Part shown: positions 1-64,000 of the stretch, in pieces | Numbering within the stretch: position 1 is the first letter of the stretch | Layout of the letters: each line of letters starts with the position of its first letter | NCBI RefSeq assembly: GCF_000022085.1 | Contig: NC_011894.1 | Coordinates: 4,393,001 to 4,457,000, forward strand | DNA: 64,000 bases | From: Methylobacterium nodulans ORS 2060 | GTDB taxonomy: Bacteria; Pseudomonadota; Alphaproteobacteria; Rhizobiales; Beijerinckiaceae | Reading direction: 5' to 3' | The notes under the pieces: generated by a model | Told to the model about the DNA's origin: nothing | What the model saw: only the letters and a program-made list of their open reading frames with translations | Database searches by the model: none | Position numbers and translations under genes: made by a program

Positions 1-305
1 AATTGCTTTTTTAGCCGCGATACTACTTTCGGCATAGCCTCGCCGGTCGTGCCGATGGGAGCAAGCGTCTCGAGGACTGCGCCGTCTGGGCCAGATATGG
101 CCGCAGGGGTGTTCTCTGTAAGTTTTAGCAAAACCGATCGTCTCTTGATATTGGCAAATCCCTTCTGTATATTTTCCTCAATTTTCATAAGCCCTTGCAC
201 AATGAAAGATATGATGGTTATTTTGATGGCATCGACGCTACGATCCTGCCCGAGGTGCATCAAGCCAAGAACTTCAGCTGGGCACAGTTCTATTTCCGCG
301 CTCAT
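1..305 (-). CDS. hypothetical protein, 3' end beyond the window
   Basis: An open frame runs leftward from an ATG at 305 off the window edge (101 codons visible). The ATG is preceded by a good purine-rich ribosome binding site (GGGGAAG about 6 bases upstream), which fixes the start. The visible N-terminus opens MSAEIELCPAEVLGLMHLG and continues as an amphipathic, moderately hydrophobic segment followed by a Lys/Arg-rich stretch. I do not recognise the family; the opening faintly recalls the start of TIGR04222-type membrane proteins, but this is too weak to use. Base composition is lower in GC than the chromosome to the right, in keeping with acquired DNA. Confidence 0.55.
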   Translation of the reverse strand, partial: MSAEIELCPAEVLGLMHLGQDRSVDAIKITIISFIVQGLMKIEENIQKGFANIKRRSVLLKLTENTPAAISGPDGAVLETLAPIGTTGEAMPKVVSRLKKQ

Positions 306-536
306 GAACGCTTCCCCATTCTGCAATTTGCGGTGCATTAGGAACGCCCGATCTGCCACTTACCAAACGTAGCCAGAAATAACGTCCCGGAAATCATGGA
401 AGATGCGGCTGTCACGAAGGTTGCCATCATAGATCGTCTTGGTTTCAAATCGTGAATCTTGAACCGTATGATTAGAAGACAGCCAGCACCACTCGGAGAT
501 TTTCTCCACATATACGGATTCAAGACAGCTCTGCTC

Positions 537-761
537 TCAGGTAGATGTCTCTGCCAGTATATGGGGATCGTGATATGAGCCATAAACGATAGTCATTAAT
601 TGGCCTGTGCTGTAGTTATATGCTTTACTGTAGGAGTTGATAGACATATTGGGGCGCCAACCACTTTCTCGGATCAGTCTCAAGCTGTGAACTACGTTAC
701 GTGTCATCTGATTGTGTTCCACTTGAGAGAAGACACGGACTTTAACGCCACCTCGGTACAT
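537..761 (-). CDS. hypothetical 74-residue protein
   Basis: This small gene has a near-perfect Shine-Dalgarno sequence (GGAGGT, 9 bases before the ATG), the best argument that it is real. The product is rich in Asn, Ser and Tyr, with no membrane segment or signal peptide and no motif I recognise. It lies in the AT-rich left part of the integrative element and may be a cargo gene. The 231 bases between it and the partial gene at the left edge hold no other frame with a convincing start. Confidence 0.45.
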   Translation of the reverse strand: MYRGGVKVRVFSQVEHNQMTRNVVHSLRLIRESGWRPNMSINSYSKAYNYSTGQLMTIVYGSYHDPHILAETST

Positions 762-1086
762 TTAGGTTGCACCTCCAGAGTAGGATTTTACTCCGCTGCA
801 GAGCTAGTTAGTCAGAGCTGGAAACCGTTCAGACAAGCATGTTGATTGCCTAATCCGTTTGGCGTAGCCCATACGAGTTAGGCTAGTTTGGGCGGCTATA
901 AGCAGGAATTAGCCATCTCTGCGGCCCTGTTCGAACCTAGCAAGCCGCCATCACTGCCATCCGGCCATCCCACCAGCCATTGCGACGGTTCCACCGGCCT
1001 CCACGGTACCGGGTTATCTCTTTGAGTATGCGTTCCTATTCCAAACTGACCTCCGCCCCTGGGCTCATCCGGCGGGACCAGGACAG
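762..1086. other. non-coding stretch within the element
   Basis: No frame here has both a plausible start signal and coding-like composition. It includes the leader with the strong ribosome binding site of the leftward 74-residue gene and the region downstream of the helix-turn-helix gene. I see no tRNA, strong hairpin or repeat. Confidence 0.4.
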
Positions 1087-1374
1087 CTACTCGCGGCTCA
1101 CGATCGTCACGGCAGGCAGGTTGCGGAAGGCGGAGACGCGGCGCTCCTCGACACTTAGGAGCCCGAGATCCCGGGCCGCGCGGATCGCCCGCTTCACCGT
1201 GGAGACAGAGACGCCCGCGATGGCGGCGAGGTGCCCATGGGCCAGGGTGCCGCGCCCGTGTTGGGCCGTCTCGGCCGCTACGACCACGGGGACGGCGACC
1301 TCCGCGACAATGAACCTACAGGCGATCTGCCGAGCAAGGCGCCCAGAGGCTGCCCAGCGAGCCCACAGCTCCAT
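1087..1374 (-). CDS. winged helix-turn-helix protein (phage/plasmid type)
   Basis: The C-terminal half holds a clear helix-turn-helix (LAAIAGVSVSTVKRAIRAAR, about residues 48-67) followed by a beta-wing-like stretch (LGLLSVEERR). This arrangement occurs in plasmid replication/partition regulators and prophage HTH proteins of alphaproteobacteria. It lies just downstream of the integrase in the same orientation, with a 100-base gap. The frame stays open well upstream of the ATG with no better start, and the ATG has no strong ribosome binding site, so the true start could be a non-ATG codon further up, or the gene could be a truncated remnant. Likely a DNA-binding regulator; its target is unknown. 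Confidence 0.6.
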   Translation of the reverse strand: MELWARWAASGRLARQIACRFIVAEVAVPVVVAAETAQHGRGTLAHGHLAAIAGVSVSTVKRAIRAARDLGLLSVEERRVSAFRNLPAVTIVSRE

Positions 1375-1474
1375 TCGAGGACGGTGGGGGAGGGGGCGAA
1401 AGTGGGTGAATCGGACCGGCGGGACGCTATCCGCGGGTGAGCCTGCGGCATCTAACGGTTCTCGGCGGCGCTGA

Positions 1475-2833
1475 TCACTGACGTTTGGCGAGCCGCACGA
1501 CGTTGCCGCCCTCGCTTGGCACCAGCGGAATCACGGCCCTCGCCGCAAGCTCCTCCAGGCCGTCAGCAATCCAGCGCCCGTAGTGCCGCTCGATCATCTG
1601 GACTGACGTATCGTGCAGCGCCGCGACAAGCCGGATCGGGAGATTCGCCCGGATACCCCGCACGATGCTGGAGTGTCGCAGGGCATACGGGATCACGTCG
1701 GGCATCTCGGCCCGGTCGCGGATGAGCTGCCACGGTCGCACCATCTCCGCCGCTGCCTTCCAAGGCCCACGCCCGACACGCTCCCACCGAATGCTGCCGG
1801 GCACCTGCTTGTTGCGCCACCTTTCCAGCAGAGGCGCTTCACCCTGTCGCCCGGTCCCGGCCGGCAGGAGAGCTTCGAGCACGTCCGCACCGACCGGCAC
1901 CGGAACGCTTCCGCTCTTGCCCTTACCCTTCCGAGAGACGGGAACCATCAGGCGGCCATGAGTCCGCTGAACATCACGAACGCGCATCCGTGCGACCTGG
2001 GAGAACCGTGCGCCTGTCGCTGCAAGCACGACCACGAGGCGGAACAGATCGCCTTCCCAATGGTCTTCCACATCGATCTCACGCGCAGCTTTCAGCAGGC
2101 AGGCCACCTGTGTGTCTGACAAGATCTGGTTATCGCGCGCCAATGGGACCGCCTCGTCGCCGTCACCAGCCTCAGCGCGCAGCCCGTTCTTGACTACGGC
2201 CGGAAATGTCGGATTGAGCCGATTGCGGTTTGCGGCATAGGCCCCGTTGAGTGCAGCCTTCAAGTCATTGATGAGCCGTTGCAACGTTGTCGCCTTAAGT
2301 GACGCCGGAAGGCCGGCCCGCCATGCCGCGAGGTCGGATTCCTGCATCGCGTGGAGGGCCACACTCGCCAGCGGAGTGGCCGGGATCGCCTTGCGCTTCC
2401 CCTTCGCCTCCTGACCGACGATGTACCGAGTGAGCCGGTAGCCGGCATCCGACTGCACATCGCGCCCCTTGCGCCGGCTGTCGCGGGCGTTCCGCTCTGC
2501 GATATAGACCTCAACTGCGAGCCGAACCGTCAGAGTGGGGCCGTCCGCTGCGGCCTTGGTTTCGGCTCGCGCTGCCTCGACAGCATCGCGCCCGGCGCGC
2601 ACGGCGGCGTTGAAGTCCAGCGTGCCTTCTCCCAGTGCATCGTCCGCTGTGCCGAGAGGGGTTTGCCGGTATCCCTTCCCGTGTCGCCAGCGTACCAGCC
2701 ACACGCCGCCGCGCTTCCCCTTGCGGTAGCCAAGGTGCACGTCCGGGTCGATGCCACGCCAGTGCAGGCCGGCAGGCAAGCGCTGGCGAGCTTGCCGCGT
2801 TGTGATCGCCGCCTCCTTAAGAACCTTCGCCAT
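1475..2833 (-). CDS. tyrosine recombinase / integrase
   Basis: A 452-residue site-specific recombinase of the phage-integrase family, which would catalyse element integration and excision. The C-terminal catalytic domain shows the family residues: Arg276 in the TGARFSQVARM box, a basic beta-hairpin Lys around 302-306, Arg386 in YALRH (Tyr383 stands where the family usually has His), His407 and the nucleophile Tyr418 in ERHYGRW. The N-terminal half (about 100-215) resembles a core-binding SAM-like domain, preceded by an arm-binding-like domain. The gene lies 190 bases from the duplicated tRNA-Glu 3' end and points away from it, the usual layout. Full length for the family; it appears intact. 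Confidence 0.92.
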   Translation of the reverse strand: MAKVLKEAAITTRQARQRLPAGLHWRGIDPDVHLGYRKGKRGGVWLVRWRHGKGYRQTPLGTADDALGEGTLDFNAAVRAGRDAVEAARAETKAAADGPTLTVRLAVEVYIAERNARDSRRKGRDVQSDAGYRLTRYIVGQEAKGKRKAIPATPLASVALHAMQESDLAAWRAGLPASLKATTLQRLINDLKAALNGAYAANRNRLNPTFPAVVKNGLRAEAGDGDEAVPLARDNQILSDTQVACLLKAAREIDVEDHWEGDLFRLVVVLAATGARFSQVARMRVRDVQRTHGRLMVPVSRKGKGKSGSVPVPVGADVLEALLPAGTGRQGEAPLLERWRNKQVPGSIRWERVGRGPWKAAAEMVRPWQLIRDRAEMPDVIPYALRHSSIVRGIRANLPIRLVAALHDTSVQMIERHYGRWIADGLEELAARAVIPLVPSEGGNVVRLAKRQ

Positions 2834-2871
2834 GTCGCTCGCCCCGAACCCGTCGAATATCCGTCAAATAT

Positions 2872-2958
2872 ACGGAGGTGGACGGCGATGGACAACGGTG
2901 GATGAACATCCGCCTATCGCCTTGATAAATATGGACTTGTATGGACGTCGGTGGATGA
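2872..2958 (+). repeat. three imperfect GGTGGA repeats beside the attachment site
   Basis: Between the integrase start and the tRNA fragment the motif AC-N3/4-GGTGGA-Y-G occurs three times in direct orientation (2872-2887, 2892-2905, 2945-2958), the last two being nearly identical (ACAACGGTGGATGA and ACGTCGGTGGATGA). Position and spacing suit integrase or excisionase arm-binding sites, or an autoregulatory operator in the integrase promoter. The repeats are seen; the function is inferred. Confidence 0.4.
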
Positions 2959-2975
2959 TGGTCGGGATATGAAGT

Positions 2976-3024
2976 TCGCCCTTTCACGGCGAAAACACGG
3001 GTTCGAGTCCCGTAGGGCGCGCCA
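2976..3024 (+). other. attachment site: duplicated 3' end of tRNA-Glu
   Basis: The sequence folds as the 3' part of a tRNA-Glu. It has a five-pair anticodon stem (TCGCC/GGCGA) around the loop CTTTCAC (anticodon TTC), a four-base variable loop, a T arm (ACGGG/CCCGT around TTCGAGT), the 3' acceptor strand AGGGCGC, discriminator G and an encoded CCA. Upstream there is no D arm and no GCGCCCT strand to close the acceptor stem, so it is not a functional gene. With the adjacent integrase this marks the att junction. The exact crossover cannot be placed, because the other junction lies outside the window. Confidence 0.8.
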
Positions 3025-3157
3025 GCAAGTCCACGCATGTGGCTGGTGTGCTGGCCATGACCTTCCCGAAATTGTCCCTCGATCTGTTGCTGCGGCCCAC
3101 CGCTGCGGTGGCTTGCCGAGGTGGCACCGGACGTCGTCGTCAGCGCAAATTCGTTGG

Positions 3158-3340
3158 CTAGCGGCTGTTCACAAGCCGATCACAATCCCTGCGGCCGCTG
3201 GCAAGGCAGTCTTCGAGCTGCGCCTCGTGCCGCAGGACTGTGAACAGCCAGACGCCTCCGAACACCAGCGCCAGGACGAGGCCGAGCGCTAGCACGCTTC
3301 GCAGACGCTGACGGTCGTCATCGGGAGATCCTTGGCTCAT
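3158..3340 (-). CDS. small single-pass membrane protein
   Basis: I chose the internal ATG giving a 60-residue protein (MSQGSPDDDRQRLRSV...) because GGGAGGG lies about 11 bases before it; the frame also extends 40 codons further upstream from another ATG without a clear signal. Residues about 16-36 form one hydrophobic segment (VLALGLVLALVFGGVWLFTV), preceded by a charged N-terminus and followed by a polar tail with two Cys. No family recognised. It is the first chromosomal gene after the attachment site. Confidence 0.45.
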   Translation of the reverse strand: MSQGSPDDDRQRLRSVLALGLVLALVFGGVWLFTVLRHEAQLEDCLASGRRDCDRLVNSR

Positions 3341-3641
3341 GAACTCGTGTCCCTCCCATCCGGACGGTTCGCGATCACCCGGAGCGTCCCGAGAGAGCGC
3401 CGGCCTGACCGCGTCGAGCCGGGCCCCCTCGTCGCCATCGAGTGCGGGAAAACTCCGCATGACGGCAGACGCGAGGCTCCGCCCCGGTCAGGCGGTCCGC
3501 TGCACAATTCCTTAAGACGACGAGGTGAGTTTGTTCCAGAGCCGAGGAGAAGTCGCGGTCCGCAGATGGCGCCGGCCGGACTGCTGGCCAATCGGGCCCG
3601 TCGCGCTCCCGAACACTCTGCCCAAAAGGGACGCGTCAGTG

Positions 3642-3860
3642 ATGGAAGTCGAGACCCGCGCGCGCGTGATCGAGACCGCGCTGATGATGATCGCCAAGTA
3701 TCTGCACGACAAGGACCCGAATTTCCGGGCCCATGTGAACGCCAAGCTGGACGCCCAGATCATGACCGTGGCGTCGAAGGGCGACAGGGCGGATGCCGAG
3801 AAGGACGCCGCCGTCGACTTCTTCAGCGAGGTTCGCCGCCTGTTGAACCCGGGGCGGTGA
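3642..3860 (+). CDS. hypothetical 72-residue protein
   Basis: The likely product begins MEVETRARVIETALMMIAK. It is helical and charged, with no signal peptide. The frame extends 39 codons upstream, but that part is Arg/Pro/Trp-rich non-coding-like sequence, while an AAAAGGGA sequence precedes the chosen ATG at a somewhat long distance. The amino-acid make-up (Ala, Asp, Lys, Glu) looks like a real small cytosolic protein. No known domain recognised. Confidence 0.5.
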   Translation: MEVETRARVIETALMMIAKYLHDKDPNFRAHVNAKLDAQIMTVASKGDRADAEKDAAVDFFSEVRRLLNPGR

Positions 3861-4178
3861 TCGCCTTCGGGTGAGCCGGCGGAGCGGTGCATCCGAAAGC
3901 TCCGGACCGGGCAGCGACGGGTCGCGCACCAAAGGGCCTGCATCGGTCATTCAGAGACGATGGCAGGAACCTCGTGCCGGATTGGCACACCGGACGAGCG
4001 AGGCGTCGGCGCGCGATCGGCAAGTCCCGCTGCGGGGCCGGCCGCGCGGGCCTCTCGGAGGCCGGCCCGCGTTAAGCAAGCTCGCGAAAAGCCCGGCTGC
4101 GCCGGCATGGCTTGGCGCGCGCTTCGCTCCGACGGGCGGGGCTGTCCCGAAATCGGGACAACGCGCGGGAGAGCACCG
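3861..4178. promoter_or_regulatory. leader region with hairpin before the polysaccharide locus
   Basis: No gene seen. A GC-rich inverted repeat lies around 4035-4075. A perfect 8-bp inverted repeat (TGTCCCGA-AA-TCGGGACA, 4143-4160) ends 18 bases before the ATG of the acyltransferase. Its place suggests either an operator or a leader hairpin acting on the first gene of the polysaccharide locus; the sequence does not decide between them. Confidence 0.35.
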
Positions 4179-5156
4179 ATGCATGCGCCGAGCAGGGCCG
4201 ACATGGCCGTCGCGGCAGCCAAGGCCGACCCGGACGGCAAGGCCGGCGCAGGCGCGCCCGGCGCTGCGGTGCGCTCACTGAATATCCGCTGCCGGACCAT
4301 CGACGAGCCCGACCTCGACGCGGTGCTTCGTTTGCTCCGCAAGGGCTTCCCAGACCGGTCGGAGGCGTATTGGCGCAGGGGCCTGACACGGCATCGGGCG
4401 CGGCCCCTTCCGCCCGGCGTCCCGCGCTACGGCTTTCTCCTGGAGCACGAGGGCGAGCCCGTGGGCGTCCTACTTGCCCTCTGCCAGGTGGTCGAGCGGG
4501 AGGCAGGCTCCCACCTGCGCTGCAACCTGTCGAGCTGGTACATGGAGCCGCGCTTCCGCGCGCTCGGGGTCCTCCTCGACGGCTACGCGATGCGCGACAG
4601 GACGATGACCTACGTGAACGTCTCGCCCGCACCCCACACCTGGGCGATGCACGAGGTGCGCGGCTTCCGGCGCTTCTGCCAGGGGCAGATGCTCGTCCTC
4701 CCGGCCCTGAGCCGCGCGCCGAACGGGCAATCCGTGCGGGGATGCTCGGCCGAGGCCCTTCGCGTGCTGCCGGCCTCCGAAGCACGCCTCGTCAGCGACC
4801 ACCATTCTTACGGCTGCATCAGCCTGGTCTGTGCCGAGGGCGAGCGGGCCGGGGCCATCATCTTCCAGCGGCGGAGCCTGAACCTCGTCCCCGGGCGAAG
4901 GGCATGGCCGCGGCTGCCCTGCTTCCAGGTCGTCTACCGCTCGCCGAACCTGGACCTGTCCACCTGGCTCGGCGCCATTGGGCGCCATCTCCTGCGCCAT
5001 CATGCGATGCCGTGGTTCGTGATCGATGCCGACGGCCCGGTGAGGGGCGCCTTCGGGCGCTACTTCGCCGGACGCGCCCCGAAGGTCTATCGCGGGCCGA
5101 ACCCGCCGGATCCGGGCGACCTCTCCTACACGGAGATCGTGCTGTTCGGGGCGTGA
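4179..5156 (+). CDS. GNAT-like acyltransferase of the polysaccharide locus
   Basis: A 325-residue protein. The start is set by GGGAGAG 6 bases before the ATG. Residues about 35-175 look like a GNAT acyltransferase fold: an N-terminal strand and helix (DEPDLDAVLRLLRKGFPDR), a central strand GVLLALCQV, then SSWYMEPRFRALGVLL and a VNVSPAPHTWAMHEVRGFRRF segment that resembles the acyl-CoA-binding region. The second half is a less clear duplicate-like domain. Acetylation or acylation of a sugar, or of a lipid-linked intermediate, is an inference from the neighbourhood: the polymerase, Wzz and glycosyltransferases follow. The donor and acceptor cannot be told from sequence. Confidence 0.65.
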   Translation: MHAPSRADMAVAAAKADPDGKAGAGAPGAAVRSLNIRCRTIDEPDLDAVLRLLRKGFPDRSEAYWRRGLTRHRARPLPPGVPRYGFLLEHEGEPVGVLLALCQVVEREAGSHLRCNLSSWYMEPRFRALGVLLDGYAMRDRTMTYVNVSPAPHTWAMHEVRGFRRFCQGQMLVLPALSRAPNGQSVRGCSAEALRVLPASEARLVSDHHSYGCISLVCAEGERAGAIIFQRRSLNLVPGRRAWPRLPCFQVVYRSPNLDLSTWLGAIGRHLLRHHAMPWFVIDADGPVRGAFGRYFAGRAPKVYRGPNPPDPGDLSYTEIVLFGA

Positions 5157-5192
5157 TCCGGTTTCCGAACGATCGTTCGAAGACCGGATCAC
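5153..5192 (+). terminator. inverted repeat at the 3' end of the acyltransferase gene
   Basis: GTGATCCGGT (overlapping the stop codon) pairs perfectly with ACCGGATCAC, and the loop itself contains the palindrome GAACGATCGTTC. There is no T-run, so it may be an attenuating or 3'-end-stabilising hairpin rather than a strong terminator. A partial copy of the left arm (GTGATCCGGTTCC) recurs at the end of the dehydrogenase gene near 61930. Confidence 0.4.
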
Positions 5193-5252
5193 CAAGCCCG
5201 CGCGGCGACGAGCATCACGCACGGCCGCGAGACATCGGAGGAGTGGACCACC

Positions 5253-6629
5253 ATGCACAACATGCTGCTGTCCCTCGCGATCGTGGTGTGGTTCCTGCTC
5301 GCCTACCCGATGGCGAGACATCATCTCGCGACCGTCACTGCGCCGCAGAACGTGCCGCTGCCCGTGCCGATGACGCTGGTCGCGGTCTTCGCCTTCATGC
5401 CGCTCGTCTTCGTCGTGCCGCGCACGGACGGCAATGCCGTCCTGGAGGAGGGGCTGACCGCCTCCAACATCGTCACGCTGGTGCTCACCGGGCTGACCGG
5501 CCTTTATCTCGCGGTCAAGGTCGTCATGGACCGGCGCATCCTGCTCGTGCCGTTCTCCATGCCCTACCTGCCTTTCACGCTGATGATCGCGGTCAACGGC
5601 CTCAGCACGCTCTGGTCGATCGTGCCCGCCTACACGGCCTATCGCACGGTTGAGCTCGGCATCTTCTATCTCGCCAGCATCCTGATCTTCGATCGCAGCG
5701 ATATCGAGCGCCGCCTGGCCGACCTGCTCGCGATCTTCGTGGTGGTCTGGCTGGTGGCCGTCGCGCCCATCATCGCCGAGAGCCTCGCCAGCGGCATCGT
5801 GTTCTCGGCGGCCAAGAACAACATGATGCCTCTCGTCTGCGCGGCTCTCGGGCTCCTCGTGGCGTTCGATCCCCGCGCGCCGCGCCGGGCGGCCTACCTG
5901 CTGCTCGCCCTCATCGGTTTCATCATCGCGGGTTCGGCCGCGAGCACGGGGGCGCTCGTCGCGGTCGTACCGGGCCTGATGATCGCGTCGCCGCACCGAC
6001 GCATCCGCATCCTCGGAGGCGTCACGGCCGCCCTGGTCGTGGCCGCCTTTCTCGTCCTGATGCTCGGCCTCTCGGCCTTCCCGGCTCTCCTCGACCTGCT
6101 CTCGGCCCTGCTGCAGAAGCCGCCGGACGAACTCGCGAACGCGACCGGGCGCGGCACCTTCTGGCCGACCTTCATCAAGGCGACGCAGGACCATCTTGTC
6201 GGGTCGGGTTTCTCGGCGGGGGATCGCTTCGTCCAGCTCCTCACCTCGACCACGGAGCTCGCCGAGGAACTGGGGCGCGACGCGGTCTTCATCACGAGCT
6301 CGCACAACATGTTCCTCAGCGCCTGGGCGGGAACCGGCATCGTGGGGATCGGCTTTGCGGCCGTGGTGCTGGGCACCGCGATCCGGTGGGGCATGGTGCT
6401 GCACCTTCGCCACCGCCGCTTCATCGTCACCATGGTGATCTTCCTCGCCCTCAACGGCATGACGACGCCCGGCATCTTCCAGGACTGGAACGTCAACGTC
6501 CTCGGTTTCGTGGCGATGCTGGCCTATTGCCGCATCGGCGCCCTGAGGCGGGGCCGCGAGGCCGGGCTCGCCATGGTCCGGACGGGGGGCGGGCCGCTCC
6601 GGGTTGCGCAGGCATGGCACGCCTCTTGA
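5253..6629 (+). CDS. O-antigen ligase/polymerase-like membrane protein (Wzy type)
   Basis: This 458-residue integral membrane protein has about ten to twelve hydrophobic segments, starting with LLSLAIVVWFLLAYPMA right at the N-terminus. A large periplasmic loop (about residues 290-350) ends in SSHNMFLSAWAGTGIVG, the region where O-antigen ligase/Wzy polymerases carry their conserved His. The family joins oligosaccharide repeat units in the periplasm or transfers polymers to an acceptor. Lying next to the Wzz-type gene favours the polymerase role. The ATG has GGAGGA upstream. The call as this superfamily is firm; polymerase versus ligase is inference. Confidence 0.82.
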   Translation: MHNMLLSLAIVVWFLLAYPMARHHLATVTAPQNVPLPVPMTLVAVFAFMPLVFVVPRTDGNAVLEEGLTASNIVTLVLTGLTGLYLAVKVVMDRRILLVPFSMPYLPFTLMIAVNGLSTLWSIVPAYTAYRTVELGIFYLASILIFDRSDIERRLADLLAIFVVVWLVAVAPIIAESLASGIVFSAAKNNMMPLVCAALGLLVAFDPRAPRRAAYLLLALIGFIIAGSAASTGALVAVVPGLMIASPHRRIRILGGVTAALVVAAFLVLMLGLSAFPALLDLLSALLQKPPDELANATGRGTFWPTFIKATQDHLVGSGFSAGDRFVQLLTSTTELAEELGRDAVFITSSHNMFLSAWAGTGIVGIGFAAVVLGTAIRWGMVLHLRHRRFIVTMVIFLALNGMTTPGIFQDWNVNVLGFVAMLAYCRIGALRRGREAGLAMVRTGGGPLRVAQAWHAS

Positions 6630-6777
6630 AGCAAGAAACTCCGTGAGCAGTCGAACGGCCATTGATGTCCCAAAGTCGATCGATTGCCGCTCGGAAAGCA
6701 CGGATCCGGACGGCGATCCCCGAGGCCGGGACTTAACGCAGCGGCCGGAACCGGCTCGAAGATTGGAAGAGTCTACG

Positions 6778-8868
6778 ATGACCATGATCGAGCGCGTCCC
6801 GTCGGCGGTGCTGTTCGACGCCGAGCCGAGCGGGAAGCCCGCCTCATCGTCGGAGCCCTGGTTTCTCGATCCGCGGGAGATCGTTCAGGCTCTCCGGCCC
6901 CGGTGGGCGATCGTCCTCTGCCCGGTCCTCGGTCTGGCCGCCGCGGCGCTCGTCTGGATCCTCTGCGTCCCACCGAAATTCCCGGCCTCGACCCAGATCC
7001 TGATCGACCCGCGCGGACTTCAGGTGATCAAGGACGGCGTGACGCCGGCCGACCAGGCCAGCGATGCCAGCCTGCTCCTGGTGGACAGCCAGATCCGGGT
7101 GCTCACCTCCGACGACGTGCTGACGCGGGTCGTCGAGCGTTTCGATCTGGAACACGATCCTGAGTTCGGCGGCGCCACCTCTCTCCTCGACACTTTGCGC
7201 GCCCGCATCGCCGCCGCGCTCGGCCAACGCCCGGTCGCGGCCGATCCCAAACTCACGGCGCTGCGCGCGCTGCGCGAGCGGACCGGCGCCCGCCGCCTGG
7301 AGCGGAGCTTCGTGGTCGAGCTCGGCGTCACCACGGAGGACCGGGAGAAATCCGCCCGGCTCGCCCAGGCCGTCACCGAGACCTATCTGGCCGCCGATGC
7401 CGAGACGCGGGCGCAGCTCACCCGGAGAGCCGGCGCGGCCCTGTCCGGCCGCCTCAGCGAGCTGCAGGAGGCGCTCCGCCAGGCCGAGGATCGCGCGCAG
7501 GAGTTCCGCGCCGCCAACAACATCGTGGGCACGCGCGTCCAGCTCGTGAGCGAGCAGCAGCTCACGCAGCTCAGCGACCAGCTCGGCGCCGCCCGCGCCA
7601 AGGTCGCCGAGCAGCGCGGCCGCCTCAAGCAGATCGAGGCCCTGGCAGAAGGCAGGATCGGCTTCGACGCGGTTACCGAGGTGGTGCAATCGGCGACGAT
7701 CGGGCAGCTGCGCACCCAGCTCGCGCAGCTCGAAGCCGTGCGTGCGGACATGATCGTCAATCTCGGACCGCGCCATCCGGCCTTACGCACCAGCGAGGTC
7801 CAGGTGCGCAGCCTGCGCAGCCAGATCGATGCCGAGATCAGACGCATCGCCGCGGCGGCGCGCAACGAGTACAAGGCAGCGCTTGCCAATGAAGCGGCCC
7901 TCTCGGCGACCCTCGACACCCGCAAGCGGGAGGCGCTGACGGTGGGCGAGAGCTTCGTGCGGCTGCGCGAGCTCGAGCGGCAGGTCGAGGCCAGCCGGGC
8001 CGTGTACGAGACCTTCCTGGTGCGGGCGCGCGAGCTGCAGGAGCAGCAGCGCCTCGACACCTCCTCGTCGCGCATCATCTCGCCGGCCTCGCCGCCGGCG
8101 CGCCGGCAGGGACCGTCTCCGATGGCCATTCTCGCGGCCGCGCTCGCGGGCGGCCTGGGCGTCGGCATCCTCGCAGCCCTCGTCGCCGTGCCGGTCACCG
8201 GACGGGTCGGGTCCAGGCGGCGGCTCGAACAGGTGACGGGACTGCCGGTGATCGGGGCTCTGCCGAGGCGGAGCGGCCCGGCGAGCCGGGCCTTCGACCT
8301 CGCCGTCGCCCGGGTGGGCGGCCGGCTGCAGCGCGAATGGCCGGCCAAGCGGCCGCTCGCCGTGGTCGCGACCTCGGCGGACGATTCCTGCGGCAAGTCG
8401 GCGCTCGCACTCGGGATCGCGTCCTGCGCGGCCGCCGAGGGCCAGCGCGTTCTCCTGGTCGACGCCGACCCGGAGGCGGCTCTCAGCCGCGACCTCGACC
8501 AGCATGCCGAGCGGACCGTCAGCGACGTGCTTCGCGGCCGGGCCCTCCTCGGCGACGCGCTGGTGAGGCTGCCGTCCGGCATCGCCTTCCTGCCCGTCGA
8601 TGACGAGGCGCTGCGAGGCGGTACGGCTGCGCTCGCGGCGGCGCTCTTCGGGACCGGCGAAGACTACGACCTCATCGTCGTTGATGCCGGCCTCATCGGC
8701 GGCGCGATGACGGCCGAGCAGCTCGCGCGGGACGACCGTTTCTCGGCCGTGCTCTTCACGGTCAGCACCGCTCGCAGTGCGCTCGCGCCCATCCGGAGCG
8801 CGCTCGAGGCCATCGGGCAGGATGCACGGATTCGTCTGGTCGCCACGGACGTGACCTCGGAGTCCTGA
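6778..8868 (+). CDS. Wzz chain-length regulator fused to tyrosine-kinase-like ATPase
   Basis: A 696-residue inner-membrane polysaccharide co-polymerase. Residues about 25-75 contain the first Wzz transmembrane segment (WAIVLCPVLGLAAAALVWIL), then a long periplasmic coiled-coil region (about 200-400), a second membrane segment (MAILAAALAGGLGVGILAALV, about 450) preceded by a Pro-rich motif, and a C-terminal CpsD/BY-kinase-like ATPase domain. The ATPase has GKS (Lys540) in a Walker A whose preceding loop is SADDSC instead of the usual Gly-rich form, an A' motif VLLVDADPE, and a LIVVDAG strand. The C-terminus lacks the Tyr cluster that BY-kinases autophosphorylate. It should control polymer length with the Wzy-type neighbour. 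GGAAGAG sets the start. Confidence 0.87.
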   Translation: MTMIERVPSAVLFDAEPSGKPASSSEPWFLDPREIVQALRPRWAIVLCPVLGLAAAALVWILCVPPKFPASTQILIDPRGLQVIKDGVTPADQASDASLLLVDSQIRVLTSDDVLTRVVERFDLEHDPEFGGATSLLDTLRARIAAALGQRPVAADPKLTALRALRERTGARRLERSFVVELGVTTEDREKSARLAQAVTETYLAADAETRAQLTRRAGAALSGRLSELQEALRQAEDRAQEFRAANNIVGTRVQLVSEQQLTQLSDQLGAARAKVAEQRGRLKQIEALAEGRIGFDAVTEVVQSATIGQLRTQLAQLEAVRADMIVNLGPRHPALRTSEVQVRSLRSQIDAEIRRIAAAARNEYKAALANEAALSATLDTRKREALTVGESFVRLRELERQVEASRAVYETFLVRARELQEQQRLDTSSSRIISPASPPARRQGPSPMAILAAALAGGLGVGILAALVAVPVTGRVGSRRRLEQVTGLPVIGALPRRSGPASRAFDLAVARVGGRLQREWPAKRPLAVVATSADDSCGKSALALGIASCAAAEGQRVLLVDADPEAALSRDLDQHAERTVSDVLRGRALLGDALVRLPSGIAFLPVDDEALRGGTAALAAALFGTGEDYDLIVVDAGLIGGAMTAEQLARDDRFSAVLFTVSTARSALAPIRSALEAIGQDARIRLVATDVTSES

Positions 8869-8871
8869 CGC

Positions 8872-10938
8872 ATGGAGGGCATCCCGGCATGCGGCGCAAG
8901 CGGACGGTCGCGGGTGGCGCACCGGTCGCGCCTGTCGGCGCTCTGCCGCAGCGCGGCCCTGATCGGATTGCTGGCCGGAGCCGGCGAGGCACGGGAGCTC
9001 CAGCCCGCATTCCTGCGGGTCGCGCCCACCGGCGCCACGCCCGGCCTGAGCGCGCAGGATCGCTTCGCGACGCTTGAGGACGCTCTCGCCCGCGCGGCCG
9101 AGCTGCGGCGGCGCGGGGAGGCCGGGCCGATCGTCATCGCGCTCGAGCCGGGTCTGCACCGGGTCGCGCGGGCGGTCAGGATCGGTCCCGAGCACAGCGG
9201 GACGCGCGACGGCCCGCTCGTGATCCGCGGGGCTGCCGACGGGACCTCGCGGCTGACCGGCAGCTTGCCCCTGCAGTCGGTGCCAGTTCCGGCGGATCTG
9301 CGCGACCGGGTTCCGGAGGTGGCGCGAGAAGCCGTCCGCGCCTATCGGCTGCCCGAGACCCTGGCGCGGGAGCCCCGCTTCCGGCAGCCGAACAGGCTCG
9401 GCGACCGCTCGCCGCACGTCATGGAGGTGTTCGACCGGACCGGCGCCCTGCGGCCCGCCCGCTGGCCGAACGACGGCTACGCCAAGGTGCAGCCGGTGGA
9501 GCGGTTCGGCCTCCCGGCCTTCGTCTTCGAGGATGCACCCGGTCGGCCCTGGGAGCACGAGCCCGACCTCTGGGCCGAGGGCTTCTGGCGCTGGGACTGG
9601 CTTCAGGAGACGATTCCCGTGGGCCAGGTGGAACCGCGGCGCGGCGTGCTCGCCCTCGCCAAGGCGCCCTACGAGGGCGTGAAGGCGGGCGCCCGCGCCG
9701 CGCTGGTCCATGCCTTGAGCGAACTCGACGAGGCCGGCGAATGGTGGCGGGACCGGCAGCGCGGCCTCCTGCTCGCCTGGCCGCCCGCCGGGGCGCCCGA
9801 GCTCGAAGCGAGCGTGGCCGAATCCCTGATCCTGGCCGACCGGGCGCGGCATGTGCGGATCGAGACCCTCCGGCTCGACCGGGCGCGCGGCGATCTCGTC
9901 GTCGTGAAGGGCGGCGAGGACGTCGTCATCCGGCACAGCGACCTCGGATGGGCGGCCGGCCGCGCGGCCGTGTTCGAGGACGTCGCGGGCGGCGGCCTAG
10001 AGGGTTGCACGATCCACGACATCGGGGCGACGGCCGTCCGCCTGGCGGGCGGCGATCGCGTCGACCTCTTGCCCGGCGGCCTGTTCCTGCGGGATAGCCG
10101 CGTGACCCGCTTCGCCCGCTTGTCGCCGACGCAGAATCCCGCCGTCGATGTCGACGGGGTCGGAGTGCAGGTCGTCGGTAACTACATCCACGACGCGATC
10201 GGCTACGCCGTTCACCTGCGGGGCAACGATCACCTCGTCAGCCGGAACGAAGTCGCCCGTCTCCTGCGGGGCGTCAGCGATTCCGGTGCGATCTATGCCG
10301 GACGCGACTGGACCGCCCGCGGTTCCGCGATCCAGGAGAACTACATCCACGACATCGAGCCCGCGCCTGGCTTCGAGGTGAAAGGCGTGTATCTCGACGA
10401 CATGGCGAGCGGACTTAGCGTCAAGCGCAACCTGTTCGTCGCCGTGCAGAAGCCCGTCTTCATCGGTGGGGGCAGCGACAACACCGTTTCCGAGAACGTC
10501 TTCGTGTCCTCAAGCCCGGCCGTGAGCCTCGACTCGCGGGGGGAAACCTGGATGGCAGAGGCGGTGACGGACCCCCATTCGGAGATCCGCGCCGCCTACG
10601 CGGCCGTTCCGGTGGCCTCGGCGCGATGGCGCGAGCGCTATCCCGGCTTGGCGACGCTCCTCTCCGGCGAGCCCAAGGTGGCCCGGAACAACACGATCGT
10701 CGACAATATCTGTCTGAACAGTCGGGAGTTGGTCTTCGAGCAGGCGGGCGATCCGCGCCGGCAGATCATCCTGTTCAACACCATCCTGAGTGTGCCGGGC
10801 CTCGTGCTGCCGGCCGGGCGTGAGCCCGAGACGCTCGCCCGGCTTTTCGCCGACCGCAAGGTCCCGCTGCGGATGGATCTCGCGGGGATGCGCCGGGACA
10901 TTCTTCCGGAATCCCCGTTCCGGGCCATCTCCCGCTGA
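8872..10938 (+). CDS. secreted right-handed beta-helix protein
   Basis: This 688-residue protein has an N-terminal basic stretch and hydrophobic segment (SALCRSAALIGLLAGAGEA) that reads as a signal peptide, so it is probably periplasmic or secreted. From about residue 320 it shows the periodic pattern of right-handed parallel beta-helix proteins, with repeated short strands and NNT/N-rich turns (VVVKGGEDVVIRHSDLGW, GNYIHDAIGYAVHLRGNDHL, ENYIHDIEPAPG, SDNTVSENVFVSSSPA). This fold occurs in polysaccharide lyases, epimerases and hydrolases. Three bases separate it from the Wzz-like gene, so it belongs to the same operon and may trim or modify the polymer. Catalytic type is not assignable by eye. 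Confidence 0.75.
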   Translation: MEGIPACGASGRSRVAHRSRLSALCRSAALIGLLAGAGEARELQPAFLRVAPTGATPGLSAQDRFATLEDALARAAELRRRGEAGPIVIALEPGLHRVARAVRIGPEHSGTRDGPLVIRGAADGTSRLTGSLPLQSVPVPADLRDRVPEVAREAVRAYRLPETLAREPRFRQPNRLGDRSPHVMEVFDRTGALRPARWPNDGYAKVQPVERFGLPAFVFEDAPGRPWEHEPDLWAEGFWRWDWLQETIPVGQVEPRRGVLALAKAPYEGVKAGARAALVHALSELDEAGEWWRDRQRGLLLAWPPAGAPELEASVAESLILADRARHVRIETLRLDRARGDLVVVKGGEDVVIRHSDLGWAAGRAAVFEDVAGGGLEGCTIHDIGATAVRLAGGDRVDLLPGGLFLRDSRVTRFARLSPTQNPAVDVDGVGVQVVGNYIHDAIGYAVHLRGNDHLVSRNEVARLLRGVSDSGAIYAGRDWTARGSAIQENYIHDIEPAPGFEVKGVYLDDMASGLSVKRNLFVAVQKPVFIGGGSDNTVSENVFVSSSPAVSLDSRGETWMAEAVTDPHSEIRAAYAAVPVASARWRERYPGLATLLSGEPKVARNNTIVDNICLNSRELVFEQAGDPRRQIILFNTILSVPGLVLPAGREPETLARLFADRKVPLRMDLAGMRRDILPESPFRAISR

Positions 10939-10956
10939 CGGGCGAAGCGGCGCGTC

Positions 10957-11072
10957 ATACGGCTTCCGATTGATCCGTTCGGAGACAAGAGGGCGCGGGG
11001 ATCCCCTCTCCCACACGGGAGAGGGGATCCCCGCGCGCACTCGTCTCGGAAGGCTTCAGTCGGAAGCCGTAT
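10957..11072. repeat. nested inverted repeat between convergent genes
   Basis: An inner perfect hairpin has 20-bp arms (10993-11012 and 11017-11036) around the loop ACAC and contains the CTCTCCC/GGGAGAGGGGATCC unit found elsewhere in the window. It is nested in outer 13-bp perfect arms (ATACGGCTTCCGA at 10957, TCGGAAGCCGTAT at 11060). It lies between two convergent genes and ends three bases before the stop codon of the leftward glycosyltransferase gene. It can serve as a bidirectional terminator and looks like a dispersed REP-type element. Confidence 0.7.
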
Positions 11073-11074
11073 TA

Positions 11075-12217
11075 TCAAGCTGCCAACAGCATCCGATCGA
11101 GGGCGTCGAGATAGCCGCGCGCCGCGCCGTCGGGCGTGTAGCGGTGCAGGGCCGCCTCGGCTGCAGCACGCAAGCCGTGCCGCTGCGTCGCATCGTCGAG
11201 GAGTTCGAGGGTGGCGTCGATCCAGGCGTCCCGGTCGAGAGCGCGCACGATTCCACAGCCCTCCGCCTCCAGGAGTTCGCGCGCCACGCCCGAATGGGGC
11301 GAGGCCAGCACGGCCGTCCCGCTCTGAAGCGCCTCCTGCACCACGATGCCCCAGACGTCGCCGCGGCTCGGGAACAGGAACAGGCGGGCGGAGGCGTAGG
11401 TCTCCGCCAGCGCATGCTGGGACAGGAACCCATCGAACCGCGCCGGGATGCCGGCCTCGGCCAAACGCCGCTCCATCTCGGCCCGGAGCGGCCCATCGCC
11501 CGCGACCCGCACGGAGAGGCGGCGTCCCCGTGCCAGGCAGCCGAGAACCACCTCCGTGAAGAACCGGGCGCCCTTCACCTCCTCGTTCAGCATGCCGCAG
11601 AACAGGACGTCGTAGGGACGCTCCGCATCCGGAGGCGGTGCGGCGGCCGGGCTCCAGGCCGGGAAGAGGGGACTGAGCGCGAAACGCTGCGGGGAGAGCC
11701 CGTATTGCGCGAGGAGCCGCGCGCTGCCGGCGCTCGGCCCGATCCCGAAAGCGGCGCCCGACACGATGGCGCGCCGCAGCAGGCGGTGGGGGGCGGAGCG
11801 CCCGCCCGGATCGGTCTCCGGCACGCCGTCGGTCCGGATGGCGTAAGGGATGCGCCGCAGGCGGGCCGCCGAGGCGGCGAGCAGCATGGTCGGCGAGAAG
11901 TCGTTGAGGACGAGGGCGGCCGGCCGCAGGGAGGCGAGCCGCGGCACCACCGCGGGGTTCAGGTACAGGTTCCGAATCGCGTCGCGATGCCAGCGCAGGC
12001 CGGGCAGCACCTCGTGCCGGAAGTGCCGCGGCGCCTCGACGACCCATTGCCGGGCCGTCTCCCGTGGCGTGCACGACAGGACGTGCAGCGGGCGGTCGAG
12101 ACGCTGCGCCAGATGCTCGTAGAGGCGATGGGTGTAGGGAGCGAGCGCGCCGGTCACCACGACGAGCGGGCGGGGCGCCGCCCCGCGGTCAGGCCGCGCC
12201 ACGGGACCACCATCCAC
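11075..12217 (-). CDS. glycosyltransferase, GT4 family
   Basis: A 380-residue GT-B fold glycosyltransferase. The N-terminal domain starts LVVVTGALAPYTHRLYEHLA; the C-terminal nucleotide-sugar domain contains VLFCGMLNEEVKG, VRVAGDGPLRAEMERRL and FLFPSRGDVWGIVVQEALQS. The last is the conserved E-x7-E-like region (here ending in the Glu of VVQEAL) that binds the donor sugar in GT4 enzymes. It probably adds one sugar to the lipid-linked repeat unit on the cytoplasmic side. Its start overlaps the end of the upstream deacetylase gene by 29 bases, so the two are translationally coupled. Donor and linkage unknown. Confidence 0.85.
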   Translation of the reverse strand: MDGGPVARPDRGAAPRPLVVVTGALAPYTHRLYEHLAQRLDRPLHVLSCTPRETARQWVVEAPRHFRHEVLPGLRWHRDAIRNLYLNPAVVPRLASLRPAALVLNDFSPTMLLAASAARLRRIPYAIRTDGVPETDPGGRSAPHRLLRRAIVSGAAFGIGPSAGSARLLAQYGLSPQRFALSPLFPAWSPAAAPPPDAERPYDVLFCGMLNEEVKGARFFTEVVLGCLARGRRLSVRVAGDGPLRAEMERRLAEAGIPARFDGFLSQHALAETYASARLFLFPSRGDVWGIVVQEALQSGTAVLASPHSGVARELLEAEGCGIVRALDRDAWIDATLELLDDATQRHGLRAAAEAALHRYTPDGAARGYLDALDRMLLAA

Positions 12218-12986
12218 GCTTGCGCCCCCCGAGAAGCGCCTCGAACTCGAAGAGCGCCCAATGCGGCTCGACCACGTGGCGCGGCATCAGCAGGAAATCC
12301 TCCGGCCCGCTTGCGTGGCCGCGCCGCGTCGTGAAGAAGGTGCGATAGCCGCAGGCCTGGGCCAGGCCGGGATCGCGCGTCGGGTCGAAATCGTGCTCGG
12401 CCACGCCCCAGGGGCAGGCGAAATGCACGATGTCCTGGCCGGTCAGCGCGGCGAGCCGATGGCGCGATTGGCTCAACTCGGCGGCGACCGCCTCGGACCC
12501 GATCCGGCTGAGCCGCGCATGCGTGACGCCATGGGAGCCCACCTGCAGCCCGGCGGCGCACCACGCCGCGACGTCGGCCCGGTTCATGTAGACGCGCTCG
12601 CGGCCCTGAAGCGGCGGCGCGTCGATCCAGGCGCTCACCAGGAAGACGATCGCCGGGGCTTTGAGCGCCTGCAGCACCGGCAGGGCGACGTCGACATTGT
12701 CCGCATAGCCGTCGTCGAAGCTGATCAGGAAGGCGCGATCGGAGCGCGGCCAGCCGGCGGCGAGACGCTCGACCGCCGTATCGGCGTCGATGAACTCGCC
12801 GTGCTGCCGGAGGAATCGCAGCTGCGCGGCGAACCGGTCCTGAAGCGCGACCGGTACGTGATGATAGCAGAGCGTGTAGAGGCCCGGCTCCGCGCAGGCC
12901 ACCGAGCGCAGCATGGCGCCCCCGCGCAGGGCGAGGTCGCGCAGTCCCGGCGTGTCGCGAAGGGCGGTCTTGACCCAATGGTGCAT
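12189..12986 (-). CDS. polysaccharide deacetylase (NodB-homology, CE4)
   Basis: This 265-residue protein carries the CE4 motifs: FLISFDDGYADN (catalytic Asp and metal Asp, about residues 86-97) and VGSHGVTHARL (the two metal-binding His, about 152-162). Hydrophobic and aromatic segments typical of the fold follow. CE4 enzymes remove N- or O-acetyl groups from sugars. There is no clear signal peptide, which suggests action on cytoplasmic intermediates, or export by a route not visible here. It is cotranscribed with the GT4 gene behind it and divergent from the FemAB-like gene. Similar deacetylases occur in XrtA-linked polysaccharide clusters, but no exosortase is present here. Confidence 0.85.
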   Translation of the reverse strand: MHHWVKTALRDTPGLRDLALRGGAMLRSVACAEPGLYTLCYHHVPVALQDRFAAQLRFLRQHGEFIDADTAVERLAAGWPRSDRAFLISFDDGYADNVDVALPVLQALKAPAIVFLVSAWIDAPPLQGRERVYMNRADVAAWCAAGLQVGSHGVTHARLSRIGSEAVAAELSQSRHRLAALTGQDIVHFACPWGVAEHDFDPTRDPGLAQACGYRTFFTTRRGHASGPEDFLLMPRHVVEPHWALFEFEALLGGRKRGWWSRGAA

Positions 12987-13185
12987 GAGCGGCCCTGAAC
13001 TGTATGCGTCGTTACAACACGCTGCGCCTTCAAGCTATGGTGGAAGTCAGTGCGCGCGAGGTTATGGTTACCCCATTGCACAACAGTTGAGCCTGCAGAG
13101 GCAGTCCGGCGCATCCCTTGCGATGAGGGCCGCATCGACACGGCCGATGTCCCGCGGCGGGGCAGCAAGCAAAGGATGCGTGTTC

Positions 13186-14187
13186 ATGGCGGGTCACCTC
13201 GCGGTTCTCGACCTCGCGGACGCCTCGGATTGGGACAGCGCGATCTGGCGGCAGCCCGGTGCCAACATCTATGCGTCGCACCCGTGGGGAGCCTACAAGA
13301 CCCGCCTGGGCTGGGCGGTGAAGCGGATCGCGATCCGCAACGAGGGGGGCGAGGACCTCGCCTTCATCCAGTATCAGCAGCGGCGCCGCGGGCCGGGGCG
13401 GTTCGTTCTGGCCCAGGGCTGCCCGATCCTGACACCGCAGGGCGAGGCCCGGGCGGAGGCGGTGATCCAGGCCTTTCTCGCGCATCTGGATCTGCGCCGG
13501 AGCGACCTCCTCGGCGTGAACTACCACCAGTTCCAGAGCCGGGAGGCGGTGCTGGCGCTGCTCGCGCATGGCTTCACGCCGGTGGTTTCGGCCAGGAATC
13601 ACACGCTGGAGCTCGACCTCACGCAGGACGCGGACACGATCCGGGCGCGCATGGAGCCGCGCTGGCGCAAGGCGCTCGGCAAGGCGGAGCGCAACCCGGA
13701 TCTGACCACCGTCTTCCTCGCCGATCCGGCCGAACGCCTCCGGGCCTTCGACACGTTCAGCCGGATGTATGCGGCGCTCAAGGTCCGCAAGGGCTTCACC
13801 AGCAGCCTCGACACGCAGGCCTATCGGGACGTGGCGGCCGCCGATCCGCGCCTGGCGTTCCTGGAGGTCCGGGAGAAGGGAGAGCCGGTCCTGATCCGGA
13901 TCGCCCACACCGCGCCGGAGCGCTGGACGGACTTCTTCACGGCCTCGAACGACCGCGCCCGGGCGACCCATGCGGCGGCGCTCGCGGTCTGGCGCTGCAT
14001 CGAGCGCGCCAGGCAGGATGGCTGCCGCATCTTCGACTTCGGCGGCATCGACCCGGCGGCGAATCGCGGCGTCTTCGAGTTCAAGCGCGGCCTGTGCCGC
14101 GACGTCGTCCAGAGCACTCCCCTCTGGCTCTATGGCCGTAGCCGGCTGGTCCGCGACGCCGCGGCGGCCTTCCTGGCCCGGCGCTGA
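13186..14187 (+). CDS. FemAB-like aminoacyl/acyl transferase
   Basis: This 333-residue protein has the double-GNAT architecture of the FemAB/Acetyltransf_6 group. The C-terminal signature IFDFGGIDPAANRGVFEFKRGL (about residues 284-305, of which DFGGIDP and FEFKRGL are the conserved parts) is clear, and MEPRWRKALGKAERN recalls the substrate-binding helix. I chose the ATG preceded by AAAGGATG; the frame is open 91 codons upstream, but that part overlaps the divergent promoter region. Members of this group in polysaccharide clusters are thought to add amino acids or acyl groups to sugars. The intergenic region to the divergent deacetylase is 199 bases and should hold both promoters. Confidence 0.75.
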   Translation: MAGHLAVLDLADASDWDSAIWRQPGANIYASHPWGAYKTRLGWAVKRIAIRNEGGEDLAFIQYQQRRRGPGRFVLAQGCPILTPQGEARAEAVIQAFLAHLDLRRSDLLGVNYHQFQSREAVLALLAHGFTPVVSARNHTLELDLTQDADTIRARMEPRWRKALGKAERNPDLTTVFLADPAERLRAFDTFSRMYAALKVRKGFTSSLDTQAYRDVAAADPRLAFLEVREKGEPVLIRIAHTAPERWTDFFTASNDRARATHAAALAVWRCIERARQDGCRIFDFGGIDPAANRGVFEFKRGLCRDVVQSTPLWLYGRSRLVRDAAAAFLARR

Positions 14188-14200
14188 GGAGGATCGCCCG

Positions 14201-15523
14201 ATGTACGATGCTCTCCTCCCCGCCTCGACTTTGGAGCGGATCCACCTCGCCCTGGTGCGGCGCGTAAGGCGCATTCCGGCCGCCCTCGTCTCGCTCGCGG
14301 ACCAGGGCGTCGTCAGCGGGTTCGGGTTCCTCAGCGGGATCGCGGCCGCCCGGCTCCTCGGCATCGTCGAGTTCGGGCATTTCGCGCTGGTGCTGATCGT
14401 CCTGTCCTTCGCGCAGGGCCTGCACAATGCGCTCATCACGGCGCCGATGATGACGCTGGCCGGCATGCACGGTCAGGTCTCGCGCGCCTATGCGGCGAGC
14501 ATCCTGGCGAGCGCCCTCCTGCTCTCGCTTCCGGGGGCCGCCTTCGTGGTGGTGGCGCTGCTCCTCAGCGGCTCGCCCTCGGTCGAAGCTCTGGTAGCGG
14601 CATCGGCCTTGATGCTGGCGCAGAACATCCAGTTCACGCTGCGCCGCCTGCTGTTCGCCCAGGGCGAGGGGATGCAGGCGCTCGGCATGGACCTCGCCCG
14701 CGCGGCGGGTTTCCCGCTCGCCGCCGGGATCGTCTGGCTGGAGCACGGCACCCTCGGCTGCCGCGGCTTCGTGTGGCTGCTGGCCGCCACCTCCTTCGCC
14801 ACGACGCTGCCCATCGTGATCAGGGTCGCGAGGCCGGCCCTGCGCTCGACCCGCTGCCTGCACCTCATCGCCCTGGCGCGGCGCCACACCCCGATCGCCC
14901 GCTGGCTCCTGCCGATCGTGTTCGTCACCTTCGCCCAGGAGCAGCTCGTCTGGATCGCGGCGGGCTCCTCTCTCGGTCTCGACGCGCTGGGCGGCCTGCG
15001 GGCGGCGCAGTATCTGATCGGCACCGTGCTCCTGCTGCTGGCCGCCACCGAGAACGTCCTGCCCGTGGCCGCGGCGCGCGCCTATGCCGACGGAGGCGAG
15101 GCGGCGCTCAAGCGCTACCTGCTGCGGGCGGGCCTCCGGCTCGGGCTTCCGATCATGGCGATCCTGCTCCTCCTCGCGGGACCCGCCGCGTTCTGGCTCC
15201 GGCTGATCTTCGGGCCGGATTTTGCCGACTACGCCCATTGTCTGCAGATCCTGGCGGCGGGCGTCGTGGCGATCCTGCTGCGCGACCTGACGGCGCATTA
15301 CTTCCGCGCCAAGCAGAACACGCGCGTGATCTTCAGCGCGCTCGGCGTCAGCATGATCGTCTCCCTGGTGGCCGTCGTGCCGCTGATCGCCTATGGCGGC
15401 GTGACCGGCGCGGTGACGGCGGTGACGGCCGGGCATGTGGCCTCGCTGGTCTACCTCGTCGTCGCCATGCGCCGGGGGGCCGGTCCTCGGCGCCAGTCGC
15501 GGGGGCCGGAAGCCTCCCCGTGA
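14201..15523 (+). CDS. Wzx-type polysaccharide flippase
   Basis: A 440-residue multi-spanning protein of the MATE/MVF-like polysaccharide transporter group. It has about twelve hydrophobic segments, an N-terminal DQGVVSGFGFLSGIAAARLLGI segment typical of Wzx/RfbX proteins, and a LRAAQYLIGTVLLLLAATENVLP segment at the start of its second half. It would flip the lipid-linked repeat unit across the inner membrane for the Wzy/Wzz system. GAGGAGG precedes the ATG, and only 13 bases separate it from the FemAB-like gene, so they form an operon. The missing piece of a full Wzx/Wzy set is the initiating phosphoglycosyltransferase, which is not in this window. Confidence 0.82.
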   Translation: MYDALLPASTLERIHLALVRRVRRIPAALVSLADQGVVSGFGFLSGIAAARLLGIVEFGHFALVLIVLSFAQGLHNALITAPMMTLAGMHGQVSRAYAASILASALLLSLPGAAFVVVALLLSGSPSVEALVAASALMLAQNIQFTLRRLLFAQGEGMQALGMDLARAAGFPLAAGIVWLEHGTLGCRGFVWLLAATSFATTLPIVIRVARPALRSTRCLHLIALARRHTPIARWLLPIVFVTFAQEQLVWIAAGSSLGLDALGGLRAAQYLIGTVLLLLAATENVLPVAAARAYADGGEAALKRYLLRAGLRLGLPIMAILLLLAGPAAFWLRLIFGPDFADYAHCLQILAAGVVAILLRDLTAHYFRAKQNTRVIFSALGVSMIVSLVAVVPLIAYGGVTGAVTAVTAGHVASLVYLVVAMRRGAGPRRQSRGPEASP

Positions 15524-15628
15524 GGCCGCGCCCGGAGGCGGAATGCGATCGACCCCGCCCGATGCAGGACCGCGTCCAACCCCTGGACGCTCGAGTGGGG
15601 GAGCCAGTGCCGCGAAGGAGACCATGGC

Positions 15629-16015
15629 ATGCAGAGGCCATCGGTCCTGCCGTTCCTCCTGTTCCAGGGCGAGGGCTCCGCAGCGCTCGACTTCTACCTG
15701 TCCGCCTTTCCGGATGGGCGGATCGAGGCGATGGAGCGATAGGGGCCGGGCGAGGCTGGGGCTGAAGGCTCGATCAAACGAGCCCCTTCTGGATCGGCGA
15801 GCAGGCAGTGCTGCGCACCGACAGCATCGGGCGGCATGCCTTTTCCTTCACCCCCTCCTCGTTTTTCGTCGAGTGCGGTTCCGAGGACGAGGTGAGGCGG
15901 CTCGGCAAGGTCCTGGGTGCGAGCGGGAGCGAGATGATGCCGGCCGCACATGACGGCTTCAGCAGGTTCTTCGCTTGGGTCAGCGACCGTTTCGGCGTGT
16001 CTTGGCAGTTGAACC
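15629..16015 (+). pseudogene. broken VOC-family (PhnB-like) gene
   Basis: The remnant begins with a good start (AAGGAG before an ATG) and reads MQRPSVLPFLLFQGEGSAAL then LDFYLSAFPDGRIEAMER, the N-terminus of a PhnB-like VOC protein. It then meets an in-frame TAG at 15740 where the family usually has Tyr. The frame continues as GPGEAGAEGSIKRA, then jumps by one base near 15785 into FWIGEQAVLRTDS, FSFTPSSFFVECGSEDEV and WVSDRFGVSWQLN. The normal C-terminal helices are missing. A stop, a frameshift and a truncation together make a pseudogene. It sits between convergent polysaccharide genes and has no evident role there. Confidence 0.8.
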
Positions 16016-16176
16016 GTGGCAGCTCAACCACGGTTAGGCCGGCTCGCGGCCTGCGGGCTCGCATCGGCCTTCCCGCATCCGCCGGGGTTCCGGACCATTG
16101 CCGGTGGATCTTTCATCTTCGCCGATATTCGCCCGTCAGGAGAGGAGCGCCTCGACGGCCTCGCTCCGCCTCGACG

Positions 16177-16983
16177 TCACTCGGATGCCGCGCTCGCCAG
16201 GACGGTCGTCCGCCGCCCCCGCCAGCTCTCCCGGAGCGCCAGGACGAGGAAGCGGGGGATCGTGTGCCCGTAGCGGGCTGCCAGCCGCCGCGGCTCGCGC
16301 GCGAGGCGATAGGCCCATTCGAGCCCGAGCACCTGCAGCGCCCGCGGCGCGCGCGGGACCCGTCCGGTGAGCACGTCGAAGGCTGCACCCACCCCCATCG
16401 CCACCGTGCCGGGCAGGAACGGGGCATGCTCGGCCATGAACAGTTCCTGCTTGGGCGTCCCGAGGCCGATCCAGATGATCTGCGCGCTCGATCGCCGGAT
16501 GCGCTCGTGCATCGCGGCGACCTCCGCGGCGTCGAGGGGGCGGAAGGGCGGCGTCTCGACCCCAGCCACGACCAGCCCGGGAATGCGCGCCGAGAGGGTC
16601 GCGGCGAGCTGGGCGGCGACGCCCTCGCCGCCGCCCAGGAAGTAGTGCCGCCAGCCCCGGGCGACGCCGGCGCGGCAGACCGCCTCCACCGCCTCGATGC
16701 CCGGCACCTGCCCGATGCCCGCCGCACCCCGCAGGCGCCCGAGCCAGTAGAGCGGTCGCCCGTCCGGGCAGACGAGCAGCGCCGCCTCGTGCGCCGCCCG
16801 GAGCCGCGGATCCTCGGTCGCCCGCACGATGCCATGCGCATCGCGGAAGACGACGAAGCTCCCCGGCACCGTATGGGCACCGTCGAGGCGCCGCGCGATC
16901 GTGCGCACGAGCCCCGGCATATCGATGACGGAGATGCCGATGCCGGCGAAGCGGAAGCGCGGAACGGCCGGATCGTGACTCAT
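16177..16983 (-). CDS. WecB/TagA/CpsF-family glycosyltransferase (GT26)
   Basis: This 268-residue protein carries the GT26 hallmarks: PDGRPLYWLGRLRG (about residues 73-86), a YFLGGGEGVA loop, WIGLGTPKQELFMAEH (about 172-187), GVGAAFDVLTGRVPRAP and LEWAYRLAREPRRLARY-like residues near the C-terminus. The family transfers HexNAc-type sugars to a lipid-linked acceptor in exopolysaccharide, ECA or teichoic acid synthesis. Its start codon overlaps the stop of the upstream GT4 gene, so the two are coupled. It likely makes an early linkage of the repeat unit. Confidence 0.88.
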   Translation of the reverse strand: MSHDPAVPRFRFAGIGISVIDMPGLVRTIARRLDGAHTVPGSFVVFRDAHGIVRATEDPRLRAAHEAALLVCPDGRPLYWLGRLRGAAGIGQVPGIEAVEAVCRAGVARGWRHYFLGGGEGVAAQLAATLSARIPGLVVAGVETPPFRPLDAAEVAAMHERIRRSSAQIIWIGLGTPKQELFMAEHAPFLPGTVAMGVGAAFDVLTGRVPRAPRALQVLGLEWAYRLAREPRRLAARYGHTIPRFLVLALRESWRGRRTTVLASAASE

Positions 16984-18161
16984 GACGCGCTCTGCAGACC
17001 TGCGAGTGACCGGGAGGCGAGCGCCCGCCGGTAGATGGAGAGGAGCGAGGCGGTGGTGGCTTCCTCGGTCCAGGACCGGGCATAGGCAGTGCGGGCGGCG
17101 GCCCCCATTCGGCGGGCGGCCGCCGGATCGGCGAGGACCCGGTCGAGGGCGCGGGCGAGGTCATCGGGATCGCCCGGAGTGACGAGGAATCCGGTGATGC
17201 CGTCCTCGACGAGGTCGGCGAGTGCCCCGATCCGGGAGGCGATGACGGGCGTGCCGGCCGCGTAGGCTTCGACGACGACCATCGGCAGGCCCTCGTACCA
17301 GAGGGACGGCACCACGAGCGCAGCGGCCCGCGCCATCCGGTGCTGAACCTCGGCGGGCGTCAGGTTCCCGAGGAGCCGAAGCCCGGCGGCGCCGGCGAGA
17401 TCCGCGCGGAGCGGGCCGTCGCCGGCGACCTCGACCGGCGCGCGCATCCGGGCGGCGGCCGCGGCGAGCGTTTCGAGCCCCTTCTCGCGGCTCAGGCGGC
17501 CGGCGAAGAGGAGGCCCTCGCGCGGGGCGTCCGTGGGCGGCCCCGGATCCGCCAGGCCGTTCGGCTTGACCGCAATGCGATCCGCCGGCAGGCCCGCCGC
17601 GATGAACCGGCGCCGGGCGAACTCGGTGAGGGCCACGAAGGCATCGACGCTGTGCGACCAGGTTCCCGCGCGGCGATGCCAATCGATCATCCGCGCCACC
17701 GCGAGGGAGCCGACGCGGGAACCGCGGTAGCAGCCGTGGCGGACGGCGGCGTAGGGGGAGCCCGTGAGGCAGGTCTCGCAGGGCGTGCCGTCGCGCAGCA
17801 GCATGGCGCCCGCGCAGGCCACCCGGAAGTTGTGCAGGGTTTGGACCGTCGCCGGGCCGGCGGCGCGCACGGCCGCGTGCACGGCAGGCGAGATCAGCGG
17901 GAAGGTGTTGTGCGCATGCACGATGTCGGGCCGGAAGCGGCGGACCGCCTCCAGGACGCGGGTGATGCCGCGCGGCGCGCGCGGCGCCTCGATCGCGGCC
18001 CGCAGGCGGTCGACCGGTCCGCGGATGTCGTCGTTGCTGACGAAGACCGTGTCGACCGCGCATCCGGCCCGTGCGAGCGCCGCCGCCTCGCATTCGACCA
18101 CGGCATCCTCGCCGCCGCGGATCTGGTAGCGGTTGTGGACGATGAGAATCCGGGGCGTCAC
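16980..18161 (-). CDS. glycosyltransferase, GT4 family
   Basis: A 393-residue GT-B enzyme. Its N-terminus RILIVHNRYQIRGGEDAVV is typical of GT4 proteins (the Gly-Gly loop after strand 1). The acceptor domain has HAHNTFPLISPAVHAA; the donor domain has LLFAGRLSREKGLETL, PVEVAGDGPLRADLAG and LVVPSLWYEGLPMVVVEAYA with the E-x7-E donor-binding glutamates. A mid-protein Cys-rich segment (CETCLTGSPYAAVRHGCYRG) also occurs in many members. It would add a sugar to the lipid-linked intermediate together with the coupled GT26 enzyme. Confidence 0.88.
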   Translation of the reverse strand: MTPRILIVHNRYQIRGGEDAVVECEAAALARAGCAVDTVFVSNDDIRGPVDRLRAAIEAPRAPRGITRVLEAVRRFRPDIVHAHNTFPLISPAVHAAVRAAGPATVQTLHNFRVACAGAMLLRDGTPCETCLTGSPYAAVRHGCYRGSRVGSLAVARMIDWHRRAGTWSHSVDAFVALTEFARRRFIAAGLPADRIAVKPNGLADPGPPTDAPREGLLFAGRLSREKGLETLAAAAARMRAPVEVAGDGPLRADLAGAAGLRLLGNLTPAEVQHRMARAAALVVPSLWYEGLPMVVVEAYAAGTPVIASRIGALADLVEDGITGFLVTPGDPDDLARALDRVLADPAAARRMGAAARTAYARSWTEEATTASLLSIYRRALASRSLAGLQSAS

Positions 18162-18697
18162 GGCATCCGGCTCCCGGCCACGAGCAGCATGGTGCGGGCG
18201 GGGCTCCGTCCCGTCGGGCTGATCAGCGCTCGCGTCGCCCGATCATCCGGTTTGGAGGTCCTGGCCGTCGGTAGGCGGGTCGGCATCCTGGCTTGCTCAT
18301 GCGGCACATCACAGATGCTCCGAATTGAGCGAGCCTCATGCCACCCGGTTTCGTCTCACAACGAGACGATTTTCCTACCTGTTCAGTATTATCTCTGAAG
18401 ACGATCGCTCTCGACGGAGAATCCCGCAGACCGGCCTGTGCCATGCAGCACGAGACGCGCTCCGCTTCGGGACAGCCGGGATTCCGGCCGACGCCGTGCT
18501 GCGAAACGCTTCCCAGGGATCGATGACCGACATTGTCGCTCAGCGCGGCACATGAGGCGCCGCCGATGAGCCGCGCCGTGGATCACCGGATGCGCGTGAT
18601 GGCGGCCCAGCCTTCTGTTCGACGGCGAATCAGCCTAGCGTAGCGTCACCAGACGCTGGCCGCTCCGCACGAGCCAGCCGATCACAGGGAGACGCCG
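18162..18697. promoter_or_regulatory. intergenic region upstream of the glycosyltransferase pair
   Basis: No gene found. The stretch 18330-18420 is less GC-rich than its surroundings and contains a hairpin (CGTCTC-ACAAC-GAGACG, 18352-18368) followed by ATTTTCC. It should contain the promoter of the leftward glycosyltransferase pair and of the rightward 51-residue gene. No EcfG-type site is visible. Confidence 0.35.
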
Positions 18698-18853
18698 ATG
18701 TCGGAGCCGATTCGCATCACGGTCAAGCCGGATGGCAGCTACACGCTCCTGCGTGGGGACCGCCCGCTCATCTTCGGCCTCACCCGCGAATTGGCTTTCA
18801 GCCTCGCCGAGAGTTGCGGCGTTGCGATCGAACGGACCTACAGCATCGGGTGA
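18698..18853 (+). CDS. hypothetical 51-residue protein
   Basis: A short frame with a good ribosome binding site (AGGGAG, 6 bases before the ATG) encodes a compact protein starting MSEPIRITVKPDGSYTLLRG. The alternating strand pattern (IRITVKPDGSYTLL, then DRPLIF) followed by a helix (RELAFSLAESCGVAI) looks like a real folded mini-protein. I do not recognise the family. It stands alone between the polysaccharide locus and a set of other tiny genes. Confidence 0.55.
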   Translation: MSEPIRITVKPDGSYTLLRGDRPLIFGLTRELAFSLAESCGVAIERTYSIG

Positions 18854-19216
18854 CGTGCATCCGCTCCGGCGCCGGACTGGCCAGGCGCAATCGCCCGCCG
18901 GCCGGCAGGCGGATGCCTTGGCTGGAGAGCGAAGCTTGGCTGGAGGACGAGCAGTCGCCGGGCGCGCCTGTCGGCGCCCGACCGCACGTCGTCGATCGGC
19001 CTCGTCCCTGTCCGGGCGGAGGCCGGATTGCCGCAGTCGCTCTCCAGCGTCTGGGACGGCTGAACAGACGGAGAGCCGGCACAGCCCAGCGGCCGGGGGA
19101 AGCGAACGCGTCGAAGACGCGACCGTAATGGATCGTTAACCACAGCCGCCTAGGCTTGCATCCTCACGACGGGTTTCCCCCAGGCTCGACGACTGACGGT
19201 AAAGGCGCGATCACCC
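18854..19216. other. gene-free stretch
   Basis: Open frames on both strands here are Arg/Pro/Ser-rich and lack start signals, as expected of non-coding high-GC DNA. No repeat or RNA gene recognised. The right end serves as the promoter region for the small membrane protein gene that follows. Confidence 0.35.
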
Positions 19217-19423
19217 ATGTCCCGTGTCATCGCTCGTCCCACACAGGCCGAGCACACGCGGGGACGCAGAACCCGGAACGGGTGGCGGCCCCTCGAAGCC
19301 ATGGGCCTGATCGGGGCTGGGTTGCTGTTGCTGGTGATCGGAACGGCGCTCAGCGTCGCCGATGCGATCCAGGGACCCGGGTACGAAGGACCCGGATACG
19401 CCGCGCACTTCGGAGGCGAGTGA
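19217..19423 (+). CDS. small single-pass membrane protein
   Basis: A 68-residue product with a basic N-terminus (RPTQAEHTRGRRTRNGWR), one hydrophobic segment (MGLIGAGLLLLVIGTALSV, about residues 29-47) and a short Gly/Tyr-rich tail. TAAAGGCG lies about 10 bases before the ATG. No family recognised. It is convergent with the next small membrane-protein gene, with 42 bases between them. Confidence 0.45.
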   Translation: MSRVIARPTQAEHTRGRRTRNGWRPLEAMGLIGAGLLLLVIGTALSVADAIQGPGYEGPGYAAHFGGE

Positions 19424-19465
19424 CCGCGGCCCCGGCCGGCACGTCACGCGCCGGCTTCGGATGGG

Positions 19466-19618
19466 CTACGCCGCAAGCCTCGCAGCCGCGACCTCGTTCT
19501 CATTGCCGGCGACCAGCGGCAGGGCGGCCACCTCCGGGGTCAGCCGGTCCGCAGCGAAGACGGCGAGCAGCGCATTGGCGGCGATCGCGACGAAGCCGAG
19601 AAGGAAGAGAGCGGTCAT
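19466..19618 (-). CDS. small membrane protein, 50 residues
   Basis: The product MTALFLLGFVAIAANALLAV... has one N-terminal hydrophobic helix ending near Ala23 and a short acidic tail. It could be a membrane anchor or a secreted peptide (a signal-peptide-like A-x-A lies near FAADR). An AGGACG sequence precedes the ATG. Two inverted repeats lie just upstream, which supports a regulated gene. No homology recognised. Confidence 0.45.
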   Translation of the reverse strand: MTALFLLGFVAIAANALLAVFAADRLTPEVAALPLVAGNENEVAAARLAA

Positions 19619-19635
19619 GGAAGGCGTCCTGATGT

Positions 19636-19695
19636 GTTGTGCGACGCAACATATATCGCACCGCACACTGATATTTGGTATGCCAGATACCAGAT
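19636..19695. promoter_or_regulatory. two inverted repeats upstream of the 50-residue gene
   Basis: TGTTG-N7-CAACA lies in the first part of this block, and GGTAT-GCCAG-ATACC, within TTTGGTATGCCAGATACCAG, in the second. The block is AT-rich compared with the surroundings. They sit 20-80 bases upstream of the leftward small gene, where operators would be expected. A rightward 42-codon frame starting at 19703 with AGGAG before its ATG shares this region but is not called. Confidence 0.35.
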
Positions 19696-19937
19696 AGGAG
19701 CCATGTCGCTGCCGCATGGGCGGCCAGGCGGGCACATCGGCACGGGATCCCGCGTGAGCGCCATGGAAGCGGCGGGCGGGATCGCGACTCGCCGCCGGTC
19801 CAGGTCCGTCGTCGGCGACGCCGTGCCGTGAAGCCCGGCAGGACCGCCGTGGCCGAGGCCGATCCGAGGCGCGAGCCGGGCTGATGTCGTCGAATCGGCC
19901 GGCTGCTCGCCGGCGGCAGCCGCCGATGCTCAGTTCC

Positions 19938-20186
19938 CTATGAGACAGGGCGGCCCTGCATCGCCGGACCGACCCTGATCGATCGCACGGCGGGGCCACG
20001 ACGAGGGGCGGAATGGACGCCGCCCGGGCCGCTCTTGGCCGGAGCACCGAGGGTGCCGGTGGCGCCCGGATCAACCGGTGCCACGGCAGGCGGTCCCGCA
20101 GGTGTCTGGGCCGGGGTCTCAACGATCTGAGCCGCGGCATGGCCCGGCCTGCCGAGCAGGAGCGCGGCGGCAGCGAACCTCATCAT
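19938..20186 (-). CDS. small secreted protein, Pro/Gly/Ala-rich
   Basis: An 82-residue product starting MMRFAAAALLLGRPGHAAAQ, a short signal peptide with a likely cleavage after AAA-Q. The mature part (VETPAQTPAGPPAVAPVDPG and on) is Pro/Ala/Gly-rich and probably disordered, with a basic C-terminus. AGAAGG precedes the first of two adjacent ATGs. Function unknown; proteins of this kind are common periplasmic orphans in Methylobacterium-like genomes. Confidence 0.5.
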   Translation of the reverse strand: MMRFAAAALLLGRPGHAAAQIVETPAQTPAGPPAVAPVDPGATGTLGAPAKSGPGGVHSAPRRGPAVRSIRVGPAMQGRPVS

Positions 20187-20683
20187 GACAAACCTTCTCA
20201 ACGGGAAGGGCTCTTGCCCTGCATGCCGGATCAAGTCTTGAGGGTAGCGCGGGTTCGACAGCCGCGGCCGATTTTTCCCTTCGCTCCGGCAGCCCCGCCA
20301 CGTCGCCTGCACGTCCGTACCTTTGCGGCAGCGATTCGGTTCGACATGCACCGGTAACGCGTCGATCGACGCGAGGGCTGCGGCGTCCCCGACCCGGAGG
20401 GCAAGTTCGCGCGGATCTCCCGATCGACCGCACCGTCTCGAGGCCGGGTCGCGGCACCTCGGGCGATTCGCAGGTTTTGTTCGCCACGGCCGGCCGGATG
20501 CCGAGAGCGGGGCAGAGAACGGGTCGGATTTGTCGCTCCTGCCAATACCGTACTGTTAAGCTGCCGTCCCTGGTGATCGGAAAAACAGAACTCTATCAGA
20601 TCACGCCGGCTCCTTTGCCGTCATTTGTCTTGACATTGCGGCTTGGACCAAAGTACGAAGCGGTCAAAGGGGGGAAGAGGCTC
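20187..20683. promoter_or_regulatory. divergent intergenic region with a sigma70-like promoter
   Basis: No gene with supporting signals. The right part is AT-richer and holds TTGACA (20630-20635) and TACGAA 18 bases further on, a fair sigma70-type promoter for the rightward 91-residue gene. The left part would drive the leftward secreted-protein gene. Confidence 0.4.
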
Positions 20684-20959
20684 ATGGACGGCGAGCTGGT
20701 TCAGTACAATTTATTTCGCAATGCACAGAAGCGAGAGCTTTATTGTGCAGTGCCCACATGGATGCCAGTCCCTTCGTTCATCCGCATGCCGGTCTGGCGG
20801 TACGCGGCCGCCGTTCGCGCCCCCGCCGAGATGCCGCGCGGATTCCTTCCTGCCGCGGCGCGGCAGGCGGCGCGCTGGAACGGGTACTACCTGTTCCATG
20901 CGTGGGGCTGCGAGCGGATGTTCCATCCTGAAGAGGCCCGTCTGCCGGATGCGGCGTGA
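20684..20959 (+). CDS. hypothetical 91-residue protein
   Basis: GGGGAAGAGG just before the ATG fixes the start. The product is aromatic-rich (MDGELVQYNLFRNAQKRELY, WRYAAAVRAP, RWNGYYLFHAWGCERMF) with no signal peptide or membrane helix. It looks like a folded small cytosolic protein. I do not recognise it. A likely promoter lies about 30-55 bases upstream. Confidence 0.5.
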   Translation: MDGELVQYNLFRNAQKRELYCAVPTWMPVPSFIRMPVWRYAAAVRAPAEMPRGFLPAAARQAARWNGYYLFHAWGCERMFHPEEARLPDAA

Positions 20960-21020
20960 TCCCAACGGGCATTGAAAATACCCGTTGGTTCCGTCGATCA
21001 TCGGCCGGCGCAGCCGCGCC

Positions 21021-23126
21021 TCAGCCCTCGATGCGGGCGAAATCCGCTACGGCGCGGGTCGCTTCCCGCAGCGCGTTGAGCAGAGCGAGGCGGTTGGCGC
21101 GCAAAGCCGCGTCCTCGGCGTTGACCGTCACCTTGTCGAAGAAGGCATCGACCGGAGGGCGGAGCGTTGCGAGCGCCCGCATCGCGCCCTCGAAATCCTC
21201 CGCCGCCACCGCCTCTGCCGCCCGGGCCCGTGCCGCGTCGAGGGCATTCGCGAGCGCGGATTCCTCGGGCAGGGAGAAGAGCGCGGGATCGGGCGCGGCG
21301 TCGTAGGCGCGGCCGTCCCTCTTCTCCTCGATCCGCAGGATGTTCGCCGCGCGCCGGAAGCCGGCGAGCAGATTCCGGCCATCCTCCGTGTCGAGGAAGC
21401 GGCCCAGCGCCTCGACCCGGCGCACGATCATCAGGAGGTCGTCCTGGCCGGGGATGGCGAAGACGGCATCGATCAGGTCGTGCCGGGCGCCCTGGTCGCG
21501 CAGATGCACCTTCAGGCGGTCGGCGAAGAAGCCGAGGAGATCGGCGGCGAAGCTCTCAGGTCCCACCGCCGCGTGTCCCGCGACCGCCTGCGCGAAGGCT
21601 CCCAGAAGCGGCAGGCGCACGTCGCCCGCCAGGACGAGGCGGATCACGCCGAGCGCCGCACGGCGCAGTGCGAACGGGTCCTTGCTTCCGGTCGGCTTCT
21701 CGTCGATGGCCCAGAAGCCGACCAGCGTGTCGAGCTTGTCGGCGAGCGCCACCGCCACCGAGACCGGCTCGGTCGGCACGCGGTCGCTCGGGCCGAGCGG
21801 CTTGTAGTGCTCCTCGATGGCGGTCGCGATTGCGGCCGGCTCGCCCTGGAGCTCCGCGTAGTAGCGGCCCATCAGGCCCTGCAGCTCCGGAAACTCGCCC
21901 ACCATCTCGGTGACGAGGTCGGCCTTGGCGAGGCGCGCGGCGCGCCCGGCCAAGCCTGCATCGGCACCCACGAGCGGCGCAAGATTCCGCGCCAGCGCCG
22001 CGATGCGCTCCACCCGCGCTCCCTGCGTGCCGAGCTTCTCGTGGAACACGATGTCCTTAAGCTTCGGCAGCCGGCTTTCCAGCGGAACCTTCTTGTCCGT
22101 CTCCCAGAAGAACTTGGCGTCGGAGAGCCGGGCGCGGACCACGCGCTCGTTGCCCGCGACGATCGCCGCGCCCCCGTCCGAGGCGGCGAGGTTCGAGACC
22201 AGGATGAAGGCATTGGCGAGCCGCTCGCGGCCGTCCTGCGAGGGCGCGCGCAGCACGAAGCATTTCTGATTCGCCCGGATGGTGGCGCGGATCACCTCCG
22301 GCGGGATGTCGAGGAAGCTCTCGTCGAAGGAGCCCATCAGGGTCACGGGCCATTCGACGAGCCCCGCCACCTCCTCCAGCAGGCCCTCGTCCTCGACGAG
22401 GTCGAGCCCGCGTGCGAAGGCGAGGTCGCGGGCGTCGTGCAGGATGATGTCGCGGCGCCTGTCCGCGTCCAGCACCACGCGCGCCCGCTCCAGGGCCGGC
22501 AGGTAATCCGCGAAGCGGCGCACCTCGATCGGGCCGGGCGCCAGGAAGCGGTGGCCATAGGTGGTGAAGCCCGCCTCGATCCCGTCGATCGCGAAGGGCA
22601 CCCGCTCGGGCGTCTCGGTCTCGGGGCCGAAGCTCGCCACGATGGAATGCAGCGGGCGCACCCAGCGCAGCGAGCCGGGCTCGGTCGAGGCCGCGCCCCA
22701 GCGCATGGATTTCGGCCAGGGGAAATTGCGGATCACCGCCGGCAGGATCTCGGCCAGCACGTCGATGGTGTCGCGCCCGGGCCGCTCGATCACCGCGACG
22801 TAGAACTCGCCCTTCTTCGGGTCGGCGACGACCGTGGCGTCGGCGAGGCTCGTCAGGCCGGCGCTCTTGAGGAAGCCCTGGATCGCCGCCTCCGGCGCGC
22901 CGACGCGGGGACCTTTGCGCTCCTCGCGCACGTCCTTGCCGCGGGTCGGCAGGCCGGCGATGTGGAGCGCGAGGCGCCGCGGCGTCGCGAAGGCCTTGGC
23001 GCCCTCGTACAGGAAGCCGCGCTCCACGAGTGCGTCGGTGACGAGCTTGCGCAGGTCCTCCGCGGCCCGCCGCTGCATGCGGGCCGGGATTTCCTCGGAG
23101 AAGAGTTCGAGCAGGAGATCGGGCAT
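21021..23126 (-). CDS. glyS: glycine-tRNA ligase beta subunit
   Basis: This 701-residue protein is the beta subunit of the alpha2-beta2 glycyl-tRNA synthetase, which binds tRNA-Gly. It begins [21 protein letters not shown], the family's invariant N-terminus, and carries a B3/4-like core followed by the [14 protein letters not shown] region (HD-domain part) and a C-terminal anticodon-binding-like domain ending DFARIEG. The length matches the family (about 690-720). The alpha subunit gene lies 83 bases upstream in the same orientation. The frame is open upstream of the chosen ATG, but that part reads as an out-of-frame version of glyQ. Confidence 0.97.
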
Positions 23127-23209
23127 CGGGCACCGGGGGGCGGGGGAGGCGGGGCCTCGCGGTCGGGGCTTGCGTAGAGCGGGGAGGGGGCGGTGTCGAG
23201 GAGACCCGC

Positions 23210-24154
23210 CTATCCGCCGGCCGGGACGGCGAGGCCGCCGGCCTCGGTCCGCAGCCACGCGGCGCCGCAGGCCTTGGCGAGATCGCGCACCCGCAGGATG
23301 TAGCTCTGGCGCTCCGTCACCGAGATCACGCCGCGCGCGTCCAGCAGGTTGAAGACGTGGCTCGCCTTGATGCACTGGTCGTAAGCCGGCTGCGCCATCC
23401 GGTGCTGGGCCTCGGGCCCGGCATCGCCCGCCTCCAGGTACTGGCGGCAGGCCGCCTCTGCGTCGCGGAACTGCCGGAACAGCATCTCGGTGTCGGCCGT
23501 CTCGAAATTGTGCCGCGAGTATTCCTGCTCGGCCTGCAGAAAAACGTCGCCGTAGGTGACCCGGTCGGGGCCGTCGAGCCCGTTGAAGTTGAGGTCGTAG
23601 ACGTTCTCCACGCCCTGCACATACATGGCGAGGCGCTCGAGCCCATAGGTCAGCTCGCCGGAGACCGGCGCGCATTCGAACCCCGCGACCTGCTGGAAAT
23701 AGGTGAACTGGCTCACCTCCATCCCGTCGCACCAGCATTCCCAGCCGAGGCCCCAGGCGCCCAGGGTCGGGCTTTCCCAATCGTCCTCCACGAAGCGGAT
23801 GTCGTGCAGCTTGAGGTCGACGCCGATCGCCTGCAGGGAGGCGAGGTAGAGCTCCTGCAGGTTCGGCGGGTTCGGCTTCAGGACGACCTGGAACTGGTAA
23901 TAGTGCTGGAGCCGGTTCGGGTTCTCGCCGTAGCGCCCGTCCTTCGGGCGGCGGGAGGGCTGCACATAGGCCGCCTTCCAGGGCCGGGGGCCGAGCGCGC
24001 GCAGCGTCGTCGCCGGATGGAAGGTGCCGGCTCCGACCTCCATGTCGTAGGGCTGCAGGATCACGCAGCCCTGCGCGGCCCAGAAGCGCTGCAGCGTCAG
24101 GATCAGGCCCTGGAACGAGCGCGTCGGTTTCAGGGCGTCGTCGGTGGCTTTCAT
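23210..24154 (-). CDS. glyQ: glycine-tRNA ligase alpha subunit
   Basis: This 314-residue alpha subunit forms the catalytic aminoacylation core with GlyS. It shows [20 protein letters not shown] near the N-terminus, [20 protein letters not shown], and the class II core with [20 protein letters not shown] and [20 protein letters not shown]. Length and order are those of bacterial GlyQ. It is first in a glyQ-glyS operon. The S49 peptidase gene lies 70 bases downstream of the start side and is transcribed in the same direction toward it. Confidence 0.98.
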
Positions 24155-24224
24155 CGGGCGTCTCGCGGAAAGGCTCGGCCCGTTTACGGGGGAGCCCCCT
24201 CAAGTCAACCCGGGGGGCGCTCCG

Positions 24225-25088
24225 TCACAATCCGAACCGCGCATAGGCGGCCCGCTCCTCCAGCAGGGCCAGCGCCCCCTCGAATGCGGCGAGCGCCTCG
24301 GTGCCCGGCTCGCGGCGGCGCAGCAGCCGGCCGAGAAGGCCGCCGCGCACCTGCTCCACGAGGCGGATCTGGACCGTCTCGCCGTAGCGCTCGCGCAGCA
24401 CCGTGCGCACGTCGCCGAGCGCATCGACGAGGCCGAGCGCGAGCCCCTGCCGCCCGCTCCAGACGGCGCCGGAAAAAAGTTCGTCCGGATCGCCCGAGAG
24501 CCGGGGCCGACGGCTGCGCACGAGCTCGGTGAACATCGCCTGAATGTCCGCCTGGATGCCCTTGAGCCGGGCGACGTCGGCCGGGTCCTCGGGCCGGAAG
24601 GGGTCGAGCATCGCCTTCGACGGGCCGGTGGTGTGCACGCGCCGCTCGACGCCGAGCCGCTCGAGCAGGCCCTGGAAGCCGAAGCCTGCCGAGACCACGC
24701 CGATCGACCCGACCAGGGAGGAGGGATCCGCGATGATCTCGTCGGCCGCGCAGGCGATCATGTAGCCGCCCGAAGCCGCGACATCCTCCACGAAGGCCAG
24801 TACCGGTACCTTGGCCTCAGCCGCGAGCACCCGGATGCGGCGATGGATGAGGTGGGACTGGGCCGCCGAACCGCCGGGCGAGTTGACCACGATGGCCACC
24901 GCCTTGATGTCGGGCAGGCCGAAGGCGCGCTCCAGCGCCGGCGCGCAGGCGCCGAGGGAGAGGCCCTGGCGAAGGGGGGAGACCGCCCCGATCGGCCCGC
25001 TCAGGCGCACCACCGGCACGACCGGACGATCGCGGCGCAGCGACGCGGGAAGGAGGGCGCGCAGTGCGCTCCAGAACGCGAACGGCAT
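24225..25088 (-). CDS. S49 family (SppA/SohB-like) serine peptidase
   Basis: A 287-residue protein with one S49 domain. Visible landmarks are VVRLSGPIGAV, IVVNSPGGSAAQSHLIHRRI, the catalytic Ser in VEDVAASGGYMIACAADEI, and a GPSKAMLDPFRPED segment that supplies the catalytic Lys in SohB-type enzymes. There is no long N-terminal membrane helix, only a short hydrophobic patch, so it may be a soluble or peripherally bound protease. S49 enzymes degrade cleaved signal peptides and membrane-protein fragments. The start at the ATG for MPFAFWSALRALLP is preferred over one 20 codons upstream. Confidence 0.88.
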   Translation of the reverse strand: MPFAFWSALRALLPASLRRDRPVVPVVRLSGPIGAVSPLRQGLSLGACAPALERAFGLPDIKAVAIVVNSPGGSAAQSHLIHRRIRVLAAEAKVPVLAFVEDVAASGGYMIACAADEIIADPSSLVGSIGVVSAGFGFQGLLERLGVERRVHTTGPSKAMLDPFRPEDPADVARLKGIQADIQAMFTELVRSRRPRLSGDPDELFSGAVWSGRQGLALGLVDALGDVRTVLRERYGETVQIRLVEQVRGGLLGRLLRRREPGTEALAAFEGALALLEERAAYARFGL

Positions 25089-25387
25089 GGGGACCTGGTC
25101 ACTCCGATGAATCCGGCCGGAGGTAGGCTCGGCCGTGTCCGCCCGCAAGCTGGCGCCCGTCAGCGATCTGTACGGACAGTCGAGCCACAGGTTTGTCGCA
25201 TCTCTCGATTGAACCTTTCCGCCACAGCCTTAGGTTCAGCGGCTGCGGCTCTCCGGTCGACCGCATCGTCGCGGGTGCCCGCGGCCGCGCATGGGGTCGG
25301 GCGCTCCCGCGCGGGCGCCCTCAATCGTGGTCTCTCGTCCTGCGGCAGGCCAGGCGGCCCGCCAGGATGATGAAAGGGAGAGCGTGG

Positions 25388-25696
25388 ATGCGTGTCCTTC
25401 GTTGGGCGACGGTCGTCCTCACCATGATCGTCGCGGGCCTGGGGCTCACGGCCGGACGGAGCGAGGCGGCGGCCCTGCCGACGGCCGGAGCGATCGCGGC
25501 GGGGGAGAGCGCCCGGGCTGCGCCGCTTGTCGAGAAGGCGCAGTACTACTACCGGCGCTACTACCGCTATCGGCCCTATCGCCGCTACTACTACCGCCCC
25601 TATCGGCGCTACTACTATTATCGGCCGTATCGGCGCTACTACTACCGGCCGTACTATCGCCGTTACTACCGGCCGCGGTTTTATGTCGGCTACTGA
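25388..25696 (+). CDS. secreted Tyr/Arg-rich repeat protein
   Basis: A 102-residue product. Residues 1-28 are a good signal peptide (RWATVVLTMIVAGLGLTAGR, cleavage likely after SEA-A). After a short linker comes a low-complexity tail made almost only of Tyr, Arg and Pro, in repeats of the form RPYRRYYY. AAGGGAGAG precedes the ATG. It should be periplasmic, surface-bound or secreted, strongly basic and aromatic. Such tails may bind polyanions or cross-link through tyrosine; that is inference. No enzymatic domain. Confidence 0.7.
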   Translation: MRVLRWATVVLTMIVAGLGLTAGRSEAAALPTAGAIAAGESARAAPLVEKAQYYYRRYYRYRPYRRYYYRPYRRYYYYRPYRRYYYRPYYRRYYRPRFYVGY

Positions 25697-25835
25697 CTCA
25701 GCGGGAGCGTCGGCGATGCCTCTCGGGCCGCGTCCGGCCGGGTGAATCCCGGCCCGTCGCTGCAATGCGGCACAGCGGCCTCGGCCGGCATCCCTCCACC
25801 GGAGGCGGATGTCGGCCGCAAAGACCTGACCCGCA

Positions 25836-26585
25836 TCAGGGCAGCACGGTCTCGCCGCGGTGGAGCGCCTCGGCCTGCGGGGTGAAGCGGCCGTCCGGCC
25901 CGTGCAGGATCAGCGCGGGCCGCAGCGCGAAAGCCGCGCGGCTGCCGCGGATCCCTGAGATCAGCACGCGAATCGCCGGTTCCTCCGCCCGCGCCTGGAT
26001 GGGCCGCACGGCGAGGCTGCCGAACCGCCCGGCCAGGGCGCGCAGGCAGGCCGGCAGGGCATCGGCCCGGTGGATCAGCACGAGTCTTCCGCCCGGTCGC
26101 AGCAGGTCGGCGCAGGTGCGCAGCCACGCATCGAGGCTGCCCTCCGGCATGGCGTGCGCCACCGCCTTCGCGGCAACCGGGGACGGGCGGTGCCCGCCCG
26201 CGAAGAAGGGCGGATTCGTCAGCACGAGGTCGCCCGAATCCGGCAGCAGCCCCGCCGCCCGGCGGACAGAGGCCGGCGCGGTGACGTCCGCTTCGAGAAG
26301 GGTGGCGCGCTCCGACAGCCCGTTGAGCGCGATATTCGCCCGGGCCAGGGAAGCGGCCTCCGCCTCGCGCTCCACCAGCACGACCCGGCAGGCGGGGGCG
26401 CGGAGAGCCACCGCGAGGCCGGCCGCGCCCGTGCCGGCACCGAGGTCATAGACGGTTCCGGCAGGCGTTCCGGCGGCGGCGGCCAGCAGCACCGCATCCG
26501 TGCCGGCCCGATGAGCGCCGCGCGGCGGCTGCAGCAGGCGCAGCCTTCCGCCGAGCCAGGGCTGGGGATCAGCGGGCGGCGGCAT
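25836..26585 (-). CDS. TrmN6-like adenine-N6 methyltransferase
   Basis: A 249-residue class I SAM methyltransferase. It has motif I VYDLGAGTGAAGLAVALRAP, a VVLVEREAEAASLARAN acidic strand, and the NPPF catalytic motif (DLVLTNPPFFAGGHR) of N6-adenine methyltransferases. The N-terminus LGGRLRLLQPPRGAHRAGTD resembles tRNA1(Val) A37 methyltransferase (TrmN6/YfiC) proteins of alphaproteobacteria. The start overlaps the end of the DUF2007 gene, so the pair is translationally coupled, a common arrangement. Substrate tRNA is inferred from family similarity. Confidence 0.82.
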   Translation of the reverse strand: MPPPADPQPWLGGRLRLLQPPRGAHRAGTDAVLLAAAAGTPAGTVYDLGAGTGAAGLAVALRAPACRVVLVEREAEAASLARANIALNGLSERATLLEADVTAPASVRRAAGLLPDSGDLVLTNPPFFAGGHRPSPVAAKAVAHAMPEGSLDAWLRTCADLLRPGGRLVLIHRADALPACLRALAGRFGSLAVRPIQARAEEPAIRVLISGIRGSRAAFALRPALILHGPDGRFTPQAEALHRGETVLP

Positions 26586-26802
26586 CGCGCAGTTCGTGGG
26601 CAAGCCCCGCATCGGTAAGGAGGCGCCGAGCCTGGGCCGCGTGGTCGGCGGGCACGAGCAGCCGGCGCGGGAAGGCCCCGATCATGCCTTCGAGCGCGCT
26701 GATGTGGCTGTCGGCAACGAGGACCGGGATGGCGGCGCCCTCCAGGATCGACTGCGCGAAGCCGATCAGCACGATGTCGTTCGTTCGCAGGATCTCGACC
26801 AT
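26569..26802 (-). CDS. DUF2007 (putative signal-transducing) protein
   Basis: A 77-residue protein (MVEILRTNDIVLIGFAQSIL...) with the compact ferredoxin-like pattern of DUF2007: VEILRTND strand, a helix, then AAIPVLVADSHIS and RRLLVPADHAAQARRLL. AGGGGC precedes the ATG. The family is described as putative signal-transducing, without a proven role. It overlaps the TrmN6-like gene by 17 bases. Confidence 0.82.
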   Translation of the reverse strand: MVEILRTNDIVLIGFAQSILEGAAIPVLVADSHISALEGMIGAFPRRLLVPADHAAQARRLLTDAGLAHELRDAAAR

Positions 26803-26912
26803 GCCCCTGTCTTGCCCCGGCCGGCTCCCCGGCGCCAGCCTCACGGCGGACAGTGCACCGGTGTCGCCGCACAGCCTCTGCTGGAGACCCGGACTCCGTC
26901 CCCGACCGGTGC

Positions 26913-27138
26913 ATGAGTTCACCACCGGCTGGGGCGACCCTGACGGATGAAACCGGCCGCAAGGGCGCCCCCCATGGCAGCCAACCCCGGCCCTCATGCT
27001 GAGGTGCTGCGTAGCAGCCTCGAAGCACACCAGAACGCTGGTCCGAGGCTGTGGTGGCTGGGAGCACCGGTCCGGGGTGCTTCGAGGCTCCTTCGGAGCA
27101 CCTCAGCATGAGGAGCGGGGCGGCTGCCACGCAGGTTC
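26913..27138 (+). repeat. large palindromic repeat, copy A
   Basis: The core (26992-27113, 122 bp) is bounded by CCTCATGCTGAGGTGCT and its exact inverse AGCACCTCAGCATGAGG. Inside are further inverted pieces (CCTCGAAGCAC / GTGCTTCGAGG). The left flank (TTCACCACCGGC... through GACGGATGAAACCGG) is shared with copy C and the right flank (GCGGCTGCCACGCAGGT) with copy B. It holds no gene or transposase and lies between the DUF2007 gene and the efflux operon. Confidence 0.8.
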
Positions 27139-27223
27139 AGGTGCGATTTGAGTGCAGGCAAGCCGTGCCTGATCGCGGCCGCGACAGGTACGGGCACAGG
27201 TGCCGCAAGGCCGATGCGAGGCA

Positions 27224-27257
27224 TCAAAATTGACGATTGTTGACAATCGTCAATTTT
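27224..27257. promoter_or_regulatory. 34-bp perfect palindromic operator over a promoter
   Basis: CAAAATTGACGATTG and its exact reverse complement flank the four-base spacer TTGA. Within it TTGACA (27239-27244) can act as a -35 box, with TAGCGT 16 bases downstream as a -10 box, pointing toward the RND efflux operon. A TetR-family regulator is encoded just after that operon, and TetR proteins bind palindromes of this size. The palindrome is certain; binding by that regulator is inferred. Confidence 0.7.
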
Positions 27258-27368
27258 GGGATAGCGTGCCGGTGCTGCAGCCGGGCCGGGTCTCTGCCCC
27301 GGGCCCCCGCCCCCTCGTCCGGGGTGACCCGCCCGGCTGCGGTACTCTTCTCGGCCGGAGCCGCCACG

Positions 27369-28478
27369 ATGGCACGCCAATCCTTGTTGCCGGTTGAACT
27401 CGTCGTTGCCGCCACGGCCGGGCTGCTCGCCGCAGGCTGCATCGAGGAGGCGGCGCCCGCCGCGCCCGCCGCGCCCGGTGCCACGGCCGCCCGGCCGGTC
27501 CTCGTCCAGCGCGTCGCCTTCGAGGAAAGGGTGCCGAGCCGCACCTTCGTGGGCACCGTCCGGCCGCGGATCGAGAGCGATCTCGGCTTTCGGGTCCAGG
27601 GCAAGATCGAGAAGCGGCTCGTCAATGTCGGCGACGTCGTGAAGGCCGGCCAGCCACTCGCCAGCCTCGACGAGATCGACCTCAGGCTCCAGACGGAGCA
27701 GGCCGAAGCGGAGCGCGCGGCCGCGACCGCGTCCCTCGCGCAGGCGGAGGCCGACCTCAGGCGGGCCGCGACCCTTGCCGGCCAGGGCTGGACCGCCGCT
27801 TCGACGCTCGACCGGCAGAAGGCGGCCGCCGAGGAGGCGCGGGGCCGGCTGCTGCGGGCCGAGCGCGCCCTGATGCTCGCGCGGAATGCCGCCTCCTACG
27901 CGGTGCTCGCAGCCGATGCGGACGGCGTCGTCACGGCGACGATGATCGAGCCCGGGCAGGTCGTGGCGCCCGGCCAGGCGGCGATCCGCCTCGCCCGTAC
28001 CGCCGAGAAGGAGGCGGTGATCGCCATTCCGGAATCCCTCGTCGGGCAAGCGCGGGCGGGTGCTGCGACCGTCGGCCTGTGGTCGGACCCGAAGGCTCGG
28101 CTTCGGGCAAGGCTGCGCGAGCTCGCGCCCACCGCCGACGCCGCGACCCGCACCTATCTGGCGCGCTTCTCCCTGCCCGATGCGGACGAGCGCGTGCAAC
28201 TCGGCATGACCGCGACCGTGACCCTGACGGGCGCCACCGCGGAGCGGATCATGCGCATCCCGCTCGCCGCCCTGTTCAATCAGGGCACCGGACCCTCCGT
28301 CTGGGCCGTCGACGACGAGGGCAGGCTGCGTCTCAGGCCGGTGACGGTCGCGGCCTACGAGGCGCAGGACGCCCTGGTCACCGCGGGCCTCGCCGAGGGC
28401 GAGCGCATCGTCCGCCTCGGCGTGCAGAAGCTCGATGCCGCGCTGCGCGTGCGCGTGGTCGACGCGCTCCGGTTCTGA
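27369..28478 (+). CDS. RND efflux periplasmic adaptor (lipoprotein)
   Basis: A 369-residue membrane-fusion protein of the HlyD/AcrA group. The N-terminus has a signal sequence with the lipobox LLAAGC, so it should be lipid-anchored in the periplasm. Features in order: a barrel-sandwich half-motif (GFRVQGKIEKRLVNVGDVVKAGQ), an alpha-hairpin (about residues 105-165, Ala/Glu-rich), the second lipoyl half (VLAADADGVVTATMIEPGQV), then beta-barrel and membrane-proximal domains. It links the inner-membrane RND pump to an outer-membrane channel, and no TolC-like gene is present here. It heads the operon behind the palindromic operator. Confidence 0.92.
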   Translation: MARQSLLPVELVVAATAGLLAAGCIEEAAPAAPAAPGATAARPVLVQRVAFEERVPSRTFVGTVRPRIESDLGFRVQGKIEKRLVNVGDVVKAGQPLASLDEIDLRLQTEQAEAERAAATASLAQAEADLRRAATLAGQGWTAASTLDRQKAAAEEARGRLLRAERALMLARNAASYAVLAADADGVVTATMIEPGQVVAPGQAAIRLARTAEKEAVIAIPESLVGQARAGAATVGLWSDPKARLRARLRELAPTADAATRTYLARFSLPDADERVQLGMTATVTLTGATAERIMRIPLAALFNQGTGPSVWAVDDEGRLRLRPVTVAAYEAQDALVTAGLAEGERIVRLGVQKLDAALRVRVVDALRF

Positions 28479-28494
28479 GCGGGGAGGAGAGCCG

Positions 28495-31400
28495 ATGAAG
28501 CGCCTCAACCTCTCCGCATGGGCGGTTCACCACCGGGCGGTGGTGCTGTTCCTGATCCTCGCGGTCGCCGCGAGCGGCAGCTTCGCGTTCCTGCGCCTCG
28601 GCCGAGCGGAGGACCCGAACTTCACCATCAAGGTCGCGGTGGTCACGGTCCTCTGGCCCGGCGCCACCGCCCGCGAGATGCAGGACCAGGTTGCCGACCG
28701 TATCGAGAAGAAGCTGCAGACGCTGCCCTATTTCGAGAAGGTCGTGACCTTCTCGAAGCCCTCCTTCGCGGCGATGCAGGTCACCTTCCGGGACAACACG
28801 CCCGCAGGCCAAGTCCCGGCTCTGTTCTACCAGATCCGCAAGAAGCTGGACGACGTCCGCGGCGAACTCCCGGCCGGCATCATCGGCCCGAACGTCAACG
28901 ACGAGTACGGCGACGTCGATTCGATCCTCTACATGCTGACCGGCGACGGAGCCAATTACGCGCAGCTCAAGAGGGTGGCGGAGGGGCTGCGCCAGCGCCT
29001 GCTCAAGGTCGACAGCGTCGTGAAGGTGAACCTCTACGGGGTGCAGGACGAGCGCATCTTCGTCGAGTTCAGCCATGCCAAGCTCGCGACGCTCGGCATC
29101 ACGCCCCAGACCCTGTTCGATTCGCTCGGGCGCCAGAACGCGGTGACGCCGGCCGGCACGGTCGAGACCGCGGCGCAGCGCATCCCGCTCAGGGTGACGG
29201 GCGCGCTCGACGGCGTGCGCGCCGTGGCCGAGACCCCGGTCGAGGCGGGGGGACGGACCTTCCGGCTCGGGGATGTCGCGACGGTGACGCGCGGCTTCGT
29301 CGATCCGCCCGACAACCTCGTGCGCCAGATGGGCCGGCCCGCCCTCGGCATCGGCGTGGTGATGGCGCGGGGGGCCAACATCATGGCCTTCGGCGAGGGC
29401 GTCGAGGCGGCCGCGCGGTCCTTCATGGAGGCGGTGCCGCAGGGCATCGATCTCGCCATGGTGGCCGATCAGCCGAAGGTGGTCGACGAGGCGCTCGCTG
29501 AGTTCGAGCGCTCCTTCGTGGAGGCGCTGGTGATCGTGCTCGCCGTGAGCTTCCTGTCGCTCGGCTGGCGCACCGGCATCGTGGTGGCGCTCTCGGTGCC
29601 GCTCGTCCTGGCCCTGACCTTCGTGGTGATGCAGGCGCTCGGCATCGACCTGCATCGCATCACGCTCGGCGCCCTCATCATCGCGCTCGGGCTTCTCGTC
29701 GACGACGCCATCATCGCGGTCGAGATGATGGTGGTGAAGATGGAGCAGGGCTGGGACCGCCTGCGTGCGGCGGCCTTCGCCTGGGACTCGACTGCCTTCC
29801 CGATGCTCACCGGCACCCTCGTCACGGTGGCGGGCTTCCTGCCCGTCGGCTTCGCCAATTCCTCGGTGGGCGAATATGCGGGGGGCATCTTCTGGGTGGT
29901 CGCCATCGCCCTGGTCGCCTCCTGGTTCGTGGCGGTGCTGTTCACCCCCTATCTCGGCGTGCTGCTGCTGCCGGCCCATCACGGCAAGGGGCGGGCGCAT
30001 GGCGATCCGGACGCGCTCTACGATACCCGGCTCTACCGAGCCCTGCGCGGGGCGATCCGGGCCTGCACCCGCCGGCGCATCGCGACGGTCGCGGCGACAC
30101 TCGGCCTCTTCGCGGCGGCTTTGGTGGGGTTCGGCCACGTGCAGCAGCAATTCTTCCCGCTGTCGGAGCGGCCCGAGCTCTTCCTGCAGATGCGCCTGCC
30201 GCAGGGCAGCGCCATCGGCGCGACCACGGCCGCGGTGCAGGAGGCGGAGAAGCTCCTCGGCCGGGACGACCCCGACATCGCCACCTACACGGCCTATCTG
30301 GGCCAGGGCAGCCCGCGCTTCTGGCTCGGCCTCAACCCGGAACTGCCGAACGAGGCCTATGCGGAGATCGTCATCGTGGCCCGCGGGGTCGCGGCGCGCG
30401 AGCGGATCAAGGTGCGCATCGAGAAGGCGGTGGCAGAGGGCGCGCTGGCAGGGGCGCGGGTGCGGGTCGACCGCTTCAATTTCGGTCCGCCGGTCGGTTT
30501 CCCCGTGCAGTTCCGGGTGGTCGGCCCGGACCCCATGACGGTGCGCGAGATCGCCTCCCAGGTCCGCGACACGGTTCGCCGGAACGACAAGGTCGTGGAG
30601 CCCCAGCTCGACTGGAACGAGATGACGCCGTCGCTGCGCCTCGTCGTGGACCAGGAGCGCGCCCGTGCGCTCGGGCTCAACGTGCAGGACGTGTCGCAGA
30701 CGCTCCAGACGCTGCTCTCCGGCTTCACCGTCACCACGATACGCGAAGGGATCGAGCAGGTGGGGGTCGTCGCCCGCGCGGTGCCGGCCGAGCGCCTCGA
30801 TCTCGGCCGCATCGGCGACCTCACGGTCGTGTCCCGCAACGGGGTGGCGGTGCCGGTGGCGCAGGTGGCCCGGCTCGATTTCACGCACGAGGAGCCGATC
30901 CTGTGGCGGCGCAACCGCGACATGGCGATCACCGTGCGGGCGGACGTGGTCGACGGCGTGCAGCCGCCCGACGTGACCAACGCGATCTGGCCGACCCTGA
31001 AGCCGATCCGCGATTCGCTGCAGCCGGGCTACCGGCTGGAGATCGGCGGCGCCGTCGAGGAATCCGCGAAGGCCAATGCCTCGCTGTTCATCCTCTTCCC
31101 GGTGATGATCCTGGCGATGCTGACCCTGCTGATGATCCAGCTGCAGAGCTTCTCGCGGCTGATCCTCGTCTTCCTCACCGCGCCGCTCGGGCTGATCGGC
31201 GCCTCCCTGGGGCTCAACCTCGCGGCCAAGCCCTTCGGCTTCGTGGCTCTGCTCGGCCTGATCGCGCTCGCCGGGATGATCATGCGCAACGCCGTCATCC
31301 TGGTCGACCAGATCGAGGCGGATGTGGCGGCGGGCCGTCACCGCCGCGGCGAGGCGATCGTCGAGGCGACGGTGCGCCGGGCGCGGCCCGTGGTGCTGAC

Positions 31401-31620
31401 CGCGCTCGCCGCCATCCTGGCGATGATCCCGCTCTCGCGCAGCGCCTTCTGGGGGCCGATGGCGATCACCATCATGGGCGGATTGTTCGTGGCGACCTTC
31501 CTGACTTTGTTCTTCTTCCCCGCCCTCTACGCGCTCTGGTATCGCCGCCGTCTCGACGAGGGTGGACAACCCGGCGAAGTGCGGCAGACTGTCGTTCCGC
31601 TGGCCATGGCCGCGGAATGA
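28495..31620 (+). CDS. RND efflux transporter (AcrB/HAE1-like)
   Basis: A 1041-residue proton-driven RND pump, full length for the family. It has an N-terminal transmembrane segment (VVLFLILAVAASGSFAFL) and two large periplasmic loops. The TM4 proton-relay Asp pair is in LIIALGLLVDDAIIAVEMMV, the second membrane block is near residue 875, and there is LIALAGMIMRNAVILVDQIE in TM10. It starts 16 bases after the adaptor gene stop with GGGGAGGAG upstream. Lipophilic drug or metabolite export is the usual role of such pumps; the substrate is not readable from sequence. Confidence 0.95.
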   Translation: MKRLNLSAWAVHHRAVVLFLILAVAASGSFAFLRLGRAEDPNFTIKVAVVTVLWPGATAREMQDQVADRIEKKLQTLPYFEKVVTFSKPSFAAMQVTFRDNTPAGQVPALFYQIRKKLDDVRGELPAGIIGPNVNDEYGDVDSILYMLTGDGANYAQLKRVAEGLRQRLLKVDSVVKVNLYGVQDERIFVEFSHAKLATLGITPQTLFDSLGRQNAVTPAGTVETAAQRIPLRVTGALDGVRAVAETPVEAGGRTFRLGDVATVTRGFVDPPDNLVRQMGRPALGIGVVMARGANIMAFGEGVEAAARSFMEAVPQGIDLAMVADQPKVVDEALAEFERSFVEALVIVLAVSFLSLGWRTGIVVALSVPLVLALTFVVMQALGIDLHRITLGALIIALGLLVDDAIIAVEMMVVKMEQGWDRLRAAAFAWDSTAFPMLTGTLVTVAGFLPVGFANSSVGEYAGGIFWVVAIALVASWFVAVLFTPYLGVLLLPAHHGKGRAHGDPDALYDTRLYRALRGAIRACTRRRIATVAATLGLFAAALVGFGHVQQQFFPLSERPELFLQMRLPQGSAIGATTAAVQEAEKLLGRDDPDIATYTAYLGQGSPRFWLGLNPELPNEAYAEIVIVARGVAARERIKVRIEKAVAEGALAGARVRVDRFNFGPPVGFPVQFRVVGPDPMTVREIASQVRDTVRRNDKVVEPQLDWNEMTPSLRLVVDQERARALGLNVQDVSQTLQTLLSGFTVTTIREGIEQVGVVARAVPAERLDLGRIGDLTVVSRNGVAVPVAQVARLDFTHEEPILWRRNRDMAITVRADVVDGVQPPDVTNAIWPTLKPIRDSLQPGYRLEIGGAVEESAKANASLFILFPVMILAMLTLLMIQLQSFSRLILVFLTAPLGLIGASLGLNLAAKPFGFVALLGLIALAGMIMRNAVILVDQIEADVAAGRHRRGEAIVEATVRRARPVVLTALAAILAMIPLSRSAFWGPMAITIMGGLFVATFLTLFFFPALYALWYRRRLDEGGQPGEVRQTVVPLAMAAE

Positions 31621-31670
31621 CAGGACCCGGACGAACTGGGCCGCGTTTCGGCCTCGGAGCGTAGCCCCGC

Positions 31671-32288
31671 ATGACGACACAGAACCTCATCCGGGAGCCG
31701 GACAATCCGGGTTCCGGCGACCTCCGGTGCCGGATCCTCTCGATCGCGGAGCGGCTCTTCCGCGATCTCGGCTATCGCAAGACCACGGTGGCGGACATCG
31801 CCGCGGTTCTGCGCATGAGCCCGGGCAACGTCTATCGCTTCTTCCCTTCCAAGAAGGCGCTCAACGAGGCCGTGGCGGCGCGCCTGCTCGCCGATATCGA
31901 GGCGGAGCTGGAGCGCATCGCGACGCAGGCAGGCGTCCCGGCGCCGCAGCGCCTGCGCGAGTTCCTGGCCACCCTCCACCGCCTCAGCACCCGGCAATTC
32001 ACCGCGAACCGGCGCATGCACGAGATGGTCGAGGTGGCCATGGCGGAGAGCTGGGACGTGGTCCACTGCCATATTACCCACGTCGACGAGATGCTCTGCC
32101 GCCTCGTGGCCGAGGGTGCGAAGGCCGGCGAGTTCGACGTCGCGGATCCGATGGCAGCGGCGCGCTGCGTCCACACGGCCTTCGTGCGCTTCTGCCATCC
32201 GGCGCTGATCGCGCAATGCGCCGACGAGGTCGGCCCGACCCTCGACGAGATGCTCGACTTCCTGCTCGCGGGCCTGCGGGCGCGCTGA
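31671..32288 (+). CDS. TetR-family transcriptional regulator
   Basis: A 205-residue protein. The N-terminal DNA-binding domain holds a typical TetR helix-turn-helix (KTTVADIAAVLRMSPGNVYR, about residues 43-62, followed by FFPSKKALNEAV); the C-terminal part is a helical ligand-sensing domain. It lies 50 bases downstream of the RND pump gene on the same strand and is the most likely repressor acting at the 34-bp palindrome upstream of the adaptor gene, with pump substrates as inducers. That link is inferred from position. Confidence 0.92.
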   Translation: MTTQNLIREPDNPGSGDLRCRILSIAERLFRDLGYRKTTVADIAAVLRMSPGNVYRFFPSKKALNEAVAARLLADIEAELERIATQAGVPAPQRLREFLATLHRLSTRQFTANRRMHEMVEVAMAESWDVVHCHITHVDEMLCRLVAEGAKAGEFDVADPMAAARCVHTAFVRFCHPALIAQCADEVGPTLDEMLDFLLAGLRAR

Positions 32289-32506
32289 GAGCGGCTGTGC
32301 CTTGCGGCAAGCTGCATGTTGCCGCCGGGGCTGATCGCGTGCAAAGGGGCTGATGCGCCGCGGGCGAGACGCCGACCGCGAGACCGTCAGGCGGCGCGGC
32401 GAGCGCGGGTCCGGCTTAAGGGGCTCGCGGCCGATGAAGACCTACGGGTTGTTCGGGCGCGCCGGGCGCGCCGGGCGGCCTCTCGAACCTCGGAGATCTT
32501 CCGCGC

Positions 32507-33544
32507 GTGGGCGTCGTCCTCCCCTTCGAAGAGAAATCCTCCGATCCGGAGGCGAGCCTCAACGATCTCGTCGCGCTGGTCGAAACCGGCATGGAGCGGG
32601 TGAACGCGATGATCCTGTCGCGCACCGGCTCCGACGTCGCGATGATCCCCGAGGTCGCCAATCACCTCATCGCGTCGGGCGGCAAGCGGCTGCGGCCGAT
32701 CCTGACGCTTGCCACCGCCCAGCTCTGCGGCTACCGCTCCGCCGAGGGCGGCCGCGACGGCGACGTGAAGCTCGCGGCGAGCGTCGAGTTCATGCACACG
32801 GCGACGCTCCTCCACGACGACGTGGTGGACGAGAGCGACATGCGCCGCGGCCGGGTCGCTGCCCGCATCAAGTGGGGCAATCAGGCGAGCGTCCTCGTGG
32901 GCGACTTCCTGCTCGGGCAGGCCTTCAAGATGATGGTCGAGGTGGGCTCCCTGCGCGCCCTCGACATCCTCTCCTCCGCCGCCGCGGTGATCGCGGAAGG
33001 CGAGGTGATGCAGCTCGGCGCGGCCAAGAACACCGAGACCACCGAGGACGAGTATCTCGCGGTGATCCGCGCCAAGACGGCCGAGCTCTTCGCCGCCGCC
33101 TGCGAGGTCGGTCCGGTCCTGGCCGAGCGCCCGAAATCCGAGGCCGCCGCGTGCCGCAGCTACGGCATGAATCTCGGCATCGCCTTCCAGCTCGTGGACG
33201 ACGCCCTCGATTACGGCGGCACCAGCGCGGCTCTGGGCAAGAACGTCGGCGACGATTTTCGCGAGGGCAAGATCACGCTGCCGATCGTGCTCTCGTTCCG
33301 CCGCGGGAATGCCGAGGAGCGGGCCTTCTGGCGCCGCACCCTGGAGCAGGGCGAGATCGACGAGAGCCGCGACCTCGATACGGCGATCGGCATCATGCGG
33401 CGTCACCGGGCGCTGGAGGACACGATCGAGCGCGCCCGCCACTACGGCGCGATCGCCCGCGACGCCCTCGCGCTCTTCCCGGATGCGCCGATGAAGCGGG
33501 CGCTGCTCCAGGCGGTGGATTTCTGCATCTCCCGGGCGCGGTGA
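32507..33544 (+). CDS. long-chain polyprenyl diphosphate synthase
   Basis: A 345-residue trans-isoprenyl diphosphate synthase. The first Asp-rich motif is LLHDDVVDESDMRRG (about residues 102-116) and the second is FQLVDDALDYGG; GGKRLRPIL binds the homoallylic substrate. By size and lack of a bulky residue before the first motif it should make a C40-C50 side chain for ubiquinone (octaprenyl or decaprenyl synthase). The start is a GTG (MGVVLPFEEK...) with CGGAG upstream; no ATG fits. The gene is monocistronic, followed by a dispersed repeat. Confidence 0.92.
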   Translation: MGVVLPFEEKSSDPEASLNDLVALVETGMERVNAMILSRTGSDVAMIPEVANHLIASGGKRLRPILTLATAQLCGYRSAEGGRDGDVKLAASVEFMHTATLLHDDVVDESDMRRGRVAARIKWGNQASVLVGDFLLGQAFKMMVEVGSLRALDILSSAAAVIAEGEVMQLGAAKNTETTEDEYLAVIRAKTAELFAAACEVGPVLAERPKSEAAACRSYGMNLGIAFQLVDDALDYGGTSAALGKNVGDDFREGKITLPIVLSFRRGNAEERAFWRRTLEQGEIDESRDLDTAIGIMRRHRALEDTIERARHYGAIARDALALFPDAPMKRALLQAVDFCISRAR

Positions 33545-33589
33545 TCGGGCAGATCCGGCCGCAAGGCCCCTGATGACAGCCACCCCGCT

Positions 33590-33723
33590 CCTCATGCTGA
33601 GGTGCTCCGAAGGAGCCTCGAAGCACCCCGGACCGGTGCTCCCAGCCACCAGAGCCTCGGACCAGCGCTCTGGCGTGCTTCGAGGCTGCGCGATCTTCGA
33701 TCGCCCAGCACCTCAGCATGAGG
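33590..33723 (+). repeat. large palindromic repeat, copy B (core inverted)
   Basis: Bounded by the same 17-bp ends as copies A and C (CCTCATGCTGAGGTGCT ... AGCACCTCAGCATGAGG). Its interior matches copy A only when reverse-complemented, while its outer right flank (GGCTGCCACGCAGGT) and left flank (CCGGCCGCAAGG) keep copy A's orientation. It carries an extra 12-base GCGATCTTCGATC palindromic piece. It sits between convergent genes, so it may also terminate transcription. Confidence 0.8.
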
Positions 33724-33803
33724 AGCGGGGTGGCTGCCACGCAGGTCAGGTTCTATTTAGGGTTGTCGGTGCTTCCAGAAGCGCCCGACAGATGCCAGTC
33801 TGC

Positions 33804-34703
33804 TCAGCGCAGCATCGTCGCGCGCACCCACCAGCCCGGATGGCGGGCCGCGATGGCGCGGGCCGCCTGTGCGGCCCGCCAGCGATGCGTGAACAGGCCG
33901 AAGACGGTGGCGCCGGAGCCCGACATGCGGGCGAGCCGGCAGCCCGGCTGGTCGCGCAGCGCGCTAAGCGTGTCGCCGATGACGGGCGCCACCGTGAGCG
34001 CCGGGGCTTCGAGGTCGTTGCGGGCGGGACCGATCCGGCAGAGGAGGTCCTCGGGGGCGAGCCCCGCGGCAATCTCGGGATGCGGCACCGCGGCCGCCGG
34101 ATTCGCCTCGCCGACCGCAAGGCCGAGCGCCCGGAAGACCGGCGCGGTCTCGACCGGCACGCCGGGGTTGATCAGCACCGCGGGCAGGCTCGGCAGGGAG
34201 AGCGCCGGCCCGATCGCCTCGCCCGCCCCGCGCATCATCCTGGCCCGCGGCTCGAGACAGACCGGGACATCGGCCCCGGTGGCGCGGGCCGCCTCGGCGA
34301 GCGCCGGATGAGCGAGGGAAAGCCCGTTGAGGCGCGCGAGCAGGCGCAAAGCCGCCGCCGCATCCGACGATCCGCCCCCGATGCCGGCCGCCACCGGCAG
34401 ACGCTTCACGAGCGAAAACCGCCCGACCGCAAGCCCCGGAACGAGACCCGCGAGCCGGGTCGCTGCGCGTAGCACGAGGTTGTCGGCGGTGGGCCCCGCC
34501 GGTCCCGCCGTCGGACCCGAGACGGCGAGCGCGAGGTCGGGCCCGGGCTCCAGGCTCAGCGTGTCGCCGACGCCCGCGAACACCACGAGACTCTCCAGGG
34601 CGTGATAGCCGTCCCCGGCCCGGCGGCCGAGCACGTGCAGGGTCAGGTTGATCTTGGCGGGAGCGCGGGTGGTGAGGGGAGACACCGAAAACACCTGAGT
34701 CAC
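33804..34703 (-). CDS. ispE: 4-diphosphocytidyl-2-C-methyl-D-erythritol kinase
   Basis: A 299-residue GHMP kinase of the non-mevalonate isoprenoid pathway. It phosphorylates the 2-hydroxyl of CDP-methylerythritol with ATP. The N-terminal [21 protein letters not shown] motif, the ATP-binding loop [20 protein letters not shown] (about residues 104-123) and the C-terminal [12 protein letters not shown] motif are all present. The length is normal. It fits with the polyprenyl synthase gene convergent to it, although the two are not cotranscribed. A hairpin lies just upstream of the ATG. Confidence 0.97.
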
Positions 34704-34713
34704 AACGAAGAAC

Positions 34714-34737
34714 CCCCTCTCCCGTCCGGGAGAGGGG
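34714..34737. repeat. CTCTCCC/GGGAGAG hairpin element
   Basis: CCCCTCTCCC pairs perfectly with GGGAGAGGGG around the loop GTCC, followed by ATCCCGCG. This is one of four copies of a short dispersed hairpin in the window. It lies in the 77 bases between the TPR-protein gene and ispE, both leftward, where it could terminate or attenuate readthrough. Confidence 0.65.
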
Positions 34738-34780
34738 ATCCCGCGCCAGTCGTGGAAGCCAGTATTGCCGGAAGGGGAGA

Positions 34781-36640
34781 CTAACCCCCGCCCTTCGGCT
34801 CGCTGCCCATGGCGGGCGGATCGCTCGGCGCGGGCGCGCCCTTGGGCATCGCGGGCTGGTCCGGGGTCGGTTGGCCCTCAGCGGTGGCGGCGGGCTTGTC
34901 CGGCTCGGGCAGGCCCTCCTTCAGCTTCTGGTCGATCTTGACGAGATCCTCGGGCTCGGGATTCAGGTCCTTGGCGTGCTGCCACTGGAACTTGGCCTCC
35001 AGCCGGCGGCCGCTGCGCCAATAGGCGTCGCCCAGGTGGTCGTTGATGGTCGGGTCACCCGGCTTCAGGTCGACGGCCTTCTCCAGCTCCCGCACCGCAT
35101 CGTCCCAGCGGCCGAGCCGGAAATAGGCCCAGCCGAGGCTGTCGATGATCATCCCGTCGCGGGGCTGCAGGTCGACCGCCTGCTTGAGCATGCGGAAGGC
35201 CTCGTCGATGTTCATGTTCTGGTCGACCCAGGAATAGGCGAGGTAGTTGAGCACCTGCGCCCGCCCGTTCGGCTGCGTCTGGGGCACCAGCTCCAGCGCC
35301 CTCTTCAGGTCGGCCTCGGCCTTCGGCCATTGCTTGGCCCGCTCGTAGGCGGTGCCGCGATAGTAGTAGAGCGTCCAGTAGTTCTGCGCCGGCTCGGAGC
35401 CGATCAGCGCGATCGCCTTCCCGTAGGTCTCCGCCGCCTCGGCGTATTTCTTGCGTGAGCGCTGCACGCTGCCGAGCGCCGAGATCACGTCGACGTCGTT
35501 GGGATAGGTCTTGGCGACCTGATCGAGATGGGCCAGCGCCTCGTCGCCCTTGCCCATCTGCTCCAGGTTGAGGCCGATCTGGATGTCGGCATTGAGCTTG
35601 AGGGGCGAGCCGGCCGGCATGCGCGCGAAGATCTCGTTGGCGCGGTCCAGCATCTTCATCCGCTCGAGCGTGTCCGCGAGCGTCAGGAGCGCCAGCGGGT
35701 GCTCGGGGGCGAGGTAGAGGGCGAGCCGCAGATAGACCACGGCGGGAAGCTCGTCGCCCTGGGAGGTGCCGGCCGAGCCGAGGCCGTACAGCACCTCGGC
35801 GGCGCCCTCCTGCGCATTGGCGATGAGCGGCCCGAGGGACTTGCCGGCCTTCAGCTTCTCCAGGGCGTCGCGCACGATCGGATGGCGCGGCAGCACGGCG
35901 TCGAACGCCTGATAGGCTGCGACCGCAAGGTCGGGCCGGCCGGAATCCGCCTCGAACCGCGCATAGGCGTCGACGATGCGAAGCGTATTGCGATCGGCAT
36001 CGTAGGCCGCCTTCAGGCGCCGCTCCGCCTCCAGCTTGTCGCCCACCACCACGGCGATGAGGCCCGCGTGATAGTCGCGGAAGACGTTGTAGTAGCGCTC
36101 GCCCTTGAGCTTGTTGACGGTGTCGAAAGCCTTCCGGCCCTGGCCCTCGCCCGCATAGGACCATGCGGTGAGAAGGGTGGAGGTCAGGTCGGCGGCGGCC
36201 CCCCGGCCGCCGCGCTGCAGGTTCTGGCGCGCGGCGCCCCATTGCCTGGCCTTCAGCTTCTGCACGCCGAGAGCAAGCTGGGCGAGGCCGTTCGAGGTGT
36301 CGCGGGCCGTGAGCTTCTCGGCGGCCCGGAACGCCTCCTGCAGGGCGCCGTCGGCCAGGAGCGCGACGAAGGAGCGCTCCAGGAGTTCGGCATTGCGTGG
36401 ATCGCCCTTCACCGCCTCCCGGTAATAGGAGGCCGCCGCCGCCGTGTCGCGGGAGGCGCCCGCGATGTAGGCCGCCAGGAAGTTGCCTTCGAGGGAGTCG
36501 GCCGGCTCGTAGGCGGAGGGCGCGGTCACCTCGCGGGGCGTCAGCCGGGCGGCGAGGACGGGGGACGGCGCCGCGAGGAGCAGCGCCAGGAGAGCGGCGC
36601 CGCCGCGCAGGCGGGACGAGAGAATACGGGTCGTGGGCAC
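34781..36640 (-). CDS. periplasmic tetratricopeptide-repeat protein
   Basis: A 619-residue protein. No usable ATG exists near the coding part; the likely start is a GTG ([14 protein letters not shown]) with GGAG about 10 bases upstream, giving a basic n-region and the signal peptide [18 protein letters not shown]. The rest is TPR solenoid, clear from about residue 60 ([20 protein letters not shown]) to 560 ([20 protein letters not shown]), and ends in a Pro-rich tail. It is probably a periplasmic or outer-membrane assembly scaffold. Related proteins often precede ispE in alphaproteobacteria, but a defined role is lacking. Confidence 0.85.
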
Positions 36641-37011
36641 CAAGCGACGGCTCCATCGGCGCGCCGGCCGCGGCCGCGGCGCGCAATCGGGCGCGACATT
36701 GGACCCTGCGCGGGGCAGCGGCAAGACCAAACCGGGGCGACCGAGAGGCAGAGCCGCCCGGTCAGATGAATCGCATTCATCTCCCGTTGCAAACTGTGCG
36801 TTTGTGCACCGGCCGGCCTCCTGGCAGGGATAAGCCCAACGACAGCGAGAGGAAGCGCCCGGATTTCGGTGCTCCGGCGGGATGGGATCCCGCCCGGCGG
36901 CGTTGCGACGCGCCGCTCCCTCTCGCGGATCGAGACCGAAGGCATGGCCCGGATGGTCGCGCGACCGCAACGCCGGTCGCCAGGACCGCATGGCCGATGA
37001 GGGAGGGTAAT
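36641..37011. promoter_or_regulatory. divergent promoter region, TPR gene and sugar operon
   Basis: No gene seen. CAAAC-TGTGC-GTTTG (36790-36804) is a short inverted repeat in an AT-richer patch, placed where an operator for the rightward catabolic operon could lie. No regulator gene is adjacent, so any control protein must be encoded elsewhere. Confidence 0.35.
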
Positions 37012-37761
37012 TTGCTTCTGTCCGACAAAGTGTGCCTGATCACCGGGGCCGCATCGCTGCGCGGCATCGGCCGCGCCACGGCCCGTCTCTTCGCCGAGCA
37101 TGGCGGCCGCGTCGTCATCCTCGACCTCGATGCCGGGCAGGCGGAGGCGGCGGCCAGCGACCTCGGCGCCGGGCATCTCGGCCTTGCCTGCAACGTCACC
37201 GACCGGGCGGCCTGCCAGGCGGCGGCCGACGAGACGCTCGCGCGCTTCGGGCGCATCGACGTCCTCGTGAACAATGCCGGCATCACCCAGCCGCTCAAGA
37301 TCATGGACATCGCGCCGGAGAACTACGACGCGGTCACCGACGTGAACCTGCGCGGCACGCTCTACATGTCGCAGGCGGTGATCCCGCAGATGCGGGCGCA
37401 GAAGTCGGGCTCCATCGTCTGCATGTCGTCGGTCTCGGCGCAGCGCGGCGGCGGCATCTTCGGCGGGCCGCATTACAGCGCCGCCAAGGGCGGCGTGCTC
37501 GGCCTCTGCAAGGCCATGGCCCGCGAACTCGGCCCGGACGGCATCCGGGCCAACGCGGTGACGCCGGGCCTGATCCAGACCGACATCACCGGCGGCAAGC
37601 TCACGGCCGACCTCAAGGCCGAGATCCTCAAGGGCATCCCGCTCGGCCGCCTCGGCGTCGCGGATGACGTCGCCAAGGCCTGCCTGTTCCTGGCCTCCGA
37701 CCTCTCCGCCTACACCACCGGCGCGGTCATCGACGTCAACGGCGGCATGCTGATCCACTAG
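37012..37761 (+). CDS. short-chain dehydrogenase (SDR) of the sugar operon
   Basis: A 249-residue classical SDR. It has a TGAASLRGIGRA cofactor loop, a VLVNNAGITQ motif, catalytic Ser in VCMSSVSAQR, YSAAKGG (Tyr and Lys of the active site) and an AVTPGLIQTDI tail. An Asp at the end of strand 2 (VVILDLD) points to NAD rather than NADP. I place the start at TTG (LLLSDKV...), since GAGGGAGGG lies 5 bases before it, and the only nearby ATG would bury that signal inside the gene. First gene of the operon; it probably oxidises or reduces a polyol or sugar feeding the transketolases. Confidence 0.9.
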   Translation: MLLSDKVCLITGAASLRGIGRATARLFAEHGGRVVILDLDAGQAEAAASDLGAGHLGLACNVTDRAACQAAADETLARFGRIDVLVNNAGITQPLKIMDIAPENYDAVTDVNLRGTLYMSQAVIPQMRAQKSGSIVCMSSVSAQRGGGIFGGPHYSAAKGGVLGLCKAMARELGPDGIRANAVTPGLIQTDITGGKLTADLKAEILKGIPLGRLGVADDVAKACLFLASDLSAYTTGAVIDVNGGMLIH

Positions 37762-37772
37762 GGGAGGAGACC

Positions 37773-38630
37773 ATGTCGCCGGCTGACATCCAGACCCGGG
37801 AGCGGTCGAACGTCTCGCTCTCTGATCGGGCCTACCGCATCCGCCGCAACGCCCTGCGGATGGGCGAGGTCCAGGGCCAGGGCTACATCGCCCAGGCGCT
37901 CGGCATCGCGGACGTGCTCGCGGTCGCCTATTTCCACGCCATGACCTACCGGCCCGAGGATCCCGAATGGGAGGGCCGCGACCGCTTCCTGCTCTCGATC
38001 GGCCATTACGCCATCGCGCTCTACGCGGCGCTGATCGAGGCCGGCATCCTGCCGGAGGACGAACTCGAGACCTATGGCTGCGACGACAGCCGGCTGCCCA
38101 TGTCCGCCATGGCCGCCTACACGCCCGGCATGGAGATCACCGGCGGGTCGCTCGGCCACGGGCTCGGAATAGCGGTCGGCTTCGCCCTCGGGCTCAAGCG
38201 CAAGGGCTCCAAGTCCTTCGTCTACAACCTGTTCTCGGACGGCGAGCTCGACGAGGGCTCGACCTGGGAGGCGGCGATGTCGGCCGCGTCCTTCCGGCTC
38301 GACAACCTGATCGGCATCGTCGACGTGAACGGCATGCAGGCGGACGGCCCGTCGCGGGGCGTCCTGAACTTCGAGCCGCTGGCGCCGAAATTCGAGGCCT
38401 TCGGCTGGTTCGTGCAGCGGGTCGACGGCAACGACATCGACGCGCTGGTGCGGGCCTTCGACGCCGCCAAGGCGCATCCGGAGCCCAAGCCCCGGATCAT
38501 CATCTGCGACACGACCATGGCCAAGGGCGTGCCGTTCCTGGAAGCGCGCGAGCGCAACCACTTCCTGCGCGTCGAGCCGGCGGAATGGCAGCAGGCTCTG
38601 GCGGTCCTGGCCGAGGGGAGGGCGGAATGA
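37773..38630 (+). CDS. transketolase, N-terminal (TPP-binding) subunit
   Basis: A 285-residue protein equal to the first third of a transketolase. It contains GSLGHGLGIAVGFAL and the thiamine-diphosphate/Mg motif NLFSDGELDEGSTWEAAMSA with a downstream NGMQADGP. The pyrimidine-binding half is supplied by the next gene, whose ATG overlaps this stop codon (ATGA), so the two subunits are made together. Split transketolases of this kind are known both in ordinary pentose metabolism and in special pathways (apulose-4-phosphate and sulfo-sugar transketolases). The substrate here is open. Confidence 0.92.
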   Translation: MSPADIQTRERSNVSLSDRAYRIRRNALRMGEVQGQGYIAQALGIADVLAVAYFHAMTYRPEDPEWEGRDRFLLSIGHYAIALYAALIEAGILPEDELETYGCDDSRLPMSAMAAYTPGMEITGGSLGHGLGIAVGFALGLKRKGSKSFVYNLFSDGELDEGSTWEAAMSAASFRLDNLIGIVDVNGMQADGPSRGVLNFEPLAPKFEAFGWFVQRVDGNDIDALVRAFDAAKAHPEPKPRIIICDTTMAKGVPFLEARERNHFLRVEPAEWQQALAVLAEGRAE

Positions 38631-39655
38631 GGCGCTCGAAATACGAACGGCCGACCCAGCTGCAGCAGGGCGGGACGAGGCTCACCACCTCGGCGATGAT
38701 CGCCTCGCTCGCCGCTCCCGGCCAGCGCACCAAGGCGGCGCCCTTCGGCCACGCGCTCGCGCAACTCGCGGCCGAGCGCCCCGACATCGTGGGTCTCAGC
38801 GCGGATCTGAGCAAGTACACCGACCTGCACATCTTCGCGCAGGCCCATCCCGACCGCTTCTACCAGATGGGGATGGCCGAGCAGCTGCTGTTCAGCGCGG
38901 CGGCGGGCCTGGCCCGCGAGGGCTTCACGCCGTTTGCCACCACCTACGCGGTCTTCGCCGCGCGGCGGGCCTACGACTTCATCTGCCTCGCGATCGCCGA
39001 GGAGAACCTGAACGTCAAGATCGCCTGCGCGCTGCCGGGCCTGACCACCGGCTACGGGCCGAGCCACCAGGCCACGGAGGATCTGGCGATCTTCCGCGGC
39101 CTGCCGAACCTGACCATCATCGATCCGTGCGACGCGCACGAGATCGAGCAGATCGTGCCCGCCATGGCGGCCCATCAGGGGCCGGTCTACCTGCGGCTGC
39201 TGCGCGGCAACGTGCCCCTCGTCCTCGACGAATACGGCTACCGGTTCGAGCTCGGCAAGGCGAAGACGATCCGCGACGGGCGCGACGTGCTGATCGTCTC
39301 GACCGGCCTGATGACCATGCGGGCGCTCGAAGCGGCCGAGGCTCTGGCCGACGACAGCATCGATGTCGGCGTGCTGCACGTCCCGACGATCAAGCCCCTC
39401 GACGAGGAGACGATCCTGCGCGAGGCGCGCCGGGGCGGGCGGCTCGTGGTGGTGGCCGAGAACCATACGGTGATCGGCGGCCTCGGCGAGGCGGTGGCGG
39501 GTGTGCTGATGCGCAGCGGCACGCTCCCCGAGAAGGGTTTTCGCCATATCGGCCTGCCCGACGAGTTCCTGGATGCGGGCGCGCTGCCGACCCTCCACGA
39601 CCGGTACGGCCTTTCGACCCAGGCGGTCGTGCGGAGGATCCGCGAATGGCTGTGA
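38627..39655 (+). CDS. transketolase, C-terminal (pyrimidine-binding) subunit
   Basis: A 342-residue partner of the preceding subunit. It has FYQMGMAEQLLFSAAAGLA, which carries the catalytic Glu that activates the thiamine ring, GYGPSHQATEDLAIFRGLPN with the active-site His, and a C-terminal transketolase domain (LIVSTGLMTMRALEAAEAL, VVAENHTVIGGLGEAVAG). The start overlaps the upstream stop by four bases; its end overlaps the start of the dehydrogenase gene by ten. Tight overlaps imply one coupled operon. Confidence 0.92.
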   Translation: MRRSKYERPTQLQQGGTRLTTSAMIASLAAPGQRTKAAPFGHALAQLAAERPDIVGLSADLSKYTDLHIFAQAHPDRFYQMGMAEQLLFSAAAGLAREGFTPFATTYAVFAARRAYDFICLAIAEENLNVKIACALPGLTTGYGPSHQATEDLAIFRGLPNLTIIDPCDAHEIEQIVPAMAAHQGPVYLRLLRGNVPLVLDEYGYRFELGKAKTIRDGRDVLIVSTGLMTMRALEAAEALADDSIDVGVLHVPTIKPLDEETILREARRGGRLVVVAENHTVIGGLGEAVAGVLMRSGTLPEKGFRHIGLPDEFLDAGALPTLHDRYGLSTQAVVRRIREWL

Positions 39656-40560
39656 CGCCCGTCGCCCAGCCCCCCTTGGCCCAGCCCCCCTTGGTTTTCG
39701 TGGGGCTCGGCTCCATGGGCCTGCCCATGGCGTCGAACCTCGTCGCCAAGGGCTTCGAGGTCCGCGGCTACGACGTGCGGGCCGAGAGCCGCGCCGCCTT
39801 CGCGAAGGCGGGCGGCGTCCCGGCGGACGACCTGCGGCAGGCGGCCTCCGGCGCCGGTGCCCTCGTCCTGATGGTGGTGAACGCCGCCCAGGCCGAGACC
39901 GTGCTGTTCGCGGAGGGCGCCCTCGACGCGCTCGCGCCAGGTGCCGCTGTGATCCTGATGGCGACCTGCCCGCCCGAGGCGGTGGCGCGGATCGCCGAGC
40001 GGGTGGAGGCGGCGGGACGCGTCTTCGTCGACGCGCCGGTCTCGGGCGGCGTGGTCGGGGCCGAGGGCGGCACGCTCACGGTGATGGCTGCCGCCCCCGC
40101 GGAGACCTTTGCGCGGGTGCGGCCGCTGCTCGATGCGGTGGGGGAGCGCATCTTCCATGTCGGCACCAAGCCCGGGCAGGGCGCCACCGTGAAGGCGGTC
40201 AACCAGCTCCTCTGCGGCGTGCACATCGCGGCCGCCGCCGAGGCTCTGTCGCTGGCGGAGAAGGTCGGCGTCGACTTGGCCGTGGTGCTGGAGATCCTGT
40301 CGGGATCCTCGGCCGCGAGCTGGATGCTGCGTGACCGCGGGCCCCGCATGCTGGAGGAGATGCCCCGCGTCACCAGCGCGGTCGACATCTTCGTGAAGGA
40401 TCTCGGCATCGTGCTGGAGGCCGGGCGCGACCAGAAGGCGGCCCTGCCGCTCGCGAGCCTCGCCCACCAGCTCTTCCTCGCCGCCTCCGGCCGCGGGGAG
40501 GGCGCCGCCGACGACAGCCAGGTGATCCGGTCCTACCGGGTCCTCAACGGACACGGATGA
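39646..40560 (+). CDS. 3-hydroxyisobutyrate/L-threonate dehydrogenase-like protein
   Basis: A 304-residue beta-hydroxyacid dehydrogenase. It has the Rossmann motif VFVGLGSMGLPMASNL, substrate motif DAPVSGGVVGAEGGTL, the catalytic-Lys segment GQGATVKAVNQLLCGVHIAA, and a C-terminal VFVKDLGIVL-like helix (DIFVKDLGIVLEAG). The family includes 3-hydroxyisobutyrate, tartronate-semialdehyde and L-threonate (LtnD) dehydrogenases. With TRAP transport and transketolases nearby, a four-carbon sugar acid is a reasonable guess. The N-terminus has a tandem QPPLAQPPL, a direct repeat of CCCAGCCCCCCTTGG. Confidence 0.88.
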   Translation: MAVTPVAQPPLAQPPLVFVGLGSMGLPMASNLVAKGFEVRGYDVRAESRAAFAKAGGVPADDLRQAASGAGALVLMVVNAAQAETVLFAEGALDALAPGAAVILMATCPPEAVARIAERVEAAGRVFVDAPVSGGVVGAEGGTLTVMAAAPAETFARVRPLLDAVGERIFHVGTKPGQGATVKAVNQLLCGVHIAAAAEALSLAEKVGVDLAVVLEILSGSSAASWMLRDRGPRMLEEMPRVTSAVDIFVKDLGIVLEAGRDQKAALPLASLAHQLFLAASGRGEGAADDSQVIRSYRVLNGHG

Positions 40561-40576
40561 GCCGCAAGCTGGTCCC

Positions 40577-40602
40577 GTCTCCCACTCGGGAGAGGGGATC
40601 CC
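40577..40602. repeat. CTCTCCC/GGGAGAG hairpin element
   Basis: A shorter copy of the dispersed hairpin (TCTCCC-ACTC-GGGAGA, then GGGGATCCCGCGCGG). It lies between the dehydrogenase gene and the TRAP substrate-binding gene, where it may give differential expression within the operon. Confidence 0.5.
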
Positions 40603-40667
40603 GCGCGGACCCGTCATCGCCGGATCAACCGGCCCGCCGAATCGAACTGAAGTCCAGGGAGAACGCC

Positions 40668-41684
40668 ATGTCGACACCGACCCTCAGCCGCCGCACGCTC
40701 CTTGCCGGCGCGGCCAGCCTGCCCCTCGTCACCATCCTGCGCCGCCCCGCCAACGCGGCCGAGTTCGAGTACAAGCTCGCCACCGGACAGGACCCGACCC
40801 ACCCGGTCAATCTCCGCGCCCAGGAAGCCCTCAACCGCATCCGCGAGGCGTCGGGCGGCCGGCTCGACATCAAGCTCTTCCCGGCCAACCAGCTCGGCTC
40901 CGACACCGACCTGCTCTCGCAGGTGCGCAACGGCAGCGTCGAGTTCTTCAACCTCTCGACCTCGATCCTCGCGACCTTCATTCCCGCCGCGAGCCTCCCC
41001 AATACCGGCTTCGCCTTCAAGGACTACGACGCCGTCTGGGCGGCGATGGACGGCGGGCTCGGCAACTATATCCGCGAGCAGATCGCCAAGACGCCCATCC
41101 AGACCGTCTCGAAGGCCTGGGACAACGGTTTCCGCCACATCACCTCGTCGACCCGCGAGATCCGCACGCCCGAGGACCTCAAGGGCTTCAAGATCCGGGT
41201 GCCTCCGGCCCCGATGCTGACCTCCCTGTTCAAGGCTCTCGAGGCCGGGGCGGCGCCGCTCAACTTCAACGAGCTCTACTCCGCGCTGCAGACCAAGATC
41301 TTCGAGGGCCAGGAGAATCCGCTCGCCATCACGGCCACGACGCGGCTCTACGAGGTGCAGAAGTCCTGCAGCCTCACCGGCCATGTCTGGGACGGCTACT
41401 GGATCCTCGGCAACAAGCGCGCCTTCCAGCGCCTGCCGGAGGATCTGCGCGCGCTCGTCACCCGCGAGCTCGACCGCTCGGCCGACGACCAGCGGGCCGA
41501 TATCGTCCGCCTGAGCGCCTCCCTGCGCCAGGAGCTGACCGCCAAGGGGATCACCTTCATCGAGGTCAATCGCGATCCTTTCCGCGATGCGCTCGGCCGC
41601 ACGACCTTTTACAAGGACTGGCGCGCCAAGTTCGGTGACGCGGCCTGGGGCCACCTGGAAGCCGTGTCCGGTAAGCTGGCCTGA
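40668..41684 (+). CDS. TRAP transporter substrate-binding protein (DctP)
   Basis: A 338-residue periplasmic solute receptor. The N-terminus has a twin-arginine-type signal (SRRTLLAGAASLPLVTILRR, cleavage near ANA-A). The mature protein shows DctP landmarks: ATGQDPTHPVNLRAQEALNR, FPANQLGSDTDLLSQVRNG, LKGFKIRVPPAPM with the substrate-carboxylate Arg, and GQENPLAITATTRLYEVQK. TRAP receptors bind organic acids and some sugars. The next gene supplies the membrane part. The twin-Arg signal suggests folding before export, which is unusual but not rare for DctP proteins. Confidence 0.93.
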   Translation: MSTPTLSRRTLLAGAASLPLVTILRRPANAAEFEYKLATGQDPTHPVNLRAQEALNRIREASGGRLDIKLFPANQLGSDTDLLSQVRNGSVEFFNLSTSILATFIPAASLPNTGFAFKDYDAVWAAMDGGLGNYIREQIAKTPIQTVSKAWDNGFRHITSSTREIRTPEDLKGFKIRVPPAPMLTSLFKALEAGAAPLNFNELYSALQTKIFEGQENPLAITATTRLYEVQKSCSLTGHVWDGYWILGNKRAFQRLPEDLRALVTRELDRSADDQRADIVRLSASLRQELTAKGITFIEVNRDPFRDALGRTTFYKDWRAKFGDAAWGHLEAVSGKLA

Positions 41685-41695
41685 GGGAGGACCGC

Positions 41696-43582
41696 ATGCA
41701 TCTCGAACTCGCGGACGAGACGCCGGCTGCACCGGCGCTCACCGGCCGCCGGGCCCGGTTGAAATGGCTCGACGATGCGTTGGGCGTAGCGATCGAGGTG
41801 CCGGCTGCGCTCCTCGTGGTGCTGGAGATCGTGGTGCTGCTCTCCGGCGTGGTGAGCCGCTACGTCTTCCACCAGCCGATCGTGTGGGCGGACGAACTCG
41901 CCTCGATCCTGTTCCTGTGGCTCGCCATGCTCGGCGCCGTCGTCGCCTACCGGCGCGCCGAGCACATGCGCATGACCGCCATGGTCAGCCTCGCCTCGCC
42001 GAAGGCCCGCGCCTTCCTCGACGCGGTCTCGCTCGCCGCAGGCCTCGTCTTCATCGGTCTCCTGCTCGAACCCGCCTACGAGTTCGCCAGCGAGGAGCTG
42101 TTCGTCCAGACGCCGGCGCTCGAGATCACCAATGCTTGGCGGGCCGCCGCCCTGCCGGTCGGCTTCGTGCTGATGCTCGCCATCGCGGTGCTGCGCCTCG
42201 TCGAGAGCGCCGACTGGAAGGCGTCGCTCGGCGCCCTGCTGCTCGCGGGCCTGGTGGTCGGCGGCCTCGTGCTGGCCGAGCCGACCCTGCGCACGCTTGG
42301 CAACTGGAACCTGCTGATCTTCTTCGTGCTCGGGGTCGGGGCGCTGGTCTTCTCGGGCGTGCCGATCGCCTTCGCGTTCGGGCTCGCCACCTTCGGCTAT
42401 CTCACCTTCACCACGCGGGCGCCGTCCATGGTCGTGGTGGGGCGGATGGACGAGGGCATGAGCCACCTGATCCTGCTCGCGGTGCCGCTCTTCGTCTTCC
42501 TGGGGCTCCTCATCGAGATGACCGGCATGGCCCGCGCCATGGTGGGCTTCCTCGCCGCCCTGCTCGGCCACGTGCGCGGCGGCCTGCACTACGTGCTGGT
42601 CGGAGCCATGTACCTCGTCTCGGGCATCTCCGGCTCGAAGGCCGCCGACATGGCGGCGGTGGCGCCGGTGCTCTTCCCCGAGATGAAGGCGCGCGGCGCC
42701 AAGGAGGGCGACCTGGTGGCGCTGCTCGCCGCCACCGGCGCGCAGACCGAGACCATCCCGCCCTCGCTGGTGCTGATCACCATCGGCTCGGTGACCGGCG
42801 TGTCGATCACCGCCTTGTTCACCGGCGGCCTGCTGCCCGGGCTGGTGCTCGGGGTCACGCTCTGCCTGCTCGTCTGGTGGCGCTATCGCAACGAAGACCT
42901 GAGCCATGTGCGCCGCGCGAGCTGGGGCGAGATCGGCCGTGCCTTCGTGATCGCCATCCCGGCGCTGGCGCTGCCCTTCGTGATCCGGGCGGCGGTGGTC
43001 GAGGGCGTGGCGACGGCGACCGAGGTCTCGACCATCGGCATCGTCTACGCGGTGCTGGCCGGCCTCCTGATCTACCGCCAGTTCGACTGGAAGCGGCTCT
43101 ACCCGATGCTGGTCTCGACCGCCTCGCTGTCGGGGGCGATCCTGCTGATCATCGGGGCGGCCACCGGCATGGCCTGGGCGCTCACCCAGTCGGGCTTCTC
43201 GCAGAGCCTCGCCGTCATCATGAAGGGCCTGCCCGGCGGGGCGCTCGGCTTCCTGATCGTGTCGGCGCTGGCCTTCATCGTGCTGGGCTCGGTGCTGGAG
43301 GGCATCCCGGCGATCGTGCTGTTCGGGCCGCTGCTGTTCCCGATCGCTCGTCAGGTCGGCGTGCACGAGGTGCACTACGCCATGGTGGTGATCCTCGCCA
43401 TGGGCGTCGGCCTGTTCGCGCCGCCCTTCGGGGTGGGCTACTACGCGGCCTGCGCCATCAGCCGGATCCATCCGGATGCCGGCATACGGCCTATCATCGG
43501 CTACATCCTGGCGCTGCTCGCCGGCCTCGTGGTCGTCATCCTGGTGCCCTGGATCTCGATCGGCTTCCTCACCGCGCCGTAG
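41696..43582 (+). CDS. TRAP transporter fused permease (DctQM)
   Basis: A 628-residue protein joining both TRAP membrane components. Residues about 25-185 are the four-helix DctQ part (LSGVVSRYVFHQPIVWADEL motif). The rest is the 12-helix DctM part, with GLLIEMTGMARAMVGFLAAL, VSGISGSKAADMAAVAPVLF, GAQTETIPPSLVLITIGSVT and FGVGYYAACAISRIHPD. It would import the receptor-bound solute using a Na+ gradient. Ten bases separate it from the receptor gene, with GGGAGG before the ATG. Confidence 0.94.
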   Translation: MHLELADETPAAPALTGRRARLKWLDDALGVAIEVPAALLVVLEIVVLLSGVVSRYVFHQPIVWADELASILFLWLAMLGAVVAYRRAEHMRMTAMVSLASPKARAFLDAVSLAAGLVFIGLLLEPAYEFASEELFVQTPALEITNAWRAAALPVGFVLMLAIAVLRLVESADWKASLGALLLAGLVVGGLVLAEPTLRTLGNWNLLIFFVLGVGALVFSGVPIAFAFGLATFGYLTFTTRAPSMVVVGRMDEGMSHLILLAVPLFVFLGLLIEMTGMARAMVGFLAALLGHVRGGLHYVLVGAMYLVSGISGSKAADMAAVAPVLFPEMKARGAKEGDLVALLAATGAQTETIPPSLVLITIGSVTGVSITALFTGGLLPGLVLGVTLCLLVWWRYRNEDLSHVRRASWGEIGRAFVIAIPALALPFVIRAAVVEGVATATEVSTIGIVYAVLAGLLIYRQFDWKRLYPMLVSTASLSGAILLIIGAATGMAWALTQSGFSQSLAVIMKGLPGGALGFLIVSALAFIVLGSVLEGIPAIVLFGPLLFPIARQVGVHEVHYAMVVILAMGVGLFAPPFGVGYYAACAISRIHPDAGIRPIIGYILALLAGLVVVILVPWISIGFLTAP

Positions 43583-43634
43583 CGGGTTCGCGGGCGGCTC
43601 CACGCCGCCCGATCCTCAACCCATCCCCCGCCGT

Positions 43635-43656
43635 CCCCTCTCCTCCGGGAGAGGGG
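43635..43656. repeat. CTCTCC/GGAGAG hairpin element
   Basis: CCCCTCTCC pairs with GGAGAGGGG around a four-base loop, followed by AAACGGAGCC. This is the fourth copy of the dispersed hairpin, located between the TRAP permease gene and the full-length transketolase gene. Confidence 0.55.
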
Positions 43657-43707
43657 AAACGGAGCCTTGGGCTCCGAACGATCCCTTTTTGCCCGCAGGA
43701 CCCCGCC

Positions 43708-45690
43708 ATGGCCGCCGCCGACCCCCGCCGCATGGCCGATGCCATCCGCTTCCTCGCCCTCGACGCCATTGCCCGCGCCGGCGACGGCCACCCAGGCGCC
43801 CCGCTCGGCTGCGCCGAGATCGCGACCGCGCTGTTCACGCGCCACCTCGTCTGCAACCCCGACGATCCGGAATGGCCGAACCGCGACCGCTTCGTGCTCT
43901 CGAACGGCCACGGCTCGATGCTGCTCTACGCAGCGCTCCATCTCGCCGGCTATGCGGGCATCTCCCTCGACGCCATCAAGTCCTTTCGGGAACTCGGCTC
44001 GCCCTGCCACGGGCACCCGGAATTCGCGCCGCATCACGGCATCGAGGCGACGACCGGGCCCCTCGGCCAGGGCATCGCCAATGCGGTCGGCATGGCGGTG
44101 GCGGAAGCCAGGCTCGCCGCCGAGTTCGGTCCCGACCTCGTCGACCACCGCACCTACGCCCTCGTCGGCGACGGCTGTCTGATGGAAGGCATCGCCCACG
44201 AGGTGATCTCGCTCGCCGGCCACCTGCGGCTCGGCAAGCTCACCTTCCTGTGGGACGACAACCGCATCACCGACGACGGCAGCACCGACCTGTCGATCTC
44301 GGAGGATGTGCGCGCCCGCTTCCGGGCGGCCGATTGGCAGGTGATCGACTGCGACGGCCACGACGTGGAGGCGGTCTCGGCGGCGCTCCTCCTCGCCAAG
44401 GGGGACCCGCGCCCGAGCCTCATCGCCTGCCGCACGATCATCGGGCGCGGCCTGCCGCGTCTCGAAGGGCAGCGCGGCGCCCATGGCGGGCGGGTCTTCG
44501 ACAGCGATTGCGCGGAGGCACGGGCGGCCCGCTTCTGGGACCATCCCGCCTTCACGGTGCCGGAGGACGTGCTCGCGGCCTGGCGCGACGGCGCGGGTGC
44601 GCGCAACCGCGCCGCCTATGCGGCGTGGCAGGAGCGCCGGGCGGCGTCGCCTGCCGCGATCCGCACGGAGTTCGACCGCCGCGCGGAGGGGCGCCTGCCC
44701 GACGCGTGGCGCGAGACCCTCGTCGGCCTCAAGCGCCACTGGACCGAGACCGCGCCCGAGCGCCCGACGATCGAGGTGGCGGCCGACATCCTGGCCGCGC
44801 TCACCGAGACGATCCCCGACCTGTTCAGCGGCGCCCCCGACCTCGAGGGGCCGACGAAGCACAAGCAGGCGCTGCCCGCCTTCACGGCGCAGAATCGCGG
44901 CGGGCGCTACCTCCATTACGGCATCCGCGAGCACGCCATGGGGGCGATGATGAACGGCATGGCCGCCCATCGCGGCCTGATCCCGGTCGGTGCCACCTAT
45001 CTGGTCTTCTCCGATTATCTTCGCCCGGCCCTGCGCATGGCCGCGCTGATGGAGCTGCCGGTCATCACGGTCTACAGCCACGATTCGATCGGCATCGGCC
45101 GCAACGGCCCGACCCACCAGCCGGTGGAGTTCCTGGCCTCGCTGCGCGCGATTCCCAACATGCTGGTGCTGCGCCCGGCCGATGCGGTCGAGACCGTCGA
45201 AGCCTGGGAGATGGCGCTCGCGAACCGGCACGGGCCGACCTCGCTGATCTGCTCGCGCCAGCCGCTGCCGCCCCTGCGGCGCAGCCCGGGCGGGGAGAAT
45301 CTCAGCGCGCGGGGCGCCTACGTGCTCGCCCAGGCCGCGGGCGGGCGCCAGAAGGTCACGCTGATCGGTACCGGATCGGAGGTGGCGGTGGCGCTCGATG
45401 CCCGTGCGCAGCTCCAGGCGGAGGGCATCCCGACTTCCGTGGTGTCGATGCCGTCCTGGGACGCCTTCGCGGCGCAACCCGACTCCTACCGTGCGGAGGT
45501 GATCCCGCCCGGCACCGTCCGGGTCGCCGTCGAGGCGGCGGTGCGTCTCGGCTGGGACCGCTGGATCGGGGAGAACGGCGGCTTCGTCGGCATGACGGGC
45601 TTCGGCGCCTCGGGCCCGGGCGAGGAACTCTTCCGCCATTTCGGCATCACTGCGGATGCGGTGGTGCGGGAGGCCAGGGCGCGGCTCTGA
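43708..45690 (+). CDS. transketolase, full length
   Basis: A 660-residue transketolase with all three domains in one chain: TPP domain ([54 protein letters not shown]), pyrimidine domain with [20 protein letters not shown] (catalytic Glu in REHAM) and [17 protein letters not shown], and the C-terminal domain ([17 protein letters not shown]). It follows the TRAP genes by 125 bases and a hairpin, so it may be partly separately expressed. Two transketolases in one locus are unusual and imply two different ketol transfers, or a special substrate for one of them. No frameshift or missing motif. Confidence 0.95.
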
Positions 45691-45893
45691 TCCGCGCCCG
45701 CTGGAGCGAAGCCGAGATCCGTCTGGCATTGAGCCGCTTCGCGGCAGGTCCTTGGGCTGGTTCCCGGATCTCCTTCCGCTGACGCTGCAGTCGTCCGGGA
45801 AAGGGGCGGTAAGGGGCGGAGCAGAGCTCCGCGCTGGCCTGAGCGCAGCCGAAATCCGCACGGCGAAGCAAGCAGCCGGATGTCGGATGACCG

Positions 45894-46667
45894 CTACTCC
45901 GCAGCCGCTTCCAGGGCCTTGTCGTAGGCGCCCGACTTCAGGGCGGCTTGGAGCCAGGCATCCACCGCGGCCTTGAAGGCGGGATCGCGGGTCATCCAGT
46001 AGCCCTTGTCCGCGTGGTCGAAGGAATCCGGCACCGCGGCGGGGCAGAGCACGCCCCGGTGGCGCCGGGACTGGTAATCCACCTCGGCGCCGTCCGTGAC
46101 CATCAGGTCCGCGCGGCCCTCCGCCACCTCCCGGAAGATCGTGCGGTTGTCGGGATGCACCCGCACGGTCGCGTGGGGGAAATGGGCAGCTGCGAAGCGC
46201 TCGTTGGTGCCGCCGGGATTGACCACGACCCGCACCTCCGGCCGGTCGATGGCGCCGATCGAGGTGTAGGTCCTGGCGTCGGCGCAGCGCACGATCGGAC
46301 GCTTGCCGTCCGACATCACCGGCACCGAGAAATCCGCCACGGCGGCCCGATCCGCGGTGACGCTGACGCCCCCCATGGCGATGTCGTAGCGGTCGGCGAG
46401 CAGGTCGTCCTTGAGGGACTTCCAGGTCGTCGGCACGATGGTGAGCGAGACGCCGAGGGTGCGGGCGAGATCCTCCGCCATGGTGACGTCGGCGCCCTTC
46501 AGCGTGCCGTCCTCGCGCTTGAGCGAATAGGGGGCATAGTCGCCGGTCAGCCCCACCCGGAGCGTGCCGCTCTCCTTGATCGCGGCGAGCGGCCGGGCCG
46601 CCGCCGGTCCAGCCGCCAGGATCCCGGCCGCCATCGTGGCGATCCCGATCCACCTGCATGCGTCCAT
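45894..46667 (-). CDS. periplasmic PheC-like / SBP family 3 protein
   Basis: A 257-residue protein with a signal peptide (ATMAAGILAAGPAAA) and the fold of family 3 solute-binding proteins (LRVGLTGDYAPYSLKREDG, GGVSVTADRAAVADFSVPVM). The late motif TDGAEVDYQSRRHRGVLC closely recalls periplasmic cyclohexadienyl dehydratases (PheC), which turn prephenate or arogenate into phenylpyruvate or phenylalanine. It stands alone, without ABC permease genes, which fits an enzyme better than a transport receptor. It diverges from an aromatic-exporter-like gene. PheC assignment is likely but not certain. Confidence 0.72.
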   Translation of the reverse strand: MDACRWIGIATMAAGILAAGPAAARPLAAIKESGTLRVGLTGDYAPYSLKREDGTLKGADVTMAEDLARTLGVSLTIVPTTWKSLKDDLLADRYDIAMGGVSVTADRAAVADFSVPVMSDGKRPIVRCADARTYTSIGAIDRPEVRVVVNPGGTNERFAAAHFPHATVRVHPDNRTIFREVAEGRADLMVTDGAEVDYQSRRHRGVLCPAAVPDSFDHADKGYWMTRDPAFKAAVDAWLQAALKSGAYDKALEAAAE

Positions 46668-46779
46668 CGCTCACCCCCGTCGTGCCAGGCTCTGGCTAGC
46701 GGATGTCGGTCCGGCCTGTCCACGGCGTTGCTGCGGCGGTTGACAGGAGGCCGCTTCGCTGGCGTGGAGAAGCCGCACG

Positions 46780-47865
46780 ATGACCATCCGCTCCCACGTC
46801 GCCACGCGCCTCAGCACCTGGCTGTCCCGGAACCGCGCCAAGCTGATCCAGGCCGGCCGCATGACGGTCTCGAGCCTCCTCACCTTCGCGCTCGCCGCCG
46901 GCATGAACCTGCCGCAGTCATTCTGGGCGGTGATCACGGCGCTCATCGTCACCCAGAGCAGCCTCGGCTCCTCGCTCAAGGCCGCGCTCGACCGCTTCCT
47001 CGGCTCGGTCCTCGGGGCCGTGTACGGAGGGGCCGTGGCGCTTGCGATCCCGCATCAGGGCGGCGTGGCGAGCGCGATCGCCCTCGTTGTCGCCGTCGCG
47101 CCCCTCTCGGTGGCGGCAGCCCGGTCGGCGGGCTTTCGCGTCGCCCCGATCACCGCCGTCATCGTGCTGCTCAGCACCACCGGCAGCACGCTCGGGCCCG
47201 TCGCCTTCGCCCTCGACCGCATCCTGGAGGTCGGTCTCGGCTGCGCGGTCGGGCTCGCGGTGTCGCTCCTCGTGGTGCCGGCCCATGCCTCGCGGGCGGT
47301 GCGCGGGCAGGCGGCCCGCACGGCCCGGCTGCTTGCCGAGCAGCTCGATGCGCTCGGGCGGCGCGACGATGCGGCGATCGACGCGCAGGGCCTGCCGCTC
47401 GCGACGCGCCGCAGCCTCGACCGGCTCGAGACGCTGGTGGCCGAGGCCGCCCGCGAGCGGCGCAGCCGGCTCGCCGCCGCACCGGATGCCGAGCCGCTCG
47501 CCCGCACGCTCATGCGCCTGCGCCATGACGCGGTCATGCTGCGGCGGGCGGCGCGGGAGGCGGATCTCGGCCCGGACCTCGCCACGCCCTGGGCCGAGGC
47601 CGCGGCGGCGGCGGCTCGGCGCCTGCGCGCCATCGCCGACGGCCTCGAGGCGGGCACTGCGCCGCCCGGGGACGACACGGTCTTCCCGGCGGCGATCGAC
47701 GCCTATCGGGCCGCCATCGACGACATGCGCCGCCAGCATCTCACGCGTACGCTGTCCTCCGACGTGGTCGGGCGGATCTTCTGGATCGCCTTCTCGCTCG
47801 ACCAGATGCGGCGGAACCTCGACGACCTTGCCGAGCGGGCTGCGGAGAGCGCGGCCTCCGGTTGA
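46780..47865 (+). CDS. FUSC/ArAE-like inner-membrane exporter protein
   Basis: A 361-residue protein. An N-terminal block of about six hydrophobic segments (starting RMTVSSLLTFALAAGMNLPQ, then SFWAVITALIVTQSSLG) is followed by a soluble helical C-terminal half. The WAVITALIVTQSSLGSSLKA segment and the following DRFLGSVLGAVYG are hallmarks of the FUSC / aromatic acid exporter family. Members are half-size efflux proteins for aromatic acids. It diverges from the PheC-like gene across 112 bases; a shared role in aromatic metabolites is inferred. Confidence 0.8.
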   Translation: MTIRSHVATRLSTWLSRNRAKLIQAGRMTVSSLLTFALAAGMNLPQSFWAVITALIVTQSSLGSSLKAALDRFLGSVLGAVYGGAVALAIPHQGGVASAIALVVAVAPLSVAAARSAGFRVAPITAVIVLLSTTGSTLGPVAFALDRILEVGLGCAVGLAVSLLVVPAHASRAVRGQAARTARLLAEQLDALGRRDDAAIDAQGLPLATRRSLDRLETLVAEAARERRSRLAAAPDAEPLARTLMRLRHDAVMLRRAAREADLGPDLATPWAEAAAAAARRLRAIADGLEAGTAPPGDDTVFPAAIDAYRAAIDDMRRQHLTRTLSSDVVGRIFWIAFSLDQMRRNLDDLAERAAESAASG

Positions 47866-47931
47866 GCGCACCGGCCGGGGCGCGGAGCGCGCCAGCTCGC
47901 TTCTGCCAGGCCGCTTCTGCGAAGTCGCTTC

Positions 47932-48551
47932 TCAGACGGCGGCGCGCCAGACCGCGAGCGCAGCCATGCCGAGGAGCCCGCCCGCGACGCCGAAGCGGAT
48001 CCAGCGTCCGCCTGCCGACAGGAGTCGCCGAAAGGCCGGATGCGAGACCAGGAACCCGACCAGGGTGAACCACGTCGCCGCCATCGCGAAGACGATGAGG
48101 CAGGCGAGGGGCGCCGCTTCCGGCAGCAATTCCTGCGCCTCGCCCGCGAAGAAGCCGGCGAAGAAGGAAATCGTCACCGGGTTCGAAGCCGCCGCGACGA
48201 AACCGAGGGCGAAGGTCGCCGCGCCGCGGCTCGGCGCGGGTCGACCGCCGCGCCGGCGGCGCCGGAGAGCATCTGGAGCCCCGCGCGGGCCATCAGCACG
48301 GCGAAGATGGCCGTGCCGAGGATGCGTCCGAGCGGTCCCGCCGACAGCAGGGAGGCGCAGCCGGCCGCAAGCGCCGTCGCCGGGGCCGCGCCGCAGGCGA
48401 TGCCGAGCGCTGTCAGGTCCGTGTCCCGCGCCGAGGCGAGCAGGCTTGCGCGCATCACCACGAGGAAGTTCGGCCCGGGGACGGCCAGGACGAGCGCGTA
48501 GGAGATGGCGAGGGATCCAAGCAGCGAGGGGAGGGTCGATACGTCAGCCAT
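47932..48551 (-). pseudogene. LysE-family exporter gene with a one-base frameshift
   Basis: The N-terminal frame (MADVSTLPSLLGSLAISYAL..., ATG at 48551) runs through LAVPGPNFLVVMRASLLASA and GLQMLSGAAGAA, then goes out of frame. The C-terminal half continues in another frame as FALGFVAAASNPVTISFFAG and ends WRAAV. The two parts together span 620 bases, which is 206 codons plus two bases; this fits a normal LysE protein (about 205 residues) with a single one-base indel near 48200-48245. In LysE proteins the N-P of the SNPVTISFF segment is conserved. Either a recent pseudogene or a sequencing error in a G/C-rich stretch. Confidence 0.8.
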
Positions 48552-48890
48552 CCGGCCTTTCCGCGGGGCAGCGCCCGATGCGCCGCGTGGAGCATTCTTG
48601 AAGCGCATTCCGTTGCGGCAGGCGTCCTCCGATCGAATGAGCCGCGCCGGCCCGAAAGGGCCGGCCCGAGAGGGTGCTGCGCCCGGGATCCCTCGGGCTC
48701 GCATCGTCGTCGGAGTTGGCCCGATGCTGCCGCTGCTCGCGGGTGCGGCGGCCGTCCGGACGCCCATGTCCTGCCGTGGCGGAAAATCCGCTAGAGTGGG
48801 GCCCGTCGGGCCTCGCCGCCCGTCCGCCGGCCGCGACGGCCGGCGCGAGAAGGCGCCGGGCGCGCCGCAAAAGGGAAGGAACGACACGCC
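48552..48890. promoter_or_regulatory. divergent intergenic region
   Basis: No gene seen. It separates the leftward LysE remnant from the rightward acyl-CoA synthetase gene and should hold both promoters. No strong palindrome or sigma motif stands out. AAGGGAAGGA at the right end is the ribosome binding site of the synthetase gene. Confidence 0.3.
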
Positions 48891-50519
48891 ATGCTCGGCC
48901 TGATGCAGGACTGGCCTCTGCTGATCCACCGTGTCATCGACTATGCGGCCTCCCAGCACCGGGACCGGGCGGTGATCTCCCGCTCGGTCGAGGGACCGAT
49001 GCATCGGACGACCTACGGGGCGGTGCGCCTGCGGGCGCTGCGCCTCGCCAAGCGGCTGGAGCGGGACGGCATCCGGCTCGGCGACCGCGTCGCGACGCTC
49101 GCCTGGAACACCTGGCGCCACCTGGAAGCGTGGTACGGCATCACCGGAATCGGGGCCGTCTACCACACCGTGAACCCCCGTCTGTTCACCGAGCAGATCG
49201 CCTACATCATCAATCACGCGGAGGACCGGATCCTCCTCCTCGACCTGACCTTCGTGCCGCTGGTGGAGCGCCTCGCCGATCAGCTGCCGACGATCGAGCG
49301 CTACGTCGTGCTCACGGACGGCGCCCACATGCCGCAGACGAGCCTGCGCAACGCCGTCGCGTACGAGGATTGGATCGCCGAAGCGGATGCGGATTTCGCC
49401 TGGGCCTCCTTCGACGAGAACACGGCGGCCGGCCTCTGCTACACCTCCGGCACCACCGGCAACCCGAAGGGCGTGCTCTACTCCCACCGCTCGAACCTGC
49501 TGCACGCGCTGGCGAATAACGGCCCCGACTATATCGGGCTCGCCAGCCGCGACATCGCGATGCCGGTGGTGCCGCTCTTCCACGCCAACAGCTGGTCGCT
49601 CGCCTTCGCGGGACCGATGGCGGGCGCCTCGCTGGTCCTGCCGGGGCCGAAGCTCGACGGCGCCTCGATCCACGACCTGCTGGAATCGACCGGCGTCACC
49701 GTCACGGCGGCGGTTCCGACGGTGTGGCTCGGCCTGCTCCAGCACCTCGACGCGACGGGCGGCCGCCTCTCCCGCCTGCGGCGCGTGGTCATCGGCGGCT
49801 CCGCCTGCCCGCGGGCGATGACCGAACGCTTCGAGCGCGAATTCGGCGTCAGCGTCGTGCATGCCTGGGGCATGACCGAGATGAGCCCGATCGGCTCCTT
49901 CTGCTCGCTCAAGCCCGAGGTCGAGAATCTCGAGGGCGAGGCGCGCCTCGACCTGAAGATGAGGCAGGGCTATCCGCCCTTCGGGGTCGAGTTCCGGCTG
50001 ACCGGCGACGACGGCCGCGACCTGCCCTGGGACGGCACCACGTTCGGGCGGCTCAAGGTTGCGGGCCCGGCGGTGGCCAGGGCCTATTTTCGCGACGACA
50101 CGCCCATCCTCGACGATCGCGGCTTCTTCGATACCGGCGACATCGCGACGATCGATCCGAACGGCTACATGATGGTCACGGACCGCTCGAAGGACGTGAT
50201 CAAGTCGGGGGGCGAGTGGATCTCCTCGATCGAGCTGGAAAACCTCGCCATCGGCCATCCGGACGTGGCCGAGGCGGCGGTGATCGGCATCGCGCACCCG
50301 AAATGGGACGAGCGGCCCCTCCTCGTGGTGGTGCCGAAGGCTGGCCGCACGCCGGACAAGGCCGACATCCTCGACTTCATGCGCCCGCGCATTGCAAAAT
50401 GGTGGCTGCCCGACGACGTGGTGCTGGTGGAGGAGATCCCCCATACGGCGACGGGCAAGATCCAGAAGACGGCGCTGCGGGAGCGATTCCGCGATTATCG
50501 GCTGCCCAGAGTGGCATGA
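48891..50519 (+). CDS. fatty-acyl-CoA synthetase (AMP-forming)
   Basis: A 542-residue member of the acyl-adenylate superfamily. The P-loop-like motif is GLCYTSGTTGNPKGVLYSHR (about residues 181-200). A5 is HAWGMTEMSP, A7 is DTGDIATIDPNGYM, A8 is the hinge TDRSKDVIKSGGEWIS, and A10 carries the catalytic Lys in TATGKIQKTALRE. The sequence is closest to medium/long-chain fatty acid or methylmercaptopropionate CoA ligases (DmdB-like) common in alphaproteobacteria. It activates a carboxylic acid with ATP and CoA; the chain length is not readable. It is not linked to beta-oxidation genes here. Confidence 0.92.
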   Translation: MLGLMQDWPLLIHRVIDYAASQHRDRAVISRSVEGPMHRTTYGAVRLRALRLAKRLERDGIRLGDRVATLAWNTWRHLEAWYGITGIGAVYHTVNPRLFTEQIAYIINHAEDRILLLDLTFVPLVERLADQLPTIERYVVLTDGAHMPQTSLRNAVAYEDWIAEADADFAWASFDENTAAGLCYTSGTTGNPKGVLYSHRSNLLHALANNGPDYIGLASRDIAMPVVPLFHANSWSLAFAGPMAGASLVLPGPKLDGASIHDLLESTGVTVTAAVPTVWLGLLQHLDATGGRLSRLRRVVIGGSACPRAMTERFEREFGVSVVHAWGMTEMSPIGSFCSLKPEVENLEGEARLDLKMRQGYPPFGVEFRLTGDDGRDLPWDGTTFGRLKVAGPAVARAYFRDDTPILDDRGFFDTGDIATIDPNGYMMVTDRSKDVIKSGGEWISSIELENLAIGHPDVAEAAVIGIAHPKWDERPLLVVVPKAGRTPDKADILDFMRPRIAKWWLPDDVVLVEEIPHTATGKIQKTALRERFRDYRLPRVA

Positions 50520-50614
50520 GGCCGTCTTCCAGCGCGGAGCCGGGAGGGGTTTCCTGTGCGCAGGCCGGCCTCTACTAACCGGAGCATGACCGCACAGACC
50601 CCGCCCCGTCCCGC

Positions 50615-51394
50615 ATGCGCCGCCTGATCATCGAGGAGCCCGTCACCCGGGCCGCGCCGTGGTCGCTTCGCTTCGCGTGGTTCGCGCTCGCCGTCGTGGG
50701 GATCTCCCTGCTGCTGGTGCGCGATCCCCGGGCCGAGACTGGCGCGGCCCTCGCGGCGCTCGGCGCGGGCGTCGTCGTGGCGATCCTAGCGGTGCTCCTC
50801 GCGCTCGGCGCCTTCGTGCGGATCTGGAACGAGGGCGCACGGGGACTGCGCACCGCCGTCGGCGCCCTCTTCCTCGCCGCGCTCGTCCTCGCCTATCCGG
50901 GCTACATGGCGGCGCGGGGGCTGATGCTGCCGCGGCTCACCGACATCGCGACGGATATCGCCGACCCGCCCGCCTTCTCGCGCTCGCGCGCCGCCTATGC
51001 GGCGAGGGCCGGTCGCCTGCCGCCCGACGTCTCGCCGGCCGCCCGCGCGCTGCAGCGGGAGGCCTATCCGCAGATCGCACCGCTCACGCTCGACCTCAGC
51101 GCCGACGAGGCATACCAGCTCGCCCTCAAGGCGGCGGCGAACCGCAAGTGGCAGGTGATCGAATCCTCCCGTCCGGGGGGGCGGATCGGGAACGGGCGCA
51201 TCGAGGCTGTGGTGCGTTCGCGCCTGCTCGGCCTGCCCTACGACGTCACCGTGCGGGTGAGGCCCCGGGCCGACGGCTCCCGCATCGACGTGCGGGCCGC
51301 CTCACGCTACGGCGACCGTGATTTCGGCCAGAACGCCGACCACATCCGCTCCTATCTGGATGAGCTGTCGAACCTCGCGCTCGCCGTGAAATGA
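50615..51394 (+). CDS. DUF1499 membrane protein
   Basis: A 259-residue protein. Three hydrophobic segments lie in the first 110 residues (LRFAWFALAVVGISLLLV, LAALGAGVVVAILAVLLALG, VGALFLAALVLAYPGYMAA). A soluble DUF1499 domain follows, with YPQIAPLTLDLSADEAYQLA, WQVIESS, GRIEAVVRSRLLGLPYDVTV and the ending SRYGDRDFGQNADHIRSYL. The family's function is unknown. It stands alone between the acyl-CoA synthetase gene and a dispersed repeat. Confidence 0.85.
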   Translation: MRRLIIEEPVTRAAPWSLRFAWFALAVVGISLLLVRDPRAETGAALAALGAGVVVAILAVLLALGAFVRIWNEGARGLRTAVGALFLAALVLAYPGYMAARGLMLPRLTDIATDIADPPAFSRSRAAYAARAGRLPPDVSPAARALQREAYPQIAPLTLDLSADEAYQLALKAAANRKWQVIESSRPGGRIGNGRIEAVVRSRLLGLPYDVTVRVRPRADGSRIDVRAASRYGDRDFGQNADHIRSYLDELSNLALAVK

Positions 51395-51433
51395 TGCCGA
51401 CGGTCCAGGCTGCCGACGCAGCGGACTGCTGGT

Positions 51434-51670
51434 ATGAATTCACCACCGGCCGGGCCGACCCTGACGGATGAAACCGGCTGACTGAGCGCTCCCTTCTGGG
51501 GCAGCCCCACCGACCCTCATGCTGAGGTGCAGCCGAAGGCTGCCTCGAAGCACGCCTGACCGCTGGTCCGAGGCTGTGGTGGATGGGAGCACCGGTCCGG
51601 CGTGCTTCGAGGCTCCTTCGGAGCACCTCAGCATGAGGAGCGGGGCGGCTTCCACGCACGCCAGTTTCGA
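51434..51670 (+). repeat. large palindromic repeat, copy C
   Basis: The core (51515-51638, 124 bp) has the same end inverted repeats as copies A and B and the same internal orientation as A. Its left flank shares with copy A the TTCACCACCGGC...GACGGATGAAACCGGC stretch (about 45 bases, nearly identical). It lies between convergent genes. No coding capacity. Confidence 0.8.
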
Positions 51671-51681
51671 TTGAGCCCGCC

Positions 51682-52596
51682 TCACGCGCTCCGGTACTCG
51701 CCCTCCAGCGTGGGCTCCCCGTCGGTGACGGCCCGGCCGCGGCCGACGAGATCCTCGAGATGGGCGAAGACCGACAGGGCCGCCGCACCCGTGAGACGGG
51801 GATCGAGCCCCTGGTAGATCTGCGCCACCAGGGCCGGGATCGTCCTGTCTCCGGCCGCCAGCCGCTCGAGGATGGCCGCCTCGCGGGCGCGGCGGTGATG
51901 GGACAGGGCCCGCACGAAGCGCTGCGGCTCGCGCACCGGGCCGCCGTGGCCCGGCCAATAGACCTGCTCGGAGCGGCCCCTCAGCCGGTCGAGGGAGGCC
52001 ATGTAGGCGCCCATCGCCCCGTCCGGCGGCGCCACGATGCTCGTCGACCACGCCATCACGTGGTCGCCGGAGAACAGCGCCTCCTCCTCCGGCAGCGCGA
52101 AGGCGAGGTGGTTCATGGTGTGGCCGGGCGTCTCGAGGGCCTGAAGCGTCCAGCCCGGCCCGTCGATCACATCGCCGTCGCGCATCTCCCGGTCCGGGCG
52201 GTGGTCGCGATCACCGGCCGCGTCGAGAAGGTTCAGCTCGCCGCCCCGCAGCGCCCGCGCGGGCCGATGAGGCCCGCAGCCGACGATCGGAGCCCCCGTT
52301 GCGGCCTTGAGGGCGCGGGCGCCGGGCGAGTGATCGCGGTGCGTGTGCGTGATGACGATCGCCGCCACGGTCTCCCCGTCGAGCGCGGCGAGGAGCGCCT
52401 TCGCATGGTCCGGATCATCCGGCCCCGGATCGATGACCGCGACGTGGCCGCGCCCGACGATGTAGGTGCAGGTCCCGGTCTGCGTGAAGGGCCCTCCGTT
52501 CGGGCAGACGAGCCGCCGCACCAGGGGGGAGAGCACCTCGATCCGGCCGCTCTGGGGCGCCTCGCGGGTGAAGACCGGCTCTTCGGACTGGTTCAA
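51682..52596 (-). CDS. MBL-fold hydrolase (LACTB2-like)
   Basis: A 304-residue metallo-beta-lactamase-fold protein. The metal ligands are in VITHTHRDHSPGARAL (HxHxDH), LETPGHTMNHLAFAL, and SGDHVMAW; a C-terminal winged-helix part (DPRLTGAAALSVFAHLEDLV) resembles the BLACT_WH domain of LACTB2-type hydrolases or ribonucleases. No ATG lies near the conserved start. A TTG (LNQSEEPVFTREAP) has GAGGAGG 8 bases upstream and is taken as the true start. Substrate unknown; thioester or RNA hydrolysis is possible. Confidence 0.87.
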   Translation of the reverse strand: MNQSEEPVFTREAPQSGRIEVLSPLVRRLVCPNGGPFTQTGTCTYIVGRGHVAVIDPGPDDPDHAKALLAALDGETVAAIVITHTHRDHSPGARALKAATGAPIVGCGPHRPARALRGGELNLLDAAGDRDHRPDREMRDGDVIDGPGWTLQALETPGHTMNHLAFALPEEEALFSGDHVMAWSTSIVAPPDGAMGAYMASLDRLRGRSEQVYWPGHGGPVREPQRFVRALSHHRRAREAAILERLAAGDRTIPALVAQIYQGLDPRLTGAAALSVFAHLEDLVGRGRAVTDGEPTLEGEYRSA

Positions 52597-52741
52597 CCGG
52601 ATGCCTCCTCGCGCGATCCCGGGACACGGGTTAGCGGCGGGCAGGGTGCCTGTCGAGCGGCCCCGCCATGCGGCGATCTGGACCACCCGCGGCGATCACG
52701 CTAGGTTCCGCCGTCCGACGTCCTCCCCCGCGGAAAACGTC

Positions 52742-53146
52742 ATGGCCTATCTGATCGAGTCCGTCGGCTGCATCGGCCCGTTTCTCGCAGACCGCCTGCG
52801 GGAGGCCGGGATCGCCACCACGGAGGCATTGCTCACCCGGGCGGGCGATCCGGACGGTCGGCGGCAGCTGGCGCAGGCGACGGGCATCGACGCGGCGCTG
52901 CTCCTGCGCTGGGTGGGGCGGTGCGACCTGTTTCGCATCCACGGCCTGGCGCGCCCGATGACGGAACTGCTCGAGGCGGCCGGCATCTGCACGGTCGCCG
53001 ATCTCGCGAGGCAGAATGCGGACAGCCTCGTCGATACCCTGACGGCCCTGAATACCGAGGGCGGGTTCTGCGCCGTGACGCCCACGCGCCGCCGCGTGGC
53101 GGAGTGGATCGCGCGGGCCGGCGCATTGCCGCCCGCCTTGGCGTAA
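52742..53146 (+). CDS. DUF4332 helix-hairpin-helix protein
   Basis: A 134-residue protein containing two helix-hairpin-helix-like units (IGPFLADRLREAGIATTEAL at about residues 11-30 and RIHGLARPMTELLEAAGICT at about 65-84). These are typical of DUF4332 proteins, which resemble the DNA-binding repeats of ligases and polymerases. It may bind DNA or act in protein contacts; nothing more can be said. It is single, with AAAACGTC before the ATG rather than a classical ribosome binding site. Confidence 0.75.
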   Translation: MAYLIESVGCIGPFLADRLREAGIATTEALLTRAGDPDGRRQLAQATGIDAALLLRWVGRCDLFRIHGLARPMTELLEAAGICTVADLARQNADSLVDTLTALNTEGGFCAVTPTRRRVAEWIARAGALPPALA

Positions 53147-53168
53147 GGCTTCTCCGTCTGGATCGGCG

Positions 53169-53384
53169 CTAGCCGCGCCGGCGACGGGCGCGCACGGGAA
53201 TCGGAATGGGGGTGGGTTGAGCACCGCCGCGCAGGGCGGCGAGGGCTGCCGCCGCGATCGCAGCGCCTGCCAGCGCGGCGCCTGCCGCCAGCACCGGGGC
53301 CAGCGGACCGGCAGACGCGAACCCGACCAGGAGCAGCCCGATCAGGAGGGCGAGGCCGGCCTGCAGGGCAATGGATCGGTTCAT
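53169..53384 (-). CDS. small two-segment membrane protein, stress-promoter controlled
   Basis: A 71-residue protein: two hydrophobic segments (LQAGLALLIGLLLVGFASAG and LAPVLAAGAALAGAAIAAAA) and a short basic tail ending RARRRRG. Strong GGAGGC ribosome binding site 6 bases before the ATG. An EcfG-type promoter (GGAAC-N17-CGTT) ends about 28 bases upstream of the start, so the gene is likely induced by the PhyR-NepR system encoded 600-1800 bases away. No family recognised. Confidence 0.7.
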   Translation of the reverse strand: MNRSIALQAGLALLIGLLLVGFASAGPLAPVLAAGAALAGAAIAAAALAALRGGAQPTPIPIPVRARRRRG

Positions 53385-53412
53385 CGTGCAGCCTCCAGTA
53401 GTTCGCCGGAGC

Positions 53413-53438
53413 AACGTGCGGCGCGAAACCCCGGTTCC
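53413..53438 (-). promoter_or_regulatory. EcfG-type stress promoter
   Basis: On the minus strand: GGAAC, a 17-base spacer and CGTT, matching the consensus of EcfG (general stress) sigma factors in alphaproteobacteria. The distance to the ATG at 53384 suits a short leader. Confidence 0.7.
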
Positions 53439-53509
53439 GGCACCGCCGCCCTCGCGCAGCGTCCTTCCCAAGATGGGGATCCGTCGGGCTCTCGTCCCTG
53501 CGACAAAGC

Positions 53510-53534
53510 GGAACCGAATCTCAGGCTTGACGTT
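53510..53534 (+). promoter_or_regulatory. EcfG-type stress promoter
   Basis: GGAAC-N16-CGTT (CGTTT at the -10 side) on the plus strand, 55 bases before the ATG of the DUF1328 gene. It is divergent from the promoter 70 bases to the left. Confidence 0.7.
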
Positions 53535-53589
53535 TCTACGCTCAAGATCGGCCGCGGGCCGATGACTCTCTGGACGAAAGGTTCGCGCC

Positions 53590-53766
53590 ATGCTGGGTTG
53601 GGCGGTTACTTTCCTGGTCGTGGCCCTGGTGGCCGCGCTGTTCGGCTTCGGCGGCATTGCCGGAACCGCGGTGGAGGCCGCGAAGATCATCTTCTTCGTC
53701 GCCGTCGTGCTGTTCGCCATCTCGGCCGTGGTCGGCCTCCTGCGCGGGCGATCCACGAACCTCTGA
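53590..53766 (+). CDS. DUF1328 small membrane protein
   Basis: A 58-residue protein, [20 protein letters not shown] then [20 protein letters not shown], which is the DUF1328/YtjA pattern: two membrane helices joined by a short Ala/Gly-rich turn. GAAAGG lies about 7 bases before the ATG. The EcfG-type promoter upstream, and the frequent linkage of this family to general stress regulons, suggest an envelope stress role. Function unproven. Confidence 0.88.
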
Positions 53767-53949
53767 AGACGTCGCCCCCGCCGCCCCGCCCGGGCGCGCA
53801 TCCTCCACGCGCGAGGCGGACCATCGCACCGAGCAGGCCGGTTTTTCGGATCGTGTCCGCCTGCGTCCCGGTCGGCGCTACCAAGCGGCGAGCACAGGAC
53901 CGGGCTTGCCGATGCAAGCCTGGTCGGCCCTGCCGCGCCAGCGGTCCGG

Positions 53950-54171
53950 TCAGGATTCCTGTGGGGTCTGCTTGCGGGAGCGATCGAGTTCCGCGAGGAG
54001 ATCGACGAACCGCTCCGGGATCGGCTGCTGCATCAGCTCGTCGTACATGGCCCGCAGGTGGGACCCGATGCGCCCTTGCGTGGTACGATCAAGTCCGGGC
54101 TGGTGGGGGTCTCCCGAGATCCCATGGTCCGCGGGCGCCTGCGCGCCTTCCATCCCCTTGCAATCGATCAT
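53950..54171 (-). CDS. nepR: anti-sigma factor NepR
   Basis: A 73-residue protein. The central helices IGSHLRAMYDELMQQPIPER and FVDLLAELDRSRK are the NepR signature. NepR sequesters the EcfG sigma factor and is released when phosphorylated PhyR binds it. I start at the ATG with AAGGGG upstream; the frame is open further up into the promoter region. It diverges from phyR over 188 bases, and an EcfG-type promoter drives it, giving feedback control. No ecfG gene is in the window, so the sigma factor must be encoded elsewhere, as in Methylobacterium. Confidence 0.95.
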   Translation of the reverse strand: MIDCKGMEGAQAPADHGISGDPHQPGLDRTTQGRIGSHLRAMYDELMQQPIPERFVDLLAELDRSRKQTPQES

Positions 54172-54254
54172 GCAATTCCCCTTCGCCCTGTCCTCGACAG
54201 GCGGGCAGGACGATGCCTCGGCGCTTGTTGACCAACGCGCGCTCTTGCGCCGAC

Positions 54255-54280
54255 AACGCTTGTCAGGCCCGGGCGGTTCC
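54255..54280 (-). promoter_or_regulatory. EcfG-type promoter of nepR
   Basis: Minus strand GGAAC-N17-CGTT, about 85 bases upstream of the nepR ATG. It lies back to back with the phyR promoter, seven bases apart. Confidence 0.75.
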
Positions 54281-54286
54281 GCTCCC

Positions 54287-54311
54287 GGAACGAACGTGCA
54301 TGCGCGGCGTT
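54287..54311 (+). promoter_or_regulatory. EcfG-type promoter of phyR
   Basis: Plus strand GGAAC-N16-CGTT, 48 bases before the phyR ATG. With the opposite site it lets the sigma factor activate both its antagonist and its releaser. Confidence 0.75.
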
Positions 54312-54359
54312 GAGCACGTTGAGGACTTCGCACGCGCGACACCACACAAGGGGAACTGA

Positions 54360-55163
54360 ATGTCGACAGCACAACTCGTCGTGCAGCACCTGCCGTACCT
54401 GCGCCGCTACGCGCGCGCGCTGACCGGCAGCCAAGTGGCCGGCGATGCCTACGTGGCCGCGACGCTCGAAACGCTCGTCAACGAGCCCGAAACGCTGGGC
54501 CGCAGCGCGAACGTCAAGGCGGATCTGTTTCGGGTTTTCACGCGGATCTGGAACTCGCTCTCGGTGAACGGCCAGATCGAGCAGGTGCAGCACGACCTCC
54601 CGGCCGAGGTGCGGCTGGGGCAGATCACGCCTCTGCCGCGCCAGGCCTTCCTGCTGTCCTGCCTGGAGGGATTCTCGGAGGAGGATGCCGCCACCATCCT
54701 GGGCGTCGATGTCTCCGAGGTGCGCGACCTCGTGGACGAAGCGGGCCGCGAACTCGCCGCCGACATGGCGACCGAGATCCTCATCATCGAGGACGAGCCG
54801 CTCATCGCCATGGATCTCGAAGCCCTGGTCGAGGGGCTCGGCCACAACGTGACCGGCGTCGCGCGCACCCGCTCGGAAGCCATCAAGCTCGCGGAAGGCC
54901 GCCGACCGGGCCTGATCCTGGCCGACATCCAGCTTGCGGACGGCAGTTCGGGCCTCGATGCAGTCAATGACCTGCTCAAGACCTTCGAGGTGCCGGTGAT
55001 CTTCATCACCGCCTATCCGGAGCGCTTCCTCACCGGCGAGCGGCCGGAACCCGCCTTCCTCATCGCCAAGCCCTTCCAGCCCGCGAACGTCTCGGCGGTG
55101 ATCAGCCAGGCGCTGTTCTTCCAGCAGAGCGCCCGCCGCCGCGAGGCCAAGGCCGCCGTCTGA
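54360..55163 (+). CDS. phyR: general stress response regulator PhyR
   Basis: A 267-residue protein made of an N-terminal sigma-factor-like domain (about 1-130: LPYLRRYARALTGSQVAGDA, then LPRQAFLLSCLEGFSEEDAA and the region-4-like ILGVDVSEVRDLVDEAGREL) and a C-terminal receiver domain. The receiver has the acidic pair Glu144-Asp145, phosphoacceptor Asp189 (ILADIQLADG), Thr217 and Lys237. On phosphorylation the sigma-like domain captures NepR and frees EcfG. Length and order match PhyR of Methylobacterium. The cognate kinase is not visible nearby. Two strong terminators follow. Confidence 0.97.
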   Translation: MSTAQLVVQHLPYLRRYARALTGSQVAGDAYVAATLETLVNEPETLGRSANVKADLFRVFTRIWNSLSVNGQIEQVQHDLPAEVRLGQITPLPRQAFLLSCLEGFSEEDAATILGVDVSEVRDLVDEAGRELAADMATEILIIEDEPLIAMDLEALVEGLGHNVTGVARTRSEAIKLAEGRRPGLILADIQLADGSSGLDAVNDLLKTFEVPVIFITAYPERFLTGERPEPAFLIAKPFQPANVSAVISQALFFQQSARRREAKAAV

Positions 55164-55186
55164 CAAGCCAACCGCCTGACCCTGTG

Positions 55187-55213
55187 ATGGCCGCTCCTCC
55201 CTGGAGCGGCCAT
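55187..55213 (+). terminator. terminator after phyR
   Basis: ATGGCCGCTCC pairs perfectly with GGAGCGGCCAT around TCCCT, followed by TTTCC. It ends 50 bases after the phyR stop codon. Confidence 0.85.
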
Positions 55214-55233
55214 TTTCCGTCGGCGCACAAAGG

Positions 55234-55261
55234 AACGGGCCGGATGTTCATCCGGCCCGTT
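55234..55261 (+). terminator. second hairpin terminator after phyR
   Basis: AACGGGCCGGATG and its reverse complement around a two-base loop, followed by TTCAGTTT. Its placement right after the first hairpin insulates phyR from the next stress gene. The symmetric stem could also stop transcription coming from the right. Confidence 0.75.
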
Positions 55262-55492
55262 TTCAGTTTCCGGCCAATGCACAAGGGGAATGCGGGGAGG
55301 ACCAGGTGGCCGGGTTGTCATCTCAACGCCTCCCCGGCCCGCGAGGTTCCGATCCTGCGGTGTCGTTTTTCGGCAGGTGTGGCTCTCGCGCCGCATGCGG
55401 GGTGCGTGAGCGCACCTCGGCAGGGTGAGCAGAATCCTAACCGGTCTCCTCGGATCGCCGGCATGAACTGTGCCGTTCCCGCACGTCGCTGC

Positions 55493-55518
55493 GGAACGAC
55501 TTGGCCGGTCACGACGTT
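55493..55518 (+). promoter_or_regulatory. EcfG-type stress promoter
   Basis: GGAAC-N17-CGTT, 41 bases before the ATG of the secreted-protein gene. The 230 bases between the phyR terminators and this site hold nothing else I can name. Confidence 0.7.
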
Positions 55519-55558
55519 ATGAGATTGACGTGTCAAGCTTCGCCCCGAGGACTCGCGT

Positions 55559-56065
55559 ATGCTTCGCGCTCACCTCTTCTTCAGCATCACCGCCCCGGCT
55601 GCGCTGCTTGCTCTCGCCGCGCAACCACTGGTCGAGCACTCGATCGAAGCAGTCGCCCGTCCGGCGCTGAATTTCAATCAGCTTGTCAAGGGGGATCGTC
55701 TCGCACGCGTGCAGCCCGCGCGGAGCCTGCAGAAGCCCGTGGCGGTCGAGATCACCGGTCTCGGCGCCGCGAAAGTCACCTTGCGGAACGAGGCGGGCGA
55801 CATCGTCTACCAGACCGACTCGGCCGCGAACACGACGCTCGTGGCCCGCGACACGGCGGTGCCGCAGGTGACCCTGCGCAGCCGCGAGGGTGCCCCCGTG
55901 GTGGAGCGCAGCCCGGTCCCCTCGGCCAACGATGTCGGCACCAGCCGGCGGCCGATGCCCGAGGGCTGCGAGGGAGCCATCAGCGGGCTTGCAGGCCACG
56001 AGGCCCGGCGCCTGCTGCCGAGCCGCTGCCTCGCGCAGGCCGGGCCGGCAGCTTTCGCCGGCTGA
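55559..56065 (+). CDS. secreted protein under stress promoter
   Basis: A 168-residue protein with an N-terminal signal peptide (LFFSITAPAALLALAAQPLV) and a mature part in two pieces: a probable small beta domain (KPVAVEITGLGAAKVTLRNE... IVYQTD) and a C-terminal segment with two Cys (PEGCEGAISGLAG and LLPSRCLAQ) that may form a disulfide. Periplasmic or extracellular. The EcfG-type promoter places it in the general stress regulon. No family recognised; the paired-Cys C-terminus occurs in other small exported proteins of this group (recollection, not verified). Confidence 0.7.
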   Translation: MLRAHLFFSITAPAALLALAAQPLVEHSIEAVARPALNFNQLVKGDRLARVQPARSLQKPVAVEITGLGAAKVTLRNEAGDIVYQTDSAANTTLVARDTAVPQVTLRSREGAPVVERSPVPSANDVGTSRRPMPEGCEGAISGLAGHEARRLLPSRCLAQAGPAAFAG

Positions 56066-56099
56066 TCCCCGAGAAGAACATCGTGTCAGGGAGAGAAAC

Positions 56100-56297
56100 A
56101 TGCTCGGCTGTCGAGAACCCGACGATCCCGCTCCGCCGCCGGTGCCCGAGCGGGTGCGCCGCGAGGTGCAGACCCAGTCCGAGACCGAGCGCCTGGAACG
56201 GCTCCTCGCCGGGCTGGTGGTGACCCGTCCCTCGGACGACACGATCAGCACCGCCCTGCTCAAGCGCAACCTCGTGGTGACGCAGCTTTCGGCCTGA
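56100..56297 (+). CDS. hypothetical 65-residue protein
   Basis: A short protein starting MLGCREPDDPAPPPVPERVR and continuing as an amphipathic helix (VQTQSETERLERLLAGLVVT). AGGGAGAG precedes the ATG. It begins 34 bases after the secreted-protein gene and likely shares its stress promoter. No known domain. Three perfect inverted repeats follow. Confidence 0.6.
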   Translation: MLGCREPDDPAPPPVPERVRREVQTQSETERLERLLAGLVVTRPSDDTISTALLKRNLVVTQLSA

Positions 56298-56370
56298 GCC
56301 GCGGCCGGTCCTAAGCAGGTTTCGGAACAGTGCGTTGCGGTTTTCCGTCAAAAACCTGCGACACAGCAAA

Positions 56371-56416
56371 AGCCTAATCGGCTTGCGGTGGCGTGACACC
56401 GCAAGCCGATTAGGCT
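56371..56416 (+). terminator. perfect 20-bp-arm hairpin
   Basis: AGCCTAATCGGCTTGCGGTG and its exact reverse complement around GCGTGA. It ends the secreted-protein/65-residue gene unit. No T-run follows, so it may act as a terminator or an mRNA 3' stabiliser. Confidence 0.65.
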
Positions 56417-56486
56417 TAGTCGCATAGAGGCACCGCGCCGGCGAAGGTACAGGACGACATCGCGCGAAGAGGCCGCGCAGACGAAG

Positions 56487-56510
56487 ACGGGCGCCCCATG
56501 GGGCGCCCGT
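56487..56510. terminator. 24-bp perfect palindrome with T-rich tail
   Basis: ACGGGCGCCCCA and its inverse TGGGGCGCCCGT abut without a loop and are followed by TTTCGTT on the plus strand. Confidence 0.55.
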
Positions 56511-56550
56511 TTCGTTCGTCCGGCGGTTGGAGGGGGCCCAGGCAAGCCGA

Positions 56551-56584
56551 CGCCGTGACCCGACGCCGGCGTCGGGTCACGGCG
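56551..56584. terminator. 34-bp perfect palindrome downstream of the KGG gene
   Basis: CGCCGTGACCCGACGCC directly abuts its reverse complement. It lies 15 bases beyond the stop codon of the leftward KGG-protein gene and probably terminates it. As a looplees duplex it could also be a protein-binding site. Confidence 0.55.
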
Positions 56585-56599
56585 GAGCGTCAGACGGTG

Positions 56600-56794
56600 T
56601 CAGTCTTCGCTGGAGCGGCCCGAACCCGATGCCTGCCCGCCCTTGCGGCCGGCCGACGAGGCGAGCTCGCGGTCCTGCGAGAACGAGCGCTTCTCGGCGG
56701 GAACGCTGCGGCCGCCCTTGCTGGCGATCTCGCGCTGCCGCTCCATGTCCATTGATGCGAAACCGCGCTTTGAGGTCGAATTTCCGGTTGCCAT
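56600..56794 (-). CDS. KGG-motif stress-induced protein
   Basis: A 64-residue hydrophilic protein with the Con-10/GsiB-like repeat: RGFASMDMERQREIASKGGR and FSQDRELASSAGRKGGQASG, each with a basic residue followed by GG. Such proteins are disordered, desiccation- or stress-induced and of LEA-like character. AAGGAGG before the ATG. A slightly imperfect EcfG-type site lies upstream (GGAAC-N16-GGTT), and the gene sits inside the phyR region, so stress induction is very likely. Confidence 0.9.
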   Translation of the reverse strand: MATGNSTSKRGFASMDMERQREIASKGGRSVPAEKRSFSQDRELASSAGRKGGQASGSGRSSED

Positions 56795-56827
56795 GATTGC
56801 CTCCTTGGCCGGTGTCCTCGTGCTCTC

Positions 56828-56852
56828 AACCTTCAGCGCAATTGATGGTTCC
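56828..56852 (-). promoter_or_regulatory. possible EcfG-type promoter, imperfect
   Basis: Minus strand GGAAC-N16-GGTT, one base off the CGTT consensus, 34 bases upstream of the KGG-protein ATG. Confidence 0.45.
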
Positions 56853-56904
56853 TGTGCCGTTTCGGGGCGCTCGCCCGCGAGGGCCGCGGCGGGAGCGATT
56901 GCCC

Positions 56905-56930
56905 GGAACCGCGCCGGAGAGGATGACGTT
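56905..56930 (+). promoter_or_regulatory. EcfG-type stress promoter
   Basis: GGAAC-N17-CGTT on the plus strand, 82 bases before the ATG of the 67-residue Pro-rich protein gene. Confidence 0.65.
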
Positions 56931-57011
56931 CGCTTCGGTGCCGAGTCCAGGCCGGACCGGCCCGTCATGCCTGCGCAAGGCACGATTCCCCTCGAGTTGG
57001 GAGCCATTGCG

Positions 57012-57215
57012 ATGACCAACCCCGACATGGTGAAGCGCCGCGCCGCCGCGCAGCCCGAGCCCGCACCGGCCCCGAACTGCGACGCTCTGCCGCCGATGCC
57101 GGCTCCCGAAGACAGCCCGACGCCGGTCACCGACCGCGATCCGGAAGACTCGCCGCACGCTCAGGATCTGCTGGCCACCCGCCGCCCGGGCGGCCTCACC
57201 ACGCGCAAGGACTGA
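57012..57215 (+). CDS. hypothetical Pro/Asp-rich 67-residue protein
   Basis: A polar, probably disordered protein (MTNPDMVKRRAAAQPEPAPA..., ending RRPGGLTTRKD) without signal peptide. GGGAG lies about 9 bases before the ATG. An EcfG-type promoter upstream makes it a candidate member of the same stress regulon as the KGG protein. No family recognised. Confidence 0.55.
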   Translation: MTNPDMVKRRAAAQPEPAPAPNCDALPPMPAPEDSPTPVTDRDPEDSPHAQDLLATRRPGGLTTRKD

Positions 57216-57538
57216 CACCGCCGGCCCGAGCCGCGACGCGCCGGGCCGTCGACCCATCGCGAAATCTCGATGCCAAGCCAGAGGCTTGGCAAGCATCCGA
57301 GACCCGAGCCGACGGGCATGGTCGAGGCCCGTCGGGATGACGCGTCCGCTTCCCGCTACGGGCTGCCTCGACACAAGCCCCATTTCCTTGGAGGCAGCCG
57401 CGCCCTAAGCAGTCTCCGGTGGCGCGACGCCACGACGGTCGACCGAGACCCCTTGATTCCGCGTCATTTTTCCGGCGGGGCGTGCGACTCATCCGGGAAA
57501 TGGCGCGCAGGGGGATCGGGCGGGGCTACAGGTGGCGC
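57216..57538. promoter_or_regulatory. intergenic region before the ABC protein gene
   Basis: No gene seen. A hairpin GCCAAGCC-AGA-GGCTTGGC (57272-57290), inside a longer imperfect ATGC...GCAT symmetry, may terminate the stress gene on the left. The right end should contain the promoter for the ABC-protein gene; no EcfG-type site is visible. The 39 codons directly before the chosen ATG remain open in frame but look non-coding. Confidence 0.35.
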
Positions 57539-60370
57539 ATGACGGACGGGGCAGGAGCGGTCGAGCGCAATCAGGTCGTGGCAGGCTTTGCCGGTCGCCC
57601 CGCCCCGCAGGCCGCGCCCCTCGCCGGAAACGATCCGGAGGCCGCCGACGCGGCAGGCGGGCTCGATCGCAGCCTTTTTCGCTACATCTGGCGCCACTCG
57701 AAGCGGGACCAGATCCTGATCTGCGCCGTGGTGCTGGCCTCGCTGCCGCTCTACTTCGCCTCCCTCGACCTGCCGCGCCGCATCGTCAACGAGGCGATCC
57801 AGGGCCACGCCTTCGAGAAGGGCAACGAGACCGCCAAGTTCCTGGTGCTGCGCCTGCGAATGCCGGACTGGTTCGGGGGCGAGCACCCGCTCTTCGACGG
57901 GTTCGAGGTCGACCGGTTCGAGCTCCTGTTCGGCCTCTCCTCGCTCTTCCTGCTCCTGGTGCTGATCAACGGCGCCTTCAAGTACTGGATCAATCTGGCC
58001 AAGGGCGCGCTCGGCGAGCGCATGCTGCGGCGCCTGCGCTTCCAGCTGTTCTCGCTGATCCTGCGCTTCTCGCCCGAATCGATCCGGCAGGCGAAGTCCT
58101 CCGAACTCGCCACCATCGTGCGCGACGAGGTGGAGCCGATCGGCGGCTTCATCGGCGATGCCTACATCCTGCCGGCCTTCCTCGGCACGCAGGCCGCCAC
58201 CGCCATGACCTTCATCCTGATCCAGAACGTCTGGCTCGGGCTGATGGCCGCGGGCGTGGTCGGCGTGCAGTTCGTGGTCATCCCGCGGCTGCGGCGCGAG
58301 CTCTTGCGCCTCGGGCGCCGCCGCCAGCTGGCCTCCCGGCGGCTCGCCGGGCGGGTCGGCGAGGTGGTGGACGGGATCGAGGCTGTGCACGCCAACGGCG
58401 CCGAGCCCTGGGAGCGGGCCGAGATCGGGCAGCGGCTCTACGGGCTCTTCGAGCTTCGCCTGCGCATCTACCAGCGCAAGTTCATGGTGAAGTTCCTGAA
58501 CAACCTGCTCGCGCAGATGACGCCGTTCCTGTTCTACTGCATCGGCGGCTACTTCGCGCTCAAGGGACAGCTCAGCATCGGCCAGCTCGTGGCGGTGATC
58601 GCGGCCTACCGGGACCTGCCGCCGCCGCTCAAGGAGCTGATCGACTGGGACCAGCAGCGCCTCGACGTGCAGGTGAAGTACGAGCAGGTGGTGCAGCAGT
58701 TCCTGCCCGAGCGCCTGCGGCCGGCCGAGACGCCGGGGCGCGACGCGCCGCTCCTCGGCACGCTGGCCATCGAGGACGTCTGGGTGAACGAGGCGCCCGG
58801 GCCGCTTCTCGAAGGGGTTTCGCTGACCCTCGCGCTGCCGACGCGGCTGGGCATCGTCAGCGACGGGAGCCCGTCGGCGAGCGCGCTGGCGCGCATCCTG
58901 GCCCAACGGCTGGCGCCCTCGCGCGGCCGCGTCACGATCGGCGGGCATGAACTCGGCGAGTGGGCCTCGCGCGCCCTCGCGCACCGGGTCTCCTATGCGA
59001 GCGTCGAACCGGTGCTGTTTCCCGGGTCGCTGCGCGACAACATCATGTACGGGCTGAGGCGGCCGCCGGACGAGGAGTACAGGCCCGAGACCGCGGAGGA
59101 GCGGCGGCACCTCGCCGAGGCGCGCCGCACGGGCAACCCGACGCAGGGCCCCTCGGGCGACTGGATCGACTATGCGCAGGCCGGCGTGCCGGATGCCGCC
59201 GCCCTCGATGCGGTGATCCTCGGCTGGCTGCGCCGCATCGGCATGGGCGAGGAGGTCTACCGGTTCGGCCTGCTCGGGCAGGTCGATCCCGTGCGGCATG
59301 CCGACCTCGCCGCGCGCCTGATCGAGGCGCGCAGGGTCCTGCGGGCGCGCCTCGCGGCGACGGGCATGGAGCATCTCGTGGAGCCCTTCGATCCGGACCG
59401 CTACAACAGTCAGGCGACGATCGGCGAGAACCTCCTGTTCGGCGTGCCGACGACCCCGAGCCTGATCGGCCGGGCCATGGCGGAACACCCGGTGGTGCGC
59501 GGCGTCCTCGACGGCAGCGGTCTCACCGACGACCTCGTCATCATGGGCGAGCGCATCGCCGAGACGATGCTCGAGATCTTCCAGGGCCTGCCGATGGGCC
59601 ACCCGCTCTTCGAGCAGTTCTCGTTCCTGTCGGCGGACGAATTGCCGGAATACGAGGCGATCCTGGCGCGGCGCACCGCCACGGAGGCGTCGGAGGTGCG
59701 CCACGGCGGATCCTGGTTCGCGCGCACCCGGCGGCGCTGGCTCGGTCTCGAGCGCTACAGCGGCGCGGACGCGACGCGGCTCATCGCTCTGCCGCTCGCC
59801 TATATCGAGCCGCGCCATCGCCTCGGGCTTCTCGACGACACGCTCCGGGAGCGGTTCGTCCTCGCCCGCGCGGCCCTGCATCGGGCCCTCGACAGCGCCG
59901 GGGAGGGCGGCGTCGACTTCTACGAGCACGGCGCCGTCTGTGCGGCGGCGCCGCTGCGCGACAACCTGCTGTTCGGGCGCATCAACCAATCCGCGGCGGA
60001 TGCCGCCACCACCGTCACGGCGGCGATCTCCGCCACCGTCGAGTCGATGGATCTGGCGGATGCGGTCGCGCGCGTCGGACTCGACCATCAGGTCGGGCCG
60101 GCCGGGCGCTTCCTGTCGGGCGGACAGCGGGCGGCGATCAGCCTGGTCCGTGCGCTCGTGCGCCGCCCGGACCTCCTCGTCCTCGACGGGGCCCTGACCC
60201 CCATGGGCGAGAACCGGGCGAAAGCCGTCCTGACGCTCCTGCTCGAGCATTTCGGCGACGCGACCAGCCTCGCCGTCGTCCTGCCGAACGACCGCTTCGC
60301 GCATCTCTTCGACGTGGTGCTGCGCGCGCACGGGACGGCGATCGCGCCGGAGGCGCCGAAAGCGGTCTGA
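57539..60370 (+). CDS. ABC exporter-like protein with degenerate, expanded ATPase domain
   Basis: A 943-residue protein. Residues about 30-400 form an exporter-type membrane domain with at least four hydrophobic segments (LICAVVLASLPLYFASLDLP, LLFGLSSLFLLLVLINGAF, TAMTFILIQNVWLGLMAAG, TPFLFYCIGGYFALKGQLSI). From about 416 an ATPase-like domain begins. At the Walker A site (438-448) it reads GIVSDGSPSAS, with Ala447 where the nucleotide-binding Lys belongs. LSGGQ is intact (859-863). After the Walker B Asp (883, LLVLDG) the catalytic Glu is Gly, and the switch His region reads VVLPNDR. About 350 extra residues separate Q-loop and signature, with three copies of an L/I-x-x-N-x-x-x-G motif. It is upstream of a cNMP-binding protein gene. 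Confidence 0.85.
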   Translation: MTDGAGAVERNQVVAGFAGRPAPQAAPLAGNDPEAADAAGGLDRSLFRYIWRHSKRDQILICAVVLASLPLYFASLDLPRRIVNEAIQGHAFEKGNETAKFLVLRLRMPDWFGGEHPLFDGFEVDRFELLFGLSSLFLLLVLINGAFKYWINLAKGALGERMLRRLRFQLFSLILRFSPESIRQAKSSELATIVRDEVEPIGGFIGDAYILPAFLGTQAATAMTFILIQNVWLGLMAAGVVGVQFVVIPRLRRELLRLGRRRQLASRRLAGRVGEVVDGIEAVHANGAEPWERAEIGQRLYGLFELRLRIYQRKFMVKFLNNLLAQMTPFLFYCIGGYFALKGQLSIGQLVAVIAAYRDLPPPLKELIDWDQQRLDVQVKYEQVVQQFLPERLRPAETPGRDAPLLGTLAIEDVWVNEAPGPLLEGVSLTLALPTRLGIVSDGSPSASALARILAQRLAPSRGRVTIGGHELGEWASRALAHRVSYASVEPVLFPGSLRDNIMYGLRRPPDEEYRPETAEERRHLAEARRTGNPTQGPSGDWIDYAQAGVPDAAALDAVILGWLRRIGMGEEVYRFGLLGQVDPVRHADLAARLIEARRVLRARLAATGMEHLVEPFDPDRYNSQATIGENLLFGVPTTPSLIGRAMAEHPVVRGVLDGSGLTDDLVIMGERIAETMLEIFQGLPMGHPLFEQFSFLSADELPEYEAILARRTATEASEVRHGGSWFARTRRRWLGLERYSGADATRLIALPLAYIEPRHRLGLLDDTLRERFVLARAALHRALDSAGEGGVDFYEHGAVCAAAPLRDNLLFGRINQSAADAATTVTAAISATVESMDLADAVARVGLDHQVGPAGRFLSGGQRAAISLVRALVRRPDLLVLDGALTPMGENRAKAVLTLLLEHFGDATSLAVVLPNDRFAHLFDVVLRAHGTAIAPEAPKAV

Positions 60371-60483
60371 GGCCGGGAGCAGGCCCCTCGCGGCGGCCTT
60401 TTCCCAGCCTTGCATGCACTCGGGACTGGCGCCGCGCGCGGCGCTGCGGCAAGGTCGGGTCGATCTGGACCGGGATGCGAGGC

Positions 60484-60930
60484 ATGACGCTCGAGACCGA
60501 GGTGCAGTCGCTGCGCCAAGTTCCGATGTTCCGGGAGGTCGATCCGTCCCGCCTCAAGCTGCTCGCCTTCACGAGCGAGCGGGTGCATTTCGCTGCGGGC
60601 CAAAAGTTCTTCGATCAGGGCGACGCAGCGGATGCCGCCTATCTGATCCTGGAGGGAGAGGCGGCGGTGACGATCGACGGCCCGGCAGGGCCGATCCGTT
60701 TGGCGGTGCTCGGCGCCAATGCGCTCGTTGGTGAAATGGGCATCCTGGCGGATCAGCCCCGCTCCGCCACCGTGACGGCCGTCGGCGCGACGACGGCTTT
60801 GCGCATCGATCGCCGGGTCTTCCTCGAACTGCTGAGCCAGTTTCCCCAGATCGCGATCGCGGTGATGCGGGAGCTCGCGCATCGCCTCGAACTGACCAAC
60901 CAGCAGCTCGCCCAGCGCCGGGCCGGCTGA
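60484..60930 (+). CDS. cyclic-nucleotide-binding domain protein
   Basis: A 148-residue single-domain protein. It has the cNMP-binding beta-roll: FREVDPSRLKLLAFTSERVH, FAAGQKFFDQGDAADAAYLI, LEGEAAVTI, and the phosphate-binding cassette GEMGILADQPRSATV with Glu84 and Arg93, the residues that hold ribose and phosphate in CRP/PKA-type domains. A helical C-terminus (IAIAVMRELAHRLELTNQQL) follows, but no helix-turn-helix, so it is not a CRP-type transcription factor. It follows the degenerate ABC gene by 113 bases on the same strand and probably senses or regulates that protein. Confidence 0.88.
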   Translation: MTLETEVQSLRQVPMFREVDPSRLKLLAFTSERVHFAAGQKFFDQGDAADAAYLILEGEAAVTIDGPAGPIRLAVLGANALVGEMGILADQPRSATVTAVGATTALRIDRRVFLELLSQFPQIAIAVMRELAHRLELTNQQLAQRRAG

Positions 60931-61169
60931 GCGCCATTCGCCGAAGTGTCCCGCGGGTCGGCGATCAGAATGATGCGGAAGCAAAGACATCCAAGCCGGG
61001 TGGCGGGGAGCAGCCGCGCCACCCTGCTGAGGGGGCCTGCACCGCAGCGGATGCGGGTTCGGCCGGAGGCGCGATCGAGCAAAGACCGGGAGCCGTTCCC
61101 CGTCCCCACGGGATGGGCACGGCGCCACCGCCACCCGAGATCACCGACAAGATCATCCGAGGAGACGCC

Positions 61170-61931
61170 ATGGATCTCGCTGCCGGCCTGAGGGGCCGCC
61201 ACGTGCTCGTGACGGGCGCGTCGAGCGGCCTCGGCGACCACTTCGCCCGGCTCTGCGCCCGCTGCGGCGCCGCCGTGACCGTCGCGGCCCGACGCAAGGA
61301 CCGGCTCGACGCCCTCGTGGAAGCGCTCGGCGCCGCGGGATCGCCCCGCGCCCGGGCGGTCTCCCTCGACGTGGCGGACGCGGCCTCCGTCGAGGCGGCC
61401 TTCGCGGCCCTGGACGACCTGCCCGACGTGGTCGTCAACAATGCGGGCATCGCGGAAGGCGGGGCGGCGATCGACACCGATCCCGATGTCTTCGACCGCG
61501 TCATCGCCACCAACCTGCGCGGGGTCTGGCTGATGTCGACCGCCGCCGCGCGGCGATGGCGCGATGCCGGCCGCGGCGGCGTCATCCTCAACATCGCGTC
61601 GATCCTCGGGATCCGGGTCGCGGGCGGCGTCGGCCCCTATACGGTCTCGAAGGCCGCCGTGGTGCAGATGACCGAGGCGCTGGCTCTCGAATGGGCCCGC
61701 TACGGCATCCGGGTCAACGCGCTGGCGCCGGGCTACATCGACACCGACATCAACCGCGAGTTCTTCGCGAGCCCTGCCGGAGCGGCGCTGGTCAAGCGCA
61801 TCCCGATGCGCCGACTCGGCAAGCCGGAGGATCTCGACGGGGCCTTCCTGCTCCTGGCCGGCGAGGCTTCGGCCTGGATGACCGGCGCGACCGTGCCGGT
61901 GGATGGCGGCCACCTCGTCTCGAGTCTGTGA
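61170..61931 (+). CDS. short-chain dehydrogenase/reductase
   Basis: A 253-residue classical SDR with [12 protein letters not shown] cofactor loop, ARRKDR after strand 2 (favouring NADP), [11 protein letters not shown], catalytic Ser in [17 protein letters not shown] (Tyr and Lys) and [19 protein letters not shown] precedes the ATG. It ends directly before a fumarylacetoacetase-family remnant. Substrate unknown. Confidence 0.92.
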
Positions 61932-61934
61932 TCC

Positions 61935-62119
61935 GGTTCCGGACGGTCACTGCGTCAGGCGGGCTGTTCGCGCTTGAGCCGGGCGACATCATCTTCACGG
62001 ACACGCCATCAGGCGTGATCATCGGCATGCCCAAGGACAAGCAGGTCTGGCCGAAGGCCGGCGACCGGATCGAGAGCACGATCGAGGGGCTCGGCACGCT
62101 GCGCTTCATCCTCGCCTGA
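61935..62119 (+). pseudogene. remnant of a fumarylacetoacetate hydrolase-family gene
   Basis: Directly after the dehydrogenase stop codon, a frame of about 60 codons reads [20 protein letters not shown] then [20 protein letters not shown] and stops. This matches the C-terminal end of FAH-family hydrolases/isomerases (LEPGD..TGTPSGV..GD.V...I.GLG.L), which normally have 220-290 residues. No N-terminal or metal-binding part (ExE...D) exists upstream, so it is a truncated relic, not a gene. It points to a deletion next to the dehydrogenase gene. Confidence 0.8.
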
Positions 62120-62130
62120 GAGCGGGGCGT

Positions 62131-62179
62131 GCAGAGGGGGCGAGCCCCCTCTGCCGGGGTGCAGGGGCGGCGCCCCTGC
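62131..62179. terminator. tandem hairpins between convergent genes
   Basis: GCAGAGGGGGC-GA-GCCCCCTCTGC (62131-62154) and GCAGGGGC-GGC-GCCCCTGC (62161-62179) stand side by side, with a third GGGGC-GAA-GCCCC right after. There are no T-runs. They probably end transcription from both sides. Confidence 0.6.
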
Positions 62180-62221
62180 GTGGGGCGAAGCCCCTGCGGG
62201 GGGACACGCTCCCCCGCCGCG

Positions 62222-62923
62222 TCAGCAGCCGAGCTGCCGGGCGAGGTCGCCGATATCCCGTGCGGCGATATCGACGGGCACGCTCGGCGCGGTCTCGCCG
62301 GTACCCGGCCCCTTCTCGTCGGGGCGGGCGATGTGGGCCGTGGCGAGGCCGCAGGCGGCCGCGGCGGCGAGATCCGAGGAATGGGCCGCGACCATCATGA
62401 CCTCGCCGGGGGCGAGCCGCAGCGCCTCGACGGCCCGCAGGTAGACGGCGGGTTTCGGCTTGTAGTCGCGGGCGAGCTCGGCCCCGAGGATCGCGTCCCA
62501 GGGCAGGCCGTTGCGGCGCGCATGGGCGATGGCGAGCCGGATATGGGCGTTGGAGCAGGGCGCCAGCAGGACGCGCGGCTTCAGGCGGCCAAGTCCCTCG
62601 GCGACGTCGGGCCAAGCGTCGAGCCGGTGCCAGGCGAGGACCAGCTCCCGCTTGGTCTCGGGCGCGACGGAGCCGAGGCCCTCGGCCGCGAGCACCTCCT
62701 CCAGGCTCTCGGCGTGGAGCGTGTCGAGATCCGCGAAATCGCGCGCGCCCTGGCGGATCGGCTCCATGCCGGGCTGATAGCGGTCGCGCCACGCCCGCGC
62801 GAAGGCGCCGCCGTCGAGGTCGGGGCGCAGGGGGCCGAGCAGGCGCGCCGCCTCGCGGGCGACGCCGCCGTGCCAGTCGAGCAGGGTGCCGAAGACGTCG
62901 AAGATCAGGGCCTGGATGGCCAT
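62222..62923 (-). CDS. haloacid dehalogenase, type II-like
   Basis: A 233-residue HAD-superfamily protein. Motif I is FDVFGTLLDW with the nucleophile Asp, motif II lies in LLAPCSNAHIRLA, motif III Lys in ARDYKPKPAVYLRAVEAL, and motif IV in VMMVAAHSSDLAAAAACGLAT. The pattern FDVFGTL plus KPxPxxY and AAHxxDL is that of L-2-haloacid dehalogenases, although many such proteins hydrolyse other 2-substituted acids. Length normal. It lies 39 bases downstream of trpS in the same direction, possibly as an operon. Confidence 0.9.
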   Translation of the reverse strand: MAIQALIFDVFGTLLDWHGGVAREAARLLGPLRPDLDGGAFARAWRDRYQPGMEPIRQGARDFADLDTLHAESLEEVLAAEGLGSVAPETKRELVLAWHRLDAWPDVAEGLGRLKPRVLLAPCSNAHIRLAIAHARRNGLPWDAILGAELARDYKPKPAVYLRAVEALRLAPGEVMMVAAHSSDLAAAAACGLATAHIARPDEKGPGTGETAPSVPVDIAARDIGDLARQLGC

Positions 62924-62962
62924 CGGTCGCTCCCTCCCGCCGGGCCTCCCGGGGCGCCGGCG

Positions 62963-64000
62963 CTACCGCGTCCGCACGAATCCGACGATATCCTTCACCG
63001 CCGCGATGGTCGGGGCCGCGATCGCCTCGGCGCGGGCGGCGCCGTCTGCCAGCACCCGGTCGATATGGCCCGGATCGTCGACGAGGCGCTTCATCTCGGC
63101 CCCGATCGGCCCCAGCCTCTCCACCGCGAGATCGACGAGGGCGCCCTTGAAGGCCGAGAACTGAGCACCGCCGTAATCGCGCAGCACGTCCTCGCGGGAG
63201 ACGTCCCGCAGGGCCGCGAAGATGCCGACGAGGTTGTCGGCCTCCGGCCGCCCGGCGAGGCCCGCCACCTCCGAGGGGAGGGGCTCGGCGTCGGTCTTGG
63301 CCTTGCGGACCTTCTGGGCGATGGCGTCGGCGTCGTCCGTCAGGTTGATGCGCGAATAGTCGGAGGGGTCCGACTTCGACATCTTCTTCGTCCCGTCGCG
63401 CAGGGACATGACTCGGGCGGCCGGTCCGCCGATCAGCGGCTCGGTGAGGGGGAAGAAGGCCTCGCCATGGCCCCGCGCCGCGATCGAGCCGGAGAAGTCG
63501 TTGTTGAACTTCTGGGCGATGTCGCGGGTGAGTTCGAGGTGCTGCTTCTGGTCCTCGCCCACCGGGACGTGGGTCGCCCGGTAGGCCAGAATGTCGGCGG
63601 CCATCAGCACGGGATAGTCGTAGAGGCCGATGCTGGCATTCTCGCGGTCCTTGCCGGCCTTCTCCTTGAACTGCGTCATGCGGTTGAGCCAGCCGAGGCG
63701 GGCGACACAGTTGAAGATCCAGGTCAGTTCCGCGTGCTGGGGCACCTGGCTCTGATTGAACACGATGGCGCGCGACGGGTCGATGCCGGCCGCCAGGAAG
63801 GCCGCCGTGACCTCGCGGATCTGATTCGTCAGCTCGGCCGGATCCTGCCAGACCGTGATCGCGTGCAGGTCGACGACGCAGTAGAGGCAGGTCGCGTACT
63901 GCGCCTGCAGGGCGACGAAGCGCCTGATCGCCCCGAGATAATTGCCGAGGTGAAGGTTTCCGGTCGGCTGGACGCCGGAGAAGACGAGTTCCTGGAACGC
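62963..64000 (-). CDS. trpS: tryptophan-tRNA ligase, 5' end beyond the window
   Basis: 345 codons are visible; only the first few residues are missing. The class I signature HIGH appears as [11 protein letters not shown] close to the visible start ([13 protein letters not shown]), and KMSKS as [13 protein letters not shown], with [20 protein letters not shown] between them, all typical of bacterial TrpS. It charges tRNA-Trp. The gene continues past the right edge. A frame beginning at an internal Met would be too short and lacks the HIGH motif. Confidence 0.97.

Follow-up and report, generated by a model that had tools for sequence, protein, structure and literature searches.

In ABC exporters with one degenerate ATPase site, catalytic residues have been lost, the structural role of the site has been kept and the second site remains active, according to the accessible part of a published account (PMC7756269). 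A connection between an ABC exporter and a cyclic-nucleotide-binding (CNB) domain was reported for HetC of Nostoc, a peptidase-containing exporter whose function requires its CNB domain; in the accessible portion of that report (PMC10986499), HetC also requires its peptidase and an ATPase residue, and its N-terminal CNB domain binds ppGpp in vitro. A search of the open literature, outside of which most subscription journals lie, found no paper on the gene pair described here.

Here, we have analyzed a stretch of 64,000 nucleotides (hereafter the window) from Methylobacterium nodulans ORS 2060, located in contig 7 of its 8.84 Mb genome. The window contains an ABC-exporter-like pseudo-ATPase of 943 aa (57539..60370, plus strand) and, 113 nt downstream on the same strand, a CNB protein of 148 aa without a DNA-binding part (60484..60930, plus strand). 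The coordinates, lengths and motifs that an initial annotation had given for both proteins all held when frames and motif positions were rechecked. We consider it reasonably probable, from sequence comparisons, that the two form one putative ATP-independent, cyclic-nucleotide-controlled membrane unit of ABC fold that is tied to glycan assembly. The frame of the large protein has an ATG start at 57539 and an in-frame GTG upstream at 57419, and alignments with homologues mostly begin near residue 42. Pfam detects ABC_membrane (9.5e-15) and ABC_tran (1.8e-10) in it; both the exporter transmembrane domain and the NBD fold are present. Its nearest named relatives, among the best 80 of 419 found, belong to Methylobacterium (L057, L058 and L093; 86% and 77% identity). 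Elsewhere in the window lie a PhyR-type response regulator with a sigma-like and a receiver domain (54360-55163) and, on the minus strand at 62963-64000, a frame that we take to resemble part of a tryptophanyl-tRNA synthetase.

The ATPase site was examined in an alignment of the 104 homologues left after identical sequences had been removed from 107, a set that includes the best 80 of the 419 relatives from one search and excludes the interrupted copy of Sinorhizobium meliloti 1021. In the window protein, the degenerate Walker A reads SDGSPSAS (residues 441-448; 58859..58882, plus strand) where GxxGxGKS/T is expected, with Ala447 in place of Lys and Ser448 after it. The Walker B region LLVLDG (879-884; 60173..60190, plus strand) has Asp883 followed by Gly884 at the place of the catalytic Glu, and the switch region VLPND (914-918; 60278..60292, plus strand) lacks the His, which was not found in VVLPND at 913-918 either. 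Lys447 followed by Ser or Thr was found in 0/104 homologues, and Asp883 followed by Glu884 likewise in 0/104 (one row ends before 883). Single residues do persist: Lys occurs at column 447 in 10 rows, Glu at 884 in eight and both in seven, although none of the ten Lys keepers has Ser or Thr at 448 and none of the eight Glu keepers has Asp at 883. The titles of the records behind the seven rows with both residues name Reyranella, Rhodovibrionaceae, Kiloniellaceae or plain Alphaproteobacteria. Their Walker A reads GxxxxGK(D/E), and Asn or Ser stands at the position of the Walker B Asp; these members look like steps toward loss. The Q-loop Gln at column 489 is kept in 6/104, and a His falls inside columns 914-919 in four rows and inside 913-920 in six. 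Judged from the alignment, every member examined shares the loss of the complete site, a loss that is gradual in its parts, and the pseudo-NBD most likely no longer hydrolyses ATP. The proposal that the protein had lost its ATPase residues is thus borne out for Ala447, Gly884 and the missing switch His of the window protein, and homologues with an intact Walker A and catalytic Glu were sought but not encountered among the 104; it needs qualification in that the Lys or the Glu survives in some relatives. Since the Walker A Lys is kept in 10/104, members of the family may still bind nucleotide, which we count against the preferred reading. The signature LSGGQ (859-863; 60113..60127, plus strand), which had been described as kept, is indeed present in the window protein but is a quirk of its branch, being exact in only 2/104 homologues.

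Compared to the NBD, the membrane domain (residues 42-395; 57662..58723, plus strand) is much better conserved. Its median identity to the window protein is 63%, versus 39% for an insert within the pseudo-NBD and 35% and 33% for the two NBD core parts, the first of which spans residues 400-510 (58736..59068, plus strand). Columns that are at least 97% identical number 84/354 in the membrane domain, 2/111 and 5/91 in the NBD core parts and 17/334 in the insert; these values rest on 101-102 rows each, with the paralogue L009 excluded. ATP-driven exporters generally conserve the NBD more strongly than the membrane domain. Conservation in this family is inverted by comparison, as far as the alignment goes, the membrane domain standing above the NBD.

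The insert of about 330 residues lies between the Q-loop and the signature (residues 511-844; 59069..60070, plus strand) and is mainly helical in the predicted structure, with pLDDT mostly >90. Within the pseudo-NBD enlarged by this insert, a Q-loop/helix unit occurs three times on the plus strand: repeat 1 (residues ~481-585; 58979..59293) carries the Q-loop segment with GSLRDNIMYGL, in which the Gln is replaced, repeat 2 (~585-665; 59291..59533) has the motif QATIGENLLFG, and repeat 3 (~765-845; 59831..60073) has APLRDNLLFGRI. Neither the insert nor the relatives lacking an NBD had been mentioned in the initial annotation. Four such frames of 382-413 aa (L223:8540-9781, L224:8531-9730, L225:8001-9200 and L226:1-1149, the last beginning at a contig end) match the membrane domain only, with 41-45% identity, and end before the NBD. 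Copper genes (multicopper oxidase, CopB or cupredoxin) stand beside L223 and L224 and beside similar proteins in three plasmid records (5/5), as judged by eye for the two loci and as annotated for the plasmid records, one of which holds a Phaeobacter protein of ~497 aa that was counted as similar. By sequence matching, the four frames show that the membrane domain of the family occurs without an NBD, in another gene context.

A second, more diverged family member of 901 aa is present in the genome of the window (L009:7043-9748); its Walker A is degenerate too, and an MBL-fold protein comes next after it. In 7/25 genomes of the genus, the family was detected only through a match of comparable strength. 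In S. meliloti 1021, the copy on pSymB (L137) looks interrupted, with two tblastn pieces and a 762-aa frame, and strain ml46 (L138) has a full frame.

The 148-aa protein matches cNMP_binding (4.3e-20) as its only Pfam domain, and no helix-turn-helix was found in it, the frame ending before any such domain. An identity as a Crp/Fnr transcription regulator was rejected for lack of this C-terminal domain. Its phosphate-binding cassette is GEMGILADQPRSAT (residues 83-96; 60730..60771, plus strand) and includes Gly83-Glu84 and Arg93, in agreement with the initial description of a small protein of this length with Glu84 and Arg93 and no DNA-binding part. Across the aligned CNB rows, Glu84 is found in 78/80, Arg93 in 79/80 and Thr or Ser at position 94 in 76/80; in PKG, Thr at the matching place favours cGMP, which is taken here as a lead only. 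Among solved chains matched over a single stretch, the nearest to the CNB profile is 5d1i, a 'Cyclic nucleotide-binding protein' (99.6 bits), followed by Crp-type regulators (77-79 bits) and then by single PKA and PKG domains (63-68). Against five relatives, dN/dS is 0.06-0.19 for the CNB gene and 0.21-0.48 for the ABC gene. Because it is low in both, decay can be set aside: by this measure, the two genes are real and under purifying selection.

The two genes are closely associated. Their frames overlap by 4 nt in the near relatives L034, L036 and L037, and many loci of Microvirga and Chelatococcus show the same overlap. Downstream DNA is available for 79 named loci, and in 69 of them a CNB accompanies the ABC gene; in the full set of 80, these 69 comprise 68 separate frames and one fusion (L112), and the other 11 are nine from Methylobacterium, one Phreatobacter MAG with 1.3 kb of downstream sequence and L119, whose contig ends inside the ABC gene. 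The nine belong to one Methylobacterium clade in which no CNB adjoins the ABC gene, and this counts against the preferred reading; a CNB match was present somewhere in the genome in all 25 Methylobacterium-genus genomes searched. In a class-wide sample of 289 alphaproteobacterial genomes (ABC at 1e-40, CNB at 1e-25), 98 have the ABC family and 100 the CNB family; 94 have the two together and 185 have neither. Where both occur, they are adjacent in 88/94 genomes (the CNB on the same strand and ≤600 nt downstream; median gap 47.5 nt), and one further pair lies at 630 nt. Of the four ABC-only genomes, G062 and G194 encode an ABC protein with a diverged CNB attached to its C-terminus, G295 is 63% complete and G148 has no CNB that could be found; at the thresholds used, six of the 100 CNB-positive genomes lack the ABC family, which is again counted against the preferred reading. 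Fusions amount to eight cases (L055, L112, G080, G145, G251, G307, G062 and G194), L055 being called by Pfam from both domains and G080, G145, G251 and G307 by equal open-frame lengths. In a predicted model of a fusion, the CNB is joined via a low-confidence linker and the model is uninformative on docking. Conserved adjacency, which had been suggested as a check on the pairing, is therefore found in the named loci, in the class-wide sample and through the fusions. In a phylum-level sample of 398 genomes, the family was detected at 1e-40 in 32, of which 31 lie inside the class, and the sole match outside Alphaproteobacteria is an NBD-less one; full pairs also occur in at least two Betaproteobacteria MAGs (L110 and L128).

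Glycosyltransferase and importer genes often surround the pair. Among the 80 named loci, glycosyltransferase-type genes were found near the pair in 60, importer-type genes in 52 and either in 64, where each neighbour family is a single-linkage cluster of which one or two representatives were scanned. Cluster 3 mixes GT4-type and GT28-type enzymes with one or more members that have no Pfam match, and cluster 4 may include other ABC ATPases. In many Rhizobium and Phyllobacterium loci, importer genes, three glycosyltransferases, the ABC gene and the CNB gene follow one another in one direction. Polysaccharide lyase and UDP-sugar dehydrogenase families recur as neighbours, as do MBL-fold proteins (15 loci) and a Methyltransf_17 protein (13 loci). 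The remaining 16/80 loci have neither glycosyltransferase-type nor importer-type genes and count against the preferred reading. In the genome of the window, a matching cluster of glycosyltransferase and oligopeptide-type importer genes (L193:8264-18708) lies 2.9 Mb from the pair; one of its glycosyltransferases matches at 69% identity, and no ABC-CNB pair was found in a stretch of 20 kb that holds the cluster. The link of the pair to glycans is one of genome context.

Cyclases are also enriched near the pair. Guanylate_cyc-type (class III) frames number 26 in 22/80 named loci versus about 5.0 expected, and at distances of up to 2 kb from the ABC gene there are 16 in 13/80 loci versus ~1.0 expected (~16-fold), where the background is a sum over 17 ABC-positive genomes (243 in 76.9 Mb, PF00211), the counts in loci come from a separate iterated profile and several of the loci are closely related (L067, L070 and L071). 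As homologues and loci are related to one another, Fisher and Poisson values are not true probabilities here. Two sets of observations weigh against the preferred reading: the profile scan detected no cyclase frame in 58/80 loci, and none lies near the pair in the window, the nearest of the 17 in the host genome being ~94 kb off. At L067:14486-16384 and L123:18582-20309, Guanylate_cyc-type cyclases near the pair have a 2Fe-2S ferredoxin domain ahead; a redox input through these cyclases is possible.

Several other explanations have to be considered. That the two are mere neighbours, the CNB gene being the remnant of a Crp/Fnr regulator and the ABC gene a transporter in decay, is disfavoured and very improbable: the separate loci of the two genes in one Methylobacterium clade, the interrupted look of the S. 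meliloti 1021 copy and an internal stop in some homologues would fit it, but purifying selection acts on both genes, they co-occur in 94/289 genomes and are fused in eight cases, and the CNB protein has no helix-turn-helix. More serious, but still unlikely, is the possibility that the 943-aa protein belongs to a heterodimeric ABC exporter as its degenerate half; the hydrolysing partner would be encoded elsewhere, and the CNB protein would do no more than regulate that pump. The NBD fold is kept in the 943-aa protein, the host genome holds other ABC-type matches and heterodimeric exporters often have degenerate sites, as stated in the accessible part of PMC7756269. However, a scan of representatives from neighbour families 2-10 in the stretches around the loci found no exporter half, drift is seen at every one of the Lys, Ser/Thr, Asp, Glu, Gln and His positions, and relatives without an NBD exist.

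CFTR, an ABC exporter turned channel, is the model for a further possibility, which is a sharper form of the preferred explanation: a cyclic-nucleotide-gated scramblase or channel, in which ligand binding by the CNB protein would open a passive path for lipid-linked glycans. The membrane domain being the conserved part, the glycosyltransferase context and the NBD-less relatives all speak for it; importers and cyclases nearby also suit signalling without passage. We give this explanation roughly one chance in four.

The single ATP-independent unit under cyclic-nucleotide control is supported by the loss of the site, the pairing, the fusions, the kept Glu and Arg of the CNB protein, the cyclases, the repeats, the conservation of the membrane domain, the NBD-less relatives and the glycosyltransferase context. 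The initial reading of a cyclic-nucleotide-gated signalling or scaffold unit rather than a pump is partly supported: both checks proposed with it, conserved adjacency and conserved loss of an intact ATPase site, agree with it, and the NBD-less relatives and nearby cyclases add to this. The membrane protein is probably a device switched by a signal molecule, not by ATP. By analogy with ABC exporters, it would be a homodimer. We infer that cAMP or cGMP from the cyclases of the cell would be bound by the CNB subunit, which would gate the ABC protein by docking on the pseudo-NBD. The docking site would be the enlarged helical region, whose counterpart in ABC exporters provides the coupling to the membrane domain. 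The change would be relayed via the Q-loop/helix units, and the membrane domain would shift its state without ATP hydrolysis. The output may be signalling, scaffolding or the passage of a lipid or sugar; since glycosyltransferase genes often accompany the pair, control of a glycan-assembly step would be most likely, either the crossing of a lipid-linked sugar or the holding in place of glycosyltransferases. The ppGpp binding of the HetC CNB domain, as given in the accessible part of PMC10986499, implies that CNB domains can take other ligands, and this counts against the preferred reading.

More tentatively, and at somewhat less than even confidence, the pair may represent a new class of second-messenger effector in which a cyclic nucleotide on the CNB protein replaces ATP, the triplicated Q-loop/helix unit docks and relays, and the membrane domain works NBD-free. 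The ABC family occurs in about a third of the sampled alphaproteobacterial genomes (98/289), and full-length members are named ABC transporter ATP-binding protein in both annotated records examined (2/2). If the preferred reading is right, that name would be wrong in kind for the family, bacteria would own a cyclic-nucleotide effector whose site of action is the membrane rather than DNA, and the action of an ABC membrane domain without ATP would become testable in a natural family with NBD-less relatives.

Compared to type I/IV ABC exporters such as MsbA, TM287/288, Sav1866 and ABCB1, the family differs in that none of the 104 homologues has an intact ATPase site, and it adds the insert of ~330 residues with its repeats as well as the CNB partner. 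It resembles TmrAB, ABCC1, CFTR and SUR in that catalytic residues are lost and a structural role is kept; those proteins keep the second site active, as far as the accessible account goes, whereas the window protein, if a homodimer, would have neither site intact. NHLP/NHLM transport, with the CNB protein TIGR03896 (cyc_nuc_ocin), offers another likeness in that a CNB protein is tied to bacteriocin-type transport; membership in it was rejected, the window proteins scoring far below the NCBIfam cut-offs (100 of 853 bits and 44.5 of 161). The closest precedent is HetC, which likewise combines an ABC exporter with a CNB domain. According to the accessible part of its report, HetC is ATPase-dependent and has a peptidase and a ppGpp-binding N-terminal CNB domain, whereas no C39 peptidase domain appears among the Pfam matches of the window proteins at E up to 0.01, and the pair in the window joins a pseudo-ATPase to a separately encoded CNB protein.
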